A stretch of 64,000 nucleotides of DNA from Terriglobia bacterium (GTDB lineage Bacteria > Acidobacteriota > Terriglobia > JAIQFV01): assembly GCA_020072965.1 (NCBI GenBank), contig JAIQFY010000014.1, positions 1 through 64,000 on the forward strand, read 5' to 3'. The notes under the pieces are model-generated. The model did no database searches and had not been told where the DNA came from. It was given only the letters and a program-made list of their open reading frames with translations. Of this stretch, positions 1 through 64,000 are shown piece by piece; the first letter of the stretch is position 1, and every line of letters begins with the position of its first letter. The translations under genes were made by a program, and so were the position numbers.

Positions 1-138
1 TTGCTACGGCGGGAGTCGCGGGCTTGGAACCGAACGGTCAACCGCGATCAAGTGAAAATCAACTGGCAGTTCACCCGGAAAAAAGCACGAATCAAGTTCA
101 AATACAAAAAGAACTCTTTCACGCGGTCAAAGACCTAG
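1..138 (+). CDS. IS630-family transposase, C-terminal fragment cut by the window edge
   Basis: Frame 1 is open from the first base to a TAG at 136-138 and gives 45 residues. They include AWNRTVNRDQ, INWQFTRKKARIKF and a basic tail ending SFTRSKT. This Trp/Arg/Lys-rich ending (WxF-T/D-xxxARxKF, then YKxxSFxRSxT) is typical of the C-terminus of IS630-type DDE transposases, which insert at TA dinucleotides. The catalytic DDE residues lie outside the window, so activity cannot be judged. No clear terminal inverted repeat of the IS could be fixed after the stop. The element ends somewhere before the palindromic repeat at 281. The family assignment rests on the C-terminal motif only. Confidence 0.72.
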   Translation: MLRRESRAWNRTVNRDQVKINWQFTRKKARIKFKYKKNSFTRSKT

Positions 139-280
139 TTCATTTCACAACTGCCCAAACAAAGAGCGATCAAAAGAATTGGGGATGCCCCCACAATCGG
201 GAGTGATGGGGGACTGTGGCCTTTCTCTTTCTTAGTGATCTGGCGTTGACCTTTGAAAGCAAGGCTGCGAACTAGGGTTT

Positions 281-456
281 GCGGCTCAGCCGCCCATTAT
301 TGCGGAAAGGCTCCGCCTTTCCGGACGAGGGCAGACTAACTTCAGCTTCTTCTTTTCTTCGGCGAGGCTGAGCCTCACCGAAGAAAAAGAATAGAAATTG
401 AAATGGCCGCCTCCGGAAAGCCACAGGCTTTCCGCAATAATGAGCGGCAGAGCCGC
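281..456. repeat. Nested palindromic element (MITE-like)
   Basis: Two 45-bp arms at 281-325 and 412-456 are imperfect inverted copies of each other. Both begin GCGGCTC-GCCGC- reading inward and share the CATTATTGCGGAAAG core. A second palindrome sits inside them: TTCTTCGGCGAGGCT at 355-369 faces AGCCTCACCGAAGAA at 371-385. Open reading in several frames here is a by-product of the palindromes, and no gene is called. The nearby IS630 fragment makes a transposase-mobilised miniature element plausible, but no target duplication was identified. Confidence 0.6.
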
Positions 457-517
457 GGCCGCGTTTCCAGAGAAGAGCCGAAGCCACCCCCTCCCATCGC
501 TCATGAAAGCAGAAATA

Positions 518-537
518 ATTGTGGGCACCCCCACAAT
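518..537 (-). terminator. Possible intrinsic terminator of the radical SAM gene
   Basis: ATTGTGGG at 518-525 and CCCACAAT at 530-537 form a perfect 8-bp stem with a 4-base loop. Read on the minus strand, the hairpin starts 6 bases after the stop codon of the gene ending at 544 and is followed by TATTTCT. The T-run is weak, so it may be only part of a repeat. A related CCCCCACAATCG string occurs at 189-200. Confidence 0.45.
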
Positions 538-543
538 CGAAGG

Positions 544-2139
544 CTATTCCGCGGCGAGTCCCACGTTCTCGGACGGGGGTTGGGCGGGCTGATATGGGTT
601 AGGCAATGGGGATCTTCCACGCTTTGGCATGAATTTCATCGCCAGCGCCTGACAGATCAGATTCAGAATGGGGCGCCGATTTTCGAAGAGGACCCGGATC
701 CACTCCCGCCGTCTCGTCTGAGGGAAGTAGATTCCCCGAAAGATCAGGCGGACGAGCAAATGGATGATGCGATCTTCCAGGGGCCTCGACTCCAGAGCTT
801 TCATGGCGGAAGCAATCGCCGCGGGATTATAGGACGACACCCAGGCCTGTCTCATCTCTTCCTGCGCTTGGCCGGGAGACATCCCCAGGGGTGAGAAGTT
901 CATAATGAAGGGTTCGAATTCCAACCAATGTTTCGGCCGGGTCAGGCGGCCCGCCGAAGCCAACTGGTCATAAAGCGGTGTCGAAGGAAAAGGGGTGAGC
1001 AGACCGAACACAGGCAGTCCGGGTGGCCAGGTTTGAATGACTTCGACCGTGCGTTCAGCCACACCGGGGCGATCGCCATCCATTCCAAAAATGAAGGACG
1101 TGATGGCAGAGAGGCCGTGCCGGGCCAGCAGTTCCAGAACCTCTTTGTACTCATTCGGCTTGTTGAATCCCTTGCTCACACTCTTGAGGTTCTCGGGATC
1201 AATGGACTCCAGTCCAATGAAAATCCATCGGCCGCCGCTTTGAGCGATCAGGGAGACCAGTTCTTCATCTCGCAAGAGGTTCATACTGATTTGCGCCACC
1301 CAGGGAACCTGGGCGTCACGGGCAATGATCTCGCGGAGCAACGACTTGGTGCGCTTTGGATTGATGGCAAAATTGTCGTCAATGAAGAATACCGCGATCT
1401 TCCCTTTCTTCTGCTTCTCCAGGGCCTTCAGCATCAACAATTCGTCGACCACACTTTCGTTCGATCGAAAGCGGATCGAATCCCCGAAGAACCCTGTGAC
1501 CGTACAGAAATGGCAACCGTAGGGACAGCCGCGCCCGGTTTCGATTGGAAGCACATGAAAAGCCTGCCAGTGGATGCCGACAAGTGAAAGGATCCGCCGA
1601 CCCCACTGAGGAAGCGGCCGGATCATGTTGAATTGGTTTAGATCCATGCGGTCCCAGGGAATCACCGGATAGTCATTCAGTGATGGTTTGACTTCCTTTC
1701 CGGCCGCATCGAGAGGGGCGTAGATTTCTTTGAGCGCTCCACGCTCCGCATCGGCCACAATCGACGGCCAGGTTTCATCGGCTTCGCCCAGGGCCACGGC
1801 ATCGGCATGGCGTGGTCCGCCGTCACGCCCCAAGGCCTCGTCGGGCACCTCCGTGACGTGCGGTCCCCCCATCACCACGGGAACGCCGGCTGCACGCACC
1901 GCATCGGCCATCTGGTAAGCCTTCCTGACCATACGGGTCATCGCGCCAATCCCCACGAGCCCAATGTGATTTTCTTGGATGTACTTCACCAGTTCTGCTT
2001 TGTCCAATCGCTGCGCGTTACCATCCAACAGAAACACCTGGTGCCGCGGAGGCGTCAGTGATTTGAGAAGAAACATCCAAAGATGCGGCATGAAATTGTT
2101 GGTGATTTCGTTATCCGGATTGTAAAGCAGGATATTCAT
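544..2139 (-). CDS. B12-binding-domain radical SAM protein
   Basis: The 531-residue protein has a cobalamin-binding-like Rossmann N-terminus (MNILLYNPDNE start; GLVGIGAMTRM and VVMGGPHVTEVPDEAL in the first 110 residues). The radical SAM core follows, with the cluster motif CPYGCHFC inside GRGCPYGCHFCTVTG near residue 205, then GLESIDPENL and SFIFGMDGD. This is the usual layout of B12-dependent radical SAM enzymes, which use 5'-deoxyadenosyl radical chemistry, often for methyl transfer or lipid and cofactor modification. The substrate cannot be told. The ATG at 2139 has AGGTGA 7 bases upstream, which supports the start. The gene is transcribed alone. The upstream neighbour is over 500 bp away behind a repeat region. 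Confidence 0.88.
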   Translation of the reverse strand: MNILLYNPDNEITNNFMPHLWMFLLKSLTPPRHQVFLLDGNAQRLDKAELVKYIQENHIGLVGIGAMTRMVRKAYQMADAVRAAGVPVVMGGPHVTEVPDEALGRDGGPRHADAVALGEADETWPSIVADAERGALKEIYAPLDAAGKEVKPSLNDYPVIPWDRMDLNQFNMIRPLPQWGRRILSLVGIHWQAFHVLPIETGRGCPYGCHFCTVTGFFGDSIRFRSNESVVDELLMLKALEKQKKGKIAVFFIDDNFAINPKRTKSLLREIIARDAQVPWVAQISMNLLRDEELVSLIAQSGGRWIFIGLESIDPENLKSVSKGFNKPNEYKEVLELLARHGLSAITSFIFGMDGDRPGVAERTVEVIQTWPPGLPVFGLLTPFPSTPLYDQLASAGRLTRPKHWLEFEPFIMNFSPLGMSPGQAQEEMRQAWVSSYNPAAIASAMKALESRPLEDRIIHLLVRLIFRGIYFPQTRRREWIRVLFENRRPILNLICQALAMKFMPKRGRSPLPNPYQPAQPPSENVGLAAE

Positions 2140-2458
2140 CTAAACGTCACCTGTCTCCGAAGTGCAGGATCGAAGAGCCTTGTTCTACAAAACACTTCCC
2201 CGCGAAAAGGCCGCTCCCCGGCCAGCCATTCTCCGCCTTAAGTGGGGACCTGTTCCGAATCGCCTTGTGGAGCCCGGGAAAAGACTCCTCCGGCGTTTGA
2301 ATCGTGCCAGTACCTTAGCAGGTTGGAGACCTGAAATCTATTCAATGTTACTCACATATCAAAGGGTGGGGTGGTGAGGGCCTTGGTGGGGGGGAGGGTA
2401 ACCCATGAATTCCTTTGGATGGAGTGGTGATGGAAGCACAAGTTCAGGCAAATCCAAA

Positions 2459-2588
2459 CAGGCTGTTGCTCAGATCATTTCGCCGGATCAGCCCCGATGG
2501 ATCGGGGCGGCCTACAACGCTGAATCATGCGGTTATGTTGTAGGCCCGGTGCCCTCACCGGGCGCTTCAGCGTTTGAGCAACAGCCTG
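2459..2588. repeat. Inverted-repeat-bounded intergenic element
   Basis: CAGGCTGTTGCTCA at 2459-2472 is repeated as its exact reverse complement at 2575-2588. Between them are short hairpins: CCCCGATGGATCGGGG, a CCTACAAC/GTTGTAGG pair and CCCGGTGCCCTCACCGGG. Just outside, at about 2599, lies CCCGCCAC/GTGGCGGG. The stretch 2140-2661 holds no convincing gene. The 14-bp perfect ends suggest a miniature mobile or REP-type element between the radical SAM and hydrolase genes. Confidence 0.5.
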
Positions 2589-2661
2589 CAAACAAATGCC
2601 CCCGCCACAAGAACGTGGCGGGGCTATCAACTCAACTAAATCACTCCGCCGCGAATCCGGG

Positions 2662-3621
2662 CTATCTTCCGCCGGCGGAGCCATCCTGCTGGGATTGGTT
2701 CAGGAACTCCGTCACTGCGTTTTCATAAAGCGGGGGATCGGTTCGGAAGGCCTCGCCGTGGCGGGCGCGCGGCACTTCGAGGAACATCTTGTACCCTGCG
2801 TTGGCCCGATGAAACAGCCCGAGCGCGATGCTGGGAGGCATGCGGTTGTCGGCGCCCCCTGAAACAAATAGGATCGGGCGGTCGCCAATCTGATGCACCG
2901 CCTCCTCGAGGTCAAGGGCGTCCGCATCAAAATGCGCGAAACGCTCAACCAGCCAGATCGCCGTCATGGGGATCGGGAACCGGGGAAGGTGGAGAAAGAG
3001 CTTCAGATGGTGGTAGGCGGTGTCGCGAAGCGTCAGAAAAGTGCTGTCGCAAATCACTCCATCAATGGCCGGCGTTTCTTTGGCCGCCATGAGCGCCGCC
3101 GCCGCGCCCATGGAGACCCCCCAAAGAATGACGGGCCTCGCCTGGGGATCGAGCCTGGTGGCTTCCTTTACAGCAGCCTCCACATCCAGCCGCTCGTAAT
3201 ACCCCATGGAAGTAACTGTCCCCCCACTCGCGCCGGAGTGGCGAAGATCAAAGAGAAGGCCGTCGTAGCCCAACCGGTGCACAAACATTGCCTGCCGCAA
3301 TAATTCCACCCGGGTTCGATTCAAGCCGTGCACGAAGACGAACGTTCCCATGGCATGCTCGGCCGGCACGAACCACCCCTTAAGCGGAATGCCATCCGAG
3401 GAGTTGAATTCAATCTGGCGATAGTCAACGTGGTAGGTGGCGGGTGTTTGGCCATCGTCCTTGTCAGGATAATGGTAGCGACGGTGGGTCACCACCGAAG
3501 CGAGAAAGTAGGGCACGTAGGCGAGGAAGAAAAAGGCTACTGCCCCGGTGAGAACAATCAAAGACCACTTGAGGATCCTCTTCCAGCGCTTCCTGGGTTT
3601 TTCGGCCAATGAATTCTCCAC
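2662..3621 (-). CDS. Membrane-anchored alpha/beta hydrolase
   Basis: The 319-residue protein has one N-terminal membrane segment (about residues 14-38, KWSLIVLTGAVAFFFLAYV) followed by an alpha/beta-hydrolase fold. The visible landmarks are the HG pair in FVFVHGLNR, the nucleophile elbow GVSMGAAAA (Ser in GxSxG), a likely acid in FVSGGADNRMP and the late His in PRARHGEAF. This resembles serine hydrolases of the BAAT/dienelactone type, anchored in the inner membrane with the catalytic domain probably outside. The start used is GTG at 3621, with no strong ribosome-binding site in front, so a slightly different start is possible. The substrate is unknown. Confidence 0.82.
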   Translation of the reverse strand: MENSLAEKPRKRWKRILKWSLIVLTGAVAFFFLAYVPYFLASVVTHRRYHYPDKDDGQTPATYHVDYRQIEFNSSDGIPLKGWFVPAEHAMGTFVFVHGLNRTRVELLRQAMFVHRLGYDGLLFDLRHSGASGGTVTSMGYYERLDVEAAVKEATRLDPQARPVILWGVSMGAAAALMAAKETPAIDGVICDSTFLTLRDTAYHHLKLFLHLPRFPIPMTAIWLVERFAHFDADALDLEEAVHQIGDRPILFVSGGADNRMPPSIALGLFHRANAGYKMFLEVPRARHGEAFRTDPPLYENAVTEFLNQSQQDGSAGGR

Positions 3622-4245
3622 GGTTCTTGAGATAGAGCCAGATTAATCCGGAAACGGAGGGTTCGGCAAGAGGTTCGTGAAAGAATTTGAGGTGTCGATA
3701 GAGATTATAAATTTCGGTCGGGGGATACTGATCTAATCCCTATTCGCGTCAACTGCGGCGGTATGGATATTTCATTTCACGGCCTCTCTCCATCAATGGG
3801 AAGGCAGGACCTGAACAATCCGCCAGCTCCCGCTGGCGGTATTCACGGAGTCACGCCGTCCTTGCAGTAGGCAGGACTTGAAATTACCACCGACTACCAT
3901 CGGTGGGATTAATTCCCCCACTCAATTCTCCGGCAATCAGCGAAGCCCGGATCTAGGCCCTGGAATTCAAAGATGTCACCCCTGCCGGGGCTTAAAGTAT
4001 CGGGGTGAGGCCGGCATGACTACAAATAGGCCACTCCTATCGGAGTTGGTTCTTCGAGGGTATCAAAGCCATTGCAGGAATCGAAGGCGTACCGTAGGGA
4101 TCCGTGGGGGCAGCCCTGTACCTACATCAATCGCACACATCGCAAAGAGCGCAAGGTATGCGGCACCCGGCGTTTTCATCTCCTGAGTTCCTGGCTTCCT
4201 AATCATTTCCTTGGGAGTTCCAGCACAATTAGGGCCGGCGAGGCG
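3622..4245. other. Gene-free stretch with REP-like hairpins
   Basis: No convincing gene is seen in these 624 bases. Two diverged blocks each begin GCAGGAC(C/T)TGAA, about 60 bases apart, and each carries a hairpin: CCGCCAGCTCCCGCTGGCGG at 3820-3839 and CCACCGACTACCATCGGTGG at 3887-3906. A fragment of the window's dispersed element (GTTCCTGGCTTCCTAAT, 4187-4203) lies 42 bases from the stop codon of the MFS gene. Confidence 0.5.
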
Positions 4246-5484
4246 CTAATGGGATCCTTTCGGCACGCTGATGAGGGAGGACGCTGAACCCGCTGCGACC
4301 GCATTCGGCTCTTCGAGGTAATGCGCCAGGAGCCACACCACGACGAGGGTAAAAATCGTGCACAGCGCAGCAACGCCGGAGTATCCCCAATGTACGTAAA
4401 GAACTCCTCCCAGGAAGGCCGAACTCGCGATCCCGAGTTGGGAAAAAATGTTACGAAGCGCGATGAAAGAACCACGCTCACGTTCCTCCACCAGTTCACT
4501 GATCAGGGCGGTTATGGGCCCCTGCCGGAACGCGGCGCTTAAACTCAAGAATCCGAAGACCACAAAAAGCAGGACCCCCCAGTGAAGCAGGGGCACCAGC
4601 ATCATCGAAAGCGCCAGCAGCACATTGCTGGCGATCGAGACGCGGCGTTTCCCCCAACGGTCGGCCAGGATTCCACCCAGGGGAGCCCCGATGAACGACA
4701 CCACCCCGCTCAAGAGAAAGATAATGCCAATCAATCGCACCGGCACCTGGAAGGTGGTGTGAAGCCACACCCCGATGTAGGTGATCAACCCCACGATTCC
4801 CCCGGAAACGAAAAACGCCATGACCACGGCGGCCAGCAAATCGCGTCTTGAAAGGAACGTCCCGAATGACTTGATCCGCGCGCGAAGGAACATCGCATCA
4901 GTTTCACCGTATTCGAATTCCATTTTCCGCACGGGCAGATAGATCCAGTTCGAAAGAGCAATCAAAAGGGCGATCACTGCGATTCCCGGAAAAATAGTGC
5001 GCCATTCAAACTGATCGGCCGCCAGCGATCCAAGCGGAACCCCCAGGATCAAGGCCGCAAAATAGGCCGAAGAGATCGTCCCGATGGCCCGGCCCCGGAT
5101 CTCGTAAGGAAAAATGTCGCTCGCCAGGGCAATCGTGCAGGTCGAGATCGCTCCGGCGCAGAGTCCCACCAGGAAACGCAATACGAGGAGTATGCCAAAA
5201 GAGGAGACCCAGTGAATCAGGAGCGAAAATACCGCGAAAGCCAGGGCCGAGCCGATGAGAAATACCCTCCGTCCATAGTGATCGGACAGGGCCCCCGAAA
5301 CCAGCGAGCTCAAGGCGGCCGCCACCGAGTAGGCCACGACGAGCGTCCCAACCACGGTTACATCCACGTGAAAGGATTTCTGAATGAGGGGGAGCAGCGG
5401 CGAGATGAGCTGGTTGTCAACCAGCCCGAGAAAGAGGAGCAGGAACAGATTTACCATCACTGCCCATTGAGTTTTCTTGCTCAT
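4246..5484 (-). CDS. Major facilitator superfamily transporter
   Basis: The 412-residue polytopic protein has about 12 membrane segments. Both halves carry the MFS motif A loop: GALSDHYGRRVFLIG after TM2 and GGILADRWGKRRVS after TM8. The N-terminus (NLFLLLFLGLVDNQLISPLLP) and the TM4-5 region (GTISSAYFAALILGVPLG) resemble drug-efflux (DHA1) transporters. Proton-coupled export of small molecules across the inner membrane is therefore likely, but the substrate is not predictable. It starts at ATG 5484 and sits upstream of the hydrolase gene on the same strand, with a 624-bp repeat-filled gap that argues against co-transcription. Confidence 0.88.
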   Translation of the reverse strand: MSKKTQWAVMVNLFLLLFLGLVDNQLISPLLPLIQKSFHVDVTVVGTLVVAYSVAAALSSLVSGALSDHYGRRVFLIGSALAFAVFSLLIHWVSSFGILLVLRFLVGLCAGAISTCTIALASDIFPYEIRGRAIGTISSAYFAALILGVPLGSLAADQFEWRTIFPGIAVIALLIALSNWIYLPVRKMEFEYGETDAMFLRARIKSFGTFLSRRDLLAAVVMAFFVSGGIVGLITYIGVWLHTTFQVPVRLIGIIFLLSGVVSFIGAPLGGILADRWGKRRVSIASNVLLALSMMLVPLLHWGVLLFVVFGFLSLSAAFRQGPITALISELVEERERGSFIALRNIFSQLGIASSAFLGGVLYVHWGYSGVAALCTIFTLVVVWLLAHYLEEPNAVAAGSASSLISVPKGSH

Positions 5485-5609
5485 GGATTAAACAGAGCTT
5501 TCAGAGAGGGACCCCCCCATCGCTCGCCCTTCCTGGGATGTCCCAAGCCCCATTCCAATCCACTCCGGGCTTGAGATCATCATGTCGTACTGATTCCATG
5601 TCGAAAAGC

Positions 5610-5996
5610 CTAAGACTTGTGCTCCGCTGCCGGCCCGCCTCCATGCTGAAGCCCTTCAAAGTGATTCAGCTCCAGGCGGACAGCAAGCCGGTCGGTTTGG
5701 TCAATGACCGCTGCGGCATTGATCCCGATCGCGATGGCAATGGCATCGCTGATTTCGTGTTTGGTCGCTCCACTCTGAAGAGCCTTCTTAACATGGCCGT
5801 CGAGACATCCTTCGCACCGGGCCAGGAGTGATGCGGCAATCGAGATCAGCTCCTTGGTTTTGAAATCCAGAGAGCTGGGCCGGTAGGCTTCCTTGTAAAA
5901 CTCGTAGTAAATGTCGCGCAGCTTCGGTTCAAGCATGCTGAGCGAGGCGGGGATGAACTTGTTTTTCCCCCGCGGGGGTTTGTTCTTTTGAGGCAT
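5610..5996 (-). CDS. Carboxymuconolactone decarboxylase / AhpD-like protein
   Basis: The 128 residues form the all-helical CMD fold. The core is ELISIAASLLARCEGCLDGH, with the CxxC pair (CEGC) and a following His. Such a CxxC...H signature is shared by AhpD-type proteins, which reduce peroxiredoxin systems, and by related enzymes. ALQSGATKHEISDAIAIA is the usual helix after the active site. The ATG at 5996 is preceded by GGGAGGAAT with good spacing. It is probably a cytosolic redox protein. True gamma-carboxymuconolactone decarboxylase activity is unlikely without other pathway genes nearby. Confidence 0.88.
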   Translation of the reverse strand: MPQKNKPPRGKNKFIPASLSMLEPKLRDIYYEFYKEAYRPSSLDFKTKELISIAASLLARCEGCLDGHVKKALQSGATKHEISDAIAIAIGINAAAVIDQTDRLAVRLELNHFEGLQHGGGPAAEHKS

Positions 5997-6310
5997 TGCT
6001 CTATTCCTCCCAATTGTCGAGAGATTTCTTACCAGGCATGACGCCCATGATGATTCCTTAAATTAGGATAAGCGACTAAACCAACGCAACCCAACTGGGC
6101 ATCGTCGCTGGAAGGCGGCGATGCTTTTCCTGCGAGCAAATCGGCAAGGAGTGGCTTCAATACTGTAGCAGAGTGTCTACCGCCAGAGTGTAATAATTTG
6201 CAAAAGTTGTTGGCGTCAAGACTGGTTACTATCAGGCCGGGGAATCAGACCGTACCGCGGGGCACCTGGCGTTCCACGTGAATGGCACATGTTTCCTTCC
6301 TCTTCCTCAT

Positions 6311-6485
6311 CCGGACAAGCTGAAACAAAACCCAGATTCTATTAGGAAACCATGAAACCCGGGAATCGGTTTTCGATTGAAGGCTCGCCGCGGCGGGATC
6401 ATCAGATTCTCTTCCGATTGAAGGTTTTCAACTTCCTGTCTTCCTGGCCTCCTAATGATAAGTTTTTTTGCCCCTGCCGGCACAA
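6311..6485. repeat. Dispersed 116-bp-core element, copy A
   Basis: The core 6341-6456 starts ATTAGGAAACCATGAAACC and ends TTCCTGGCCTCCTAAT. The two ends are near-inverted copies (TTAGGA-RCCAGGAA type). Copies of the same 116-bp length lie at 47664-47779 and 56831-56946. Similarity to the copy at 56831 continues outward on both sides, through CGGACAAGC on the left and TAATRATAA-TTTT-TTGCCC on the right. The core ends 54 bases from the stop codon of the minus-strand APC permease gene. The rest of 5997-6509 shows no gene. Confidence 0.75.
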
Positions 6486-6509
6486 ATTCTGTTGAAAGGC
6501 GCCTAAAAC

Positions 6510-7898
6510 TCAGACTCGGGCCGCAAAGGGCCATTCCCGGCGGCGAGCCGCACGAAGAAAGAAGATGAGCACCCCTGCCGCGGTAATGGTCAATGCATAG
6601 AAGACGAACCTCATTTCGCTCGCCCGCGAGAAGAGGATAAACACCCATCCCCCCAGTGCAATGACGGCCGGGATGGGATAAAGCCACATCCGAAATGGCC
6701 GCTTCAAATCCGGCCGCCGGCGCCTCAGCATCATGACCCCGAGGGTCTGGCTCAGGAATTGGATTACAACACGGATAATCACCAGGGCCGAAATGACGTC
6801 GGTAAGTTTTTTCAAGCTGAAGAAGGCTGCAACGACCCCCAGAAAAATCAGCGACAGGTAAGGAAATGCGTGGCGGGGGTGGAGCCGGGCAAACCCTTTG
6901 AAGAAATCGCCCCGCACGGCAGCGGCATAAGGGATTCGTGAATATCCCAGCAGCAATGAGAACACGGAGGCAAAGGCCGTCCACATGACCAGCACGGTGA
7001 TGACCTGGGCAGCGCGGTGGCCGTAAAGTCGCTCCATAAAAATTGAAGCGATGAAATTGTGCGTGTGGTTCGGATCCGCCACCATTGCGACCGCCTCCCG
7101 CCAGGGGATCACGCTGATGACGGAGAGGTTCATCAGCAAGTAGATTGCCGCCACCGCCGCGATGGACAGAAGGACGGCGCGAGGAATGGTCCGGCCGGGA
7201 TCGCGTACTTCATCTCCCAGGAAGCAGATGTTGTAGTACCCCCAATAATCGTACACCGCGAATCGGGAAGCGAGTGCCAGCCCGAGAAAAAACTCCTTCG
7301 ACAGTTGGAAGGCATGGGGGGGAAAATCAAGAACCTGCCGGGCATTAAAATGGCCCAGGCCCGCCACCACCATCCACCCCACGGTCAAGATCACGCCGCC
7401 CCACAACAGAAGGGAGAGTTTCCCGATGGCGGTGATTTTCCGGTACAGCAGGATTACGGTGAAAACCACCACGCCCACCGCCACCAGTTTGCCTTCAAGT
7501 GGTGTCATGCCCTGCCACAGGAAGGCGGTGTACTGAGAAAAGCCAATCGCGCCGGACGCCACAGACAAAGGCGCGCTAAAGAGGATCATCCAGATGAACA
7601 GGAAGGACATGAGGCGTCCCCATCGATCCGGCCCGTACGCCTCGCGTAAGTAAAGGTACGAACCACCGGACCCGGGAAGCGCGGCTCCGAATTCCGCCCA
7701 GACCAGCCCGTCACACATCGAGATTACGGCGCCAAAAATCCAGCCCAGCATCGCCTGGGGGCCGCCCATGGCCGCCAGGATCGCCGGCAGCGTGATGAAC
7801 GGACCCACGCCGACCATGTCAATCATGTTCAGCGTCGTGGCCTGCCACAGGCCGATGCCACGAATCATCACGGGAGAAGTGTTTGGGGAGACAGACAT
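6510..7898 (-). CDS. APC-superfamily amino acid permease
   Basis: The 462-residue protein has about 12 hydrophobic segments. The first carries the APC TM1 signature (MVGVGPFITLPAILAAMGG), a broken helix that in this family binds the amino-group end of the substrate. Later features are FLGDEVRDPGRTIPRAV after TM6, which matches the EEVKNPRRxIPRA-type loop of amino acid/polyamine permeases, and KRPFRMWLYPIPAVIALGG near the C-terminus. It is likely to import an amino acid or polyamine. The ATG at 7898 has only a weak ribosome-binding site. The next gene upstream on the same strand, the LmbE-type protein, ends only 41 bases away, so the two may be co-transcribed. Confidence 0.87.
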   Translation of the reverse strand: MSVSPNTSPVMIRGIGLWQATTLNMIDMVGVGPFITLPAILAAMGGPQAMLGWIFGAVISMCDGLVWAEFGAALPGSGGSYLYLREAYGPDRWGRLMSFLFIWMILFSAPLSVASGAIGFSQYTAFLWQGMTPLEGKLVAVGVVVFTVILLYRKITAIGKLSLLLWGGVILTVGWMVVAGLGHFNARQVLDFPPHAFQLSKEFFLGLALASRFAVYDYWGYYNICFLGDEVRDPGRTIPRAVLLSIAAVAAIYLLMNLSVISVIPWREAVAMVADPNHTHNFIASIFMERLYGHRAAQVITVLVMWTAFASVFSLLLGYSRIPYAAAVRGDFFKGFARLHPRHAFPYLSLIFLGVVAAFFSLKKLTDVISALVIIRVVIQFLSQTLGVMMLRRRRPDLKRPFRMWLYPIPAVIALGGWVFILFSRASEMRFVFYALTITAAGVLIFFLRAARRREWPFAARV

Positions 7899-7939
7899 GA
7901 AGTAAAGAATGTTGAGTAGAACGGATTCCCTGTCGGGGG

Positions 7940-10906
7940 TTAAGGAGCCTGAAGCCCGGTGAATCGGGCCGGGGACTTTCCCGCCTGCGCGCGTGAAAGA
8001 GAAATGAGGTTCGCGAAGATGCGGTACGCGCCACTCACTCCCGCGGGAAACTGGCGAAACCAGGAAAAGCCGGTATACACAAAGCTTCCCTTTCCGAACC
8101 GCGCATACAGCATTCCGCCGAATTGCTCCTTCTCGCCGGGATCGTGAGAGGCCAACAGAGGGGTGTAATGCTCCTCCCAGGATCTCATGAAATTGAGACC
8201 GCGTTCCTGTACCCAGCCGTCGAAGTCCTTTTCTGTAATCACATTGGGAAAGGTGAAGATGGGATTTTTGGGCACCAGGATGCGAACAGGGGCTCCCTCG
8301 TCCACGATGCGAGCATAATCATCTGCGCCGGGCTCGGCTTCGTGGGCCGGATGTCTCGTGGAGGGCCTCTCCCGGACCACCTCGTCACGTTGCCAGCGCA
8401 GCAGGGGGTACGGGCCAAATTGGCGTGCAGGATCCGCGAACGACACAATCTTCTCGGCTGTCTGCGGGCCTTTGAATTCTTCCAGCTCCTTCAACAAAGC
8501 TACCCTCTGGGCGGTCTGTTCCTCTTTTTCCGGAGAATCGGTTTCGATGCGGCGGACTCGGGCCGGGTCCAGGCCAAAGGACGCGGAGTTGTATTGCACA
8601 ATCAACGTGCCACCATTCTTGACATAGTCCATCAGGCGTCCGTTGTTTTGATCCAGATCGCGGCGTACATCATAGGCGCGAATCCCGGTGATGATCGCAT
8701 CGAAACCACCCAACGTCCCGATGGCGAGGGCTTGTTCATCGAGCAATGTGACGCTGACTCCCATCTGGTCCAGCCCCTCCGGGATACGATCCCCGGTTCC
8801 CATGATGTATCCGACCTTAAGTCCCGGGGAAAGCTTGAGAGGCGTGATATGGGCAACGGTGCGTGCGAGCCGATAGAAATTCTGTTCCTGGATGTGGGGA
8901 TAGGAAATCCTCTGGAACCCCCGCGAGAAATTTTCTTTCCCCACCGTGGCCACTGCAAGGATGGGATAGTCTCCCGTGGACGGACGGGGAGGAATGCGCA
9001 GCACGAATTTCTTTAGGACTACCTGTCCTTTTCCCGCTGTCGAAAAGGCCGTGGCGATGGGTGATGAGGTCCAGCCCCGCGGTAGGATCAGTTTGACCAC
9101 GCCATCGACTTTCTCTGTGCCCTCACTTTCAAGGCGCACGAAGATATTCTTGGACTGTGACAGGGCCGAGCTGGCGATGATCAATTCTTCGGGAAGGCTA
9201 GAGACTGAAAGGGCCGGGATCACTTTGAAGCTCTCGCGCCGTTCCCCATAGCGCGGGTCCACTTTCACATACTCGAGCGGCCGTACGATCTGATAGATTG
9301 CGCCCGAGGGGTCCTCGGCCACGCGAAAGGTGGCCACAAAAGAGAGCTCGGGCGGGTCTTCGGCGCGTCCCACGAGGGCCTGATTTGCGATGGCGTATCG
9401 ATCCCCTACTCGCGGCAGCCGCAGCCAGTAAACTTCCGTCAGCAGCGCGGTGGGGGAAGCGGCGGCGGAGAATTTCCACACCATTTTTTCGTTGTATCGC
9501 AATGGCTTCAGATCGCCCGTGGCTTTCTCAACCGTCCAGTCCCGACGCGGCTCGGCCTCAATGGTCACGGGATCAACGCGGACATCGCTTCGATTCAATA
9601 GAGTGGCTGTGATCTTGACGCTGGAACCCGGGGTGAGCGAGGGCTGATCCGCCCGGACCTCAAGGGTCATTCCAAGCGCTGCAATGAGCGCTTCTGTAAA
9701 GTCCTCCTCTTTGGATCTCAAATGCTCTGCCAGGTCGAACTGGCGCGTCTCACTGAGCGCACTCGATAAAACCTGTTTGCGCAACGACCTCAATGCATCA
9801 ATCCCTCTGACCAAGAGGGACACGCTGGCTGAAGGATGCTCATCGCTGGCATGATCGGCAATCTCCCGGGCGAGCGAGTCAATCGCGGTCAGCCCAGCGG
9901 AGAGGAACGGCGCTCGTTCCAGATCTCCTCCCGCCAGGGAAGCCCAATCTGGGATGCGAGCCTGCAATCCTTTTTGAAAGGTCTTTTGGGCATCAGCGGG
10001 TTCAGTGGAAGTGGGCGAGGGGAGCGACGCTGAAGAGGCGATCAGCTCGAGATAAACAGGATGGGGGCCCATCCTCTGTTCCGCGCCCTGGCCTTGGGAC
10101 TGGTGCAGGCTCCGGCCCATGGCCGCAATTTCAGTCAGCGATTTTCCAAGATGCGGGCTGAACTGCCCCACGGCGACCGAAAAGCTGCCGGGCTCGTGGG
10201 GGTCGCGCCCCGTGACATAAAGTCTCTGAGCCTGCCACGGATGTAACCCCTGCGCCAGCTGCTCGGGAAATTGGTTGGGATCTGCCGCTGCGCGAAACGC
10301 CTCCGGGGTCAGAATTCCGATGGCTTGATGATGTCCATGCCCGTCCTCCGTCGTACCTCGCCAAACGGAGATAATGATGTCCGGCCGGTAACGCCGGATA
10401 ACGCGAACCATATCGCCCAACACCACATCCCGCCCCCATTTCTCAAAGGCTTCTTTCGGATCCTTTGAGAACCCGAAGTCGTAGGCCCGGGTAAAGAACT
10501 GTTGACAGTGGTCATATCCGCGGGCCGCCAACATTTCCTCCGTCCGGAGGATTCCCAAACTGTCGAACAATTCGGGCCCGATCAGGTTCTGTCCCCCTTC
10601 TCCTCGCGTGGCCGACAGGTAGGCGCACTGCACAAACTGATCCTGCGAGAGATAGGCCAGGAGGGCACTGTTCTCGTCATCGGGATGTGCACCCGTCATC
10701 AGAACGCGCGTCGCCCTTGGCAAATCGTGGGCCCGCTCAAAGAAGGTCGTGGCTTCCTGAGCCAGTGCAATCTGGCCCGAGAGCAGGAGGATACTGCACA
10801 GAGCCCAAACCTGGTAAAACCCACTACGCGGTCCCGGGAGGCTTGTTCGGCGAGACGAGCGCCCCCACCGTCCGGAAGGCAGCACACAAGCTTTGGTCAT
10901 GAGCAT
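7940..10906 (-). CDS. Secreted PIG-L (LmbE-like) deacetylase with long C-terminal extension
   Basis: The protein is about 988 residues from the chosen ATG, which has AGGA 8 bases upstream; longer starts to 10945 are open. A basic N-terminus and hydrophobic stretch ending near IALAQ predict export. The LmbE/PIG-L zinc hydrolase domain follows, with AHPDDE near residue 75 and the second metal-site motif GHGHHQAIG about 130 residues later. This family removes acetyl groups from GlcNAc-type sugars. Beyond residue about 400 comes a beta-rich stretch resembling NEW3-type domains (SLTPGSSVKITATLLNRS). A Rossmann-like, glutamine-amidotransferase-like region (GGFDAIITGIRAYDVRRDL, NGGTLIVQYN) comes next. 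Known LmbE enzymes are about 230-300 residues, so most of this protein is accessory. The substrate is unknown. Confidence 0.84.
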   Translation of the reverse strand: MLMTKACVLPSGRWGRSSRRTSLPGPRSGFYQVWALCSILLLSGQIALAQEATTFFERAHDLPRATRVLMTGAHPDDENSALLAYLSQDQFVQCAYLSATRGEGGQNLIGPELFDSLGILRTEEMLAARGYDHCQQFFTRAYDFGFSKDPKEAFEKWGRDVVLGDMVRVIRRYRPDIIISVWRGTTEDGHGHHQAIGILTPEAFRAAADPNQFPEQLAQGLHPWQAQRLYVTGRDPHEPGSFSVAVGQFSPHLGKSLTEIAAMGRSLHQSQGQGAEQRMGPHPVYLELIASSASLPSPTSTEPADAQKTFQKGLQARIPDWASLAGGDLERAPFLSAGLTAIDSLAREIADHASDEHPSASVSLLVRGIDALRSLRKQVLSSALSETRQFDLAEHLRSKEEDFTEALIAALGMTLEVRADQPSLTPGSSVKITATLLNRSDVRVDPVTIEAEPRRDWTVEKATGDLKPLRYNEKMVWKFSAAASPTALLTEVYWLRLPRVGDRYAIANQALVGRAEDPPELSFVATFRVAEDPSGAIYQIVRPLEYVKVDPRYGERRESFKVIPALSVSSLPEELIIASSALSQSKNIFVRLESEGTEKVDGVVKLILPRGWTSSPIATAFSTAGKGQVVLKKFVLRIPPRPSTGDYPILAVATVGKENFSRGFQRISYPHIQEQNFYRLARTVAHITPLKLSPGLKVGYIMGTGDRIPEGLDQMGVSVTLLDEQALAIGTLGGFDAIITGIRAYDVRRDLDQNNGRLMDYVKNGGTLIVQYNSASFGLDPARVRRIETDSPEKEEQTAQRVALLKELEEFKGPQTAEKIVSFADPARQFGPYPLLRWQRDEVVRERPSTRHPAHEAEPGADDYARIVDEGAPVRILVPKNPIFTFPNVITEKDFDGWVQERGLNFMRSWEEHYTPLLASHDPGEKEQFGGMLYARFGKGSFVYTGFSWFRQFPAGVSGAYRIFANLISLSRAQAGKSPARFTGLQAP

Positions 10907-10975
10907 TGGTGAATTCCTGGAGGCATCAGATATGACCATGGACAACTAAGAATGGTCCCCTGCGGAATCCGGGGC

Positions 10976-11434
10976 TCACCTTCGGCCCTCTCGAATCTTC
11001 CCGGCAACGAAGTACACTAACAAAAGGACGACGCACGCGGCCACGGACGTGTATAACGGCGTCAGAATAATGTGTTTCATGAGAATATGTTGGGCATCAC
11101 TCACGTTCAGGTTGTGATGTCGGTAATGCGTCTCCAGGGATGCGTAAGTGCTCAACAGCGTCGCAATCAAGGTCATGAACCCGTTAACGTAGCCCAACGC
11201 AAATCCCGCCCCGAGCAATCGGTACAATGGCCCTCCCACCTCTCGTGTCATTGCCACCCCGAGATAGACGGCGAGGACATACACAAACACTGTTGAACTA
11301 AAGAATTGCGTGACTTGTTTCGGGATCCCGGCAACCTCCAGGGCAAACCGCAAAGGGGTGGTTACAATCAGGATCACCATCGGCCACTGCAACCACTCGA
11401 GCAAGCTTTTCTCGTCATCCATGAAAGGGGCCAT
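10976..11434 (-). CDS. Small four-helix membrane protein, unknown function
   Basis: The 152-residue protein shows four hydrophobic segments: WPMVILIVTTPLRFALEV, VFVYVLAVYLGVAM, LGAGFALGYVNGFMTLIATLL and LYTSVAACVVLLLVYFVAG. It has short charged ends and a polar loop rich in His and Asn (ETHYRHHNLN). I do not recognise the family. The start is ATG 11434, and an in-frame ATG four codons later is also possible. It lies upstream of the LmbE-type gene on the same strand with a short gap, so it may share its transcript. Codon use looks normal for the region. Confidence 0.62.
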   Translation of the reverse strand: MAPFMDDEKSLLEWLQWPMVILIVTTPLRFALEVAGIPKQVTQFFSSTVFVYVLAVYLGVAMTREVGGPLYRLLGAGFALGYVNGFMTLIATLLSTYASLETHYRHHNLNVSDAQHILMKHIILTPLYTSVAACVVLLLVYFVAGKIREGRR

Positions 11435-11575
11435 AAGGGCAGCAATTCAGCTGTCAGCGCTCAGCTAAGGACCGTCCACGGTAAGTCATTAACCTTCTGA
11501 GCTTAAGGGACCTGATTTGTATAGGCTTACTTGGCCCCGATAGCTCTTAATTTAGCGGACTTGAACCAACACTCT

Positions 11576-11640
11576 GACCGCTGAAAGCTGATGGCTGACT
11601 GCTGATCGCTGATAGCTGACCGCTGTGATCGCTGATAGCT
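11576..11640. repeat. Heptanucleotide array, GCTGATA type
   Basis: Degenerate units of seven bases follow one another (GCTGATG, GCTGACT, GCTGATC, GCTGATA, GCTGACC and so on). They lie between the small membrane protein gene and the first ABC permease gene. A weaker similar stretch is at about 11448-11466 (CAGCTGTCAGCGCTCAGCT). No gene is seen in 11435-11651. Confidence 0.7.
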
Positions 11641-11651
11641 TCTTTCCCTTA

Positions 11652-12443
11652 CTACGTACCCGTGCTGCTATAGTTTCTTTCCCCTGCATGCCACATGACG
11701 AGGGCAAACCCGAAAAACACGGCCGCCACAACCGGGACCAAACAGTAAAACTGAGCATATTCATTCCGCCGGAGGAGTCTCACGGTGGGATAAAATGAAG
11801 CAAACGCAAAGGGGATTATCCAGCTCAAGAGGAACTGGAGAAACCCGTTGTAAATGGAAAGAGGATACCGGCCGAATGCCAACATATTATAAACCGGCGG
11901 GACGACCCCGACCTTGTCTTCAAAGAAGAAAGAAACACTGGTCAGAAGGAGGAAAATCGAGACATAAATGACGGCCCCGCAAATCACCATCACGATGCCC
12001 AGTGCTACATCCGCGGCGTGCCACTCCAGGTGGAGCTTGTGCGAACAGTAACCGATGACGAGCAGGCCGGTCACCGATTCCTGCGAAGATTCCAGCCGAA
12101 AGGCCTCGAAGAGCACCTGGAACATGGAGTGAATCGGCCGCAGCAGGATCCGGTCAAACTTGCCCTGGATAATGTAAGTTTCCCCGAACTGATAAAGGTT
12201 CAAGCTCAACACATTGAAGAGACCGAGGGGGATCAGGGAAAATCCGTACAGGAAGAGAAGTTCATAAAACGACCACCCCTTGAGACTGGGTATTTTTGAA
12301 AAGAGGACCAACACAAAACCAAATCCCAGCAGCGTCGCCGTGAAGGAGGTGCCGATGGCGATAAAGAAATCCGCCTTGTAGGCCATGCGGACTTTGGCGT
12401 ATTGGGCAAAGTAATTGATGAACAAAATAAGATGTCGCTTCAT
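11652..12443 (-). CDS. ABC-2 family transporter permease (second permease)
   Basis: The protein has about 263 residues and six hydrophobic segments. The amphipathic N-terminus MKRHLILFINYFAQYAKVRM is followed by YKADFFIAIGTSFTATLLGFG. The loop GKFDRILLRPIHSMFQVLFE is typical of ABC-2 permeases of the ABC2_membrane_6 type, seen in exporters encoded as one ATPase plus two permeases. I chose ATG 12443 rather than an upstream ATG. The seven extra codons would come from the repeat array next door. It should pair with the permease at 12753-13556 and the ATPase at 16966-18039. Cargo is unknown; lipids or amphipathic compounds are typical. Confidence 0.82.
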   Translation of the reverse strand: MKRHLILFINYFAQYAKVRMAYKADFFIAIGTSFTATLLGFGFVLVLFSKIPSLKGWSFYELLFLYGFSLIPLGLFNVLSLNLYQFGETYIIQGKFDRILLRPIHSMFQVLFEAFRLESSQESVTGLLVIGYCSHKLHLEWHAADVALGIVMVICGAVIYVSIFLLLTSVSFFFEDKVGVVPPVYNMLAFGRYPLSIYNGFLQFLLSWIIPFAFASFYPTVRLLRRNEYAQFYCLVPVVAAVFFGFALVMWHAGERNYSSTGT

Positions 12444-12446
12444 GGA

Positions 12447-12725
12447 AAAAAGTCCAAAGTCCAAGGTCCAAAATCCAAAGTCAAAAAACAGTTCAAAGTT
12501 CCAGGTTCAAAGTTCTGAAAACCCAGTTCAAAGTTCAAAGTTAAAGGCCGTAATGCTTCTTCAAGTCTCTTGCTTCCCGCTTCTGGTCTCCGATTTCCGA
12601 CCTCTGCCTTCCGACTTCCGGCCTCGGGCTTCCGGCGTTTGACCTCCGGCTTCTGGCCTCTGGCTTCTGACTTCAGACCTCCGACCTCCGACTTCTGACT
12701 TCTGGCTTCTGGCTTCGGTCCCATC
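12447..12725. repeat. Two adjoining heptanucleotide arrays (CCAAAGT and CTTCTGA types)
   Basis: At 12447-12545 degenerate CCAAAGT/TTCAAAG units follow each other with a 7-bp period. From about 12553 to 12725 the unit changes to CTTCTGA/CTTCCGA/CCTCCGG, again every 7 bases. Because the period is not a multiple of three and stops are rare, several long frames stay open here. They encode only KSEVGG-like repeats and are not called. The arrays separate the two ABC permease genes. Confidence 0.8.
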
Positions 12726-12752
12726 GATGGAAATCAGTTCCAGGATGCACAC

Positions 12753-13556
12753 TCATCCTCCCTGGATCGAGAGCCTGCGAATCGACCTCGCCCACCACCA
12801 TTCTCCAAGAAAGAAGATGACAATGGCCCAGAAGAGTTGAATGGCCAGCAGTTCAAAGATCTTTCCACCCTGGACTTTTCCGAGATAAATCAGGACGGGT
12901 GTAAAACTGATATGCTGGAAGGGGAGATAAGAGAGCACCCGCTGAAAACTGCGCGGAAAAAACGATATCGGAATCAGCAGCCCCGAGAACAATTCCAACA
13001 GGAAATACTTGGCTCGCAGCAGGCCCTGGATTGACTTCAACCGGATGGCGCAGGTCCCGAAGATGAAGTTAATCGTGGCCACAATGAAAAAGGAGAGCAC
13101 TGTGGAAATGAAGAAAGCGATGAAATGAACCCCACTCGACGGTCCGCTCACCGGAAACACCAGGGAAATCACCACGGCCGCGGGCGCGGTGAGCAGGAAC
13201 AGGCGGAAACAGCTTTCGCCGAGTGACTGGGCGATCACGGACCACTGGACGTGGATGGGCTTGATAAGCGTCATCGAGATCTTTCCCTCCATGACGTCGT
13301 TGGCCATATCCTGGTCGATCGTACTGAAATAGAACGACCGGATAATCCAGCCGAGGGCAACATAAGTCACCATCTGTTTCAAGTTGAATCCTTCAATGTG
13401 GTCGCTGTTCAGAAAGATCGCCCGCCAGATAAAGTAATACACGGTGACGTTGATGAGATAGGTAATCACCCCGGTATAGTAGCGAAGCCGGTACGCCAGG
13501 ATGTTCACAAATCCCACCCGTGCAAACTCGATGTAGGTTTTAAACCACGTCAGCAT
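12753..13556 (-). CDS. ABC-2 family transporter permease (first permease)
   Basis: The protein has about 267 residues with six membrane segments. The N-terminus MLTWFKTYIEFARVGFVNIL leads into YRLRYYTGVITYLINVTVYYF. The loop VMEGKISMTLIKPIHVQWS corresponds to the GKFDRILLRPIHSM loop of the sister permease at 11652-12443, which supports a paired heterodimeric exporter. The start ATG 13556 is preferred to an ATG 27 bases upstream because the family begins at this methionine. Together with the ATPase at 16966 it forms an export system of the inner membrane. Confidence 0.82.
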   Translation of the reverse strand: MLTWFKTYIEFARVGFVNILAYRLRYYTGVITYLINVTVYYFIWRAIFLNSDHIEGFNLKQMVTYVALGWIIRSFYFSTIDQDMANDVMEGKISMTLIKPIHVQWSVIAQSLGESCFRLFLLTAPAAVVISLVFPVSGPSSGVHFIAFFISTVLSFFIVATINFIFGTCAIRLKSIQGLLRAKYFLLELFSGLLIPISFFPRSFQRVLSYLPFQHISFTPVLIYLGKVQGGKIFELLAIQLFWAIVIFFLGEWWWARSIRRLSIQGG

Positions 13557-13622
13557 GTTGGGATCAAGTGTCCTGAATTCCAAAATCCGGAATTCCGGCT
13601 AATTCATTAATGAAGAAGCAGG

Positions 13623-13631
13623 ATTCTAACA
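13623..13631 (-). promoter_or_regulatory. Candidate extended -10 promoter of the first ABC permease
   Basis: The minus strand reads TGTTAGAAT, an extended -10 element (TG-N-TAGAAT), 67 bases before the permease start. No good -35 is visible, as is usual for extended -10 promoters. The identical nonamer lies before the ABC ATPase gene and before the GntR gene. Confidence 0.4.
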
Positions 13632-13763
13632 CGAAAGGAAAGCGGGGGTGCGGGGAGATGGGGATTCTCCAACACCCCCGGGAAGGCAAAGACGGCGTCC
13701 CTGTCAATGCGGCAGGGTTCCGGCGCAGGGCATAACCATCGAACCCCGAGGGAGGTTTAAACA

Positions 13764-16661
13764 TCAGCGCGGCAAGGCGAATTTCCCAATTGCGAGTGGC
13801 GTACCATTATCCGCAAAAAATTTCAAGGTCGCTGAGGTGGGCGCACCAATCTCCAGCAAAATGAACTGTGTTTGATACCCGCCTCCATCGGCGACCTGCG
13901 GAAAAACGATCGGCGCGGAGGGGGTTTGGAGAACATCGGCCACCGGAAACGTTGACATTAGAAATTCGTTCCTCGAGTTGGTCAGGGAGCGGAGGGTCAA
14001 AGCGACGAATGGGGTCACCGAACTCAAGTCCACGACTCCGGTAAAGCTATCCGGCAAGCCGGGGACCACCTGGCCAGCAAATTTTGCGTCGTGACCGTTG
14101 CTGTTGAGACTCATGGCACCGGTCCCAGCGGGTGTGCTCCCATCGGCCTGGAAAGCCCGGAAGGTCACTGTGACAGCCGAGTTGCCAGGTGCCGCGATCG
14201 CCACGCCGGTATCGTGGCCTCCTGATTTATCGACATAAATCCTGGCATGACTGGTGGGCGTCGCCGAGGGGATTCCCGTTTCGGACACGAGAACGCCGTT
14301 CTGAGAGAGGCTGAGGATTCCCGCGCCGATCGGGGTCGAACTCCCGTTGTCAGGTGTCAATTGAACCGAGCCGGTAACCGCGGAAGCGGGGGAGCCATCA
14401 CTCGCCAGACGGAACAGCCCGCCTGGAGGGATACTGTATCGGAAGCTATCGGTGGGTGAAACGTCTCCCACCCGCCGGATTGCCTGAGAGTCACCCCCAT
14501 TGTTAAAAAACTTCAACACCCCCGTTTCCGGGTTATTCGAGGTATTTAAGAGAATCACCGATGTTTGGTTTCCGTTCCCATCTGCAAAATGCGGAAAGAA
14601 GGTTTGACTCGAGGGGCCCGGAAGGGTCAGATCCGCGATCGGGGTGGTGGTAAGGAGCGTTTCACCGCGCTGATTTGTCGTCAATCGCAGCGCTACGATG
14701 GACAGCGGCTGGACACTGGAAATGTCCAGCGAGCCAAACTGGCTGGCTGATGAAAAGTTGGGAGGGAGATTGAAGTCTGGTGCCAACCCGTTCAACTCAG
14801 TAATGAACACGGCACGGTGTGCCTCCGGGGGGATCACCCCATTCCCCACTGCCAACTCATTCCCGTTTGCATCGCGGAGCCGAAACTGAACGTTGGCTGT
14901 CGTCCCACCCGGATTGACGAGGGCAATTCCGGTATTTACGCCGATGGTCCCGATCCCCTCCCGGTCGTCCTTTGCGGGAACGCCCGTGCGGAAATCAATA
15001 AACATTCGTGCCGTCGTTGTGGGCGGTGATATCGGGACCCCCGCCTCGCTGACGATGACGTTGTTCTGTCTCAAGCTAAAGACGGCGGTCCCGCTCACGG
15101 CATTGGTGGGACTTGTCGTCACCGTGGCATAACCCGCATGCACCAGATTGCCCTGCCCGGTCGTCGTGGTTGAAGCGGCCCCGCCACTGGGAACGGTCAG
15201 GTTGACCTGCGTATTTCCGCCGTTGGTCACATCCTGGGTAATGGCGAAAACCTGACCGGCGACCGACAAGGTTCCTACGCGTGAGAGCCCCTGCGAATTT
15301 GTCGCCACGGAGTAACTCACCGTTCCATTTCCACTCCCACTGCCTCCCGAAGTAACATTGATCCATGACACGCTGCTGGCGGCTGACCATGTGCACCCGG
15401 ACGCCGCGCTCACAGCAACAGTTCCTGTCCCGCCGCCGCTGTTAAAGGACTGGGTCGCAGGAGAAATCGAATACCCACAGCCCAAGTTGCCGGAGACGAG
15501 ACGACTCACCTGGCCGCCCAAACCGGCCACATAGATTTCCCCCGCCTCATCTTCTCCGAAGGATGAAATGTTCAACCCGCTGTTGAGCAAAACGGTCTGC
15601 GTCCCACTGTTCAACATCACAATCTCACCGGAGCAAAAATCGGCAAAGAGATACACCCCTGCCGGAAGGCTCCCCCGGGTCCCCCGGTAGACGTATCCCC
15701 CCGTGATCGAACACCTGGATGCAACCGCGGGAGACGTCTGAGCATGGGGGTATTCGGCGATCGGAAAGGTGAAACCGCTTGTGTTAGCGCACAAGGCCGG
15801 ATCATTGTTGGTGCAATGATTCCCTTCAAAGATGCGCCAGCCATAATTGCCTCCAATCGTCACGATGTCGACCTCTTCCCAGTGGTCCTGGCCAACATCG
15901 CCCACAAACAGCTGTCCCGTGCCCCGGTCAAACGAGAACCGGAACGGATTACGCATCCCCACCGAAAAAATCTCAGACCTCCCCCCACCCGAAAAGAAGG
16001 GATTGCCGGGCGGCGACGAGTAAGGCACGGAGCCGTTCGGATGGTCGACATCAATGCGAAGGATCTTGCCGAGAAGCTCATTGGTGTTCTGAGCCCGGTT
16101 GCCGGGGTCGTTCCCCGAACCGCCGTCCCCCATCCCGATGTAAAGAAATCCATCCGGCCCAAACGCGACCATCCCTCCGTTATGATTCACGAATGGCTGT
16201 GCGATGATCAGCAGGATCTTCTCCACGGGATCCGCTACATTCGCATCCGAAACCGAGGCATGATACTCCGCGATGACCGTGGCCCCGTCGCCCGCTCGCG
16301 TGTAGTCAACGAAGAAACGCCGGTTCGTAAAGAACTGCGGATGAAACGCAAGCCCCAGCAGGCCCTGCTCTCCGCCGAAGACCTCCTTGGAGGAAATATC
16401 AAGAAAAACACTGGGTGAGGAAGCTCCCGGCTGTAATACCTTGATACGTCCTCCCTGCTCCACGACGAAGAGCCGGTTACTCCCATCCTGAGAACTGGTC
16501 ACAAACAGCGGGTTGCTCAATCCGGTCAACACCGGCACTAGTTGGAGGGGGGCCAGTACAGGACCTGCGCCTGCGGTCTCCCCGAAATTCCGGTCAGCAT
16601 GGATAAAAATGACCCCCATCAGGGACAAAGTTATGAATAATCCGAAAAGTGGCTTGTTCAT
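13764..16661 (-). CDS. Secreted PQQ-dependent sugar dehydrogenase with BACON-like and repeat domains
   Basis: The protein has about 965 residues. ATG 16661 is chosen because GGAGGA lies 7 bases upstream. A signal peptide (LFGLFITLSLMGVIFIHA) precedes a glucose/sorbosone dehydrogenase beta-propeller (GLSNPLFVTSSQDGSNRLFV, LLGLAFHPQF, GGMVAFGPDGFLYIGMGDGG, GKILRIDVDHPNG, GNYGWRIFEG). In this family it oxidises aldose sugars in the periplasm with PQQ. A BACON-like module follows (SGCTWSAASSVSWINVTSG). The rest is two copies of a roughly 200-residue unit, each with ARxxxD...TGIA and FPxxADGxGxQT motifs. The gene sits between the ATPase and permease genes of an ABC exporter, which may be chance. 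No PQQ synthesis genes are in view. Confidence 0.86.
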   Translation of the reverse strand: MNKPLFGLFITLSLMGVIFIHADRNFGETAGAGPVLAPLQLVPVLTGLSNPLFVTSSQDGSNRLFVVEQGGRIKVLQPGASSPSVFLDISSKEVFGGEQGLLGLAFHPQFFTNRRFFVDYTRAGDGATVIAEYHASVSDANVADPVEKILLIIAQPFVNHNGGMVAFGPDGFLYIGMGDGGSGNDPGNRAQNTNELLGKILRIDVDHPNGSVPYSSPPGNPFFSGGGRSEIFSVGMRNPFRFSFDRGTGQLFVGDVGQDHWEEVDIVTIGGNYGWRIFEGNHCTNNDPALCANTSGFTFPIAEYPHAQTSPAVASRCSITGGYVYRGTRGSLPAGVYLFADFCSGEIVMLNSGTQTVLLNSGLNISSFGEDEAGEIYVAGLGGQVSRLVSGNLGCGYSISPATQSFNSGGGTGTVAVSAASGCTWSAASSVSWINVTSGGSGSGNGTVSYSVATNSQGLSRVGTLSVAGQVFAITQDVTNGGNTQVNLTVPSGGAASTTTTGQGNLVHAGYATVTTSPTNAVSGTAVFSLRQNNVIVSEAGVPISPPTTTARMFIDFRTGVPAKDDREGIGTIGVNTGIALVNPGGTTANVQFRLRDANGNELAVGNGVIPPEAHRAVFITELNGLAPDFNLPPNFSSASQFGSLDISSVQPLSIVALRLTTNQRGETLLTTTPIADLTLPGPSSQTFFPHFADGNGNQTSVILLNTSNNPETGVLKFFNNGGDSQAIRRVGDVSPTDSFRYSIPPGGLFRLASDGSPASAVTGSVQLTPDNGSSTPIGAGILSLSQNGVLVSETGIPSATPTSHARIYVDKSGGHDTGVAIAAPGNSAVTVTFRAFQADGSTPAGTGAMSLNSNGHDAKFAGQVVPGLPDSFTGVVDLSSVTPFVALTLRSLTNSRNEFLMSTFPVADVLQTPSAPIVFPQVADGGGYQTQFILLEIGAPTSATLKFFADNGTPLAIGKFALPR

Positions 16662-16965
16662 GGACATTCCTCCGGCCATTGATTTCGCCTCCAAGGTGTC
16701 GCAGCGCTGGAAGAGGAGGGAATTCTTCCACCCCCCTGCCTCAGGGCGTTCCTGGCCAGGCCTTGTCACCAACCAAGGCTACCCGCATGGTTTTGATTTG
16801 GAATTTAGGCAGGGCCATTATAACGCCTTTCAAGTTCTCTGCCATCCAAGAACGTTCGAAGGGTGAAGGAGTGAACCCAGGCTCGGGAATTGCGATGGCG
16901 CGGCCCGGAAAAAACGAATTAGGATCTCGTGAGCGAAGAGGCGTCTATCTCTCTGCTCCCTGCGC
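16662..16965. other. Gene-free stretch of 304 bases
   Basis: No gene, repeat or clear terminator is seen apart from the GGAGGA ribosome-binding site of the sugar dehydrogenase gene at 16669-16674 (minus strand). Small open frames here have no ribosome-binding site or recognisable product. Confidence 0.5.
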
Positions 16966-18039
16966 TCAATTCGGCGCGACCAGCGCTTCACTGCCCTGGG
17001 TATAAATCTTTTTGACTATTTCTTCGATGGATTCTTCTTCAATCAGGATGTCTCGCACCTCGAGGGTGTTGACAATCTGGCGGAGGATTTCTTCGGAGGG
17101 GATGCTATTGCGGTCATAGAGGATCCGGCACTTCAACTCGTCCACGGGTTCGAGTTTCAAACCATTGGAAGCGGCACTTGAGGCCGGCGGATGGTTCTGT
17201 GCCAGTGTGGCTAAGGCGGCATTCAAGTGGTCAATCTTGGGAATTTCAGCCTTGTCCTTGAGATAAAGTGTTATCTGGTTAATCTTTCCGAGGCGGCGTT
17301 TGATTTCCTCCAGCGAACCATCAAAAAGAATCTTCCCGTGATCAATGATCATGATTCGCTTGCAAAGTTCCTCGATGTCCGCCAAGTCATGCGTCGTCAG
17401 GAGGACCGTCGTCTGAAATTGTGGATTGATCGTTTTCAAAAACTCCCGGATGCTTTCCTTGGCCACGACGTCAAGGCCGATGGTTGGTTCATCGAGAAAC
17501 AGCAGGGGTGGATTGTGCAACAAGGAAGCCGCCAGGTCGCAGCGCATCCGCTCGCCGAGCGACAGCTTCCGGACGGGGGTATGGAGGAAATCTCCCAGGC
17601 GCAGGATTTCGTTGAACAATGCCATGCGGGCATCGAAATCCTTTTGCGAGACGTCGTAGATTCGCCGCAACAGCTTGAAGGATTCAATGACAGCGATATC
17701 CCACCACAGCTGCGTTCGCTGGCCGAACACCACTCCGATGGTCTTGGTGTAATGCTTGCGGTCCCGGTGCGGGACAAAACCGTTCACCTCGATCTTTCCC
17801 GTTGAAGGGACCAGGATACCGGTCAGCATCTTGATGGTCGTCGATTTTCCCGCCCCGTTTGGACCGATATAGCCAACCATTTCTCCTGTTGCAATGTCAA
17901 ATGAGATGTCGTCGACGGCTTTGACCTGATGGTATGTCCGTGCGAACAGGTCCTTGAGCGCTCCCGCGACGCCTTCGCGGCGTTTGAAGGTTCGAAAGTA
18001 CTTGCACAGCCCGTTCACGTGGACAATCGTGTCGCTCAT
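16966..18039 (-). CDS. ABC exporter ATP-binding protein
   Basis: The protein is 357 residues from ATG 18039 (MSDTIVHVNGLCKYF); the frame is open upstream but the extension is not protein-like for this family. It shows Walker A GPNGAGKST, a Q-loop in GVVFGQRTQLWW, a signature LSLGERMRCD (Leu in place of the first Gly of LSGGQ), Walker B LLFLDEPTIGLD and the switch His in LLTTHD. The C-terminal 120 residues are an accessory domain common in ABC-2 exporters. The FGQRTQLWWD sequence is typical of ATPases that partner two ABC2_membrane_6-type permeases, which are found at 12753 and 11652. The genes are all on the minus strand but the sugar dehydrogenase gene lies between them. Confidence 0.9.
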   Translation of the reverse strand: MSDTIVHVNGLCKYFRTFKRREGVAGALKDLFARTYHQVKAVDDISFDIATGEMVGYIGPNGAGKSTTIKMLTGILVPSTGKIEVNGFVPHRDRKHYTKTIGVVFGQRTQLWWDIAVIESFKLLRRIYDVSQKDFDARMALFNEILRLGDFLHTPVRKLSLGERMRCDLAASLLHNPPLLFLDEPTIGLDVVAKESIREFLKTINPQFQTTVLLTTHDLADIEELCKRIMIIDHGKILFDGSLEEIKRRLGKINQITLYLKDKAEIPKIDHLNAALATLAQNHPPASSAASNGLKLEPVDELKCRILYDRNSIPSEEILRQIVNTLEVRDILIEEESIEEIVKKIYTQGSEALVAPN

Positions 18040-18098
18040 CGGGGTTCCATCGGTTCGAAGCGAACGCGGAAGAATTGAATATGCTCCAAGACGGTTGG

Positions 18099-18107
18099 AT
18101 TCTAACA
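18099..18107 (-). promoter_or_regulatory. Candidate extended -10 promoter of the ABC ATPase
   Basis: TGTTAGAAT on the minus strand, 60 bases before the ATPase start codon. It is the same nonamer as at 13623-13631 (minus) and 59434-59442 (plus). Confidence 0.42.
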
Positions 18108-18241
18108 GAGGCGGGGAAGAGGGGCAATTCGCCGGGCAACGGGGGGCAAATTCTTTTCTTGAATTCCCAATCGAGGCTGCGGAGGAAGACGCCGGTTTCG
18201 AGTTTGGTGAAATCGTGGAGGGTGTGATTAAATCGGTTCTC

Positions 18242-18886
18242 ATGAGAACACATTCTGCTGGCCCGGCCAAGGGACACAACTCCCGATGGATCGTCAACTG
18301 GACGTTGGTAGTGATATGCGGCTTGGCTGCCCTTGCTGCCGGCGGCCAGACCGATCCCCACTCGAGTTCAGCAGAAAAGGCGGCCCGGGTGAACGCCATC
18401 TTCCAATCGCTGCAGGCGAAGCCGCCCGAGGCCAAACATCCCCCCAGGGACTCGACGATCCAAATCACTGAAGATGAGTTGAATGCCTACCTCGAGCAGG
18501 AATACCGGAAGAAACCGCACAGCGGAATGAAATCCGCCTCCGTGAAATTATTCGATGGTGACCGGGTAGCAGCGGATTCGATCGTCGATGTGGACGAGAT
18601 TAAGGGTGATAATTCCATGGGGTTGAAGATGCTCACCTGGCTGATGAGCGGCAACCAAATGCTCCACGCGGAAGCCCGGCTGATATTCAAGGACAATACC
18701 GTCGCCTATGAGCTGGAACGCGCGCAGTTGAATGGGGTCACCTTGCCCAATGTCCTCGTGGAAAAACTCATCGAGGTGTTAGCCCGCAGGCAGTCACAGA
18801 AAATTGATGTGACCAAGCCTATCCCGCTCTCCGATTCCATCAAACACGTAGAGATCAACCGTGGATTGCTGATTATCCAGACATGA
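18242..18886 (+). CDS. Exported protein of unknown function
   Basis: The protein has 214 residues from ATG 18242. A hydrophobic segment (WTLVVICGLAALAAGG, residues about 18-33) predicts export or a membrane anchor. The mature part has a helix-rich beginning (EKAARVNAIFQSLQAKPPEA), then DSTIQITEDELNAYLEQEYR and a likely beta region with LLIIQT at the end. It recalls lipid- or ligand-binding proteins that start with an E-L-N-AYL helix, but I do not recognise the family. The same frame is open further upstream across the ABC ATPase gene, but that part is antisense to a real gene and is rejected. The gene is divergent from the ABC ATPase. Confidence 0.68.
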   Translation: MRTHSAGPAKGHNSRWIVNWTLVVICGLAALAAGGQTDPHSSSAEKAARVNAIFQSLQAKPPEAKHPPRDSTIQITEDELNAYLEQEYRKKPHSGMKSASVKLFDGDRVAADSIVDVDEIKGDNSMGLKMLTWLMSGNQMLHAEARLIFKDNTVAYELERAQLNGVTLPNVLVEKLIEVLARRQSQKIDVTKPIPLSDSIKHVEINRGLLIIQT

Positions 18887-18900
18887 GGAATGCGAGTGAG

Positions 18901-19021
18901 GTGGGGCAGACGTCCCGTCTGCCTGGTTCCTAGATTTTCCCTGAGACCGGGGAGAAATCCAGTGGGGCAGACGTCCCGTCTGCCTGTTCCCCGGATTTCC
19001 CCTGAACGCGGGGAGAAATTC
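18901..19021. repeat. Tandem 61-bp repeat with hairpins between convergent genes
   Basis: Two copies of a roughly 61-bp unit run head to tail (18901-18961 and 18962-19021). Each begins GTGGGGCAGACGTCCCGTCT, whose GGCAGACG/CGTCTGCC halves form an 8-bp hairpin, and ends with a GGGGAGAAAT motif. They fill the gap between the convergent genes ending at 18886 and 19043. They may act as a two-way transcription barrier, although no T-run follows. Confidence 0.7.
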
Positions 19022-19042
19022 CCGTGAGATGGGTTCCCCCCC

Positions 19043-20449
19043 TCATCGCTCAATGCGCGTCTCGCGCTGTTTTCCCATTCGATGAATGAAATAAACCAAA
19101 ACGCCCGTCAGCAACCAGAGAAGGCCGATCAGGATCGCGCGCCGGGACAGATAGAACAATTCTCCGATCACCCCGAGCAGGGCCAGAAAGGTCAGCACCG
19201 GCTGCCCCGCCACTGAAAACGGAATCCGGAATGGCCGTTCCTGATCTGGTCTCCGGTGCCGCAAGATCACGACCGAGAGATTGACGAACACAAAGACAAT
19301 CAAGGCCGCGAAAACGCCCGCGGAAGCAACTACAGCGATGTTGCCGATGGCAGTCAAGGCGACTCCGAGCGCGCCTAGAATGAGGGTCGCAACGGAAGGG
19401 GAGTGAAACCGCGGATGTATGGAGGCGAGGAATCCCGGCAGACGGCCATCCCTTGCCATGGCCAGACCGACGCGCGGCGCCCCGATCAGGCAGCCCATTC
19501 CTGATGTCGCCGTAGCCGCCATACCCGCGAGCGCGATGAAGGCAGGCGCCATCCAGGCGAAAAACGATTTCGTGGAAAGGGCGGCTCGCATCGCCGTGGC
19601 CAGCGGGGCATCCAGTTTCGGCAAGAGGTGCCAGTCTACTACGCGAACGCTCGTCCAGCCCACCAGGGTATAGAGGAACACCACGGTGAGGATCGAGGTG
19701 ACTGTCGCGAGGGGGACATCCCGTCGTGGATTCTTTGCTTCTTCGGCGAGGGTACAAATGGCATCGATGTGCGTTTGCCCGAACGCCACAATGGCCGCCG
19801 CCGCGATGACTCCGGCCATCCCCAGCGGCATAAAAGGGGTTTGGTAAATAGGTGCGGCCATGCGCGCGGTCTTGAGCCCAAGAACAATAAAAACTGCGAG
19901 GGCCAGTATTTTGACGAAGACCAGCACGTTGATCACGTGCTTGGAAAGCGTCAGCCCCAGGTAAAGCAGGACGGTTGTCAGCGCGCCCAACAAGGCGGCC
20001 CAGGCCTGCAGGGACAATCCGGGATACACGAACCGTGCGTACAAGCCGAAACCGAGCCAGACGGCCGCGCCAATGATCACGTACTGAGTCATCAGGGTCC
20101 ATCCCACCACGACAGACACGAATTCTCCCAGTCGAGGCGAGAGTGTTGTAAACGCTTCCCGGCAATAAACATAGGAGGCCCCGGCATTCGGATACATCGC
20201 AGCCAGCTCTGAAAAACCCAGGGCGGTCAAGGTGGCAACACTGCCGGCAATCAGGAAACTGAGGAAGAGCGCCGGACCCGCCGGCCCCGCGGCGATGCCG
20301 GTCAGGACAAAGATGCCCGCACCAATCAGCGAGGCCACGCCAATCGACCACAAATCAAAAAAGGAAAGTCTTCTTGAAAGAGCAGGCCGCGGCGCGGGTA
20401 AAGATTCTTGCGAGGCCGTGTGCGACGATGGGGCGCTCTCATTATTCAT
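19043..20449 (-). CDS. APC-superfamily amino acid permease
   Basis: The 468-residue protein has about 12 hydrophobic segments. The TM1 signature SLIGAGIFVLTGIAAGPAGPA is the classic GAGIF unwound helix of amino acid transporters. TM2 to TM3 follow with LSFLIAGSVATLTALGFSEL and YPNAGASYVYCREAF. The loop LAEEAKNPRRDVPLATV after TM6 is the EEAKNPxRxIPxA motif of cationic amino acid transporter-like permeases. It likely imports amino acids. Its subgroup differs from that of the permease at 6510-7898, which has GVGPF in TM1. It begins at ATG 20449 and is separated from the upstream gene by an intrinsic terminator. Confidence 0.88.
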   Translation of the reverse strand: MNNESAPSSHTASQESLPAPRPALSRRLSFFDLWSIGVASLIGAGIFVLTGIAAGPAGPALFLSFLIAGSVATLTALGFSELAAMYPNAGASYVYCREAFTTLSPRLGEFVSVVVGWTLMTQYVIIGAAVWLGFGLYARFVYPGLSLQAWAALLGALTTVLLYLGLTLSKHVINVLVFVKILALAVFIVLGLKTARMAAPIYQTPFMPLGMAGVIAAAAIVAFGQTHIDAICTLAEEAKNPRRDVPLATVTSILTVVFLYTLVGWTSVRVVDWHLLPKLDAPLATAMRAALSTKSFFAWMAPAFIALAGMAATATSGMGCLIGAPRVGLAMARDGRLPGFLASIHPRFHSPSVATLILGALGVALTAIGNIAVVASAGVFAALIVFVFVNLSVVILRHRRPDQERPFRIPFSVAGQPVLTFLALLGVIGELFYLSRRAILIGLLWLLTGVLVYFIHRMGKQRETRIER

Positions 20450-20565
20450 AATTCATGTGAGGCTGAGATCCCGATGGCCGGAGGGTTCCAATGGAAATTC
20501 AATTTCATTGTATCAACCCCGGCGTCGAGGTGGAAGCAAAATGGAAACGCGAACCAGGAAGAAAC

Positions 20566-20602
20566 AAAAAAACCGATGCGGGACAAGGGAATCCGCACCG
20601 GT
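20566..20602 (-). terminator. Intrinsic terminator of the SurA/PpiD-type gene
   Basis: On the minus strand ACCGGTGCGG (20602-20593) pairs with CCGCATCGGT (20581-20572), a 10-bp stem with one G-U pair. Seven T follow (20572-20566). It lies about 140 bases after the stop codon at 20745 and should separate that gene from the permease gene downstream. Confidence 0.75.
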
Positions 20603-20744
20603 TCGCATCGACGCACAGCATAGAGTTGAGGCAGAATCAGCTCTGCATGCGACGATCAAGGTGGTTCAAACAATCCGTCCCCGCCGGATGAAGCGGAATC
20701 TCCGACTCCTGTGCTCCCCGACACCGGGACGTGCCCGCCATGGA

Positions 20745-22685
20745 TCAGGCCACGCGGCGATTCAAGGCGGCATTCAATGCCTTCTCGTTGATCTTCACCT
20801 TGCCCTCGCGCAACGCGCGGGCGAGCAGCTCTTCCTGGAAGGATTGAAAGGCATTGCCCCGCTTTTGCTCCTGCAGGGCTTCGGTGGTGGCCGCCCTGGC
20901 CTTATCAAATTCCTCGGGCTTCACTTCTTCTTTCGCCTTGAGTCGGAACACCACGAATTTGTTCCGGAGCTTGAAGGAGCTCGAGGTCTCGCCTTCCTTC
21001 ATGCCAAAAGCCACACTGCTGATGTCCCGGGTGTCGCCCAGTTTCTTATCCGTGGCGTTCCGCTTGAAGGGTTCCGAGGTCTCGGCCTTGAATCCCGCCG
21101 ATCTGGCGGAAGCCGAAAAATCCCGTGCCGAAGCCGCTGCCTTGGCAAAGGCCTCCGCTTTCTTCTCGGCCAACACCGCTGCCTGTTCGTCCTTAAACGC
21201 TTTCTCAACCCGGGCACGGACCTCCGAGAGTTCGGGCGAGTGCGGCGCCTTGATCTCCACCACCTCGGGAACCGCGAAACCCGAGGTGACGCGGACGGAC
21301 TGTCCGACCTTGTTCAGAGGGGTCCCAAAAACTCTCTTTTCAAAGTCTGGATTGCTGCCGACCTCCGGCACCGTGTCGCCGACCGCGAACAGGGGCGTTT
21401 CGTAAATCTCCGCGCCAAACTGTTTTGCAATCGCGTCGAGATCCGTTGGCTTGGAGGAGGCAGCCGCATAGATCTGATCGGCCAGGGCGCTGCCCTCACG
21501 ATCCGCCTTTTGTGCCATGAGGGTCGGCCGGATCTGCTCCTTCGCCTCCTCGAAACTCATCGTGTGCGCCCCCTGATGTTCCATCGCCTTGATGATATGA
21601 AAACCAAAGCGGGTGGTGACCAGATCACTGACGGCACCCACGCCCAGTGAAAGCGCCACTTGTTTGAACTCGGGAACGAACGGGGTGCTCTCGTCCACCC
21701 AGCCCAGCGCCCCACCGGACGCTTTGGTGCCGGGGTCTTCAGAGTACTCTTTCGCCAATTGAACAAAATCGGCTCCCGCCCGGGCCTTTGCCAGCACCTC
21801 GAGTGCCCTTTGCCGGACCTTCTCGACTTCCTCTGGCGACTTGCCGGTCGTACTTAAGAGAATGTGGTTGACCCGGGTGCGGTCGTTGATGAAATACCGG
21901 ATGCGGTTTTGATCGTAATACTGTCGCAGGTCCGCATCCGTAATCTTCAAATTGGCTCGGATCTTGGCCATGTTGACAAGAATATATTTTGACCGGCGTT
22001 GTTCCGAGGTCATGAATTTCTGTTTGTTGGCTTCGTAATATTTCTTCAGTCCCGCCTCGTCCACCGGGGCCGATTTCTCGATCTCCACGGGGTCGAATAA
22101 CACGTAATCGAGCGTGACCTTTTCATTGTTGTTGCGATACGACTGGGCCACTTCCTCCGGCGTCACAAGGATGGAATCCGTAATCAAGTGGCGGAGTTTC
22201 TCGATCAGGATTTGGTCGCGCTCGCTGGCCTCGAATTCCTCGACCGACATCCCGCTCTGTTGAATGACGCGGCTATACACCTGCATGTTCACCCCACCCC
22301 CCATTTGCTGGAACAGGGGATAAGAAAGAATTCTCTCTTTCAGCTCGCGGTCGCTCGCGTCCAGTCCGAAGGTCTTCGCCTCTTGAATCAGCAGCTTCTG
22401 CGTAATCAGCTGGTCGAGCAACTGCCGGGGCACCCCCACCTTTTTCAAGAACTCAATATCATTGGGGTAGTTGGAACTCTTCAGAAAGCGTCTGAAGGTG
22501 GCAACAAAGTCGCCCGTGGAGACTTCAGTTTTCCCTACCTGGGCAATTGTCGCGCTGGAACTGGCGTCGCTGACCGCGGTCGGCGCCGGGATAAAAAAGA
22601 CCACCATGCCCAACGCCATGATGCCCGTGATGAAACCCAGAATCCATTTCATCGCGGTTTTTTGTTTACGGAACAGATCAAGCAT
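20745..22685 (-). CDS. SurA/PpiD-type periplasmic peptidyl-prolyl isomerase, membrane anchored
   Basis: The protein has 646 residues. A single N-terminal anchor (MKWILGFITGIMALGMVVFFIP, residues 13-34) is followed by a SurA-N-like helical chaperone region (ATIAQVGKTEVSTGDFVATF; LLDQLITQKLLIQEAKTFGL). A parvulin domain lies near residues 260-375 (VNHILLST, FVQLAKEYSEDPGTKASGG, GWVDESTPFVPEF, TRFGFHIIKAMEH). The layout matches PpiD, which assists proteins leaving the Sec translocon. The C-terminal part (SARSAGFKAETSEPF, AARALREGKV-like tail) continues as a second helical or parvulin-like region. The ATG at 22685 has GGAAGGAG 9 bases upstream. An intrinsic terminator lies downstream. Confidence 0.88.
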   Translation of the reverse strand: MLDLFRKQKTAMKWILGFITGIMALGMVVFFIPAPTAVSDASSSATIAQVGKTEVSTGDFVATFRRFLKSSNYPNDIEFLKKVGVPRQLLDQLITQKLLIQEAKTFGLDASDRELKERILSYPLFQQMGGGVNMQVYSRVIQQSGMSVEEFEASERDQILIEKLRHLITDSILVTPEEVAQSYRNNNEKVTLDYVLFDPVEIEKSAPVDEAGLKKYYEANKQKFMTSEQRRSKYILVNMAKIRANLKITDADLRQYYDQNRIRYFINDRTRVNHILLSTTGKSPEEVEKVRQRALEVLAKARAGADFVQLAKEYSEDPGTKASGGALGWVDESTPFVPEFKQVALSLGVGAVSDLVTTRFGFHIIKAMEHQGAHTMSFEEAKEQIRPTLMAQKADREGSALADQIYAAASSKPTDLDAIAKQFGAEIYETPLFAVGDTVPEVGSNPDFEKRVFGTPLNKVGQSVRVTSGFAVPEVVEIKAPHSPELSEVRARVEKAFKDEQAAVLAEKKAEAFAKAAASARDFSASARSAGFKAETSEPFKRNATDKKLGDTRDISSVAFGMKEGETSSSFKLRNKFVVFRLKAKEEVKPEEFDKARAATTEALQEQKRGNAFQSFQEELLARALREGKVKINEKALNAALNRRVA

Positions 22686-24449
<1,764 letters not shown>

Positions 24450-24501
24450 TTTGAAAACTTCAAACCGCTGGAACGTCGTCCGGCGGTTGAAGGGCACGAC
24501 C

Positions 24502-25326
24502 ATGAATGAATTTCTGACTCGAAGAAAAAACTGGGTAGCGCTGAGTTTGACGCTGCTCATGCAGTTGGTCCTTCTAGGAACCCAGGTCACCGACCGCAAC
24601 AACGTAAGATTTATTCAGATCTGGGCCAACTTCCTCATCATCCCGGCAGAACAATTCACCTCAGCCACAGTCGATATCACAAGCAACTTGTGGCACCGCT
24701 ATGTCGCCCTCCGGCATGCCTCGGAAGAAAACCTGCAGTTGAAAGAACAAATTCAGTCCCTGTCTCTCGAGAAGAACCGTTTGGATGCGGAGGTCCAGGC
24801 GAGCCGGCGGTTGCAAGCGCTTCTCAATTTGAAGGAAGCCGCCCCCTGGGCGAGCGTGGCCAGTGAAGTCATTGGAAGTTCTCCCAGTGAAGCCTTCAAA
24901 TCCATCATCATCAACACCGGTGTCAATGCGGGCCTCACCAACAACCTGCCTGTTCTGACCCCGGAGGGTGTGGTCGGCCGGATTGTCCGCGTTTCGGCCC
25001 ACTCGTCCTGGGTGCAACTGATCACCGACAGCGAGAGCGGAGTGGGGGTGGTGTTTGAGAAATCCCGCGTCCACGGGGTCGCGAAGGGTTCGGGGGGCAG
25101 CATTTTGGATGTTGAATATGTGGTGAATGAAGAGAACATTGCGGTCGGGGATGTGATCCGGACCTCAGGGGAAGACCAGATCTATCCCAAGGATCTCCTG
25201 GTGGGCACAGTGGTCTCGGTGCAATCAGGTGGCGGGATCTTTAAGAAAATCACCGCCCTTCCTGCGGCACAGCTGTCGCGACTGGAAGAGGTGTTGGTCA
25301 TGAAAAAAACACCCCGGCGCGAATAA
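24502..25326 (+). CDS. mreC: Rod shape-determining protein MreC
   Basis: The protein has 274 residues. A short cytoplasmic end (MNEFLTRRKNW) is followed by one membrane segment (VALSLTLLMQLVLLGTQV). A coiled coil (ENLQLKEQIQSLSLEKNRLD, residues about 75-105) comes next, and then the periplasmic double beta-barrel (VIGSSPSEAFKSIIINTGVNAG, PEGVVGRIVRVSAHSSWVQL, GDVIRTSGEDQIYPKDLLVG). MreC bridges MreB and the PBP2-RodA synthase. ATG 24502 gives the expected N-terminus. The frame is open upstream into mreB, but that is only overlap. It lies 52 bases after mreB. Confidence 0.95.
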   Translation: MNEFLTRRKNWVALSLTLLMQLVLLGTQVTDRNNVRFIQIWANFLIIPAEQFTSATVDITSNLWHRYVALRHASEENLQLKEQIQSLSLEKNRLDAEVQASRRLQALLNLKEAAPWASVASEVIGSSPSEAFKSIIINTGVNAGLTNNLPVLTPEGVVGRIVRVSAHSSWVQLITDSESGVGVVFEKSRVHGVAKGSGGSILDVEYVVNEENIAVGDVIRTSGEDQIYPKDLLVGTVVSVQSGGGIFKKITALPAAQLSRLEEVLVMKKTPRRE

Positions 25327-25384
25327 CACTTCCGCGAGGCAGCGACGGCTTCGCAAGCAGGGTCCCGGTGGACGGGTTGACTGA

Positions 25385-25873
25385 ATGGAGCGTCTCCGCT
25401 ATTCGATTTGGATCATCGCCCTGTTTGTTGTCATCTCGGTGCTAGTGCAGTCAAAACTGCCCCTCTGGCTGCCCCGGATCTCGTGGCTGGATCTTCCCCT
25501 GATTGTGACAATCTATTTTGGACTGTCCTACCGGGATTCGATCCGCGGGATGTCAATCGGGGTGGTAGCCGGGCTGCTTCAAGACGCGCTGTCCCACGGA
25601 CCCCTTGGAATTAATGGCGTGACAAAAACGGTGGTGGGATTCTTCACCTCCTCGGTCAGCGGGCGGATTGAAGTGGAGCATACGGTGATTCGCATGACCG
25701 CGCTGTGGCTTTTCAGCGTCGTCGACCTGGGGGTATTTGCGGTGCTGGAGAAAATTTTCTTTGCTTCGCGTTTTTCGTGGGCCCACTATCACTTTGTGTT
25801 CACCCCGATCCTGAATGCGGTAATTGGCCTCCCCCTCTTCTACCTCGGCGACCGGCTCCGCAAGAGAGATTGA
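25385..25873 (+). CDS. mreD: Rod shape-determining protein MreD
   Basis: The 162-residue hydrophobic protein has about five membrane segments. It begins RYSIWIIALFVVISVLVQ and includes LIVTIYFGLSYRDSIRGM and VAGLLQDALSHGPLGINGVT, the G-x-LQD-x(4)-PxGxxG loop that is diagnostic for MreD. It sits between mreC and the PBP2 gene, the usual place, and works in the inner membrane with MreC and the elongasome. It starts at ATG 25385, 58 bases after mreC. Confidence 0.93.
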   Translation: MERLRYSIWIIALFVVISVLVQSKLPLWLPRISWLDLPLIVTIYFGLSYRDSIRGMSIGVVAGLLQDALSHGPLGINGVTKTVVGFFTSSVSGRIEVEHTVIRMTALWLFSVVDLGVFAVLEKIFFASRFSWAHYHFVFTPILNAVIGLPLFYLGDRLRKRD

Positions 25874-25897
25874 ATACCCTGAATTCGGCAATCGAGC

Positions 25898-27796
25898 ATG
25901 GACTATCGCGACCTATTTTCAGATGACACCAAGTCTCAGATCCGGCGGATTCCTCTAATTGAGCGCGGGCTCGCCGGGGTGTTCGTCGTGTTACTGGCGG
26001 GCTTCGCCTTTCTTCAGCTCGTTGAATCACCGCGATATCTTGACCTGGCCGAACGCAACCGCGTCCGCCTGATCCCCCTGGTCGCTCCGCGGGGACGCAT
26101 TCTGGATCGAGAGGGCCGCCTCATTGTGGATAACCGTTCCGCGTACTCGGTGGCCCTGATGCGCGAGAACGCCAAGAATCTCAACCTCTCAATCGATGTG
26201 ATTGCCGAGGGCCTGGGGTTGGACCGGGCTTCGGTGCTTGATCGCATCACGAAATTCAAGCATACCCCCTCCTTTCAGCCGATCATCATCAAGGAAGATG
26301 CCGGGAGTGCCGATGTGGCGTTTGTCGAGGCGCACCGCCTTGAGTACCCGGAGCTGGAAGTCATCCTCCTCCCGCGGCGCAACTATCCCCGGAACGGAAT
26401 GGCGGCACACCTCCTCGGCTATGTCGGGGATGTGACGCCGGAGATGCTCGGGAGCAAGGAATATGCCAATCTTCAGGCGGGAGACGTCGTGGGAAAGTCA
26501 GGCGTCGAGTTCACCTACAATGACTTTTTGACGGGTAAAGACGGGTTTAAACGCGTCATCGTCAATAGTCGCGGACGCGAGATGGGAAAACTCGAACAAG
26601 TGGATCCCGTCCCCGGCAAGCAATTGAAATTGACCGTGGACTTGGATCTGCAGCGAGTCGCCGAGGAATCGATGGCCGACCGCTCCGGGGCGGTCGTGGT
26701 CCTGAACCCGCAGACGGGCGAAGTGCTGGCGATGCTTTCGCATCCGGCTTACGACCCCAATGAATTTGCGGGGCGGATGGGCGCAGCGGAGTGGCAGGCC
26801 ATCCAGAACGACCCGAACCGTCCCCTGCTCAATCGGGCCATCCAGGCCCGCTTTTCACCGGGTTCTGTCTTCAAGATCATTATGGCCACGGCGGGCATGG
26901 AGGCAGGTACCCTGACTCCCGCGACTTCATACCATTGCGCGGGGTCCATTGTGCTCTACGGAAATATGTTTCATTGCCACGGCGGCCACGGCCATGGAAC
27001 CGTGGGACTGCATCAGGCCATCGTCAATTCCTGCAATATCTTTTTTTACAACGTCGGCAAGACCCTCGGCATTGACCGGATCAGCTACTACGCCCACAAG
27101 CTTGGGCTCGGCGACAAGACCGGCATCGATTTGCCCAACGAGGATCCCGGTCTTATCCCTTCTCCCGAATGGAAAAGGAAAGTCCGTTATCAGCCGTGGT
27201 ACCTGGGCGAGACCATCTCCGTCTCCATCGGGCAGGGAGCCGTCGGGGTTACCCCCTTACAACTTGTCCGTTCGCTGGGCGGCATTGCCATCGGGGGGAT
27301 CTTTCGCCAGCCGCACCTGGTGGACTGGCAGCAAAACGAGGGGTTCACAACACCAAACACGAACCTGGCCGATGAAAAATTTGATTTGAGACCGGCCACG
27401 GTCGATGTGATCACGCGAGGGATGTGGGGCGTGGTGAATGAAGGGGGGACCGGAACACGGGCGCGGCTCCCCGATGTCGAAGTCTGTGGTAAGACCGGGA
27501 CCGTCCAGGTCGTTGGCAGCGGGGCCAAGGTCAAGCAAACGGCGGGAAGTGAATTTGGAAACCACGGCTGGTTCGTGGCGTTTGCCCCTCGCGAGCACCC
27601 CGAAATAGCCGTGGGAGTAATCGTCGAACACGGCGGCTATGGCGGCGACATTTCCGCCCCCATCGTGCATGAGATTCTCAAGACCTATTTCGACAAAAAG
27701 CATATTAAGCCGTCTCACGGAGCGCCCGTCCAATTGACCGCGATGCCGAATGAATTGGCAGTACGCCGGCAGGGTGCAAGAAATATCGAGAACTGA
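25898..27796 (+). CDS. mrdA: Penicillin-binding protein 2 (transpeptidase of the elongasome)
   Basis: The protein has 632 residues. One N-terminal anchor (LAGVFVVLLAGFAFLQLV) precedes the pedestal domain (RGRILDREGRLIVDNRSAYS; AHLLGYVGDV; GKSGVEFTYNDFLTGKDG). The transpeptidase domain carries the nucleophile motif SVFK (Ser323, Lys326), SCN (Ser378-Asn380) and KTG (532-534). The GDKTGIDLPNEDPGLIPSPEWK stretch is typical of the PBP2 subgroup. It cross-links new peptidoglycan during rod elongation with RodA as glycosyltransferase partner, encoded directly downstream. It begins 25 bases after mreD. Confidence 0.96.
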   Translation: MDYRDLFSDDTKSQIRRIPLIERGLAGVFVVLLAGFAFLQLVESPRYLDLAERNRVRLIPLVAPRGRILDREGRLIVDNRSAYSVALMRENAKNLNLSIDVIAEGLGLDRASVLDRITKFKHTPSFQPIIIKEDAGSADVAFVEAHRLEYPELEVILLPRRNYPRNGMAAHLLGYVGDVTPEMLGSKEYANLQAGDVVGKSGVEFTYNDFLTGKDGFKRVIVNSRGREMGKLEQVDPVPGKQLKLTVDLDLQRVAEESMADRSGAVVVLNPQTGEVLAMLSHPAYDPNEFAGRMGAAEWQAIQNDPNRPLLNRAIQARFSPGSVFKIIMATAGMEAGTLTPATSYHCAGSIVLYGNMFHCHGGHGHGTVGLHQAIVNSCNIFFYNVGKTLGIDRISYYAHKLGLGDKTGIDLPNEDPGLIPSPEWKRKVRYQPWYLGETISVSIGQGAVGVTPLQLVRSLGGIAIGGIFRQPHLVDWQQNEGFTTPNTNLADEKFDLRPATVDVITRGMWGVVNEGGTGTRARLPDVEVCGKTGTVQVVGSGAKVKQTAGSEFGNHGWFVAFAPREHPEIAVGVIVEHGGYGGDISAPIVHEILKTYFDKKHIKPSHGAPVQLTAMPNELAVRRQGARNIEN

Positions 27797-27848
27797 GCCC
27801 CTCCAGACATCGAGAGGGACTATTGATTGGGAGAAACCGAAAGTCGAC

Positions 27849-28937
27849 ATGGCAAAACGGGGGTCCATTGCTGATTTCGATTGGTGGCTGCTGCTGGCCG
27901 TTCTGGCGCTGGCAGGTATCGGCCTGATTGAGATCTACAGCTCCACGATCCACACCAAGTACGCCGGCCTACATATCCGCCAGCTCTACTGGGTGCTGTT
28001 GGGACTGGGGTTGATGTGGATCGCCGTGCTCATCGACTATCACTTCATTATTGAACATGTGCCCCTGCTCTACTTATTGGGGCTGCTGCTCCTGATTCTG
28101 GTGATGGTCATGGGACAAACCAACCTCGGATCCAAGCGGTGGCTGGGGTATGGCGCCTACTCGATCCAGCCCTCCGAGGTGTTCAAACTCATTCTCGTTT
28201 TGACCTTGGCGCGATATTTCAGCGAGCGCCGCAACCGGGAGCTCAGTTGGATCGACCTGTTCCAAGTGGGAGTCCTGGTGATCGTCCCTTTCGGCTTGAT
28301 TCTGGCTCAGCCCGACCTGGGAACAGCGCTGACTTTCTTTCCGATTCTGGCCGTGGGGATGTGGCTTGCGGGCGTTCGCTGGAAGATGGTCGCCATAGTG
28401 GGCCTCGCCGTCGCCCTGGTTCTGCCCTTGGGATGGTTTGTGCTCAAACCCTACCAGCGGGACCGTCTCATGACGTTCGTTCACTCGGATGCGGACCCGT
28501 TGGGTCGAGGCTACCAGATTGCCCAATCCAAAATTGCCGTGGGTTCGGGAGGACTGCTCGGCAAAGGATTCCTGAACGGCAGTCAGAACCGCCTCGGGTA
28601 TGTCCCGCATCGTCACACTGATTTTATTTTTTCCGTCGTGGCAGAAGAACAGGGCTTCCTGGGAGTGGCCATCGTGCTATCGTTGTTTGCCTTCGTTATC
28701 TTCAGGTCGATCGGACACGCGCGAACGGCGCGGGACCGGTACGGAGTCTTCATCGTCATGGGCGTGGTCGCCCTGTTTGCGTTCCATGTCATTGTCAATG
28801 TGGGCGTGATCATCGGCTTTATGCCGGTTACAGGGATCCCGTTGCCGCTGGTGAGCTCCGGGGGCACCGCGATCCTGACGACATTCCTCGCCCTCGGTTT
28901 GGTGCTCAACGTCCGCATGCGGCGATACGTTAATTAA
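27849..28937 (+). CDS. rodA: RodA, SEDS-family peptidoglycan glycosyltransferase
   Basis: The 362-residue polytopic protein has about ten membrane segments. SEDS features are DFDWWLLLAVLALAGIGLIE at the start, GSKRWLGYGAYSIQPSEVFK in the first half (SIQPSE motif), an extracellular loop with DADPLGRGYQIAQSKIAVGS, and VAEEQGFLG plus GIPLPLVSSGGTA near the end. The Asp in the W-(x)n-D region of SEDS proteins is needed for glycan polymerisation. It pairs with the PBP2 encoded upstream. ATG 27849 is used; an upstream in-frame start would overlap mrdA and add 33 non-family residues. Confidence 0.95.
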   Translation: MAKRGSIADFDWWLLLAVLALAGIGLIEIYSSTIHTKYAGLHIRQLYWVLLGLGLMWIAVLIDYHFIIEHVPLLYLLGLLLLILVMVMGQTNLGSKRWLGYGAYSIQPSEVFKLILVLTLARYFSERRNRELSWIDLFQVGVLVIVPFGLILAQPDLGTALTFFPILAVGMWLAGVRWKMVAIVGLAVALVLPLGWFVLKPYQRDRLMTFVHSDADPLGRGYQIAQSKIAVGSGGLLGKGFLNGSQNRLGYVPHRHTDFIFSVVAEEQGFLGVAIVLSLFAFVIFRSIGHARTARDRYGVFIVMGVVALFAFHVIVNVGVIIGFMPVTGIPLPLVSSGGTAILTTFLALGLVLNVRMRRYVN

Positions 28938-28938
28938 A

Positions 28939-29115
28939 TTAGTCGCGTTTTGATTTGAGCGGTTGTTCATCAAACGGATTGCGATCCTGTTCCTGCTTGA
29001 CCCCACGGGTATCCTCCGGGTCCACTCTCTTCAAGAGCCAATCACCCCCCCGGCCCGTGGTGAAACTCCAGCCGTCCTGAAAGCGATAAAATATGCCGTG
29101 TCCATTCGAGGGCAT
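28939..29115 (-). CDS. Possible 58-residue protein antisense to the rodA-radical SAM gap
   Basis: On the minus strand an ATG at 29115 opens 58 codons to TAA at 28939-28941, ending one base from the rodA stop. The product begins MPSNGHGIFYRFQDGWSF and ends NPFDEQPLKSKRD. It has balanced composition, three aromatic residues around FYRFQDGW and many charged residues in the second half. Third codon positions are mostly G or C, as in neighbouring genes. No Shine-Dalgarno sequence is visible; a TATAAT lies 3 bases before the ATG, too close for a normal leader. I do not recognise it. It could be a small conserved protein or a chance frame. Confidence 0.42.
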   Translation of the reverse strand: MPSNGHGIFYRFQDGWSFTTGRGGDWLLKRVDPEDTRGVKQEQDRNPFDEQPLKSKRD

Positions 29116-29128
29116 TTGATTATATAAT
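29099..29128 (+). promoter_or_regulatory. Candidate promoter of the radical SAM-RNase E/G unit
   Basis: A perfect TATAAT at 29123-29128 lies 18 bases after a weak TGTCCA at 29099-29104. The radical SAM gene starts at 29218, so the leader would be about 80 bases. The -10 sits in ATTATATAAT, which is palindromic, so a minus-strand -10 is equally possible. Confidence 0.42.
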
Positions 29129-29217
29129 CACGGCCCAAAGCTCTATCCCTCTGACACTGGATCGCGGGAGGTCTTGTGCTCCCGGATAGATTGACCTGGA
29201 GGGCAAAAGGTCTCTGT

Positions 29218-32100
29218 ATGGAAACTTCGTTCGATCTCGACCGACTCATTCAGCAGGTGGAAAAACCCGTCCGGTACCTGGGGGGGGAGTGGAACCAGGT
29301 GGTCAAGGACCATGCCGCGGTCGACGTCGCGATGGCCCTCTGCTTTCCCGACATTTACGAGATCGCCATGTCCCACATGGGGGTCCGGATCCTTTACTCC
29401 CTGTTGAACAAGCGACCGGATGTGGCCTTCGAGCGATGTTTTACCCCCTGGGTCGACATGCTCGAGAAGATGCGGGAATACAACCTGCCGCTCACATCCC
29501 TGGAAACCCGGACGCCGCTCGATCGCTTCGACATTGTCGGATTCTCTCTCCAGTATGAAATGTCGTTCACGAATATCCTGCTGATGCTGGAACTGGGCGG
29601 TATTCCGCTCCGTGGCGCAGACCGCGACCTGAGCTTTCCGCTGGTGGTTGCCGGGGGGCCGGTTGCCCTGTCGCCGGAACCGATCGCCGACTTTATCGAC
29701 GCTTTTGTCATTGGAGACGGCGAGGACACGCTCGTTGGACTGATCGATTGTGTCCGAGACTGGAAGCGCTCGGGAGACGGGATGAACGCTCATGCCGACA
29801 AGCTCCAGCTGCTGCGCGAGCTTGCCAAGCGGCCCGGCATCTATATCCCTGCCCTTTACGACGTGGCGGTCCATCCGCTGCATGGCCTGCAAGTGGTTGT
29901 GCCGCGCGAGTCCGGTCCGGCTGTGAAGCGGCCCGCCGGCTATGACTCCGATTTCTACCAAGCCTTCCTGGACCGGGCGCGATTGACGGAGTGGGCTGTG
30001 CCGCCCTTCCCCATCGTCCGGCAATACGTTGAGAACATCTCCGAGTATCCTTTTCCGACTGATCTCATCGTCCCGTTCGGTGAGATTGTCCATGACCGTA
30101 TCTCCGTGGAAATCGCCCGCGGGTGTCTTGATGGCTGTCGTTTCTGCCAGGCCGGCTACACGTACCGGCCTTTACGGGAGCGCTCTATCGATGACATTGT
30201 TCGAACCATTGTCAAAGCGAGCGAACAAACAGGATTCGATGAAGCGACCATTGCTTCCCTCTCCACGGCCGATTACTCCTGCTTGAATCCGCTGATGGAA
30301 AAATTGATGGATGAGCTGGAGCACCGAAAGATCGCCTTGTCGCTCACTTCCATGCGGGCCGATTCGATCACTCCCGAAATAACTTCGCAGATGAAGCGCG
30401 TTCGCAAGACGGGTCTCACTCTGGCCCCCGAAGCCGGGACCCAGCGCATGCGCGATATCATCAACAAGAACATTACCGAGGAGTCGGTGCTTAAGAGCGC
30501 CGCGGCGGCTTTTGATGCGGGATGGGATCTCATCAAGCTCTATTTCATGATCGGGCTTCCCATGGAAACCGGAGAGGATGTCCGGGGAATTTTCGAGCTG
30601 GGGAAGAAGGTCCGGGATCTCAGTACGCAGTCAAAGCGGTCGGTCAACATCAATCTTTCCGCTTCATCCTTCATTCCCAAGCCGCACACCCCGTTTCAAT
30701 GGTTTGGCTTTTGCGATTTGGAGGAAATCAAGGAGAAGCAGCGGCTGTTGCGCTCGTGGTGCAAGCCGGCCCGGATCAATTTCAAGCATCACCATCCCGA
30801 AACCTCGCAGATGGAGTGCGTCCTGTCGCGCGGGGATCGCCGCCTGGGCCGCGTCATCGAGCGGGCGTATCGAAGCGGGTGTCGCTTTGACGGCTGGGAC
30901 GACCATTTCCGATATGACCTGTGGGTCCAGGCGTTTGAACAGGAAGGGATAGACTTTCGGCAGTACCTGAAAGCGCTCCCGGTATTCGATTGCACAGAAT
31001 GGCGCGCCTCCACCGAGGCGGAACGGAAAGACTGTACCGCGTATATCAAAGCCCTCTCGACGATCCGGGTGAAACCGCTGGAAGCCCCCGTCGACTGGAC
31101 GCCGCTGCCCTGGGATCACCTCGACAACCGCGTCGACAAGAAGTTCATTGTCTGGGACTTGAAACGAAGCCTCCAGGCCCGGGTCTCTCCCACCTGCGGT
31201 CCTGACCTGTGCTATAATTGCGGCTTGGAGTGTGAATTTGATGGGGCGGGCCCTGGGGTCATTCAATCGGTAGAGTTGAAGAAGCCCGGAAATCAAGATA
31301 GCACCCACGGTCAGATTCAAGATCGCGATTCGGGCATAGAGGTTGAAATCCCCGCCGGGCCGATCCAGAGCCCCGCAGCAGGACGATATCGCGCCTCATT
31401 TACGAAAGTTGGTCGATCCAAGTTTCTCTCGCACCTCGATCTGATGCGGCTGATCCAGCGCGCCTTTCGTCGTGCGGGGATTCAATTGAAATATTCTCAA
31501 GGCTTCCATCCGCAGCCGGTCGTTTCGTTCGGTCCTGCCCTGTCGGTCGGGATTGAGGGCACGGCCGAGCTTCTGGATTTCGAAGCCATGGTCGGGTTGG
31601 AGGAACAGTCGTTTCTATCGGTCATCAACTCCGTACTCCCTGACGGAGTCCGATTCACCCGGTTAAAGCCAGTTGACCTGCACACGCCCGCGCCGTCAGC
31701 CATCGTCAAGGCAGCACGATATCAAGTGGAACTGGCCGCGGACGGGACCAGTACGTCGGGCAGGCCAGATAACGGGACCCAGGGAAATCTGAGTTACGAG
31801 TGGGTGGCGCGGCAGTTGGCTGCGTTTCGTGCCGCCAAATCCTTCGTGATCCAGCGAAAAAAGAAGGACCGGATCGTCCCAACGGATCTCCGATCTTTCG
31901 TAAGGAAAATCGAGGTCAAGGAATCGTCTGGTCGCCTGTTGCTCGAGATCGAAATCGAGATGGGCGAGCGCGGTTCGGTCAGACCTCAAGAAGTTCTAAA
32001 ATCAATCTTGAACATTTCAGACGAGAACTTTCACACGATCAAGCGCGACGCGCTTTTCGCCGAGCGAAATGGAACTTACTCTCCAGCCTTTTCCAGTTGA
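29218..32100 (+). CDS. TIGR03960-type radical SAM protein fused to a DUF2344 (TIGR03936-type) domain
   Basis: The protein has 960 residues from ATG 29218, which has AAAGG 7 bases upstream. Residues 1 to about 650 are a B12-binding-like plus radical SAM protein: EWNQVVKDHAAVDVAMALCFP at the start, then ARGCLDGCRFCQAGYTYRPL with the CxxxCxxC cluster motif, and LTLAPEAGTQRMRDIINKNI. CGPDLCYNCGLEC gives a Cys cluster near 670. From about 725 a DUF2344 domain follows (RYRASFTKVGRSKFLSHLDL, YSQGFHPQPVVSFGPALSVG). In many bacteria these two parts are separate neighbouring genes placed beside rne/rng, as here. The reaction is unknown. A role in RNA modification or cofactor chemistry has only context support. 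Confidence 0.9.
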   Translation: METSFDLDRLIQQVEKPVRYLGGEWNQVVKDHAAVDVAMALCFPDIYEIAMSHMGVRILYSLLNKRPDVAFERCFTPWVDMLEKMREYNLPLTSLETRTPLDRFDIVGFSLQYEMSFTNILLMLELGGIPLRGADRDLSFPLVVAGGPVALSPEPIADFIDAFVIGDGEDTLVGLIDCVRDWKRSGDGMNAHADKLQLLRELAKRPGIYIPALYDVAVHPLHGLQVVVPRESGPAVKRPAGYDSDFYQAFLDRARLTEWAVPPFPIVRQYVENISEYPFPTDLIVPFGEIVHDRISVEIARGCLDGCRFCQAGYTYRPLRERSIDDIVRTIVKASEQTGFDEATIASLSTADYSCLNPLMEKLMDELEHRKIALSLTSMRADSITPEITSQMKRVRKTGLTLAPEAGTQRMRDIINKNITEESVLKSAAAAFDAGWDLIKLYFMIGLPMETGEDVRGIFELGKKVRDLSTQSKRSVNINLSASSFIPKPHTPFQWFGFCDLEEIKEKQRLLRSWCKPARINFKHHHPETSQMECVLSRGDRRLGRVIERAYRSGCRFDGWDDHFRYDLWVQAFEQEGIDFRQYLKALPVFDCTEWRASTEAERKDCTAYIKALSTIRVKPLEAPVDWTPLPWDHLDNRVDKKFIVWDLKRSLQARVSPTCGPDLCYNCGLECEFDGAGPGVIQSVELKKPGNQDSTHGQIQDRDSGIEVEIPAGPIQSPAAGRYRASFTKVGRSKFLSHLDLMRLIQRAFRRAGIQLKYSQGFHPQPVVSFGPALSVGIEGTAELLDFEAMVGLEEQSFLSVINSVLPDGVRFTRLKPVDLHTPAPSAIVKAARYQVELAADGTSTSGRPDNGTQGNLSYEWVARQLAAFRAAKSFVIQRKKKDRIVPTDLRSFVRKIEVKESSGRLLLEIEIEMGERGSVRPQEVLKSILNISDENFHTIKRDALFAERNGTYSPAFSS

Positions 32101-32483
32101 TCTCGGGACAAGGCTCATCACTTTTCTGGAAGCGATTTTGAATGCAGCGACCTGCATGCGGCACCATCGCCCCGCGTGGGCGGGGTGGACTGCATGTGGC
32201 CGCTTTGCCGGGACGTGTCGCTGGCACGACGGATGGGTGTCTCCCGTCGTAAGGTTTGCCCGGGGCGTTCATATTCTCCTGAAAAATAAATTTCATTTTA
32301 CCACCGTTACCGCGGCGTCCGGTTGCGCCGGAAGCTCAAGGCCCGGCAGGGGCCGTGTTGCGGTGGATCTCGGATCATGGCGTGCTCTGTGCCCGGATGG
32401 TCGCGGAAGTTCCTGTCTCGAGAGCGCCCTGGGGAGAAGCCTCACTGGCCTCCCACGGAAGGGTTTCGGGAAGGAATTCGGCA
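32101..32483. other. Leader region of the RNase E/G gene
   Basis: These 383 bases have no convincing gene. A REP-like hairpin is visible (ACGACGG ... CCGTCGT at about 32227-32251). RNase E is known to control its own mRNA through its leader in enterobacteria. Whether this leader has a similar role cannot be told. AAGGA lies 10 bases before the chosen start. Confidence 0.4.
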
Positions 32484-35400
32484 ATGTCAAAGGAAATGAT
32501 CATCAATACGTCTCCCCAGGAGACGAAGGTCGCGATACTCGAAGAAGACCAATTGGTCGAAGTCCACATCGAACGGAGTCTCGAACAAGGCCTGGTTGGA
32601 TCCATTTACAAGGGCCGCGTCACTAAAGTCCTCCCCGGCATGCAATCCGCGTTCGTGAATGTTGGCCTGGAACGCGACGCCTTTCTTTACGTCTCCGATT
32701 TCTTCGAAGATGCTGAGGAATACGATTCCATCGTGGCCACGGTGGAAGACAAGATCGAAAAGCTTGAATCAATCCCGGGTGAGGTGTCCTTGCTTGCCCC
32801 CTCCCCGCTGGTCATAGAAATCCCCACCCGGCTCGACCCCTCCGAACCTCCGGCCCCTCCCTCTGCCGTTATGCCAGGCGGAAAGGCACCTCAAAATAAG
32901 GTTCCTCCCATTGCTCAGGCGGCTGTGCTGGCGCAACCGATGCCAGTGCCTGAAAAGGTGTTGGAGGCTGGACAGGATCTCGAAAAGGGCGCCGCTGCGG
33001 CAACCGGCCAGGGATCCCCCGAGTCCGCGCAAAAATCCCAAGGCGAATTGGACCGTCAATCGCGGGGCAGGTACGGACGCCGCCGGGGACGCCGTCGCCC
33101 CTGGGAGCGTCGAAAGGAAGAACCATCGCGAAGTCTTCCACAGCCCCCGGCCCAGCCACAAACCTCGGCCCCAGCCGTGGTAGTAACCCCGCCGGCCCCT
33201 CCAGTGATGAGTACTTTGACTCCGCTTCCCGGAGAATCCCTCTCGAAATTCCAGCAATCTCCGTTGGTTTCAGTTGAAGAACAGCCGCAAGCGCGTGATC
33301 TCGAACCCCTCGAACCGGCCGTTCTTCCCGAGCCGGCGGCATCCTCAACGGAGGGCGTGACGGAAACTCTTCAAGTCACGCCGCCTGAACCTACCCCCGC
33401 GGAAACCCAGGGAGCGACGACATCTCCGACATCGGGCCAGGCTGTCGGGATGTCGTGGGTTCAAGAGGCACCGCTGATTCCCAATCAACCCGAAACGTTC
33501 GAACAGGTGGAGAGAATCTTATCGATCCTGGATGTCCAGGTCGAATCGGTGCAGCCTCCGACAAAGCTGGAACCAGCCGCCCCACCGGCCGACCTGCTGG
33601 AAAAGGATTCCATCATCCCTCTCGATGTCATTGTCCCCGGTACCCCGGAACCCGTGAGCCCTCCGGTCACCGAAACGGCCGCCTCAGTCAGTGAACCCGT
33701 TGAATTGACTGAAGAGCCAATTTCGCTCCTGCTGGAAGAGTCAGAACCTTTGGATGATTCCCCCATCGTAGCGAGTATCACCACCACGGACTCCGCCGCG
33801 ATGGTACGAGAGGCCCAGTTCACCGGATTGGATATGCCGGAAGCGATCGATGCATGGCGGGAACCGGTTGAACCTGTTTCTTTAGAATCAGCGGACTCAA
33901 CGGGTTCAGGAAGCGCACCGGCAATTCCCACTTCCGAAGTCCATGAGGGATCAGAGCCCACGGGAAGGCAGACAGCAGAAGGTCAGGAAGAGTCCAGGAA
34001 GCAGGGAGCTCTCCCTTTTGCGACGGCCACTTCCGAACCTCCCAATAGCGAAAGTGAGGAGACCGCTGAGCAACCCGCGGTCACATTTGGAGCAACGGTC
34101 TCGGAGCAGGACATACTCTTGAAGCCGGGGTCGGAAAGGGGTGAGACGCTCGCTGCGGCCCTGCCCCACGTTGAATCGCCGGAACAATCCGATGAACCGC
34201 GTATACAAGGGCCTGAACAACCCATCCTCGAGGAAGCCAGAGGTGTGGAAGCGAGCACCAAGCCACCCGAGCCCGCGGAGCAGATTACTGAAACTCCAAC
34301 AGTGGCCGGATTGGGCTTCCAGGTGACAGGTCCGGAAACAAGACTTCCTGAAGTGCCCCCCGTCGCTACTTCTGTAGTCGCGGAGAGACCGGCATCTTTA
34401 ACCGCCGCGACATCCAAGCCTCCCTTCAAAGAAGAAGCCAAACGGGAAAGAGTTGAGTCACGCTTTGAAAGATCCTCCACCTCGAAATTATCTCCCGCCG
34501 CACGACGATTCGAAGCAAAAGGGGGGAAAGCCGCTGCACAACTCGCTCCCCAACCCGAGGTCTATGGACCACCGACGCCTTACGAGTACATGACCGACGT
34601 AGAAAAGTCGGAGTACAACGCCCGTCGCGCCCAGGAGAAAACCTCGGCCAAGATCCTCGACTCCTCGCGTAAGTTAACGGCGCCTCAGCCCCGGGATTTC
34701 GGTTTCCAGCGGGGCCGGCGTGGGCGGCGTGGCCGCAGCAAAAGATTCGCCGATCATGAGACCCCATCCGAACAACCTGCGCCCCGGGAGGAAAGACGGC
34801 CGACCGCGCGGCCGCTCATTGCCGATCTGCTGAGGGAAGGCCAGGAAATCCTGGTCCAGATCGCCAAGGAGCCGCTTGGAAAGAAGGGGGCGCGCATTAC
34901 TTCGCATATCGCGCTGCCGGGCCGCTATCTTGTGTACATGCCCACGGTGGATCACATCGGCGTTTCACGAAAGATCGGCAGTGACGAAGAGCGCCGCCGC
35001 TTGAAACGCATCATTAATGAATTCGGGGAAGGCCTTCCCGGAGGCTTCATCGTGCGCACGGCGGGTGAGGGCCGGACCGAAGAGGAATTGAAGCAGGACA
35101 TTCGTTTTCTGGCTAACACTTGGACCGACATCCGATCCCGCGCGGAGAAACGGGCTGCCCCGGCGCTGCTCCATCGCGATCTCGGCGTGCTCGAGCGTAT
35201 TCTGCGCGATCAGCTCTCTTCGGAATTTACCGCCATCCGCCTTGATACAGAAACCGAGTATGCCAAGGTTCTCGAATTCGTGAACCAGTTCCAGCCTGCC
35301 CTGGTCGGGCGCGTCAAGCTTCATTTCAAAGACACTCCCATTTTCGAGGAGTACGGCGTGGACCATGAGATCGAAAAGGCCCTGAAGCCCAAGGTGTGGC

Positions 35401-36011
35401 TGAAGTCGGGCGGATATATCGTCATCAACCAGACCGAGGCGATGGTGGCCATCGACGTCAACACCGGCAAGTTTGTCGGCAAGACCACACGGCTCGAAGA
35501 TACCATTGTGAAGACCAACATCGACGCGGCCAAGGAAGTGGCACGCCAGATCCGCCTTCGGGACATGGGCGGAATCATCGTCATCGACTTCATCGACATG
35601 GAGGAGCGCAAGAACCGGCAGAAGGTGATTCAGGCGCTGGAAGAGGCCATGCGGCAGGATCGAGCCCCCTCGAAGATTCTTTCATTCAACGATTTCGGCC
35701 TCGTGGCGCTGACTCGAAAGCGAGTCAAACAGTCGCTCGAAAAGATCCTCATGCAGCCATGCGTCTTTTGTCAGGGTCATGGCCTCGTCAAGAGCGTGCA
35801 AACGGTGTGCTACGAAATCCAGTCCGAGGCCAAGAAGATGGCCCCCCTGCTCGATGGAAGAGAGATACGGATCCGCGTTCACCCGGAAGTGGCCAGGGCA
35901 TTAAAAACGTCTGAGCAAACCGTCGTCTCAGAAATCGAAAGCCACACCCGGAAGGATGTGATCATCAAAGCCGACCCCCAAACGCATCAGGACCAGTTTG
36001 AGATCTTTTGA
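32484..36011 (+). CDS. RNase E/G family endoribonuclease with a very large insertion in the S1 domain
   Basis: The protein has 1175 residues from ATG 32484. Residues 1-84 give the start of the RNase E/G fold and the first half of the S1 domain (GSIYKGRVTKVLPGMQSAFV, ERDAFLYVSDF). From about 85 to 775 the chain is low-complexity, rich in Pro, Glu, Ser and Thr, with Arg/Gly patches (RYGRRRGRRRPWERRK; RGRRGRRGRSKR). The S1 fold then resumes (GQEILVQIAKEPLGKKGARIT) and is followed by the 5'-sensor and DNase I-like region. The catalytic Asp pair is Asp991 (VAIDVNTGKF) and Asp1035 (IVIDFIDMEERKNR). The zinc-link is Cys1093-x2-Cys1096. It should cut single-stranded, AU-rich RNA from 5'-monophosphate ends. 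The insertion is probably disordered and may bind RNA or degradosome partners. Confidence 0.93.
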   Translation: MSKEMIINTSPQETKVAILEEDQLVEVHIERSLEQGLVGSIYKGRVTKVLPGMQSAFVNVGLERDAFLYVSDFFEDAEEYDSIVATVEDKIEKLESIPGEVSLLAPSPLVIEIPTRLDPSEPPAPPSAVMPGGKAPQNKVPPIAQAAVLAQPMPVPEKVLEAGQDLEKGAAAATGQGSPESAQKSQGELDRQSRGRYGRRRGRRRPWERRKEEPSRSLPQPPAQPQTSAPAVVVTPPAPPVMSTLTPLPGESLSKFQQSPLVSVEEQPQARDLEPLEPAVLPEPAASSTEGVTETLQVTPPEPTPAETQGATTSPTSGQAVGMSWVQEAPLIPNQPETFEQVERILSILDVQVESVQPPTKLEPAAPPADLLEKDSIIPLDVIVPGTPEPVSPPVTETAASVSEPVELTEEPISLLLEESEPLDDSPIVASITTTDSAAMVREAQFTGLDMPEAIDAWREPVEPVSLESADSTGSGSAPAIPTSEVHEGSEPTGRQTAEGQEESRKQGALPFATATSEPPNSESEETAEQPAVTFGATVSEQDILLKPGSERGETLAAALPHVESPEQSDEPRIQGPEQPILEEARGVEASTKPPEPAEQITETPTVAGLGFQVTGPETRLPEVPPVATSVVAERPASLTAATSKPPFKEEAKRERVESRFERSSTSKLSPAARRFEAKGGKAAAQLAPQPEVYGPPTPYEYMTDVEKSEYNARRAQEKTSAKILDSSRKLTAPQPRDFGFQRGRRGRRGRSKRFADHETPSEQPAPREERRPTARPLIADLLREGQEILVQIAKEPLGKKGARITSHIALPGRYLVYMPTVDHIGVSRKIGSDEERRRLKRIINEFGEGLPGGFIVRTAGEGRTEEELKQDIRFLANTWTDIRSRAEKRAAPALLHRDLGVLERILRDQLSSEFTAIRLDTETEYAKVLEFVNQFQPALVGRVKLHFKDTPIFEEYGVDHEIEKALKPKVWLKSGGYIVINQTEAMVAIDVNTGKFVGKTTRLEDTIVKTNIDAAKEVARQIRLRDMGGIIVIDFIDMEERKNRQKVIQALEEAMRQDRAPSKILSFNDFGLVALTRKRVKQSLEKILMQPCVFCQGHGLVKSVQTVCYEIQSEAKKMAPLLDGREIRIRVHPEVARALKTSEQTVVSEIESHTRKDVIIKADPQTHQDQFEIF

Positions 36012-36273
36012 GAAACGGCGGGCGGTGGGCAGTGGGCAGTTAATCAAGTGGACTTGAAAGTCAATGCTGTGAGCTCAATTAGAATGTAAAGGCACTCCGA
36101 TCCGTCGGAGTGGCGGTCAGGAAGACCAAACCCAACACGAAGTGGAAGCATAAACAAAAGCAAGAAGCGCCAATCCATGCCCGATGAGAATTCATCGGGC
36201 ATTTTGGTCTGGCAGGATTGAGCCTGAGCACGGAATCGAGACGACTTTAGACTTTCCCGGATGGAGCATCCCC

Positions 36274-37470
36274 ATGCATTTTGAGACCTTCGAACTGGAA
36301 CGATTTCAATCCACGTGGGAAAACCGGGTGGATTACAACCTCTCAGAGAGCGGCATTCTGCCGATGTCAGTGGAGGAGCTGACACAGCTCGCCTCAGGGG
36401 CGACGCGACCCCGTCAGTCATTCAACCATTCGGTCGTTCGATTAATCCGGATGTCACTGGGCTACAGTCAAACGAACGGAACGATCCCTTTGCGCCGGAG
36501 CGTGGCGGCACTTTACCCCGGAGCTACCGAGGACAACATCGAAATCACCAATGGCGGCTCCGAGGCGAACTTCATCACGATGTGGCGGGTAGTTGAGCCG
36601 CGCGACGAAGTGGTGGTCATGTTGCCCAACTACATGCAAGTGTGGGGCGTTGCCCGCGCGCTTCGCGCCAAGGTAAAAGCCTGGTGGCTGCGACCGGTGG
36701 CGACCTCGTCCGCACCACGCAGACCAATTCAGTGGGCGCCTGATCTGGAGGAGTTCGACAAGCTGGTCACGAAGCGGACGAAACTGATCGCCATCTGTAA
36801 TCCCAACAATCCCACCGGGGCCGTATTGACGCGCGAAATTATGCAATCGATTGTCGACCGGGCGCGATGGGCAGGCGCCTGGCTTCTCGCCGACGAGGTG
36901 TACCAGGGCGCCGAACTGGAAGGCCCAGTCACACCCTCCTTTTGGACGATAGCGGCCGGCTCAAGAGCCCCGTATAGAAAGCTGATCGTCACCAATAGCC
37001 TCTCCAAGGCCTACGGACTGCCCGGCCTGCGGATTGGCTGGGTGGCAGGTCAGCGGAAGGCCATCGAACAGTCCTGGGCGGCGCACGACTACACCACCAT
37101 CGGTCCGGGAACATTGAACGACACGCTTGCCACCGTGGCCCTCTCCTCTGCCACACGCCGGGCCATCCTTCAGCGCACACAAACCATCCTTCGCGCGCAG
37201 TGGCCGATTCTTGAAAAATGGATCTCGGCGCACAACACTCACTTCGTCGCGGTTCCCCCGCAGGCAGGAGCCATCGCAGTACTCCATTATTCGATGAAAA
37301 TAAATTCCACCCAGCTTGCCAACAGGCTCCGAAAAACGAAAGGCGTCTTGATTGTCCCGGGGGACCACTTCCTCTTGGATCGCCACATCCGAATCGGATA
37401 TGGTGGACATCCTGGACATCTGAAGGAGGGGTTGAAGCGGTTGTCAGAGATGGTCCGCAAGCTGGGTTGA
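36274..37470 (+). CDS. PLP-dependent aminotransferase, class I/II
   Basis: The 398-residue protein is a fold-type I aminotransferase. It has ITNGGSEANF in the cofactor-binding region, the NPNNPTGAVLTREI motif with the Asn that contacts PLP, LLADEVYQGAELEG with Asp and Tyr, and SLSKAYGLPGLRIGW with the PLP-binding Lys. The subgroup resembles capreomycidine synthase-like or aspartate-type aminotransferases, but the amino donor and acceptor are not predictable. I chose ATG 36274 (MHFETFELERFQS), because the preceding 30 codons are not family-like. It stands alone between the RNase E/G and S9 peptidase genes. The 260-base gap upstream shows nothing notable. Confidence 0.88.
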   Translation: MHFETFELERFQSTWENRVDYNLSESGILPMSVEELTQLASGATRPRQSFNHSVVRLIRMSLGYSQTNGTIPLRRSVAALYPGATEDNIEITNGGSEANFITMWRVVEPRDEVVVMLPNYMQVWGVARALRAKVKAWWLRPVATSSAPRRPIQWAPDLEEFDKLVTKRTKLIAICNPNNPTGAVLTREIMQSIVDRARWAGAWLLADEVYQGAELEGPVTPSFWTIAAGSRAPYRKLIVTNSLSKAYGLPGLRIGWVAGQRKAIEQSWAAHDYTTIGPGTLNDTLATVALSSATRRAILQRTQTILRAQWPILEKWISAHNTHFVAVPPQAGAIAVLHYSMKINSTQLANRLRKTKGVLIVPGDHFLLDRHIRIGYGGHPGHLKEGLKRLSEMVRKLG

Positions 37471-37585
37471 GACGCAGCCGCCGGGGCCTGAATAGAGCGG
37501 TCAGATAACGTATCGATAAAGAGAGAATAAATATGGATTCCATTCTGCCTATGGCGCAATATCGTCATGAAGCAGTCTGATGGGT

Positions 37586-37641
37586 ATCCTCCGGCCTCCT
37601 GCCTCTGGCTTCTGTCCTCCGACTTCTGACTTCCGACTCCT
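37586..37641. repeat. Heptanucleotide array, CTTCTGA type
   Basis: Degenerate 7-base units (CTCTGGC, TTCTGTC, CTCCGAC, TTCTGAC, TTCCGAC) occupy the gap between the aminotransferase gene and the promoter of the S9 peptidase gene. They are the same unit family as at 12553-12725, 42500-42540 and 46674-46757. Confidence 0.7.
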
Positions 37642-37668
37642 CTCCCCCGATACATCGAGCCTTCTTTC

Positions 37669-37677
37669 TGCTAGAAT
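37669..37677 (+). promoter_or_regulatory. Candidate extended -10 promoter of the S9 peptidase
   Basis: TGCTAGAAT, an extended -10, lies 31 bases before the start codon, so the leader would be about 25 bases. GATACA at 37649-37654 is a poor -35 at 17 bases. It matches the TGNTAGAAT pattern found before three other genes in the window. Confidence 0.48.
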
Positions 37678-37708
37678 AACGTGCTCAAATTCCACAGACG
37701 GAGGCATC

Positions 37709-39862
37709 ATGCGCCCCTTGTTTCCCACAGTAATCATGATCGGTACCTTGTTCACCGCAGGAGTCTCATACATGAACGCAGCAGAAAAGCATCCCCTCAC
37801 ATTCGACGATTTGATGAAGGTGCAGCGCGTGGCAGATCCGCAGATTTCCCCGGACGGTAATTGGGTGGCCTACTCCGTCACGGCGGTCGATAAGGAAAAA
37901 AATACCAAGAACGCTGACATCTGGATGGTCCCGAGCGCCGGCGGCCAGGCACAACAGCTCACCCGCTCCCAAAAGAGTGATGATCGTCCGCGGTGGTCTC
38001 CTGATGGTAAGGAGATCGCCTTCATCTCTATGCGAGACGGTTCCTCTCAAGTTTGGGTCCTGCCGGCGAATGGAGGTGAAGCCAGGAAGGTCACATCCAT
38101 CGTCACCGAGGCCAGCGGCGTCCTGTACTCCCCCGGCGGAAAACACCTGTTATTTACGTCCGACGTCTATCCCGAATGCGATCACAGCGATCCTCAGAAA
38201 GCGCTCGAGTGCAATGCATCCAGGAAGAAGGCGGCGGATGAGGGAAAAGTGAAGGCGCATATCGCTACCCGGCTGCTCTTTCGACACTGGACCGAGTGGA
38301 AGGACGGCAAACGTTCCCACCTGTTCATTGTGCCCGTGGATGGCTCGCAGCCGCCCCGCGATTTGACGCCGGGGGACCATGATGTGCCACCATTCTCGCT
38401 CATGGGGCCCGATGATTACGTGTTTTCACCGGATGGCAAGGAAGTCTGCTACACCTCGAACCACGACCCCCACGAAGAGCGCTCCACCAACATGGATCTG
38501 TTTGTCGTCAACGTGGTCTCCGGTCAAACCAGGAAGATCACCGGCAACCCGGCGTACGACGGCTCGCCCCAGTATTCTCCCGACGGAAAGTTCATCGCCT
38601 ATCGGGCGCAATCCCGGCCCGGCTACGAGAGCGATCGCTTTCAACTCATGCTCTATGATCGGGAGACCGCACAACATCGCAGCCTGACGGAGAAATTTGA
38701 CCGCTGGGTTGATTCGTTTACCTGGGCGCCGGATTCCAGAAAACTCTATTTTGCCTCTGGAGACCGCGGACGCAATTCCATTTTCGAGGTCTCCCTCACC
38801 GGCAATGACGTGAAGCGGGTGTACGGGGAACACTCCTCCGGCGATCTGGGCGTCACTCCCGACGGAAGAACTCTTGTTTTCGCACGGTCCTCGATGCATG
38901 AGCCCGCCGAAATCTACCGCATCGCCGCGGACGGATCGAACCTCACAGCGCTTACCCACCACAATCAGACACTGCTGACGACCCTCGATATGAACCCTGC
39001 CGAGGAGTTTTGGAGCGACGGCGCACCTTCATCCGGCGGGCCCAAAGTAGATCCTAAGGTGGCCAGGGGCTTCCTCGATCCCGGCCAGGTTGATGCGGCC
39101 ATGCCTGATCAAAAGACCATTGACACCCCGAAAATCCATTCCTGGATCCTCAAGCCGCCGCAGTTCGATGCGGCCAAAAAATACCCGATGCTTTTGTTTG
39201 TTCATGGCGGCCCCCAGGGCTCGTGGGAGGATAACTGGGGTTATCGCTGGAATCCGCAGATGTATGCGGCCGTCGGCTATGTCGTGGTTATGCCCGATCC
39301 GCGCGGGTCCACCGGATATGGGCAGCAACTGATCGATGAAATCAACAAAGACTGGGGCGGCCGATGTTTCAAGGATCTCATGCTGGCAGCCGATGCAGCC
39401 GAAAAACTCCCCTATCTCGACAAGAACAGGACGGTCGCCGCGGGCGCTTCATTCGGTGGTTTTATGATCAATTGGTTCCAGGGTCACACCACTCGCTTTA
39501 AAGCCCTGGTGGCCCACGCCGGCGACTTCGACCAGGTAAGCGGCTATTACGTGACCGAGGAGCTCTGGTTTCCTGAGTGGGAGATGGGCGGGACCCCGGC
39601 CGACAATCCAGAACTCTATGATTTCCTCTCTCCCGGAAGGTACGTGAAAAATTTCAAGACGCCGGAACTGGTCACTCATGGCGAAATTGACTTTCGAGTC
39701 CCGGTGGCCGAAGGCCTGGCCATGTTCTCCGCGCTCCAACGCCGCGGCATCGAGTCGAAGTTATTGTACTTCCCTGACGAAGGCCATTGGATCCTCAAGC
39801 CACTGAACTCAGAGTTGTTTTACAAGACCGCGATCGAGTGGTTGGATAAGTTTGCGAAGTAA
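37709..39862 (+). CDS. Secreted S9-family (prolyl oligopeptidase-type) peptidase
   Basis: The protein has 717 residues. ATG 37709 has GGAGG 5 bases upstream. A signal peptide (PTVIMIGTLFTAGVSYMNA) leads into a seven-bladed beta-propeller with repeated SPDGxxxxY/F units (ISPDGNWVAYSV, WSPDGKEIAFIS, FSPDGKEVCYTS, YSPDGKFIAYRA). The C-terminal alpha/beta-hydrolase domain has the nucleophile in GASFGGFMINW, the acid Asp in HGEIDFRVPV and the His in PDEGHWILKP. Together these form the triad of dipeptidyl- or acylaminoacyl-peptidases, which trim peptides in the periplasm. Length is usual for the family. Confidence 0.92.
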   Translation: MRPLFPTVIMIGTLFTAGVSYMNAAEKHPLTFDDLMKVQRVADPQISPDGNWVAYSVTAVDKEKNTKNADIWMVPSAGGQAQQLTRSQKSDDRPRWSPDGKEIAFISMRDGSSQVWVLPANGGEARKVTSIVTEASGVLYSPGGKHLLFTSDVYPECDHSDPQKALECNASRKKAADEGKVKAHIATRLLFRHWTEWKDGKRSHLFIVPVDGSQPPRDLTPGDHDVPPFSLMGPDDYVFSPDGKEVCYTSNHDPHEERSTNMDLFVVNVVSGQTRKITGNPAYDGSPQYSPDGKFIAYRAQSRPGYESDRFQLMLYDRETAQHRSLTEKFDRWVDSFTWAPDSRKLYFASGDRGRNSIFEVSLTGNDVKRVYGEHSSGDLGVTPDGRTLVFARSSMHEPAEIYRIAADGSNLTALTHHNQTLLTTLDMNPAEEFWSDGAPSSGGPKVDPKVARGFLDPGQVDAAMPDQKTIDTPKIHSWILKPPQFDAAKKYPMLLFVHGGPQGSWEDNWGYRWNPQMYAAVGYVVVMPDPRGSTGYGQQLIDEINKDWGGRCFKDLMLAADAAEKLPYLDKNRTVAAGASFGGFMINWFQGHTTRFKALVAHAGDFDQVSGYYVTEELWFPEWEMGGTPADNPELYDFLSPGRYVKNFKTPELVTHGEIDFRVPVAEGLAMFSALQRRGIESKLLYFPDEGHWILKPLNSELFYKTAIEWLDKFAK

Positions 39863-39890
39863 CATGGGCAAGAACTGATTGCCATGACAT

Positions 39891-39922
39891 GTAGGGGCAT
39901 CCGCCGCGGCGGACGCCCCTAC
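39891..39922. repeat. REP-like palindrome
   Basis: GTAGGGGCATCCGCC at 39891-39905 faces GGCGGACGCCCCTAC at 39908-39922, a 15-bp stem with one mismatch and a 2-base centre. It lies between the S9 peptidase stop and the aldo/keto reductase start. No T-run follows, so it is more likely an mRNA-stabilising or REP element than a terminator. Confidence 0.65.
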
Positions 39923-39950
39923 TACCCCAGAAAAGGCGGGCCCTTTATTT

Positions 39951-40922
39951 ATGCATTATCGAAGACTTGGACGAACAGAACTGCAACTCTCCGAAATTGG
40001 ATTTGGCGCTTGGGGAATCGGGGGGCACTTGTGGCAGGATTCGAATGACGACGAATCCCTACAGGCGCTACACCGTGCCATCGACCTTGGCGTTAATTTC
40101 ATCGACACTGCTGCCGCTTACGGGGAAGGACACAGTGAGCAGCTCATTGGAAAGGTCCTGAAATCGCATCACGATAAGCGGATCTGTGTCGCCACGAAAG
40201 TGAACCCGAAGAATTATGTCTGGCCCGCCCAGAAAGGCAGCGATATTCGCGATGTCTTCCCCCGCAATTACATCATTGAGCGGACCGAACAGAGCCTCAA
40301 AAACCTTGGAGTCGAGCGCATTGATCTCCAGCAACTGCACGTTTGGAACGACGAATGGGCAGGTGCTGACGAATGGCACTCCGCCTTTGAGAAGCTCCGG
40401 CGTGAAGGAAAGGTCTGGCACTTTGGCATTTCTGTCACAGAACATGATCCCGACGACAGCCTCAAGATGATCGATACCGGTGAGATCGATGCTGTCCAGG
40501 TCATCTACAATATCTTTGACCAATCCCCGGAGAGTGCGTTGTTTCCCAAATGCCAGCAAAAACATGTCGGCGTGATCGTGCGCGTTCCTTTTGACGAAGG
40601 ATCGTTGACGGGGGCCATTACCGGGCAGACGACCTTTCCACCCGAGGACTTCCGGACGCATTATTTCGGCGGCGACCGTAAAACACAAGTGGTCGACCGC
40701 ATCGATAAGCTTCGGGCGCTGCTCGACGGAGAGGCCAGAACGCTGTCAGAACTGGCCCTTCGGTTCACTTTGAACCATCCTGCCGTCTCCACCGTTATCC
40801 CGGGAATGCGTAAGACGCGAAATGTTGAAGCGAACTGCTCCGTGTCCGACGGCCGCAAGCTCTCTCCGGAGTTGGCCACGGCCCTTAAGCAGCACGCCTG
40901 GCAAAGGAATTTCTATCGGTAA
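39951..40922 (+). CDS. Aldo/keto reductase
   Basis: The 323-residue TIM-barrel protein has the AKR signature. It starts YRRLGRTELQLSEIGFGAWG. The catalytic Asp and Tyr are in FIDTAAAYGEGHSEQLIG, the Lys is in CVATKVNP, and a His-containing strand (DLQQLHVWND) comes next. The C-terminal NADPH-binding part has STVIPGMRKTRNVEAN. It should reduce an aldehyde or ketone with NADPH in the cytosol; the substrate is unknown. It starts at ATG 39951 with no close ribosome-binding site (AAAAGG is about 15 bases away), so initiation may be weak. Confidence 0.9.
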   Translation: MHYRRLGRTELQLSEIGFGAWGIGGHLWQDSNDDESLQALHRAIDLGVNFIDTAAAYGEGHSEQLIGKVLKSHHDKRICVATKVNPKNYVWPAQKGSDIRDVFPRNYIIERTEQSLKNLGVERIDLQQLHVWNDEWAGADEWHSAFEKLRREGKVWHFGISVTEHDPDDSLKMIDTGEIDAVQVIYNIFDQSPESALFPKCQQKHVGVIVRVPFDEGSLTGAITGQTTFPPEDFRTHYFGGDRKTQVVDRIDKLRALLDGEARTLSELALRFTLNHPAVSTVIPGMRKTRNVEANCSVSDGRKLSPELATALKQHAWQRNFYR

Positions 40923-40968
40923 TCCCACTCCCATCAAACCTCTGGCGGCCGAATCTCATCAAAACAAT

Positions 40969-40974
40969 TATAAT
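40969..40974 (+). promoter_or_regulatory. Possible -10 box upstream of the PEGA-domain gene
   Basis: A perfect TATAAT lies 154 bases before the PEGA gene start. No good -35 is seen, and the leader would be long. The stretch 40923-41127 holds no other visible feature. Confidence 0.3.
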
Positions 40975-41127
40975 GATCGGGGGTTAATCCTCCCAAGAGG
41001 AACCCCCTCGTTGTGCCTCATGGGGCACGATGCGGCCCGAAGGGAGCACTACCCGAGTGTCGAGACTGAAGAGAAGCTGACATCCAAAACAATGAATTGC
41101 ATAACTTGCAGGACCAGGGGGGGGCGT

Positions 41128-42207
41128 ATGAGAATTCTTGCCAATGATCACACAGCACACTGCAAATCGATGCAGGCAGCGTGCGCCATCGCTGTTGTTT
41201 TGTTCATAGGAATTCTGGTCGTGATTCCTGAACCGCTGTTCGCTGATCATGGATTCGGATGGGGTGTCTCGTTCGGACACGGGTTCCCGCAACATCGGGT
41301 ATTCAATGGATTTGGATTCCATCACAACTTCTATCCCCATTCTTTTGGATTCTTCCCTTCCTTTTCCTTCTTCTACTCGGGGTTTGGCCCTTACTATGAT
41401 TACCCTGGCTATTGGGGGCCAAGATATTGGGCTCCCGGATCGCCTTATCCGCCCGGTTATACTTTGGACGAGCAAGCTCCGCGGCAACAGGATTCCCGCG
41501 ATAAGAATATTGCCTGGTTGAAGCTGGACATCCTGCCGGCTGAGGCGTCGGTTTACATCGATGGGAAATACGCTGGGAAGGGATCCGAATTCGCAAATGG
41601 GAAGAAACTGCTCCCGGTGAGCCCTGACAGCCACACATTGCGTGTAGAGGCGGATGGTTTTCAGTCCGCGGTGGTCGATCTCAAGGTCAACCCGCTCCAG
41701 ACCCTGGATGTCACCGAACATTTGCAGACAGGTGCCGCCGCGACGACATCACCCCGCAGCCCGGCTCCACCCACGCCTTCGGTATCCCCCTCTCGCTCAA
41801 CGGCTCGGACTCCTCCACCCATGCGAGAGCCCTATTCAGCCCCGCCCATCCGTCGAGGAAATGCGGGTCAGAAGGCCTCGACGGATGCACGAATTGATAC
41901 GCATCCCAGTTTGGCGCCACAGCACGAGACGTCCCCTTCCAATCCGTCTCCCGCTAAGGCTGAAGACGTGCAATTTGGAAGAATAACCGTCCGAATTGAA
42001 CAACCCACGGCGGATGCGGCCATCTATGTCGATGGTAAATTCATGGGTGTATCTGATCTGTCCAATCCTGATTTCGTGATTAACGATGTACCCCCAGGAA
42101 AGCACACGGTTTCCGTCACTAAACCCGGTTATGCGCATTTCAAAGAAGATATTATCGTCAGTCCGAGCCAGAACAAATCGGTCAAAGCAGTTCTGCGGAA
42201 AGGGTAA
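41128..42207 (+). CDS. Exported protein with two PEGA domains
   Basis: The protein has 359 residues from ATG 41128. An N-terminal hydrophobic segment (ACAIAVVLFIGILVVIPEPLFA) predicts export. It is followed by about 75 residues very rich in Phe, Gly, His, Tyr and Pro (GFGWGVSFGHGF, SFSFFYSGFGPYYDYPG). A first PEGA-like domain lies near residues 130-200 (LDILPAEASVYIDGKYAGKG). A Pro/Ser-rich linker follows, and then a second domain at the C-terminus (IEQPTADAAIYVDGKFMGVS; VPPGKHTVSVTKPGY). PEGA domains are surface or periplasmic modules, often tied to the cell envelope. Function is unknown. The start has a G-rich stretch upstream in place of a standard ribosome-binding site. Confidence 0.82.
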   Translation: MRILANDHTAHCKSMQAACAIAVVLFIGILVVIPEPLFADHGFGWGVSFGHGFPQHRVFNGFGFHHNFYPHSFGFFPSFSFFYSGFGPYYDYPGYWGPRYWAPGSPYPPGYTLDEQAPRQQDSRDKNIAWLKLDILPAEASVYIDGKYAGKGSEFANGKKLLPVSPDSHTLRVEADGFQSAVVDLKVNPLQTLDVTEHLQTGAAATTSPRSPAPPTPSVSPSRSTARTPPPMREPYSAPPIRRGNAGQKASTDARIDTHPSLAPQHETSPSNPSPAKAEDVQFGRITVRIEQPTADAAIYVDGKFMGVSDLSNPDFVINDVPPGKHTVSVTKPGYAHFKEDIIVSPSQNKSVKAVLRKG

Positions 42208-42212
42208 GATCA

Positions 42213-42590
42213 GTTCGGAGTTCCAAGTCCAAGGTCCAAGGTCCAAAGTCCAAGGTCCAAAGTCCAAAGTCCAAAGTCCAAAGTCCAAAGTCCAAAGTCC
42301 AAGGTCCAAAGTTTGAAAACAGTTCAATGATCCAAGTTCAAGGTTCAAAGTTTGAGACCCAGTTCAAAGGTCCAAAATCCAAATTCCAAACAAAACTCAA
42401 ATTGCAAAAACCAAGCTGCAAAAAGCAAATGACCGGTATCCTGCTTCCTCTCTCTGCTGCTGTTCTCTGAAAACTGATCACTGAGAACTGGCGACTGCTT
42501 TTCTGACTTCCGACTTCTGACCTCCGACTTCTGGCTTCCGGCCACCTGCATCTTTCCCTGACACCTGACACCTGACACCTTTCATTTAGG
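42213..42590. repeat. Composite heptanucleotide array
   Basis: The period stays at seven bases while the unit changes along the array. It is CCAAAGT/CCAAGGT at 42213-42310 (nearly perfect at 42240-42300), then degenerate TTCAAAG, CCAAATT and AAAAGCA units to about 42430. CTGAGAA/CTGATCA units at about 42465-42497 come next, then CTTCTGA/CTTCCGA at 42498-42540, and lastly three GACACCT units near 42560-42580. Long open frames on the minus strand in this stretch are artefacts of the repeats. Confidence 0.82.
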
Positions 42591-42618
42591 ATCACTTCCT
42601 CCCATCCCATTTCTCCCC

Positions 42619-42646
42619 TTGCGTACAAGCGAATCTCGCATACAAT
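42619..42646 (+). promoter_or_regulatory. Candidate promoter of the homoserine dehydrogenase gene
   Basis: TTGCGT at 42619-42624 and TACAAT at 42641-42646 are 16 bases apart and lie about 80 bases before the start codon. The gene itself has AAAGGAAG 9 bases before ATG 42726. Confidence 0.45.
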
Positions 42647-42725
42647 TGGTGTCATTGATTCTCAGGGGCCAATGAACCTGCCGACCCCCCTGTGAGTTCA
42701 TTCATTTACGAAAGGAAGCGCCCTC

Positions 42726-43757
42726 ATGCTCTATAAGATGGCACTCATCGGGTTTGGGAATGTTGGGAAGAGCTTTATCCGGTTGCTGGAACGGAAAAGG
42801 TCGAGTTTAAGAAAGGATTACGGGATCGAATGCCGGGTTGTGGCCATTGCTACAGGGAGGCACGGACTGGCCATCGAGCCCCGGGGGTTCCAATCGAAAA
42901 AAGTCTTTACCCATTTGGAGAAGCACGGCTCACTCGACGCCCTGCACCGAGGGAAGCCGCTCAAAGATGTCATCGACCTGATTCAACGGTCCCCTGCCAA
43001 TGTGATGTTTGAGATCTCACCACAAAATCCGTGGACCGGGCAACCGGCCATCCGGCACATCAAAGCCGCCTTAAAGAAAAAGATGCACGTGGTCACTGCG
43101 AACAAGGGGCCCGTGGTCCATGCTTACCGACAGCTCAGGAGGCTCGCCGCCCGCAGCAAGGTGCAATTCCGGCATGAGGGCGTGGTCATGGATGGGACTC
43201 CGATCTTCAACCTGGCGGAGATGACTTTGCCGGCGACCGAGGTGCGCGGCTTTGAGGGGATTCTCAATGCCACGACCAATTATTTGCTTGAGGAGATGGA
43301 AAAGAAGAAGAACCTGGAGGCCGCTCTTGAAGAGGCCAAAGCGATGGGCATTGTCGAGTCAAATCCGGCGGTAGATGTGGAGGGATGGGACGCGACGTCC
43401 AAGCTGTGCTGTCTCGCAAACGTGATAATGGGCGCCGACATAAGACCCAGCCAGGTTGATCGCGAAGGGATTCAAAACCTCACCCCCGAGCGACTTCTCG
43501 ATGCCCGGGACCGTGGCTACTGCATCCGGTTGCTGGTTCGCGCCTGGCGGGATGGACGCCACGTCCGGGGGAGTGTCAAGCCCGCGGAAATTCCACTGAC
43601 GCATACCTTCGCGACCCTTCGGGGGGACACCACCGCCCTCTGCATCGATACGGACACGATGGAGAAGATCACCATTATCGAGGGGCCAGGGGGGCCTCAT
43701 CAGACCGCATTCGGGCTGCTGTCGGATTTTATTAATATTCATCGTGGAACTCAATGA
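42726..43757 (+). CDS. hom: Homoserine dehydrogenase
   Basis: The protein has 343 residues. It has the NAD(P)-binding start MALIGFGNVGKSFIRLLE, the conserved Lys region in VVTANKGPVVHAYRQL, and the catalytic domain motifs EGILNATTNYLLEEM and SNPAVDVEGWDATSKLCCLA, whose Asp and Lys act in hydride transfer and binding. It reduces aspartate semialdehyde to homoserine in threonine and methionine synthesis. It is shorter than the 430-residue forms and lacks a C-terminal ACT domain, so feedback control by threonine through such a domain is not expected. Transcription is convergent with recR. No other threonine-pathway gene is nearby. Confidence 0.88.
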   Translation: MLYKMALIGFGNVGKSFIRLLERKRSSLRKDYGIECRVVAIATGRHGLAIEPRGFQSKKVFTHLEKHGSLDALHRGKPLKDVIDLIQRSPANVMFEISPQNPWTGQPAIRHIKAALKKKMHVVTANKGPVVHAYRQLRRLAARSKVQFRHEGVVMDGTPIFNLAEMTLPATEVRGFEGILNATTNYLLEEMEKKKNLEAALEEAKAMGIVESNPAVDVEGWDATSKLCCLANVIMGADIRPSQVDREGIQNLTPERLLDARDRGYCIRLLVRAWRDGRHVRGSVKPAEIPLTHTFATLRGDTTALCIDTDTMEKITIIEGPGGPHQTAFGLLSDFINIHRGTQ

Positions 43758-43822
43758 GGGTCATTTGATGGCACTGGAGGAAGGTAGAAGGCAGGGTCCC
43801 ATCGAGGAAATGAAAGTCGCCG

Positions 43823-44422
43823 CTACATCTCCCGCCGTCCTTCCAGGGACTTCATGATGGTGACTTCATCGGCATAATCAAGTTCGCTGCCGATGGGAAC
43901 GCCCATGGCAATGCGCGTCACTTTCACACCCAGGGGCTTCAGCAGCTTGGATAAATAGATCGCGGTCGCTTCGCCTTCGACGTTGGGATTGGTTGCGAGA
44001 ATGATCTCCTCCACTTCCCCGCCTCGCAAGCGCTCGATCAGGTTCTTGATCCGGAGTTGATCCGGGCCGATCCCCTTCAGGGGTGCCAGGGCGCCCATCA
44101 GGACGTGATAGCGGCCCTGGTAGGCACGAGTCTTCTCAATGGCGAGGATGTTCGCGGGCTCTTCCACGATACAAATCTGTCTGGGCGTTCTCGTGGGACT
44201 GGAGCAATAAAAACACGGATCCACATCCGTCAAATTGTTGCACGTGGAGCAGAGGCCCACTTTCTGCTTCATGTCGAGGATGGCCTGCGCCAGACGCTCT
44301 GCTTCCCCGGCGGGGCTTTTCAACAAGTGGAAGGCAATACGTTGTGCGGATTTTTGCCCGATCGACGGCAGATGTTTTAATTCTTCGATCAAGCGGGCTA
44401 CGGGTTCGGCATAGTCGGGCAT
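43823..44422 (-). CDS. recR: Recombination protein RecR
   Basis: The 199-residue protein is of normal length. The N-terminal helix-hairpin-helix ([20 protein letters not shown]), the four-Cys zinc finger (CSTCNN ... CFYC) and the Toprim domain ([35 protein letters not shown]) are all present, with the C-terminal [19 protein letters not shown]. RecR works with RecO and RecF to load RecA on gapped DNA. It is the last gene of the dnaX-ybaB-recR unit, 79 bases after ybaB. The start codon ATG 44422 has a poor ribosome-binding site, so translational coupling is less likely than usual. Confidence 0.95.
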
Positions 44423-44501
44423 AGGGGGGATCTAAGTCAGGAAGGTCTCGCGGAGTTTTCTTCTCGGTTTCCTTCCTCTCTCATTCTGGATAACACTCCC
44501 G

Positions 44502-44810
44502 TCAAAACAATCCCGGGAGCTTCAAACCTCCAGCCAGGTTCCCGAGTTGGCCTTGAAGCTGTTCATCGACTTTGCGGGTGGCTTCGTTGACCGCGGCCAG
44601 AATCAAGTCCTGCAACATTTCCCGATCACTCGAGCTGAGCGCTTCAGGGTCGATCGTGACCGCCAGCAATTGCTTCTGGCCATTCATCTTGACAGTCACC
44701 ATGCCCCCGCCGGCGGATCCTTCCACAACAAGATCTTCCATCTGTTTCTGAAGCTGTTCCTGCATTTTTTGGGCTTGTTTAAGAATTTGTTGCATGTTGG
44801 GTGTGTTCAT
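44502..44810 (-). CDS. ybaB: YbaB/EbfC family nucleoid-associated protein
   Basis: The 102-residue protein starts with an N-terminal helix rich in Gln and Met (MQQILKQAQKMQEQLQKQME). It continues with the EGSAGGGMVTVKMNGQKQLL beta-turn and DREMLQDLILAAVNEATRK. Members form dimers that bind DNA without strong sequence preference. The gene lies between dnaX and recR, 21 bases after dnaX, its conserved place in many bacteria, so it is probably translated from the same mRNA. Confidence 0.94.
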   Translation of the reverse strand: MNTPNMQQILKQAQKMQEQLQKQMEDLVVEGSAGGGMVTVKMNGQKQLLAVTIDPEALSSSDREMLQDLILAAVNEATRKVDEQLQGQLGNLAGGLKLPGLF

Positions 44811-44831
44811 AATTCGGTCCCGTCCCCCTGG

Positions 44832-46637
44832 TTACTTTTTCTTAATTTGGAGGATTTCGGCGCGGAAGGTGTCCACAAAAGATTGGACCAGGGGCTCCTT
44901 TAAAATTTCCTCGCTTCCAGCTGCAGAGATTGGCCGCCGGGCAGGCCCGGCACCCTCGCTTTTCGCAGGCAAGGGCGCTTCGTCGTCCGGTCCCTCGGTA
45001 AGCACTAATTTCACGAGCAGCTGTCGGCGAAAAACATTCTGGCATATCTGCCCCAAAGTTGCAATTTGCTCCTTGTTATTCAGCATTGAGTAGATGTGCT
45101 TGTTGGCCGGGGTAAAGTGAAGCCCGAGTGATGAATTTTCCAAAACCACCCGGGTCACATGGTCGAGCAGCGAGCCGAGGAATTTTGATTTCGCGAAGAC
45201 CGCCTTTCGAAAGGATTCAATCTCCTGACTTTCGTTCGGGCTTCCAGCCCCTGGCTCCGGGAAGATTTCTTCACCCCGTTCAACCGGGCTGGAAGGGTCG
45301 GCGAGCAGCACCTCGGAGCGAGGGCCCGGTCTCGAGCGGGCAGAATCCCTCGAAGAAGGGCGATTCGAAGGGTCCGGGGTTGAAGGGGTCGCGGGAGGGG
45401 CACGCCTCTCATCGTTTTTTTTTACCGGGGGGGCGCCTGCGTGGGCCAAGGGCGGCTGGGGCCGTTTTCCTGCCTCCGTCCCCTCGGCCGTGCCGGGGGA
45501 CGATTCCCGGGACTTCCAGTCCGAAAGAAATTCTTCGATCGACATCAGCCGGGATGCCTGCACCAACCGGACCAGTCCCAGTTCGAGGTGAAGCCGTGGA
45601 TGGGTCGACCACTTAAGATCCGAGTCGGTTCGGGCGAGCAGGTGGAAGAAGCGGACGAGATCTTCCTCCGAAAAATGAGAAGCGGTCTCCGCAAGGCGCT
45701 CAATTTCATCCGGGGGCAATTCCAGCAACTCTGATTCCTTTCCTCCAATACGGAGGATCATCAGGTTCCGGATATGCTGAATGGCTTCGCGGCAAAAATG
45801 GCGCGGGTCAAACCCCGCCCGGATAAGGTCTTCCACCAGCCTCAACACACCCTGGGTGTCTCTCGCCACAAGGGCTTCGCTCAGACGGTCAAGGTACTCC
45901 TGGGAAACGAACCCGAGCAGTTCCCTTATTTTTGATTCATCAACGGAGCTCCCGCAAAAAGAAATTACCTGGTCTAACAGGGATTGACCATCGCGAATCG
46001 AGCCCTCTGCGGCCCGGCCCAGCATCGACAAGGCCCCCGGCGTGATGGCAATCTTCTCCGCTCCCGCAATGGTCTCCAGCGACTTGTATATCTCATGGTA
46101 AGAGAGCGTCCGAAAAGAGAAGTTCTGGCAGCGGGAGAGAATGGTAGGCTTCAGTTTGTGCCGCTCGGTGGTCGCAAAGATAAAGATGACGTGATCGGGC
46201 GGCTCCTCGAGCGTCTTCAGCAGCGCATCCCAGGCATCATCCGTGAGTTGGTGCGCCTCGTCAATAATGTAAATCTTGTAACGGTCGCGCGAGGGCCGGT
46301 ATTTGACGTTTTCGCGCAGCTGACGGACATCGTCAATGCTCCGATTGGACGCCGCGTCAATCTCAATGACATCCACCGCGTTGCCGTTCTTGATTTCACG
46401 GCACGAATCACATTCTTCGCAGGGCGTGGGCGTCGGACCCTTGGCACAATTGAAAGCCTTTGCCAGGATCCGGGCGGTGGTGGTTTTTCCAACCCCGCGC
46501 ACCCCCGAGAAGAGGTAGGCATGGCCAATACGGCGCTGTTCGATGGCATTCTTGAGGGTGGTCGTGATCACCGACTGCCCAATCACATCATCGAATCGCT
46601 GGGGGCGGTACTTGCGCGCTATGACCTGGTACGACAT
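44832..46637 (-). CDS. dnaX: DNA polymerase III subunit gamma/tau
   Basis: The 601-residue clamp-loader ATPase begins SYQVIARKYRPQRFDDVIGQ. It has Walker A GVRGVGKT (45-52), a four-Cys zinc module (CAKGPTPTPCEECDSC), Walker B with DEAH (IYIIDEAHQLTDDAWDALLK) and the sensor-1/SRC motif (LSRCQNFSFR). Domain III runs to about residue 370. The next 90 residues are Pro/Arg/Ser-rich, and the C-terminal tau domain follows. At residues 405-408 the codons GTA AAA AAA AAC contain nine A in a row. A -1 shift or one added A gives VKKKR and a stop, a 409-residue gamma form. It is the first protein gene of the ffs-dnaX-ybaB-recR cluster. Confidence 0.95.
   Translation of the reverse strand: MSYQVIARKYRPQRFDDVIGQSVITTTLKNAIEQRRIGHAYLFSGVRGVGKTTTARILAKAFNCAKGPTPTPCEECDSCREIKNGNAVDVIEIDAASNRSIDDVRQLRENVKYRPSRDRYKIYIIDEAHQLTDDAWDALLKTLEEPPDHVIFIFATTERHKLKPTILSRCQNFSFRTLSYHEIYKSLETIAGAEKIAITPGALSMLGRAAEGSIRDGQSLLDQVISFCGSSVDESKIRELLGFVSQEYLDRLSEALVARDTQGVLRLVEDLIRAGFDPRHFCREAIQHIRNLMILRIGGKESELLELPPDEIERLAETASHFSEEDLVRFFHLLARTDSDLKWSTHPRLHLELGLVRLVQASRLMSIEEFLSDWKSRESSPGTAEGTEAGKRPQPPLAHAGAPPVKKNDERRAPPATPSTPDPSNRPSSRDSARSRPGPRSEVLLADPSSPVERGEEIFPEPGAGSPNESQEIESFRKAVFAKSKFLGSLLDHVTRVVLENSSLGLHFTPANKHIYSMLNNKEQIATLGQICQNVFRRQLLVKLVLTEGPDDEAPLPAKSEGAGPARRPISAAGSEEILKEPLVQSFVDTFRAEILQIKKK
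45415..45423 (-). promoter_or_regulatory. Slippery A9 run in dnaX (candidate gamma-forming site)
   Basis: The coding strand reads GTA AAA AAA AAC GAT GAG. The nine A end in the A-AAA-AAC heptamer. Re-reading one A leads to CGA TGA, a stop two codons on. A GAGAGG/CCCCTC hairpin with one mismatch may form just downstream. In Thermus thermophilus a run of A in dnaX causes transcriptional slippage, and in E. coli a -1 ribosomal shift makes gamma. Which applies here, if either, is not known. Confidence 0.6.
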
Positions 46638-46673
46638 GCGGTACGGACACCCACCTTTTTTGCTTCGCTAGCG

Positions 46674-46757
46674 GAAGAAGTCAGAAGTCGGAAATCTGAA
46701 GTCGGATTAAGCAAAGGTCCTCATCTGATTTCTGACTTCCGATTTCTGACTTCGCAC
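46674..46757. repeat. Inverted pair of CTTCTGA-type heptamer arrays
   Basis: GAAGTCAGAAGTCGG-type units at 46677-46710 face ATTTCTGACTTCCGATTTCT-type units at 46727-46755. The two runs can form a long imperfect stem between the SRP RNA gene and dnaX. The unit is the one seen at 12553, 37586 and 42498. Confidence 0.65.
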
Positions 46758-46825
46758 TCGTAAAAACAATTCCCAGGAATTCTCTTAGCCTTGGCCACCG
46801 GCAGATCTGTTCCAGGCCTCAACAA

Positions 46826-46934
46826 AACCAGGTTTCGGGTGATCCGCGGCACACCACAGTATCCGCTACCGTTGCTGCCGTCAGGCCCTGGCGGGGTTCA
46901 CGGGCTGCGATTGCACAGAGCCCGAAACCTGGAA
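46826..46934 (-). ncRNA. ffs: Bacterial signal recognition particle RNA (4.5S-type)
   Basis: The minus strand carries the SRP helix-8 core: GTGAACCCCGCCAGGGCC, tetraloop TGAC, then GGCAGCAACGGTAGC, with the asymmetric AGCA side needed for Ffh binding. The outer stem closes perfectly: CCAGGTTTCGGG (46932-46921) pairs with CCCGAAACCTGG (46839-46828). The tetraloop is of the URRC type, not the more common GGAA. The RNA joins Ffh to target ribosomes making membrane proteins. It precedes dnaX, a common gene order. The ends are estimates, and the pairing may extend a few bases outward. Confidence 0.85.
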
Positions 46935-47152
46935 CCGCTGGAGCGCCATACTTCCCGCTTACGGAAACCTGTGGTCTCCGCCGACCGATCCCCCTGCCGG
47001 GATTCAGCCCTCTGATGCTCAGGGGATTCTTCGTCGTCGCTCCGAAACATTCGTTTATAGCATTTTTTATCGGCCCCGACAAGGCGCTGAAATGGGATTG
47101 CCCGGAATTCCGCAGAGTTCATCCCCCGCCTGTCTGCCGTCGAGGGGGTCAT

Positions 47153-47181
47153 TTGCGAGATCAACCAAAGGCGGCTATACT
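47153..47181 (+). promoter_or_regulatory. Candidate promoter of the small zinc-ribbon gene
   Basis: TTGCGA at 47153-47158 and TATACT at 47176-47181 are 17 bases apart, the best sigma-70-like pair seen in this part. The transcript would start about 35-40 bases before ATG 47226. Confidence 0.52.
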
Positions 47182-47225
47182 GTGGGACTCAATCATCAAG
47201 TTTTTGGGAGGAAGTGGGTGTACCC

Positions 47226-47591
47226 ATGCCAACCACCGCAGAGCCTCGAACCATCTATTTCTGCAGCCAGTGCGAATCGATCAGCCGGGTAAACCGTTGC
47301 CCCAGGTGTGAAAACGATCCCGCTCTGGCGGAAGATGAATTGGAAGATGATCGAGGGGATGCAGACCGCAAAATGTTTGAGATCGAACTGCCCTCCCTGG
47401 AAAGAGCCATGATCACGATCTCCTGCCCGAATTGCGGCGATAACGCGTTCAGCAACGCCAACACCTCCTGGCACAAGAAGATTTATTCCACTCCGGTATT
47501 CGCCGTTTTTCAATGCCGTCAGTGCGACCGCTTTTATCGTTACTCACCGATACCGCCTCAGACCACCCATCTGAAAATCGGCGGACAGTAA
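47226..47591 (+). CDS. Small protein with two zinc-ribbon Cys pairs, unknown function
   Basis: The protein has about 121 residues. It begins with a Cys4 knuckle (FCSQCES and RCPRCEN), continues with an acidic stretch (EDELEDDRGDADR), and has a second Cys4 set (SCPNCGD and QCRQCDRFYRYSP). This suggests two zinc ribbons, as in RNA- or protein-binding adaptors. I do not recognise the family. ATG 47226 is chosen although GGAGG is 14 bases away. A GTG four codons earlier is only 2 bases from GGAGG, so neither start is ideal. It is convergent with the next gene, with a dispersed element between. Confidence 0.7.
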   Translation: MPTTAEPRTIYFCSQCESISRVNRCPRCENDPALAEDELEDDRGDADRKMFEIELPSLERAMITISCPNCGDNAFSNANTSWHKKIYSTPVFAVFQCRQCDRFYRYSPIPPQTTHLKIGGQ

Positions 47592-47635
47592 AAGAACACC
47601 GGCCAGCCTTCGTCATTTCGCCACGCCCCAGATCC

Positions 47636-47785
47636 GAACAGATCTGAACGAGGACCAGAATTTATTATGAAGCCAGGAAACCGGAGGATCGGTCGTCGAT
47701 GGAAAGCCCTTCCCATCGAAATCATCAGACTCTGTTCTGGTTGAGGGTTTTTACCTTCCTGTATTCCTGGCCTCCTAATGAGGAA
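47636..47785. repeat. Dispersed 116-bp-core element, copy C
   Basis: The core 47664-47779 (ATTATGAAGCCAGGAAACC ... ATTCCTGGCCTCCTAAT) has exactly the 116-bp length of copies A and B, with inverted-like ends. It sits between two convergent genes, and its right end is 11 bases from the stop codon of the minus-strand gene ending at 47790. It is the most diverged copy, mainly in the middle. Confidence 0.72.
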
Positions 47786-47789
47786 TCAT

Positions 47790-48203
47790 CTATCCGCTCA
47801 GATCCCGGCCGCAAAATCGGCAGACGTTCGCCGCCGCCTTGATCGTCTCCGCGCAGAAGGGACACTTCTTCGTCGCCTCCTCGCTGACCCCGATGTCCTC
47901 AGCCCCGCGCCGATATTGGGATTGAATCGATTCGATCAGTTCCTTGATCCTTTGCGCATCTCCTTTGTGATGTCCATGACTGAAGATGGGATCGGAGCCC
48001 CCCGAGGACTCAATCCAGATATCCGACCAGATCAGGCCCTTCTTGATCCTCACCGAGGCCACCTTGTTGATGCTGATTGATTCCTCATCGGAGGAAAACA
48101 AGGTGCGCTTCACCTTGATGACTTGCATCGGGGTGATTTCAATTTTGATGGGGAAAAACCGGTTCCCGCGTGTCCATCGGCAGGCTACAAATGTTTCACT
48201 CAT
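47790..48203 (-). CDS. PH-like domain protein with C-terminal zinc ribbon
   Basis: The protein has 137 residues. The first 90 look like a small beta-barrel of the bacterial PH-like type (EITPMQVIKVKRTLFSSDEE, VASVRIKKGLIWSDIWIESSGG). The end is a zinc ribbon of the KCPFCAETIKAAANVCRFCG type, a common module in cytosolic proteins of unknown role. The start ATG 48203 has AGAGGG just upstream. The function is unknown; the PH-like part may bind lipid or protein. Confidence 0.72.
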   Translation of the reverse strand: MSETFVACRWTRGNRFFPIKIEITPMQVIKVKRTLFSSDEESISINKVASVRIKKGLIWSDIWIESSGGSDPIFSHGHHKGDAQRIKELIESIQSQYRRGAEDIGVSEEATKKCPFCAETIKAAANVCRFCGRDLSG

Positions 48204-48296
48204 GGCTCCCTCTCATCGGTTCGTCATCGCGTCATTCATCAATCAGACGTGGAATTTCCCAACACGTGGGCCTGGTCCAAAACGCCAAGATTCTCC

Positions 48297-48326
48297 TTGA
48301 CAGTCCAAAGACAATTGAAGTAGAAG
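48297..48326 (+). promoter_or_regulatory. Candidate promoter of rpsU
   Basis: A perfect TTGACA at 48297-48302 is followed after 18 bases by TAGAAG at 48321-48326. The leader to the GTG start at 48374 would be about 40 bases and contains GGAGGT. Confidence 0.5.
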
Positions 48327-48373
48327 GGGTGGGTCGAATTGGTAAATCTCCCGCCAACTGGAGGTGTTGATGA

Positions 48374-48571
48374 GTGGCTGAAGTTCGACTTCAGGAAGGC
48401 GAAAGTATAGAGAATGCGCTTCGCCGGTTCAAGCGGAAAGTTCAGCAAGAAGACATTATCAAAGAAGTGAAGCGTCATTCGTTTTACATGAAGCCAGGGG
48501 AAAAGAAACGCGTCAAGCAAGCTCTGGCGCGCAAGCGGAACCGAAAGAAAGCCAGGAAGGAACTCGATTAG
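48374..48571 (+). CDS. rpsU: 30S ribosomal protein S21
   Basis: The 65-residue product starts at GTG 48374, with GGAGGT 8 bases upstream, and reads VAEVRLQEGESIENALRRFK. It has KVQQEDIIKEVKRHSFYMKP and a Lys/Arg-rich helix to the end. S21 helps the 30S subunit pair with mRNA leaders. The gene is single and is followed by a stem-loop that could end transcription. Confidence 0.95.
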   Translation: MAEVRLQEGESIENALRRFKRKVQQEDIIKEVKRHSFYMKPGEKKRVKQALARKRNRKKARKELD

Positions 48572-48580
48572 TAAGATATT

Positions 48581-48625
48581 AACCGGGAAGCGGGCCATCC
48601 TTAGCAGGGTGGCTAGCTCCCGGTT
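48581..48625 (+). terminator. Possible terminator after rpsU
   Basis: AACCGGGA-GC at 48581-48591 pairs with AGCTCCCGGTT at 48615-48625, with GCCA/TGGC pairing further in. TTTCTGG follows. The T-run is short, so efficiency may be low. Confidence 0.45.
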
Positions 48626-48797
48626 TCTGGCTCAGGCAACTGAGGTGGATGCGTCGTTCGTTTCATCCGTCTGCCGTGGATGTGCGATGACCGGAATGCG
48701 GTTCTGGTCTCCCCTCATTAAACAACTAACAACCTAACACACTTTTACCCAGCCGTCCGGCCAAGCAGGGGCGGCACAGGTCCTAGGGAGTTCCCCC

Positions 48798-49106
48798 ATG
48801 GAGTACCACGATCGAACATTGGTGTGTGTGGAGTGTCGTCAAGAGTTCGTTTTTACGGCAGGCGAACAACTTTTTTATCACGACAAGAATTTCAAGAATG
48901 AACCCAAACGGTGCAAGGCGTGTAAGGCCAAGCGGGCCAGCGTGGGTGGAACGACCGGGGCGCGAGTAGAGACTCAAACGGTGTGTTCACAATGTGGGCG
49001 CCAGACGACGGTGCCCTTCAAACCCACCCAGGGCAGGCCCGTCTATTGTCGCGAGTGCTTTCAGCAGCGCCGGAGTTCGATTTCCCCCTCACCAGCCATC
49101 AATTGA
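48798..49106 (+). CDS. Zinc-ribbon protein with CxxC-x17-CxxC module
   Basis: The protein has 102 residues. An N-terminal probable zinc ribbon (LVCVECRQEFVFTAGEQLFY, KRCKACKAKRA) is followed by a second (TVCSQCGRQTTVPFKPTQGR, VYCRECF). The latter is the CxxC-x17-CxxC motif seen in many small proteins of soil bacteria. The two ribbons and basic linker suggest nucleic acid or ribosome contact, but the function is unknown. ATG 48798 has GGGAG 8 bases upstream. It is the third small zinc-ribbon gene within 2 kb, close to rpsU. Confidence 0.85.
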   Translation: MEYHDRTLVCVECRQEFVFTAGEQLFYHDKNFKNEPKRCKACKAKRASVGGTTGARVETQTVCSQCGRQTTVPFKPTQGRPVYCRECFQQRRSSISPSPAIN

Positions 49107-49665
49107 TGGACCCCCGAGGGTACCACGGGTGATTTGCCGGGTCGGCATTCCTGCCAAGCGAACAAGAATTTTGTTTGCAGGCCTGTTGGCAGGGAGAATT
49201 CCGTTCAAGCGCTGATCCGGTTGAATGGAGTTCCGTGGGCTTTTCTGAATGGGCACTAGCCCTCAATCTCTCTGAATACTGTCTACCTCATATCGAGGGT
49301 GTAGCCTTGCTTACCCTGGATCCCGAAGTTGAAAGCTACGAAGGGAGTCGCTCGAAGATTGGACCCCCGTTTTCGACAGAGATCCGCGGGGCGGACAGAA
49401 GCGGCCTTCGGTCTTGGTGCTGGGAGGGCGAGAGGGGTCAGGAATGCTTGAGGTGTCAATTTAGGCCCTCCGGGCTTAAAGCGGCAGCCACCTTCCTCGA
49501 AAAGCATGGACCGATAGTCCAGAGTCAGCCCCCGCCTTCCCCTCAGTCCCAAGGTAATCTCAAATTTGAAATTTCAGATTTTGCAGGCTGGCCCGTGAAG
49601 GTCTGCGCGCCCGCTTCGATCGTGATTGCACCGAGCGCCGATTCCTCCAGATTTTCCTCACGTAA
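49107..49665. other. Gene-free stretch of 559 bases
   Basis: An open frame spans much of this interval on the plus strand and runs into the pta gene. Its product has no recognisable motif, and it lacks a ribosome-binding site. I see no RNA gene or strong repeat here. Confidence 0.45.
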
Positions 49666-50703
49666 CTACCTTGGGGCGGCTGCAGTTTTCCGGGCAAGTG
49701 CCTGGACCGCCGTAATGGCCGTCACGTTCACAATGTCGTCGGGTGAGCATCCGCGGGAAAGATCATTGGCCGGCTTGTTGAGTCCTTGAAGCATCGGGCC
49801 GATGGCCGCAGCCCCCGCCAGCCGCTCCGTCAACTTGTACGCAATGTTTCCCGAATTCAGGTCAGGGAAAACCAGAGTATTGGCACGGCCTTTCACCATA
49901 CTAGTGGGTGCTTTGGACGCGGCAATCCGCGGGATGAGCGCCGCATCGACTTGGAGTTCTCCATCGATCACCAGATGTGGGGCGCGCTCCTTGGCGCTCC
50001 GAACCGCTTCAATAACCTTATCAATCAGGGGGTCTCGAGCGCTTCCCTTGGTCGAGAAGGCCAGCAAAGCCACGACGGGTTCGACTTCCAGAAAGGTTCG
50101 CGCACTTTCGGCGGCAGCAATGGCAATGTCCGCCAGTTGCGATGCATTCGGATTGGGGACGACAGCGCAGTCCGAATAAACAAGCGCCCCCTCGACTCCG
50201 AACTCAGAGCGAGAAACGGCGGCATTCTCCGGCAGCACCATCATGAAGAAGCTGGAGACAATGGAGCATCCGGGAGCGGGGCCAATGCATCGGAGGGCTG
50301 CCCGCACGGTGTGCGCCGTCGTGTGACTCGCTCCGCCGACTGTCCCATCCGCCTCCGCCGTGCGCACCATCATCGCCGCGAAGAACATTGGATCCTGCAC
50401 GTCCTTTTGGGCTTCCTCCTGCGTCGTTCCCTTGGCGCGCCGCGCCTCATGGTAAATTTCAACGAACTTCCTGGTCAGGGGGGAATGTTGAGGCGAAACG
50501 ATAATTGCCCCGTCGATGTTGACACGGATCTGACGGGCGCGGTCGCGGATCGCCGATTCCTCGCCTACAATGGTCAGGCGGGCCAGCTTCTCATCGAGGA
50601 TCTTCTCGGCAGCGCGTAAGGTTCGATCGTCATCCCCTTCGGACAGCACTATGTGCTGAGGATTCTCGCGGGCGCGGGTCTTGACTCGATTTAAGATGTC
50701 CAT
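49666..50703 (-). CDS. pta: Phosphate acetyltransferase
   Basis: The 345-residue protein is the single-domain (short) type. Motifs are [19 protein letters not shown] at the start, [20 protein letters not shown], and the C-terminal region [20 protein letters not shown] with [20 protein letters not shown], which forms the CoA/acetyl-phosphate site. It interconverts acetyl-CoA and acetyl phosphate. It starts 15 bases after the TPR gene, and so is the last gene of the kinase-regulator-TPR-pta run. No ackA is in view. Acetyl phosphate can phosphorylate response regulators, which makes the neighbourhood notable. Confidence 0.94.
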
Positions 50704-50718
50704 GATATCTATGACTCG

Positions 50719-51795
50719 TTAAGGACTGGGATGTTTTAGTTTCTGCCGGACGCGATCCAGGGCAGACTGCGATTCTTTGCTGGGAGCCAGCGTGTTTGCC
50801 TGACGATAGGCGGCCTCGGCGGCCTCCAGTTTATTTTGCTTTTCGAGAACAAACCCCAGGATGGAAAAGAGGGAGGGTTCCTGGGTCATGCTTTGAGCCG
50901 CTTTGGTCAGCGCGGCCTCGGCTTCCGGAAGTTGTGAATTGAAGGCGTAAGCCTGTCCCAGATCAAATTGCACCGCCGGCGCCTCGGGCTGAAGGTCGGC
51001 CGCCCGTTTGAGAAACGAGACGGCTTCAGGATAACGCTTCAGGGCCAGGGCGGATCGTCCGGCCAGCGACAGCGCTTCCGGGCTGGCGGGTTGTTTGTCG
51101 ACCGACTTCTGTGCCAGGTGTAACGCTTCTGTAAATCCCTTGCTCTTTTCCCGTGCCTCAGTCTGGGAAACCGCCTTGGCAAAATAGGTCTGAGCAAGAT
51201 ACAACGCTGCCTGCAGGTCCCCGGGATTGAGCGTCGTGGCGGACTTCAGCGCCGCAATCGCTTCGTCGTACTTCTGGAGATGATAATACGCAATGCCCAG
51301 TTGCGCCTGCACCGTCGCATTGCGGGGATTGGAATCCGCGGTGGCCTTGAGTTCCGGGAGCGCCTGGGCATAATCCTGCTGGTTAAACAAGGCTGCGGCG
51401 CGCAATGATCTCAGCTTCTCGAGATCGGACGCTTCGGTCGCATTCGACGTCGCCGTCGCAATCGCAGCACTGAGTTCGGTATATTTCTGCGCATCAAAAT
51501 AGGCCTGCGCCAACGCCAGCGAGATCTGGAAATTTTTCCCATCGAGAGTGGAGGCCTTCTTCAGGGATTCGATCGCTTTGTCATAGTTCTTCAGCCGCGC
51601 ATAGCACAATCCCACGATGTAGTGGCCCTGAACATAATTTGGATCGGCGCGCAATTCCTCCTCGTATTCCTTGATGGCCTGCTCATATTTCCCCTGGGCA
51701 AAAAAACTGGCGCCTTTGATGAAATCGGCGTGTCCAAGGGCAGGAAACGCAAGCAGACAGAGGCCGAGGACTGGAAGGAACAGGCGGATCTTCAT
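50719..51795 (-). CDS. Exported tetratricopeptide-repeat protein
   Basis: The protein has 358 residues from ATG 51795 (a GTG one codon earlier is possible). A signal peptide (IRLFLPVLGLCLLAFPALGHA) is followed by about eight TPR units, for example GASFFAQGKYEQAIKEYEEE, GLCYARLKNYDKAIESLKKA, GIAYYHLQKYDEAIAALKSA and GRSALALKRYPEAVSFLKRA. Such proteins act as periplasmic scaffolds. It sits between the response regulator and pta with short gaps, so it is probably co-transcribed and may be part of the same response. No enzyme motif is seen. Confidence 0.88.
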   Translation of the reverse strand: MKIRLFLPVLGLCLLAFPALGHADFIKGASFFAQGKYEQAIKEYEEELRADPNYVQGHYIVGLCYARLKNYDKAIESLKKASTLDGKNFQISLALAQAYFDAQKYTELSAAIATATSNATEASDLEKLRSLRAAALFNQQDYAQALPELKATADSNPRNATVQAQLGIAYYHLQKYDEAIAALKSATTLNPGDLQAALYLAQTYFAKAVSQTEAREKSKGFTEALHLAQKSVDKQPASPEALSLAGRSALALKRYPEAVSFLKRAADLQPEAPAVQFDLGQAYAFNSQLPEAEAALTKAAQSMTQEPSLFSILGFVLEKQNKLEAAEAAYRQANTLAPSKESQSALDRVRQKLKHPSP

Positions 51796-51855
51796 CACAG
51801 ACCCATTCTAGGTAATGAAAACCTTGAAATCAAGGAGAGTTCTTTGCGGGGCGGT

Positions 51856-53259
51856 TCAGTTCTCTTTCTTGCGTTTGATTTCGATGGCGAGGCGTTTGAT
51901 TTTCTGGTTCAGGGTGGACAGCGGGACGCCCAGTTTTTCTGCCGCGTTGGTTTGGCTCCACCCCGTTTTTTCCAGCGTTTCCAGGATGACATGTCGCTCC
52001 ACAGAATCGAGAATTTCGAAAAGTGTGGCATTTTCCTTGAGCGCTACGCTGCGCAACATCCGTGTCCCGGGGATGCTGGACTCAAAGATTGACTCCGGCA
52101 ACAGGGGCACATCGACCGAATCTGAGGTGCTGAGAACTACGGCGCGCTCTACGGCATTTTCCAATTCGCGGACATTGCCGGGCCAGTGGTAGTCCATCAA
52201 CACCTTCAGCGCCTCCGACGTGAACTGAACCGGGGCCTTGGCATTGTCCTGGCAGTACTTCTCAATGAAGTGCTCCACCAACAGGGGGATGTCTTCCTTT
52301 CGCTCGCGCAGCGGCGGCAACTGAATACTAATGACGTTGAGCCGATAATAAAGGTCCTCACGAAACTTCCCCTGCGTGACCAGACCCTTGAGGTCTTCAT
52401 TGGTGGCCGCGATGATGCGAACATCCACTTTGATGGTGTCGATTCCCCCCAGGTGCATGAACTCGCGTTCCTGGATCACTCGGAGCAACTTGGCCTGGGT
52501 CTCCAGTCCCACCAGACCAATTTCATCGAAAAAAATCGTCCCGGTGTCCGCTACCTCGAACAGCCCCTTCTTGGCCGCGATGGCGCTGGTGAAGGCCCCT
52601 CTTTCGTGGCCGAATAAATTGGATTCAAGCAGGTCAGCCGGCAAGGACCCCGTATTGACGGGGACGAAGGGTCGCTCGGCGCGCGGCGAAATCGAATGGA
52701 TGGCCTTGGCGATCAACTCCTTGCCCGTGCCGCTTTCGCCCTGCACGAGGATGGTGGAGCGCGACGGAGCCACCTGCGAGACGAGGTCGAATATCTTCAA
52801 CATCCGCTCGCTCTTGCCCACGATGTTGGGGAAGTTGTAGCGCTCCTTGAACGCCCGCTTCAGCTGGAGGTTTTCAATGAAGAGCTGGCGTTGCCGGACG
52901 GCGTTTTCGATGTCGATTAAGAGCTTCTCATTGTCCCAGGGCTTGGTGATGAAATCGTTGGCGCCCGCCTTGATCGCGGCGACCGCGTTCTCCACTGAGC
53001 CGAACGCCGTGATCATGACGACGGCGAGGTTGTGATCCATGGTCCGGATTTCCTTGAGCACCTCCAACCCGTTCTTTCCCGGCATCATGACATCCAGCAG
53101 CACGATGTCATAGCTCTTCTCCCGAAGCCGCTGCAGGCCCGGATCTCCCGCCTCAGCTTCATCGACCGCGTATCCTTCCGCGGTCAGCAGCACCTGCAGG
53201 GATTCGCGGATTTCCGCTTCGTCGTCAATGACCAGGATGTTCGCTTTTTCGGAAGACAT
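51856..53259 (-). CDS. Sigma-54-dependent response regulator (NtrC type)
   Basis: The protein has 467 residues from ATG 53259; a GTG seven codons upstream is possible and neither start has a clear ribosome-binding site. The receiver domain has the acidic pair in ILVIDDEAE and phospho-acceptor Asp56 (IVLLDVMMPG). The AAA+ domain has Walker A GESGTGKEL, the sigma-54 loop GAFTSA where GAFTGA is usual, and Walker B TIFFDEIG. The Fis-type helix-turn-helix is TGWSQTNAAEKLGVPLSTLN. It should activate sigma-54 promoters when phosphorylated by the kinase encoded just upstream (gap of 31 bases). I saw no convincing -24/-12 promoter in the window. Confidence 0.93.
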   Translation of the reverse strand: MSSEKANILVIDDEAEIRESLQVLLTAEGYAVDEAEAGDPGLQRLREKSYDIVLLDVMMPGKNGLEVLKEIRTMDHNLAVVMITAFGSVENAVAAIKAGANDFITKPWDNEKLLIDIENAVRQRQLFIENLQLKRAFKERYNFPNIVGKSERMLKIFDLVSQVAPSRSTILVQGESGTGKELIAKAIHSISPRAERPFVPVNTGSLPADLLESNLFGHERGAFTSAIAAKKGLFEVADTGTIFFDEIGLVGLETQAKLLRVIQEREFMHLGGIDTIKVDVRIIAATNEDLKGLVTQGKFREDLYYRLNVISIQLPPLRERKEDIPLLVEHFIEKYCQDNAKAPVQFTSEALKVLMDYHWPGNVRELENAVERAVVLSTSDSVDVPLLPESIFESSIPGTRMLRSVALKENATLFEILDSVERHVILETLEKTGWSQTNAAEKLGVPLSTLNQKIKRLAIEIKRKKEN

Positions 53260-53290
53260 ACGATGTGAAGGTGAAGCCACTGCCGGAGGA

Positions 53291-56230
53291 TCAGACGTTG
53301 ACTGCTCTCTCTAGGGAAGATTTAGGATGTAGGGCCGGAAACTCAAGGGTGAATCGGGTGCCGTGTCCCGGCTGGCTCTCCACGTCAATTTTCCCTAAAT
53401 GTTCCTGGATGATGCCATAGGTGACGGAAAGGCCCAGCCCAGTCCCGCGGCCGGTTTTTGTGGTGAAGAAGGGATCGTAGATTTTTTTCAGATGCTCGGT
53501 CGAAATGCCCGACCCGGTGTCGGCCACCTCAATGACCACCTCGGAGTTCCGCGTTTGCGTGCTCACCGTCAGGATGCCGCCCTGCCCCATGGCGTCTTTG
53601 GCATTGAGGAACAAATTCAAAAACACCTGCTGGAGCTTGCCCCCATTGGCCTGGATGAAGGGCAATTGCGTATCGAGCTTCCTTTCCACAGCCACCTTCG
53701 CCGTCCGGAACTGATGATCCAGAAGGGAAAGGGTTTCTGTGATGACTTTGTTGCAGTCCACTTCGGCATACTGCGTGCCGCTGGTCCGCGAGAAATTCAA
53801 CAAAGCATTAACAATCTCCGAAGCCCGAAAAGATTGCTTGATGATCTTGTCGACGATCTTCATCTTGGGATCGTCTGTTTTCAACTGCTTCTGGAGCATC
53901 TGGGTGTAACTCGAAATGACCGCCAGGGGCGTATTGACTTCATGCGCCACCCCGGCCGCCAGCAAACCGATCGAGGTCAGCTTCTCAGACTGCATCAGTT
54001 GATCCTCGAGGGAGGCGCGGTCTGTCACGTCATCGAAGAGGATCAACTTCCCTTTAATGCTGTTGTCGCGGCTGATCAGCGGCGTCACGGCGATGTTCAC
54101 CATGCGCCACCCGGCCTCCCCGCCATTGGAGTTTCCGTTTCCTCCCGGACTCCCACTGCTCGCGGAAGACCGCAAATTAAAGCGGTAGATGCGCGCAATG
54201 GAATCTTCTCCCCCGGTTGCGCTTCCCAGGGCCGCCGTGGTCACACTACTGTTGTAAACCCGCTGAATGGCCCGAAGCAGGTCCTGCGAAAAAACCTCCT
54301 TGAGGGGACGGCGCAGAGCCTGAGACCTCGGAACGCCATAGAAGCGCTCCATCTGGGAGTTCCAGGATTCGATCCGGTCTTCCAAGTCCGTCGTCAGGAT
54401 GCCGACGTTGATGGACTCCACGATGTTTTCCAGAAAGTCCTTCAGGCGCTGCGCTTCGGTAGCCTCCTGTTCGAGCGATTGATACAACTGCGCGTTTTCA
54501 ACGGCGATCCCGACATAGCCGGCGATGGTCTGCAGCAACTCGAAATCCTCGCTCGAAAGAAAATCGCCCTGTTGGGTCTTGCTGAGGCCGATCACCGCGA
54601 TAATGGAGTCCTTCACCACACAAGGGAGGTAATAATTGAGGTCCAACTGCCTCAGCGTGGCGTGCACCTCAGGCTTTTCCTTCAACAGCGACTTGAAGTT
54701 TTCGTAAAAAAGATAACCCCGCCGTAACTCCGGCCGCTCGGGTGACAAAAAACTGAGATTCAAGTTCGAAATATCGCGGATTCCCAATGCCTTCGCAACT
54801 TCAAAGGGCGCCGCGGCGGAATCCTTTCGCAGGAAAATCGCAATCTTGTTCACCAGCAAGGTCTGAGAAATTCGCTCCACCACAGAGTTCAGCATGCGCT
54901 CCAGATGGACTTCCGAACTCAGCGCGCGACCGAACTCGATCATCGTCGTCCGGTAATCGTAACGCTCCTGGTAAAAGAACTTGTCGAGGCGCACCTGGAT
55001 CCAGTTGCGGACGGGGGCAAACAAGAAGGCCGCGACCACCGTCGTCACGACACTCACCACGCGCGTTCCGGCAATCGCGTTGCTGAACATGATGCCGATC
55101 GCCGCCACCACCGCAAAATAGAGGCCTACAATCATCAAGGTGGCCAGGGTGTAAGCGGCCCCCTGTTTGAAGATGATGTCCACATCCATCAATCGATAAC
55201 GGATGATGGCATATCCGAACGTCAGCGGGATCAGGATCAGCGGAAGAACGGAAAGGTTCATCCCCAGGGTGGGGAGATGTCCTAGAAAATACGGCACCGC
55301 ATACCCGATCGAAAAAGGGACCACCGCCGCCACGGCGCCCGGGGTGATCCATTTCATCTGCTGCTTCAACTCGGGCGTATCAGCGCGGCGATAGCTGTCG
55401 ACCAGGCTCGCCGTCCCGACCAAAAAATAAATGGCGGAATAGAGAATGTCGATCCGGTCGAGAAGCCACCGCTCGGGCAGAGTAAAACCCGAGGAGAGGA
55501 GGGTCCCTGTCACGAACAGGACTTGAATGCCCAACAGGATCAACGCCGGAGCGTAAAGGAAGCCGAGCATGTACTTCCGCGATTCCAGGACTTTCTTGTA
55601 TCGGGGAAAGGACAGGCAGAAGTGCACGAATAAGGGAGGCTGCAGCAGTAAAGCCGCCGAATTAGCCCAGTAGATACACCAATCGAAGAGATTGAGTTTC
55701 CCGGTGTAAGAAAACACGTACAGAACGAATGACGCCACGCAAAAGACATAAAACAACGTCGCCCGCGGGGCTTCCCAGCGCCTGACGAAAATAAAAATTC
55801 CGATCAGGAGATAGAGAAATCCGATGATCTCTAAATAAAACTTCAACGAAATCCGCGTGTCTTGCGGCGCCACAATGACCCGTGAATCGATGGGAACGTC
55901 TTCTCGAATGAGGTGATAATTGGCCTTGCTCCAGGTGCCCAACCGGAATAGCTGCTGGGTCACTTCAATGGCATCCTCCACCTGGTGCCCTTCGATTGAA
56001 ACCAGGATATCTCCCGCCCGGATGCCAGCCTTATCTCCCGGTCCGGCGGGTTCCACGATCCAGGCCTCGACCCCCTTTTCTGAGTCTCTCCAGGAGACCC
56101 CATCGTCCGGCGCAATCCACGCATTCGACTCCGCCCGCTTGATAAAATTGATCACACCAAACACAATCACCGACACGGTGATCAGTGCGATCACAACCGA
56201 TTTGAACGAAAATGGGACAATTCGAGTCAT
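53291..56230 (-). CDS. Membrane sensor histidine kinase with PDZ, GAF and PAS domains
   Basis: The protein has 979 residues. TM1 (VVIALITVSVIVFGVINFI) is followed by a PDZ-like domain near residues 45-115 (GPGDKAGIRAGDILVSIEGH), outside the membrane. Next is a block of about eight membrane segments (130-410), a GAF-like domain (about 430-590), a PAS domain (IVESINVGILTTDLEDRIES) and the HisKA domain with phospho-acceptor His763 (GVAHEVNTPLAVISSYTQML). The ATPase domain has the N-box NLFLNAKDAM, G1 DTGSGI and G2 GRGTGLGLS. ATG 56230 has AGGA close upstream. The regulator gene follows directly. The overall plan recalls PrsK-like kinases, but no exosortase genes are present. Confidence 0.92.
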   Translation of the reverse strand: MTRIVPFSFKSVVIALITVSVIVFGVINFIKRAESNAWIAPDDGVSWRDSEKGVEAWIVEPAGPGDKAGIRAGDILVSIEGHQVEDAIEVTQQLFRLGTWSKANYHLIREDVPIDSRVIVAPQDTRISLKFYLEIIGFLYLLIGIFIFVRRWEAPRATLFYVFCVASFVLYVFSYTGKLNLFDWCIYWANSAALLLQPPLFVHFCLSFPRYKKVLESRKYMLGFLYAPALILLGIQVLFVTGTLLSSGFTLPERWLLDRIDILYSAIYFLVGTASLVDSYRRADTPELKQQMKWITPGAVAAVVPFSIGYAVPYFLGHLPTLGMNLSVLPLILIPLTFGYAIIRYRLMDVDIIFKQGAAYTLATLMIVGLYFAVVAAIGIMFSNAIAGTRVVSVVTTVVAAFLFAPVRNWIQVRLDKFFYQERYDYRTTMIEFGRALSSEVHLERMLNSVVERISQTLLVNKIAIFLRKDSAAAPFEVAKALGIRDISNLNLSFLSPERPELRRGYLFYENFKSLLKEKPEVHATLRQLDLNYYLPCVVKDSIIAVIGLSKTQQGDFLSSEDFELLQTIAGYVGIAVENAQLYQSLEQEATEAQRLKDFLENIVESINVGILTTDLEDRIESWNSQMERFYGVPRSQALRRPLKEVFSQDLLRAIQRVYNSSVTTAALGSATGGEDSIARIYRFNLRSSASSGSPGGNGNSNGGEAGWRMVNIAVTPLISRDNSIKGKLILFDDVTDRASLEDQLMQSEKLTSIGLLAAGVAHEVNTPLAVISSYTQMLQKQLKTDDPKMKIVDKIIKQSFRASEIVNALLNFSRTSGTQYAEVDCNKVITETLSLLDHQFRTAKVAVERKLDTQLPFIQANGGKLQQVFLNLFLNAKDAMGQGGILTVSTQTRNSEVVIEVADTGSGISTEHLKKIYDPFFTTKTGRGTGLGLSVTYGIIQEHLGKIDVESQPGHGTRFTLEFPALHPKSSLERAVNV

Positions 56231-56800
56231 GAATTCCTGCTACCTGCAACAGTCAAGCTACACTAGGCGGGGCACATTTGTCAGCTTCGAGTCGTTGTTC
56301 CGTGGCTTGGATCCATATTTAATGAAACGGCAACTCACCAGACCAACGTTTTCTAAAGCCACCCTACTAGGATTCTAAGCAACTCGACTCTCGGCAACTG
56401 ACGAACCACCTATTTGCAAAGCAACTGGGTTGCCACATTTTAGAACATTCCCTGCACCGCTAACAATATGATTTTGGATAGGATATTAATGTCCTCTCCA
56501 AGCCATCTAGAAATCTACAAATTCTTGAATTTGTCCTATGAAAAACCAAATATCTCTCCCCGAAATCAACTCTCTACTGCGGACGTCCCGAAGGTGCCTT
56601 TTCCGCCCTAATAAAATGGGGTTAAACTGCAGGAGCGATGAGCGGCTCGTTTCCAAAAGCCGCCTTTGGTTTGACGAAATCTTGACAAAATCGTCCGCTG
56701 ATTTGATGTCTGCTTGGAAAGAGAGCCTTGCTTCCATGGGATCATTACCGTTGGCTTTTCGAGCTTCAAATTCTCGATCAAGTCGTAATCCAACCCTAAT
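56231..56800. other. Gene-free stretch upstream of the kinase operon
   Basis: No gene is convincing here. Only short frames without ribosome-binding sites are open. The promoter of the histidine kinase operon should lie in the part nearest 56231, but I could not fix a -35/-10 or -24/-12 pair. The dispersed element copy B follows. Confidence 0.4.
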
Positions 56801-56977
56801 TCGGACAAGCCGGAACCAAAACCATATTTTATTAGGAAACCAGGAAACCGGGGAATCGGTTGTCGATTAAAAGCCCGCCGCAGCGGGATCATCAGGTTCA
56901 CTTCCGATTAAGGGTTCTTAACTTCCCGTATTCCTGACCTCCTAATAATAACTTTTCTTGCCCTTGGTTGTGCCGAC
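56801..56977. repeat. Dispersed 116-bp-core element, copy B
   Basis: The core 56831-56946 begins ATTAGGAAACCAGGAAACC and ends ATTCCTGACCTCCTAAT, with near-inverted ends. It is the same length as copies A and C. Its left flank CGGACAAGCCGGAACCAAAA and right flank TAATAACTTTTCTTGCCC also match copy A. The core ends 34 bases from the stop codon of the minus-strand gene at 56980. Confidence 0.75.
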
Positions 56978-56979
56978 TA

Positions 56980-57855
56980 TCACTTGACGATCGAGAAATC
57001 CCAAACTGTGGGCGTGTACTGGTTTTGCGCCGGGCTCAATTCGACCAGACAGTACTCGCCTTCAGCGAGCGGTTTCTCCGGAAAAACTTTAAAGACATTC
57101 TCCGCAATTCGAATCAAAGGGGTGAAAATGTACTCCTGCGATCTCTCCTGGTCACTGCCGGTAATTTGGGAATGAGACACCTCCTTAAGCACGCGCGCCG
57201 ATTTCGTGACAATCATCCTGAACAACGACAACTGTCCCCCCCGCTCCTCGGGCAGATAGGCATAAAAGACCGGGGAAGTCGTCGACAATTTCAGATCTGA
57301 GCTGGGGCCATCCAATAGTATGGTGACTTTTTGCTTCATGACCGGCGCCGGCGCGACGACGTTGATGAGGGTACTTTTCCGGTCGGTCTTCTTGCGAGTC
57401 CCCACCTCTGCCAGTTGTACCAGGTTCTTCCCATCCCAAGCGTAGAGCCCGTAGGTCCCGGGGAGACTGACGCCCGGAGCAATTTCCACGTCGCGGGCTG
57501 GCCCCGAGGGCCCTCGGTCTGAATCCTCCGGAGTTTCACGGGATGCCTCGAGTGATTTTCGAGAGGTTTCCTTCGATTCCCGGGCTTCCTTTTCATTTAA
57601 TTTCCTGGTCGCTTCCAGGTCCACCAGATTCAAAGGCACCTCTTCCCATTCATTCCGCTCCATGGACTTGAACCGGAGCCGGTCCCCTTTCACCTCGTAG
57701 CGCTCTACGGTTTCCGTTGTACCATCTTTGAAAACAAGTTTTTGCTGGGAAAATGCCACGGTGGCTGTCAACAACAAGAGCCCCGCTATTGCCAGTCCCA
57801 TCCGGACCTGAAAGCAGGCTGGGGTCGAAAACCTCCTTTTCGTCCCTCTATTCAT
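56980..57855 (-). CDS. Secreted protein of unknown function
   Basis: The protein has about 291 residues from ATG 57855, which has AAAGG immediately upstream; earlier starts at 57918 or 58032 are open but precede a repeat. A signal peptide (MGLAIAGLLLLTATVAFSQQ) is followed by KLVFKDGTTETVERYEVKGD, a short beta unit seen in many acidobacterial exported proteins. Next come a charged low-complexity helix (EKEARESKETSRKSLEASRE) and a beta-rich C-terminal half (GTYGLYAWDGKNLVQLAEVG, EGEYCLVELSPAQNQYTP). I do not recognise the second half. It lies downstream of the thiolase on the same strand but behind a strong hairpin. Confidence 0.7.
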   Translation of the reverse strand: MNRGTKRRFSTPACFQVRMGLAIAGLLLLTATVAFSQQKLVFKDGTTETVERYEVKGDRLRFKSMERNEWEEVPLNLVDLEATRKLNEKEARESKETSRKSLEASRETPEDSDRGPSGPARDVEIAPGVSLPGTYGLYAWDGKNLVQLAEVGTRKKTDRKSTLINVVAPAPVMKQKVTILLDGPSSDLKLSTTSPVFYAYLPEERGGQLSLFRMIVTKSARVLKEVSHSQITGSDQERSQEYIFTPLIRIAENVFKVFPEKPLAEGEYCLVELSPAQNQYTPTVWDFSIVK

Positions 57856-57941
57856 ACCTTTCACACCATGGCACGGGGGCCCGACCCGTTCGATGCAAAC
57901 TGACAATTGTCGCTCCATGAAGATTGATTCGCTCGAGTCTT

Positions 57942-58020
57942 GGTAGCCGCCCCGACCCATCGGGGCAGGGTTTTTCCTGCCGGTCGCAAGAGCCCGCCCC
58001 GATAGGTCGGGGCGGCTACC
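57942..58020. repeat. Long hairpin between thiolase and hypothetical gene
   Basis: A 25-bp arm at 57942-57966 (GGTAGCCGCCCCGACCCATC...) and its inverse at 57996-58020 (...GATAGGTCGGGGCGGCTACC) pair with one mismatch around a 29-base loop. The arms consist of CCCCGA-type palindromic units like those near 2492. It starts 64 bases past the thiolase stop and could end or stabilise that transcript. Confidence 0.7.
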
Positions 58021-58083
58021 GAACCCAACCACTTCGTCAGATGTTGTCGTCCGTCACTTTAATTTATCATCGTCACCGATAGG

Positions 58084-59334
58084 TCAGGACCGCTCCACCG
58101 CGAGTGCCACTCCCAAGCCACCACTGACGCACAGTGTGGCCAACCCCCGTTTGGCCTGACGCTTTTCCATTTCATGAACCAGCGTGGTCACGATGCGGGC
58201 GCCCGTGGCTCCAATGGGGTGACCCAGCGCAATGGCCCCGCCGTTCACATTCAGTTTTTGATGATCAAAATGCAGTTCGCGATCGCATGCCAGAACCTGA
58301 GCGGCGAACGCTTCATTCAGCTCGATGACTTCAAAATCCTCGAGGCGAAGCCCGGTCTTTTGGAGGAGCTGGCGCACGGCGGGAACGGGACCAATTCCCA
58401 TCCTGCGGGGATCGACCCCCACGCTCGTCCAGGCCACGATCCGGCCCAGGGGTTCCATATGATACTGTCTCGCTTTTGCCGCTGACATGAGCACCAGCGC
58501 AGCGGCTCCATCGGTGATCCCTGAGGAATTCCCCGCGGTGATCGTCCCCGATTTCGAGAAAACGGGCGGAAGCTTGCTGAGGTCGTGGATCGACACACCC
58601 AGTCGCGGATGCTCGTCCCGGGTGACCAGCGAAGAGGCCATTCCCCGACCGCCCCATGTACCGCTCACCTCGAGGGGACAAGACTCCGCGGGATGACTTC
58701 CGTTGCGTTCTACCTTCGTGCTCAAATCCACCGGAACAATTTCAGAATCGAAGCGTCCCCCGAGAATCGCCTGCCGGGCTTTCCATTGGCTCTCGAGCGC
58801 ATAGGCATCCTGCTCTTCCCGCGAGATACCGTACTCCCGGGCCAGCAGATCAGCCGTCTCACCCATGATCATCTTCGAAAGCGGACACTGGAACCCGTCC
58901 CGATACATCCCATCGACCAGGGCCTGGGTTCCCATTCGCGCGCCCCATCGGGCGTTCTCCAGGTAAAACGGAAGGCGGCTCATGGACTCTGTTCCCCCGG
59001 CCACAATACACTCCTCGTTGCCGAGGGCAATCTCCTGGGCGCCCAGGAGGATGGATTTCAGACCCGAAGCACATGCCATGTTCACGGTAAACGCCACCCG
59101 CTCCTCCGGAAGGCCGGCGCGCCACAGGATTTGCCGGGCAATGTTCGGGCCACCCCCCGCTTGCCGGGCGCACCCAAAGATCACCTCATCGACCTCGGCC
59201 GGATCCAGGCTGGCGCGTTCGATGACGGCGCGGGTCACGACCGATCCCAAATCAGCGGCCGAAAAGTCTTTCAGGGCCCCCCCGAATTTTCCGATGGGGG
59301 TTCGCTTCGCCGCGATGATGTACACTTCGCGCAT
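58084..59334 (-). CDS. Acetyl-CoA acetyltransferase (thiolase)
   Basis: The 416-residue thiolase begins REVYIIAAKRTPIGKFGGAL. The acyl-accepting Cys88 is in VNMACASGLKS. The second-half motifs are NVNGGAIALGHPIGATGARI with His372, and LATLCVSGGLG with Cys402, which acts as the base. The set is complete, so it should be active. It condenses two acetyl-CoA to acetoacetyl-CoA or cleaves 3-ketoacyl-CoA. The family also covers fatty-acid beta-oxidation enzymes, and which one applies is unclear without partner genes. It is divergent from the GntR regulator gene, with 161 bases between starts, so that regulator may control it. Confidence 0.93.
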   Translation of the reverse strand: MREVYIIAAKRTPIGKFGGALKDFSAADLGSVVTRAVIERASLDPAEVDEVIFGCARQAGGGPNIARQILWRAGLPEERVAFTVNMACASGLKSILLGAQEIALGNEECIVAGGTESMSRLPFYLENARWGARMGTQALVDGMYRDGFQCPLSKMIMGETADLLAREYGISREEQDAYALESQWKARQAILGGRFDSEIVPVDLSTKVERNGSHPAESCPLEVSGTWGGRGMASSLVTRDEHPRLGVSIHDLSKLPPVFSKSGTITAGNSSGITDGAAALVLMSAAKARQYHMEPLGRIVAWTSVGVDPRRMGIGPVPAVRQLLQKTGLRLEDFEVIELNEAFAAQVLACDRELHFDHQKLNVNGGAIALGHPIGATGARIVTTLVHEMEKRQAKRGLATLCVSGGLGVALAVERS

Positions 59335-59433
59335 CCGGATGCCTCTCCCGTGGGTAATTGCCTTTAAATTATCTCACAATTTTCCCCGCCCGGCTGTGTC
59401 CTTGAAGACCGGGCCTTTCGTTGGACTGAAATT

Positions 59434-59442
59434 TGTTAGAAT
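59434..59442 (+). promoter_or_regulatory. Candidate extended -10 promoter of the GntR gene
   Basis: TGTTAGAAT, an extended -10, lies 53 bases before the start codon. It is identical to the elements at 13623-13631 and 18099-18107 on the minus strand. Confidence 0.45.
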
Positions 59443-59495
59443 GGCACGGTTCCGCAGAAACAGAAGTTGACTTCTCCGACGCCGCGGGTGACGTG

Positions 59496-60503
59496 ATGCA
59501 ATTTTCTCTCGACAAATCGAGCAAGCTGCCCTATTACGATCAGATCAAGAATCAACTGACCGCTGCACTCCACATGGGGAGTCTGAGTTACCACGAACAG
59601 CTTCCGACCGTGCGTGCCCTGGCTCGCGTGGTCGGTGTCAATCCCAAGACGATTCTCAAGATTTACCATCAACTCCAGACGGAAGGCCTGGTCGAGGTTC
59701 GACTGGGCAGCGGGGTTCAGGTGGGCGCCATCGAACGGACCCGCTTCGAGCGCAGTTACTATGCGTCGGTGGTGTCAATGATGGAGCGGCATCTCGAGGA
59801 GGCGGGGCGCATGCAATTCTCCGAACATGATTACCTGGACCTGCTCCGGCAAGTCATTGATCCGAAGAAACGCCGGGAGATCACCTGCCTGGTCGTGGAA
59901 TGCAACACCGAACAGATCCGCCTCTTCGCCGCTGAAATCTCGAAGCGTATCGGCATCACCGCGCATCCCGTCCTCATGGATCAGCTCAAGGCCCATGGAC
60001 CCCGGGTCGCCTCCTTGCTTTCCAAGGCTTCTTTTTTGGTCACGACCGACTTTCACTGGGAGGACGTGGAGCGCATCGCCCTTCTGCATCACAAGATTCC
60101 CCTGAAGATCCGGTTGAGACCGGAATTCCTGACCACCCTCATTCAGGGTGCGAGGAAGGGGGGTGTTTTGATGGTGGTTTCCAACCTGGACTACTATTCC
60201 AAGTTCCGCGCGGCCCTTCGTGACCTTGGGTTTGAATCGGCGCTGAAGCATATCCATGCCGTGCTGGCCTCCGACCATCAACACTTCGATTCGATGCTGT
60301 CCCTTGTCAAACACGTGTATGTCTCCCCGCTCTGTGGCGCCGGAGTTCCGGGGCGCTTCCCCCCAACGATCCGGCGGATTGATTTTCCGGAACACCTCTC
60401 GGTGGAATCGTTGAACTCCCTCCGCACGGCCATCTTCATCCGGCATCTGCAAAGAGTCCTCCCTCGACCCTCCCTGCGGCCTGGCACCCGCCCGGCAGCG
60501 TAA
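59496..60503 (+). CDS. GntR-family transcriptional regulator
   Basis: The protein has 335 residues from ATG 59496. Residues 1-75 are a GntR winged helix-turn-helix (KLPYYDQIKNQLTAALHMGS; LPTVRALARVVGVNPKTILK; YHQLQTEGLVEVRLGSG). The C-terminal 240 residues are a helical linker (RSYYASVVSMMERHLEEAGR) and an alpha/beta region (ITCLVVECNTEQIRLFAAEI; GVLMVVSNLDYYSKFRAALR). I cannot place this region among the common FadR, HutC or MocR effector domains; it may be a periplasmic-binding-like sensor. It lies between the divergent thiolase gene and the downstream TonB receptor gene. A perfect palindrome after its stop could be its operator. Confidence 0.86.
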   Translation: MQFSLDKSSKLPYYDQIKNQLTAALHMGSLSYHEQLPTVRALARVVGVNPKTILKIYHQLQTEGLVEVRLGSGVQVGAIERTRFERSYYASVVSMMERHLEEAGRMQFSEHDYLDLLRQVIDPKKRREITCLVVECNTEQIRLFAAEISKRIGITAHPVLMDQLKAHGPRVASLLSKASFLVTTDFHWEDVERIALLHHKIPLKIRLRPEFLTTLIQGARKGGVLMVVSNLDYYSKFRAALRDLGFESALKHIHAVLASDHQHFDSMLSLVKHVYVSPLCGAGVPGRFPPTIRRIDFPEHLSVESLNSLRTAIFIRHLQRVLPRPSLRPGTRPAA

Positions 60504-60560
60504 GACGAGGCAGTTACCCCCTGACCGCAGGTCTGGAACAATCTCGCAAAAAAATTTGAA

Positions 60561-60598
60561 TTGTTCCATTGCATGGAACAACCGTGTTGGGCTATAAG
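60561..60598 (+). promoter_or_regulatory. Candidate operator and promoter of the TonB-dependent receptor
   Basis: At 60561-60581 TTGTTCCA, spacer TTGCA and TGGAACAA make a perfect 8-bp inverted repeat. Its centre supplies TTGCAT (60569-60574), a possible -35. It is 18 bases from TATAAG at 60593-60598, a possible -10. A protein bound to the palindrome would cover the -35. The GntR gene just upstream is the natural candidate for this protein. The leader to the receptor start would be about 120 bases. Confidence 0.55.
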
Positions 60599-60721
60599 CA
60601 CAAGCATACATCACTGTTAGGGGAACGTTGAGTCTGCTGGGCGTACGCTCGGATTGGGTTTTCAAAGACAGGAGTTACCACTGCACAGGAGTGTTTAACA
60701 ACCACTAAACACGGAGGGAGC

Positions 60722-63700
60722 ATGGTGTACACACATCTCATGACAAGAAGTTTCATGCTGATCGTTTTAATTGCCCTGGCGCTTCTTCTCGTCCTCACCG
60801 CGGCCACCCAGGCGCAGTCGGCCGGGTCCATCGCGGGATTGGTCACGGACGCGCAAGGAGCCGCCGTGGTAGGCGCCAAAGTAACGGCGCGTAACACGGC
60901 CACCGGTTTGGAGCGGACGACAGTCACCGGACCAACGGGCCAGTACCAGTTTGCCGCGCTGCCGATCGGCACGTACAAGGTCGAGGCCCAGGCCCAGGGG
61001 TTCCAAACCAAAGTGACGGAGAGCGTGATCGTGCAGGTCGCCCAGATCACGGACCTCGATATCTCGCTGGTGGTGGGACAACTGAGCGAAACCGTGAACG
61101 TGGAGGCCTCGGCCCCGGTTATCGAGTCGACCACGATGTCGGTGGGCGCGGTCATCCCCCAGCGGACGGTTCAGGAAATTCCCCTGAACGGCCGGCATTT
61201 CGTCGATCTGGGATTGCTGCTGCCCGGATCGGTGGTCCAACCGCAAAGCGGGTTTCTGACGGCCCCGTTGCGCGGGCAGGGGGCCTTCGCCTTCAACACC
61301 GCCGGAAACCGGGAGGACACCGTCAACTTCATGGTCAACGGCGTCAACCTGAACGACATGGTTCAGAACCAGATCACGTTCCAGCCGTCCATCAATACCG
61401 TCTCTGAATTCAGCTCCACCAACTCGACGTTCAGCGCGGAATACGGACGGAACAGCGGCGCGATCGTGAACATCGCCACGCGCTCCGGGAGCAACCAGTT
61501 CCATGGGGAAGCCTTTGAGTTCATTCGCAACAATTCTTTGGATGCGAACAACTTCTTCACCAATTCAGCCAGCCTGCCTATCCCTCCGTTCAAGCGCAAC
61601 CAGTTCGGCTTTAACGTGGGGGGGCCGGTGTGGTTGGGACCGAGCCATCCCGGAAAAGACCGCACCTTCTTCTTCTTCAGTTATGAAGGATTGCGCCAGC
61701 GCCAGGGGTTGACCTTCCCCAAAGTCACCTCGGTTCCCACTGCCGCGCAACGGGCCGCAGTGACGAATCCGACGGTCCTCAAGCTCCTGCCTTTCATTCC
61801 GGCAGCCAATGTTCCAGGGACCAACAGCTTTATCGGCACGGGGACAGCTCCGGTGAATATCGACCAGTGGACGGTCGATCTCTCTCATCGAATCTCCGAT
61901 AAGGACTCCATTCACGGCTACTATGCCTTCCAACGGGACCTGCGCCAGGAACCCAGCCTGCAAGGCAATAACATTCCGGGATTCGGCGACACGCGACAAT
62001 CCCACCGGCAGATTTTCACGTTGGGCGAAACGCACATTTTCAACGACCGGACGGTCAATGATTTCCGGCTGGGATTCAATCGCATCCACATCACCTTCGC
62101 GCCGAACGCAACGTTGAATCCCGCCGATTTCGGGATCAATAACGGCGTCACGACCGACCTCGGTCTTCCTCAGATCCGGATTACGGGCTCAACCGATTTC
62201 GGCGGCCCCGCCGGATTTCCCCAGGGTCGGGCGGACACCGGCTATCTTTGGTCCGACACCCTCAGCTACCTGGTGGGAAAGCACTCCCTGAAAATCGGAA
62301 CGGAACTGCGTCGCTTCCAAAACAACAACTTGAATAACGACACCGGGCTGATGCAGTTCACTAGCCTTTCAGCGTTCCTCGCGGGTACCTCGACTTCTTA
62401 TAGCTCTACCCTCGGCGCCGTAGAGAGCGGCGTTCGGACGACCGGCTTCGGCCTCTTCGTCCAGGATAACTACAAGTTTTCTCCGAGGCTCACGGTGGAG
62501 CTCGGATTGCGCTGGGACATGAACACCACCCCGACCGAGGTCAACAATAAATTTGTGAACTTTGATCCGGTGACGGGCAAGTTGGTCCAATTGGGTGCAG
62601 GGATTGACCAGATCTACGCCTCGAACAACAAGAACTTTGGACCTCGCGTCGGCTTTGCCTGGGATCCATTTGGAACAGGGAGGACCGTGATTCGTGGCGG
62701 TTATGGTCTGTACTACGATCAGCCGGTCACCAATTCAGTCACCGGACTTACGACCAATCCTCCCTTTGCCAATCCCGTGTCGGCAACAGGGATAGTTTCG
62801 ATAAGCAATCCGCTGGCGAATTCTGCGTCAGTTCCCGCGACGAGTCCGGCCGCCATCAACCCCGATTTCCGGAATTCCTACGTTCAGTCGTGGAACCTGA
62901 ACATTCAACGGGAGGTGACGAAAGGGACTTCGATGCAAGTAGGTTACTTCGGCTCGAAGGGCACCCACCTGCGCATGTTCCACAATATCAACCAGCCTCT
63001 TGTGCCGGGTAACAACCTGACGCGACCTTACGCGGGCTTCTCGAATATCGTCCAGGTCGACAGTCCCTCGAACTCGACTTACAACGCCCTGTGGGTCAGT
63101 GCCACCAAACAGATCTCGCACGGGCTGCAGTTCAGCACCTCCTATACCTGGTCCCACTCCATCGATTGGATCTCGCTCAGCTCCCCGGCGGCATCGACCA
63201 TGATGTCGCAGGACAGTTACAATCTGCGGAATGAAAAGGGCTCCTCCGACTATGATGCGCGGCACCATTTCAACATCAGCTACATCTACGATCTCCCCTT
63301 GAAAGGAAATCGACTGGTGGAGGGCTGGCAGATCGCGGGAATCACCACGTTCCAGTCTGGCAACCCCCTGGACATCATTGTTTCGGGGGCAGGTCCGACA
63401 GGATTTGCCACTCGACGTGCCAACCTGGTGGGGGATCCCACGGTGGGTAATCCGACCGTTTCACAGTGGTTTAACATCGCCGCCTTTTGCACGCCGGGCG
63501 CGGTCGGCTGCGCCGGTCCACCCGTGTTTGGCGATGTAGGCCGAAATACGGTCATCGGACCCGGGTTCAGCAATTTTGATTTTTCGATCATTAAGAGAAC
63601 CCGGATTAAGGAAAGTATGAACGTGGAATTCCGGACGGAGTTCTTCGACATCTTTAACCATCCCAATTTCGGGCAGCCCGGACGAGTCGTCGGGGCCTCG

Positions 63701-63790
63701 AACTTTGGACAGGTGACCAATACGCGCTTCGGCACTGGCGATTCCGGGTCTTCGCGCCAGGTTCAGTTTGCGTTGAAGTTCTTGTTCTAA
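60722..63790 (+). CDS. Oar-like TonB-dependent receptor with carboxypeptidase-regulatory-like domain
   Basis: The protein has 1022 residues. A signal peptide (FMLIVLIALALLLVLTAATQA) is followed by a carboxypeptidase-regulatory-like beta-sandwich, residues about 35-115 (GSIAGLVTDAQGAAVVGAKV, TGQYQFAALPIGTYKVEAQA). The plug domain comes next (QRTVQEIPLNGRHFVDLGLL; YGRNSGAIVNIATRSGSNQF), and then a long outer-membrane beta-barrel ending in FALKFLF with a terminal Phe. This class is expanded in Acidobacteriota and is thought to take up large or sugar-derived compounds, but no ligand can be named. ATG 60722 has GGAGG 5 bases upstream. The gene is complete and ends 164 bases before a strong terminator. 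Confidence 0.93.
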   Translation: MVYTHLMTRSFMLIVLIALALLLVLTAATQAQSAGSIAGLVTDAQGAAVVGAKVTARNTATGLERTTVTGPTGQYQFAALPIGTYKVEAQAQGFQTKVTESVIVQVAQITDLDISLVVGQLSETVNVEASAPVIESTTMSVGAVIPQRTVQEIPLNGRHFVDLGLLLPGSVVQPQSGFLTAPLRGQGAFAFNTAGNREDTVNFMVNGVNLNDMVQNQITFQPSINTVSEFSSTNSTFSAEYGRNSGAIVNIATRSGSNQFHGEAFEFIRNNSLDANNFFTNSASLPIPPFKRNQFGFNVGGPVWLGPSHPGKDRTFFFFSYEGLRQRQGLTFPKVTSVPTAAQRAAVTNPTVLKLLPFIPAANVPGTNSFIGTGTAPVNIDQWTVDLSHRISDKDSIHGYYAFQRDLRQEPSLQGNNIPGFGDTRQSHRQIFTLGETHIFNDRTVNDFRLGFNRIHITFAPNATLNPADFGINNGVTTDLGLPQIRITGSTDFGGPAGFPQGRADTGYLWSDTLSYLVGKHSLKIGTELRRFQNNNLNNDTGLMQFTSLSAFLAGTSTSYSSTLGAVESGVRTTGFGLFVQDNYKFSPRLTVELGLRWDMNTTPTEVNNKFVNFDPVTGKLVQLGAGIDQIYASNNKNFGPRVGFAWDPFGTGRTVIRGGYGLYYDQPVTNSVTGLTTNPPFANPVSATGIVSISNPLANSASVPATSPAAINPDFRNSYVQSWNLNIQREVTKGTSMQVGYFGSKGTHLRMFHNINQPLVPGNNLTRPYAGFSNIVQVDSPSNSTYNALWVSATKQISHGLQFSTSYTWSHSIDWISLSSPAASTMMSQDSYNLRNEKGSSDYDARHHFNISYIYDLPLKGNRLVEGWQIAGITTFQSGNPLDIIVSGAGPTGFATRRANLVGDPTVGNPTVSQWFNIAAFCTPGAVGCAGPPVFGDVGRNTVIGPGFSNFDFSIIKRTRIKESMNVEFRTEFFDIFNHPNFGQPGRVVGASNFGQVTNTRFGTGDSGSSRQVQFALKFLF

Positions 63791-63954
63791 AAGGTTTTTG
63801 GCGGGGCCATCCACAGAGGGGTCCCGCCTGTTACCAGTTTGGAGCGGGGGGAACTCAGGCAGACCCGCCTCGACGATTCGGGATTGCCAGATTCCGAATC
63901 TCCGGGGAGGTGAGGGAACTTCGCTTCAATGTACGCCGATGCTACCTCCTGTGA

Positions 63955-63987
63955 CCAGGGGAGAAACCCTTCTCCCCTGGTTTTTTT
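63955..63987 (+). terminator. Intrinsic terminator after the TonB-dependent receptor
   Basis: CCAGGGGAGA at 63955-63964 pairs perfectly with TCTCCCCTGG at 63971-63980 around the loop AACCCT. Seven T follow (63981-63987). This is a textbook Rho-independent terminator. Confidence 0.92.
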
Positions 63988-64000
63988 GCAGGGGATGGCA

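Follow-up and report, generated by a model that had tools for sequence, protein, structure and literature searches.

Descriptions of RNase E put its scaffold in a C-terminal (or flanking) tail, and S1 inserts have been reported from alphaproteobacteria and plants at lengths of 50-150 aa. Among the tailed enzymes, Pseudomonas aeruginosa RNase E binds RNA through arginine-rich short linear motifs (SLiMs), while separate SLiMs bind PNPase or RhlB (PMC11964227). In Caulobacter RNase E, RhlB is bound by the fragment with the S1 insert (PMC4245959), and the condensates of this enzyme are driven by charge blocks (PMC10412687). Plant chloroplast RNase E carries an S1 insertion as well, and its deletion in Arabidopsis greatly cut activity (PMC4245959). 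For the Fibrobacteres/Acidobacteria group, a 2011 survey gave an enzyme of 511 aa, with no degradosome predicted (PMC3071783).

The window analysed here is a stretch of 64,000 nucleotides from a Terriglobia bacterium (assembly GCA_020072965.1, contig JAIQFY010000014.1). It contains the genome's only PF10150 gene, a single open frame running from ATG at 32484 to the stop at 36011 and coding for 1175 aa (32484..36011; this and all features below are on the + strand). Membership of the RNase E/G family is clear from the PF10150 score of 343 bits against a cut-off of 25.5. Pfam places RNase_E_G at residues 811-1081 and the C-terminal domain at 1092-1174, and detects no domain within the insert described below. 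In NCBIfam, the RNase G profile scores 520 bits, which falls below its own cut-off of 594 bits, versus 278-300 bits for the RNase E profiles. Catalytic Asp991 (35454..35456) and Asp1035 (35586..35588) correspond to D303 and D346 in the alignment to E. coli RNase E. This DNase I-like aspartate pair is invariant in 49 homologous sequences, and the two cysteines of the zinc-link CVFC (Cys1093 and Cys1096, 35760..35771), a hallmark of RNase E/G, are conserved in the homolog alignment. The catalytic core is thus intact, as the initial annotation had stated.

Besides this gene, the genome has one PNPase, one RNase J and one strong DEAD-box match. RNase Y was not found in it, and no RNase Y above cut-off was found in 40 of 41 genomes of the class. 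RNase E/G is probably a main endoribonuclease of this organism. The only class genome with RNase Y above cut-off is G024, where possibly contamination is involved. Contig VFZK01000186.1 (L031/L133) bears the title Acidimicrobiia (Actinobacteria), but its RNase E/G is the same as that of G024, a genome placed in the window's acidobacterial class; the title looks wrong. Upstream neighbours of the gene in the window (27750-32100) code for RodA and a B12-binding radical-SAM fusion protein of unknown function (TIGR03960/TIGR03936).

The most conspicuous feature of the protein is an insertion inside its S1 domain. Residues 1-73 (32484..32702), which comprise N-terminal RNase-H-like strands and the first half of S1 and end in YVSDF, align by phmmer to E. 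coli RNase E as far as about residue 73. S1 resumes at residues 776-813 (34809..34922; RPLIADLLREGQEILVQI...), as placed by PDB alignment and an ortholog strand. In the phmmer search against PDB, E. coli RNase E was matched in two stretches, query 3-73 and 775-1158, corresponding to E. coli residues up to ~73 and from ~86. Since these stretches lie only ~12 residues apart in E. coli, the window protein has ~690 extra residues inside S1, and they fall between the third and fourth S1 strands (residues 74-775, 32703..34808). Residues 85-775 (32736-34808) consist of 14% P, 13% E, 11% A, 9% S and 7% T. Both the alignment and this composition bear out the earlier description of ~690 low-complexity residues within S1. 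Its boundary has to be shifted: YVSDF occupies residues 69-73, not 84, and the insert proper begins around residue 74 with an acidic, partly helical stretch. The other coordinates were right.

Structure and disorder prediction had been proposed as a check on this placement. In the AlphaFold model of the window protein most of the insert has pLDDT <50 (long stretches of residues 98-694 and 726-805), with two short helices. Because S1 itself is modelled poorly (pLDDT 35-50 at 51-77 and 781-805), this model is of no use for S1 placement, and an ortholog with a shorter insert (L128, 283-285 aa) was folded with 105 relatives. In this model the insert is disordered and S1 strands on both sides of it exceed pLDDT 90, with strands 41-50, 55-59 and 66-69 at 95-98 and strand 360-367 at 93-97. 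Superposed on the S1 domain of E. coli alone (1smx), the model gives Z 12.0 and rmsd 2.6 over 78 aligned residues in its range 39-389. This alignment spans the insert, which indicates one confident S1 fold split between strands 3 and 4. An insert located outside S1, the outcome that would contradict the initial annotation, is ruled out by the PDB alignment and the ortholog model together. The insert is inside S1 and, according to these models, disordered.

A disordered, charged insert occupies the same S1 place in Caulobacter crescentus RNase E (PDB 4OXP, Voss et al. 2014, PMC4245959). The window protein thus shares with the Caulobacter and plant type a charged, disorder-prone insertion in this loop, and the L128 model aligns to 4OXP across the split S1 and the 5'-sensor with Z 20.7 over 179 residues. 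However, Caulobacter-type enzymes combine inserts of 50-150 aa with a C-terminal scaffold, whereas the window protein has ~690 aa and no tail. The plant chloroplast insertion, as described in PMC4245959, is also much shorter. RNase G, the best-scoring core profile, likewise lacks a C-tail, but its S1 loop is short.

We wondered if such a long insert is a real feature of the gene. The same architecture is present in a congener (insert of 735 aa), in a genome of the same family (599 aa) and in 42 further sampled proteins of the class, with insert lengths of 283-882 aa within the class. All these genomes were assembled separately. The other five frames of the insert contain 11-26 stops, and comparison with the congener gives the insert a dN/dS of 0.30, against 0.017 in the core and 0.019 in residues 1-84. 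The insert therefore evolves as coding sequence. A frameshift or assembly join is ruled out by this mode of evolution and by the same architecture in independent genomes, and repeat expansion by the lack of tandem repeats. The split S1 is real. Comparison of insert length and short motifs across related genomes, which had also been proposed, shows that the insert is retained and that short motifs in it are conserved.

The insert has a recurrent layout. It starts with an acidic N-flank (residues 74-95, 32703..32768; FEDAEEYDSIVATVEDKIEKLE), which adjoins S1, is conserved across the class as FFEDxEEYD and contains a helix predicted at 77-95 with modest confidence (pLDDT about 60-67). An acidic flank is found in short-loop relatives too. 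Further on lies Arg-rich patch 1 (residues 191-206, 33054..33101; RQSRGRYGRRRGRRRP), and Arg/Gly-rich patch 2 (residues 742-755, 34707..34748; QRGRRGRRGRSKRF) lies close to the S1 resumption; these are the two patches that the initial annotation had noticed. Patch 1 (residues 190-206) shows dN = 0 within the genus, where synonymous sites are well diverged. All 45 class inserts have one basic peak in the first half (patch 1 in the window protein), which starts a median of 93 residues after the beginning of the insert, and one in the second half, at a median of 30 residues before S1 resumes. In shuffled inserts two basic peaks occur in a mean of 2.9 of 45. The stretch between the basic patches is net negative in 45/45 class inserts. 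In the window protein most of it is formed by an acidic Pro-rich spacer of variable length (residues 259-735, 33258..34688; dN/dS 0.36). Arg-rich regions and conserved short motifs in a disordered, non-catalytic stretch are the features by which degradosome scaffolds are recognized, and both are present here.

The second predicted helix (residues 699-726, 34578..34661; pLDDT 83-89) is conserved only in the window protein, L111 and L112. Since it is restricted to the window's own family, it stands outside the general design; it might be a family-specific binding element within the disordered insert. Conversely, many class members, but not those of the window's own family, have another recurring peptide, G[FLI]P[ED]SK[YF], just after patch 1.

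The strongest feature of the insert, absent from the initial annotation, is a short linear motif, LPGESLxK(Y/F). In the window protein it reads LPGESLSKF (residues 248-256, 33225..33251), with the class consensus [IV]LPGES[LI][AS]KY, and it ranked above everything else in a reference-based motif scan of the insert. The pattern LPGE[ST][LFI]x[KR][YFH] occurs in 41 of 45 class inserts (48 copies, versus 0 in 200 shuffles), and the looser LPGE[STF][LIF] in all 45; these inserts, representing ten families, are related, so the counts are not independent trials. To judge uniqueness genome-wide, a DNA pattern for LPGESLxK[YF] was run over 31 whole genomes. It matched 28 places in 27 of them, all at RNase E/G loci and once per genome, save for two copies within one insert (G018), while the reversed pattern gave 0 matches in the same 31 genomes. 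The peptide is essentially unique to the RNase E/G gene across these genomes. The DNA of all 28 matches differs and the peptide is kept, which indicates that selection acts on the peptide. In agreement with this, dN of the peptide within the genus is 0, and dS for peptide and patch 1 is 0.62-0.69.

A PDB search with the motif gave no match, the motif is unlike the PNPase- or helicase-binding SLiMs described in the literature examined, and none of the top literature matches linked LPGESL to RNase E. In the L128 model, confidence rises slightly at LPGESLAKY (~203-211), to a pLDDT of about 50-58, with a helix at 208-211. AlphaFold does not place the peptide confidently on the enzyme, the pLDDT being too low to read docking.

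Different peptides are found in inserts of other acidobacterial lineages. In the lineage of Blastocatellia locus L033, [FL]ER[IV]xD[DE] is present in 23/23 inserts with 39 copies in total (shuffles average 0.01), one to three per insert and often about 50-60 residues apart. Its occurrence in L183, L202, L206, L214-L226 and other rows of the lineage might reflect a multivalent docking motif. In one subclade of a third lineage, ILPxx[LFIW] occurs twice, with a spacing of about 28-35 residues, in 12/12 genomes (rows L188, L194, L196, L199, L205, L236-L241 and L244). In the remaining members of that lineage, nothing but Arg-rich stretches and a weak peptide resembling WNISAETER was seen. Both patterns were chosen after viewing the sequences and are thus descriptive, though they are far above shuffles. 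It is conceivable, at slightly less than an even chance, that an acidobacterial lineage evolved an S1-internal scaffold once and that its sub-lineages installed different peptides, leading to different degradosomes. This estimate also spans the alternative that one partner is recruited through different peptides.

To trace the origin of the insert, S1 gap, N-terminal start and C-tail were measured with profiles and a tree of 130 RNase E/G cores was constructed. RNase E/G is present in 40 of 41 genomes of relatives and in 255 of a phylum-wide sample of 297 genomes. All rows combining a long S1 gap with no tail (57/57) fall on one side of a branch with SH-aLRT 98, and form a single acidobacterial clade; the tree is a quick one, absence of the insert outside the clade is judged on the sample, and class names are anchored on few named loci (L032 Acidobacteriia, L033 Blastocatellia). 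In the wider sample, acidobacterial inserts measure 122-882 aa, and in every S1-insert row examined the protein ends 0-2 aa after the core. Forty additional genes follow the same pattern of insert without tail.

The insert clade branches from within a set of acidobacterial enzymes that are short, lack a tail and resemble RNase G, and its nearest acidobacterial relatives have loops of 32-52 aa and no tail. The insert thus seems to have been gained by growth of an existing loop. Tailed acidobacterial enzymes (C-tails of 140-344 aa) group apart from these, and their S1 loops measure 21-29 aa. On the basis of this tree position, a move of the scaffold from the C-terminus was rejected. The initial annotation had suggested that such a move may have occurred; the relocation is not supported, while the rest of its scaffold reading (disorder, S1 site, Arg patches, spacers, motifs, no tail) agrees with our results. 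In alphaproteobacterial rows, which have a clade of their own, an insert of 88-182 aa is combined with a tail. The nesting of the acidobacterial clade among short-loop enzymes speaks against common descent of the two kinds of insert.

Three short-loop acidobacterial RNase E/G genes (L185, L187, L191) are preceded by ~370-600 in-frame open codons; the usual start lacks a Met in L185 and L191, and an N-terminal scaffold is possible in all three. A Clostridia-labelled RNase E/G (L062) has a C-terminal tail of ~643 aa.

By analogy with the Caulobacter and Pseudomonas precedents, the insert most likely acts as an internal scaffold of degradosome type, in which the patches would bind RNA and the peptide would dock a partner; we consider this reading fairly probable. 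The loop between S1 strands 3 and 4 would have grown into a disordered arm of ~690 aa. Its two Arg-rich patches would hold RNA beside the S1/5'-sensor entry of the active site, and the acidic Pro-rich spacer, free to vary in length, would keep them apart. LPGESLxK(Y/F) would dock one specific partner protein, for which PNPase, the single strong DEAD-box helicase match and RNase J would be the obvious candidates in the genome. Against this reading, constraint on most of the spacer is weak, and this part could be filler.

The acidic parts of the insert allow another interpretation, namely that it is mainly an autoregulatory gate. Acidic stretches would mimic RNA and cover the S1/5'-sensor groove, until RNA on the Arg patches or a partner on LPGESLxKY released them and opened the enzyme. 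In Caulobacter 4OXP a helix of the S1 insert enters the RNA site, where RNA mimicry was proposed for its acidic residues (PMC4245959). The conserved FFEDxEEYD flank with its predicted helix beside S1 and the net negative spacer of all 45 class inserts would suit such a function. However, tens of residues would suffice for it, not 280-880, the acidic flank is shared with short-loop relatives, and neither structure model places acidic parts confidently on the core. We regard the gate as unlikely.

Equally improbable is a largely neutral disordered expansion, in which a surface loop that tolerates changes drifts in length and has hardly any function besides solubility. The range of lengths within the class, large indels even between members of one family and a spacer dN/dS ~20 times that of the core are what it would predict. 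On the contrary, every complete protein of the clade that was measured has kept the insert, its two-patch charge layout is conserved, and two sister lineages have conserved peptides of their own. Together with a peptide that is near-unique in the genome and has dN = 0, this makes the filler view hard to square with the data.

The insert may also form condensates, with which its charge-block pattern is compatible; that it is chiefly a former of such bodies (BR-bodies) by alternating charge blocks, with the peptide secondary, would agree with the blocky +/- pattern of all class inserts and with phase separation of Caulobacter RNase E (PMC10412687), but is the least probable interpretation, as it leaves unexplained a near-invariant, essentially single-copy 9-residue peptide.

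The internal scaffold reading also allows comparison with the C-terminal scaffolds of E. coli and Pseudomonas (PMC11964227), which are likewise disordered and have Arg-rich RNA-binding motifs and short partner-binding motifs. In contrast, these are located after the catalytic domain and that of the window protein inside S1, and the motif sequences are unrelated. Paired Arg patches and the LPGESLxKY peptide distinguish the window insert from that of Caulobacter as well. Insertions of 50-150 aa in this S1 loop are already known from alphaproteobacteria and plants. New are the insert size of up to 882 aa in a separate, tail-less acidobacterial clade, the two-patch layout and the lineage-specific peptides of acidobacterial inserts. 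In the open-access literature, to which our search was confined, we found no description of an acidobacterial S1-insert RNase E/G and no paper on RNA turnover in Acidobacteriota. In much of this phylum, the S1 domain of RNase E/G carries 122-882 residues close to the entry site of RNA, and the peptides conserved in them are class-specific. An RNA-decay scaffold thus seems to have grown inside the enzyme and not on its tail.
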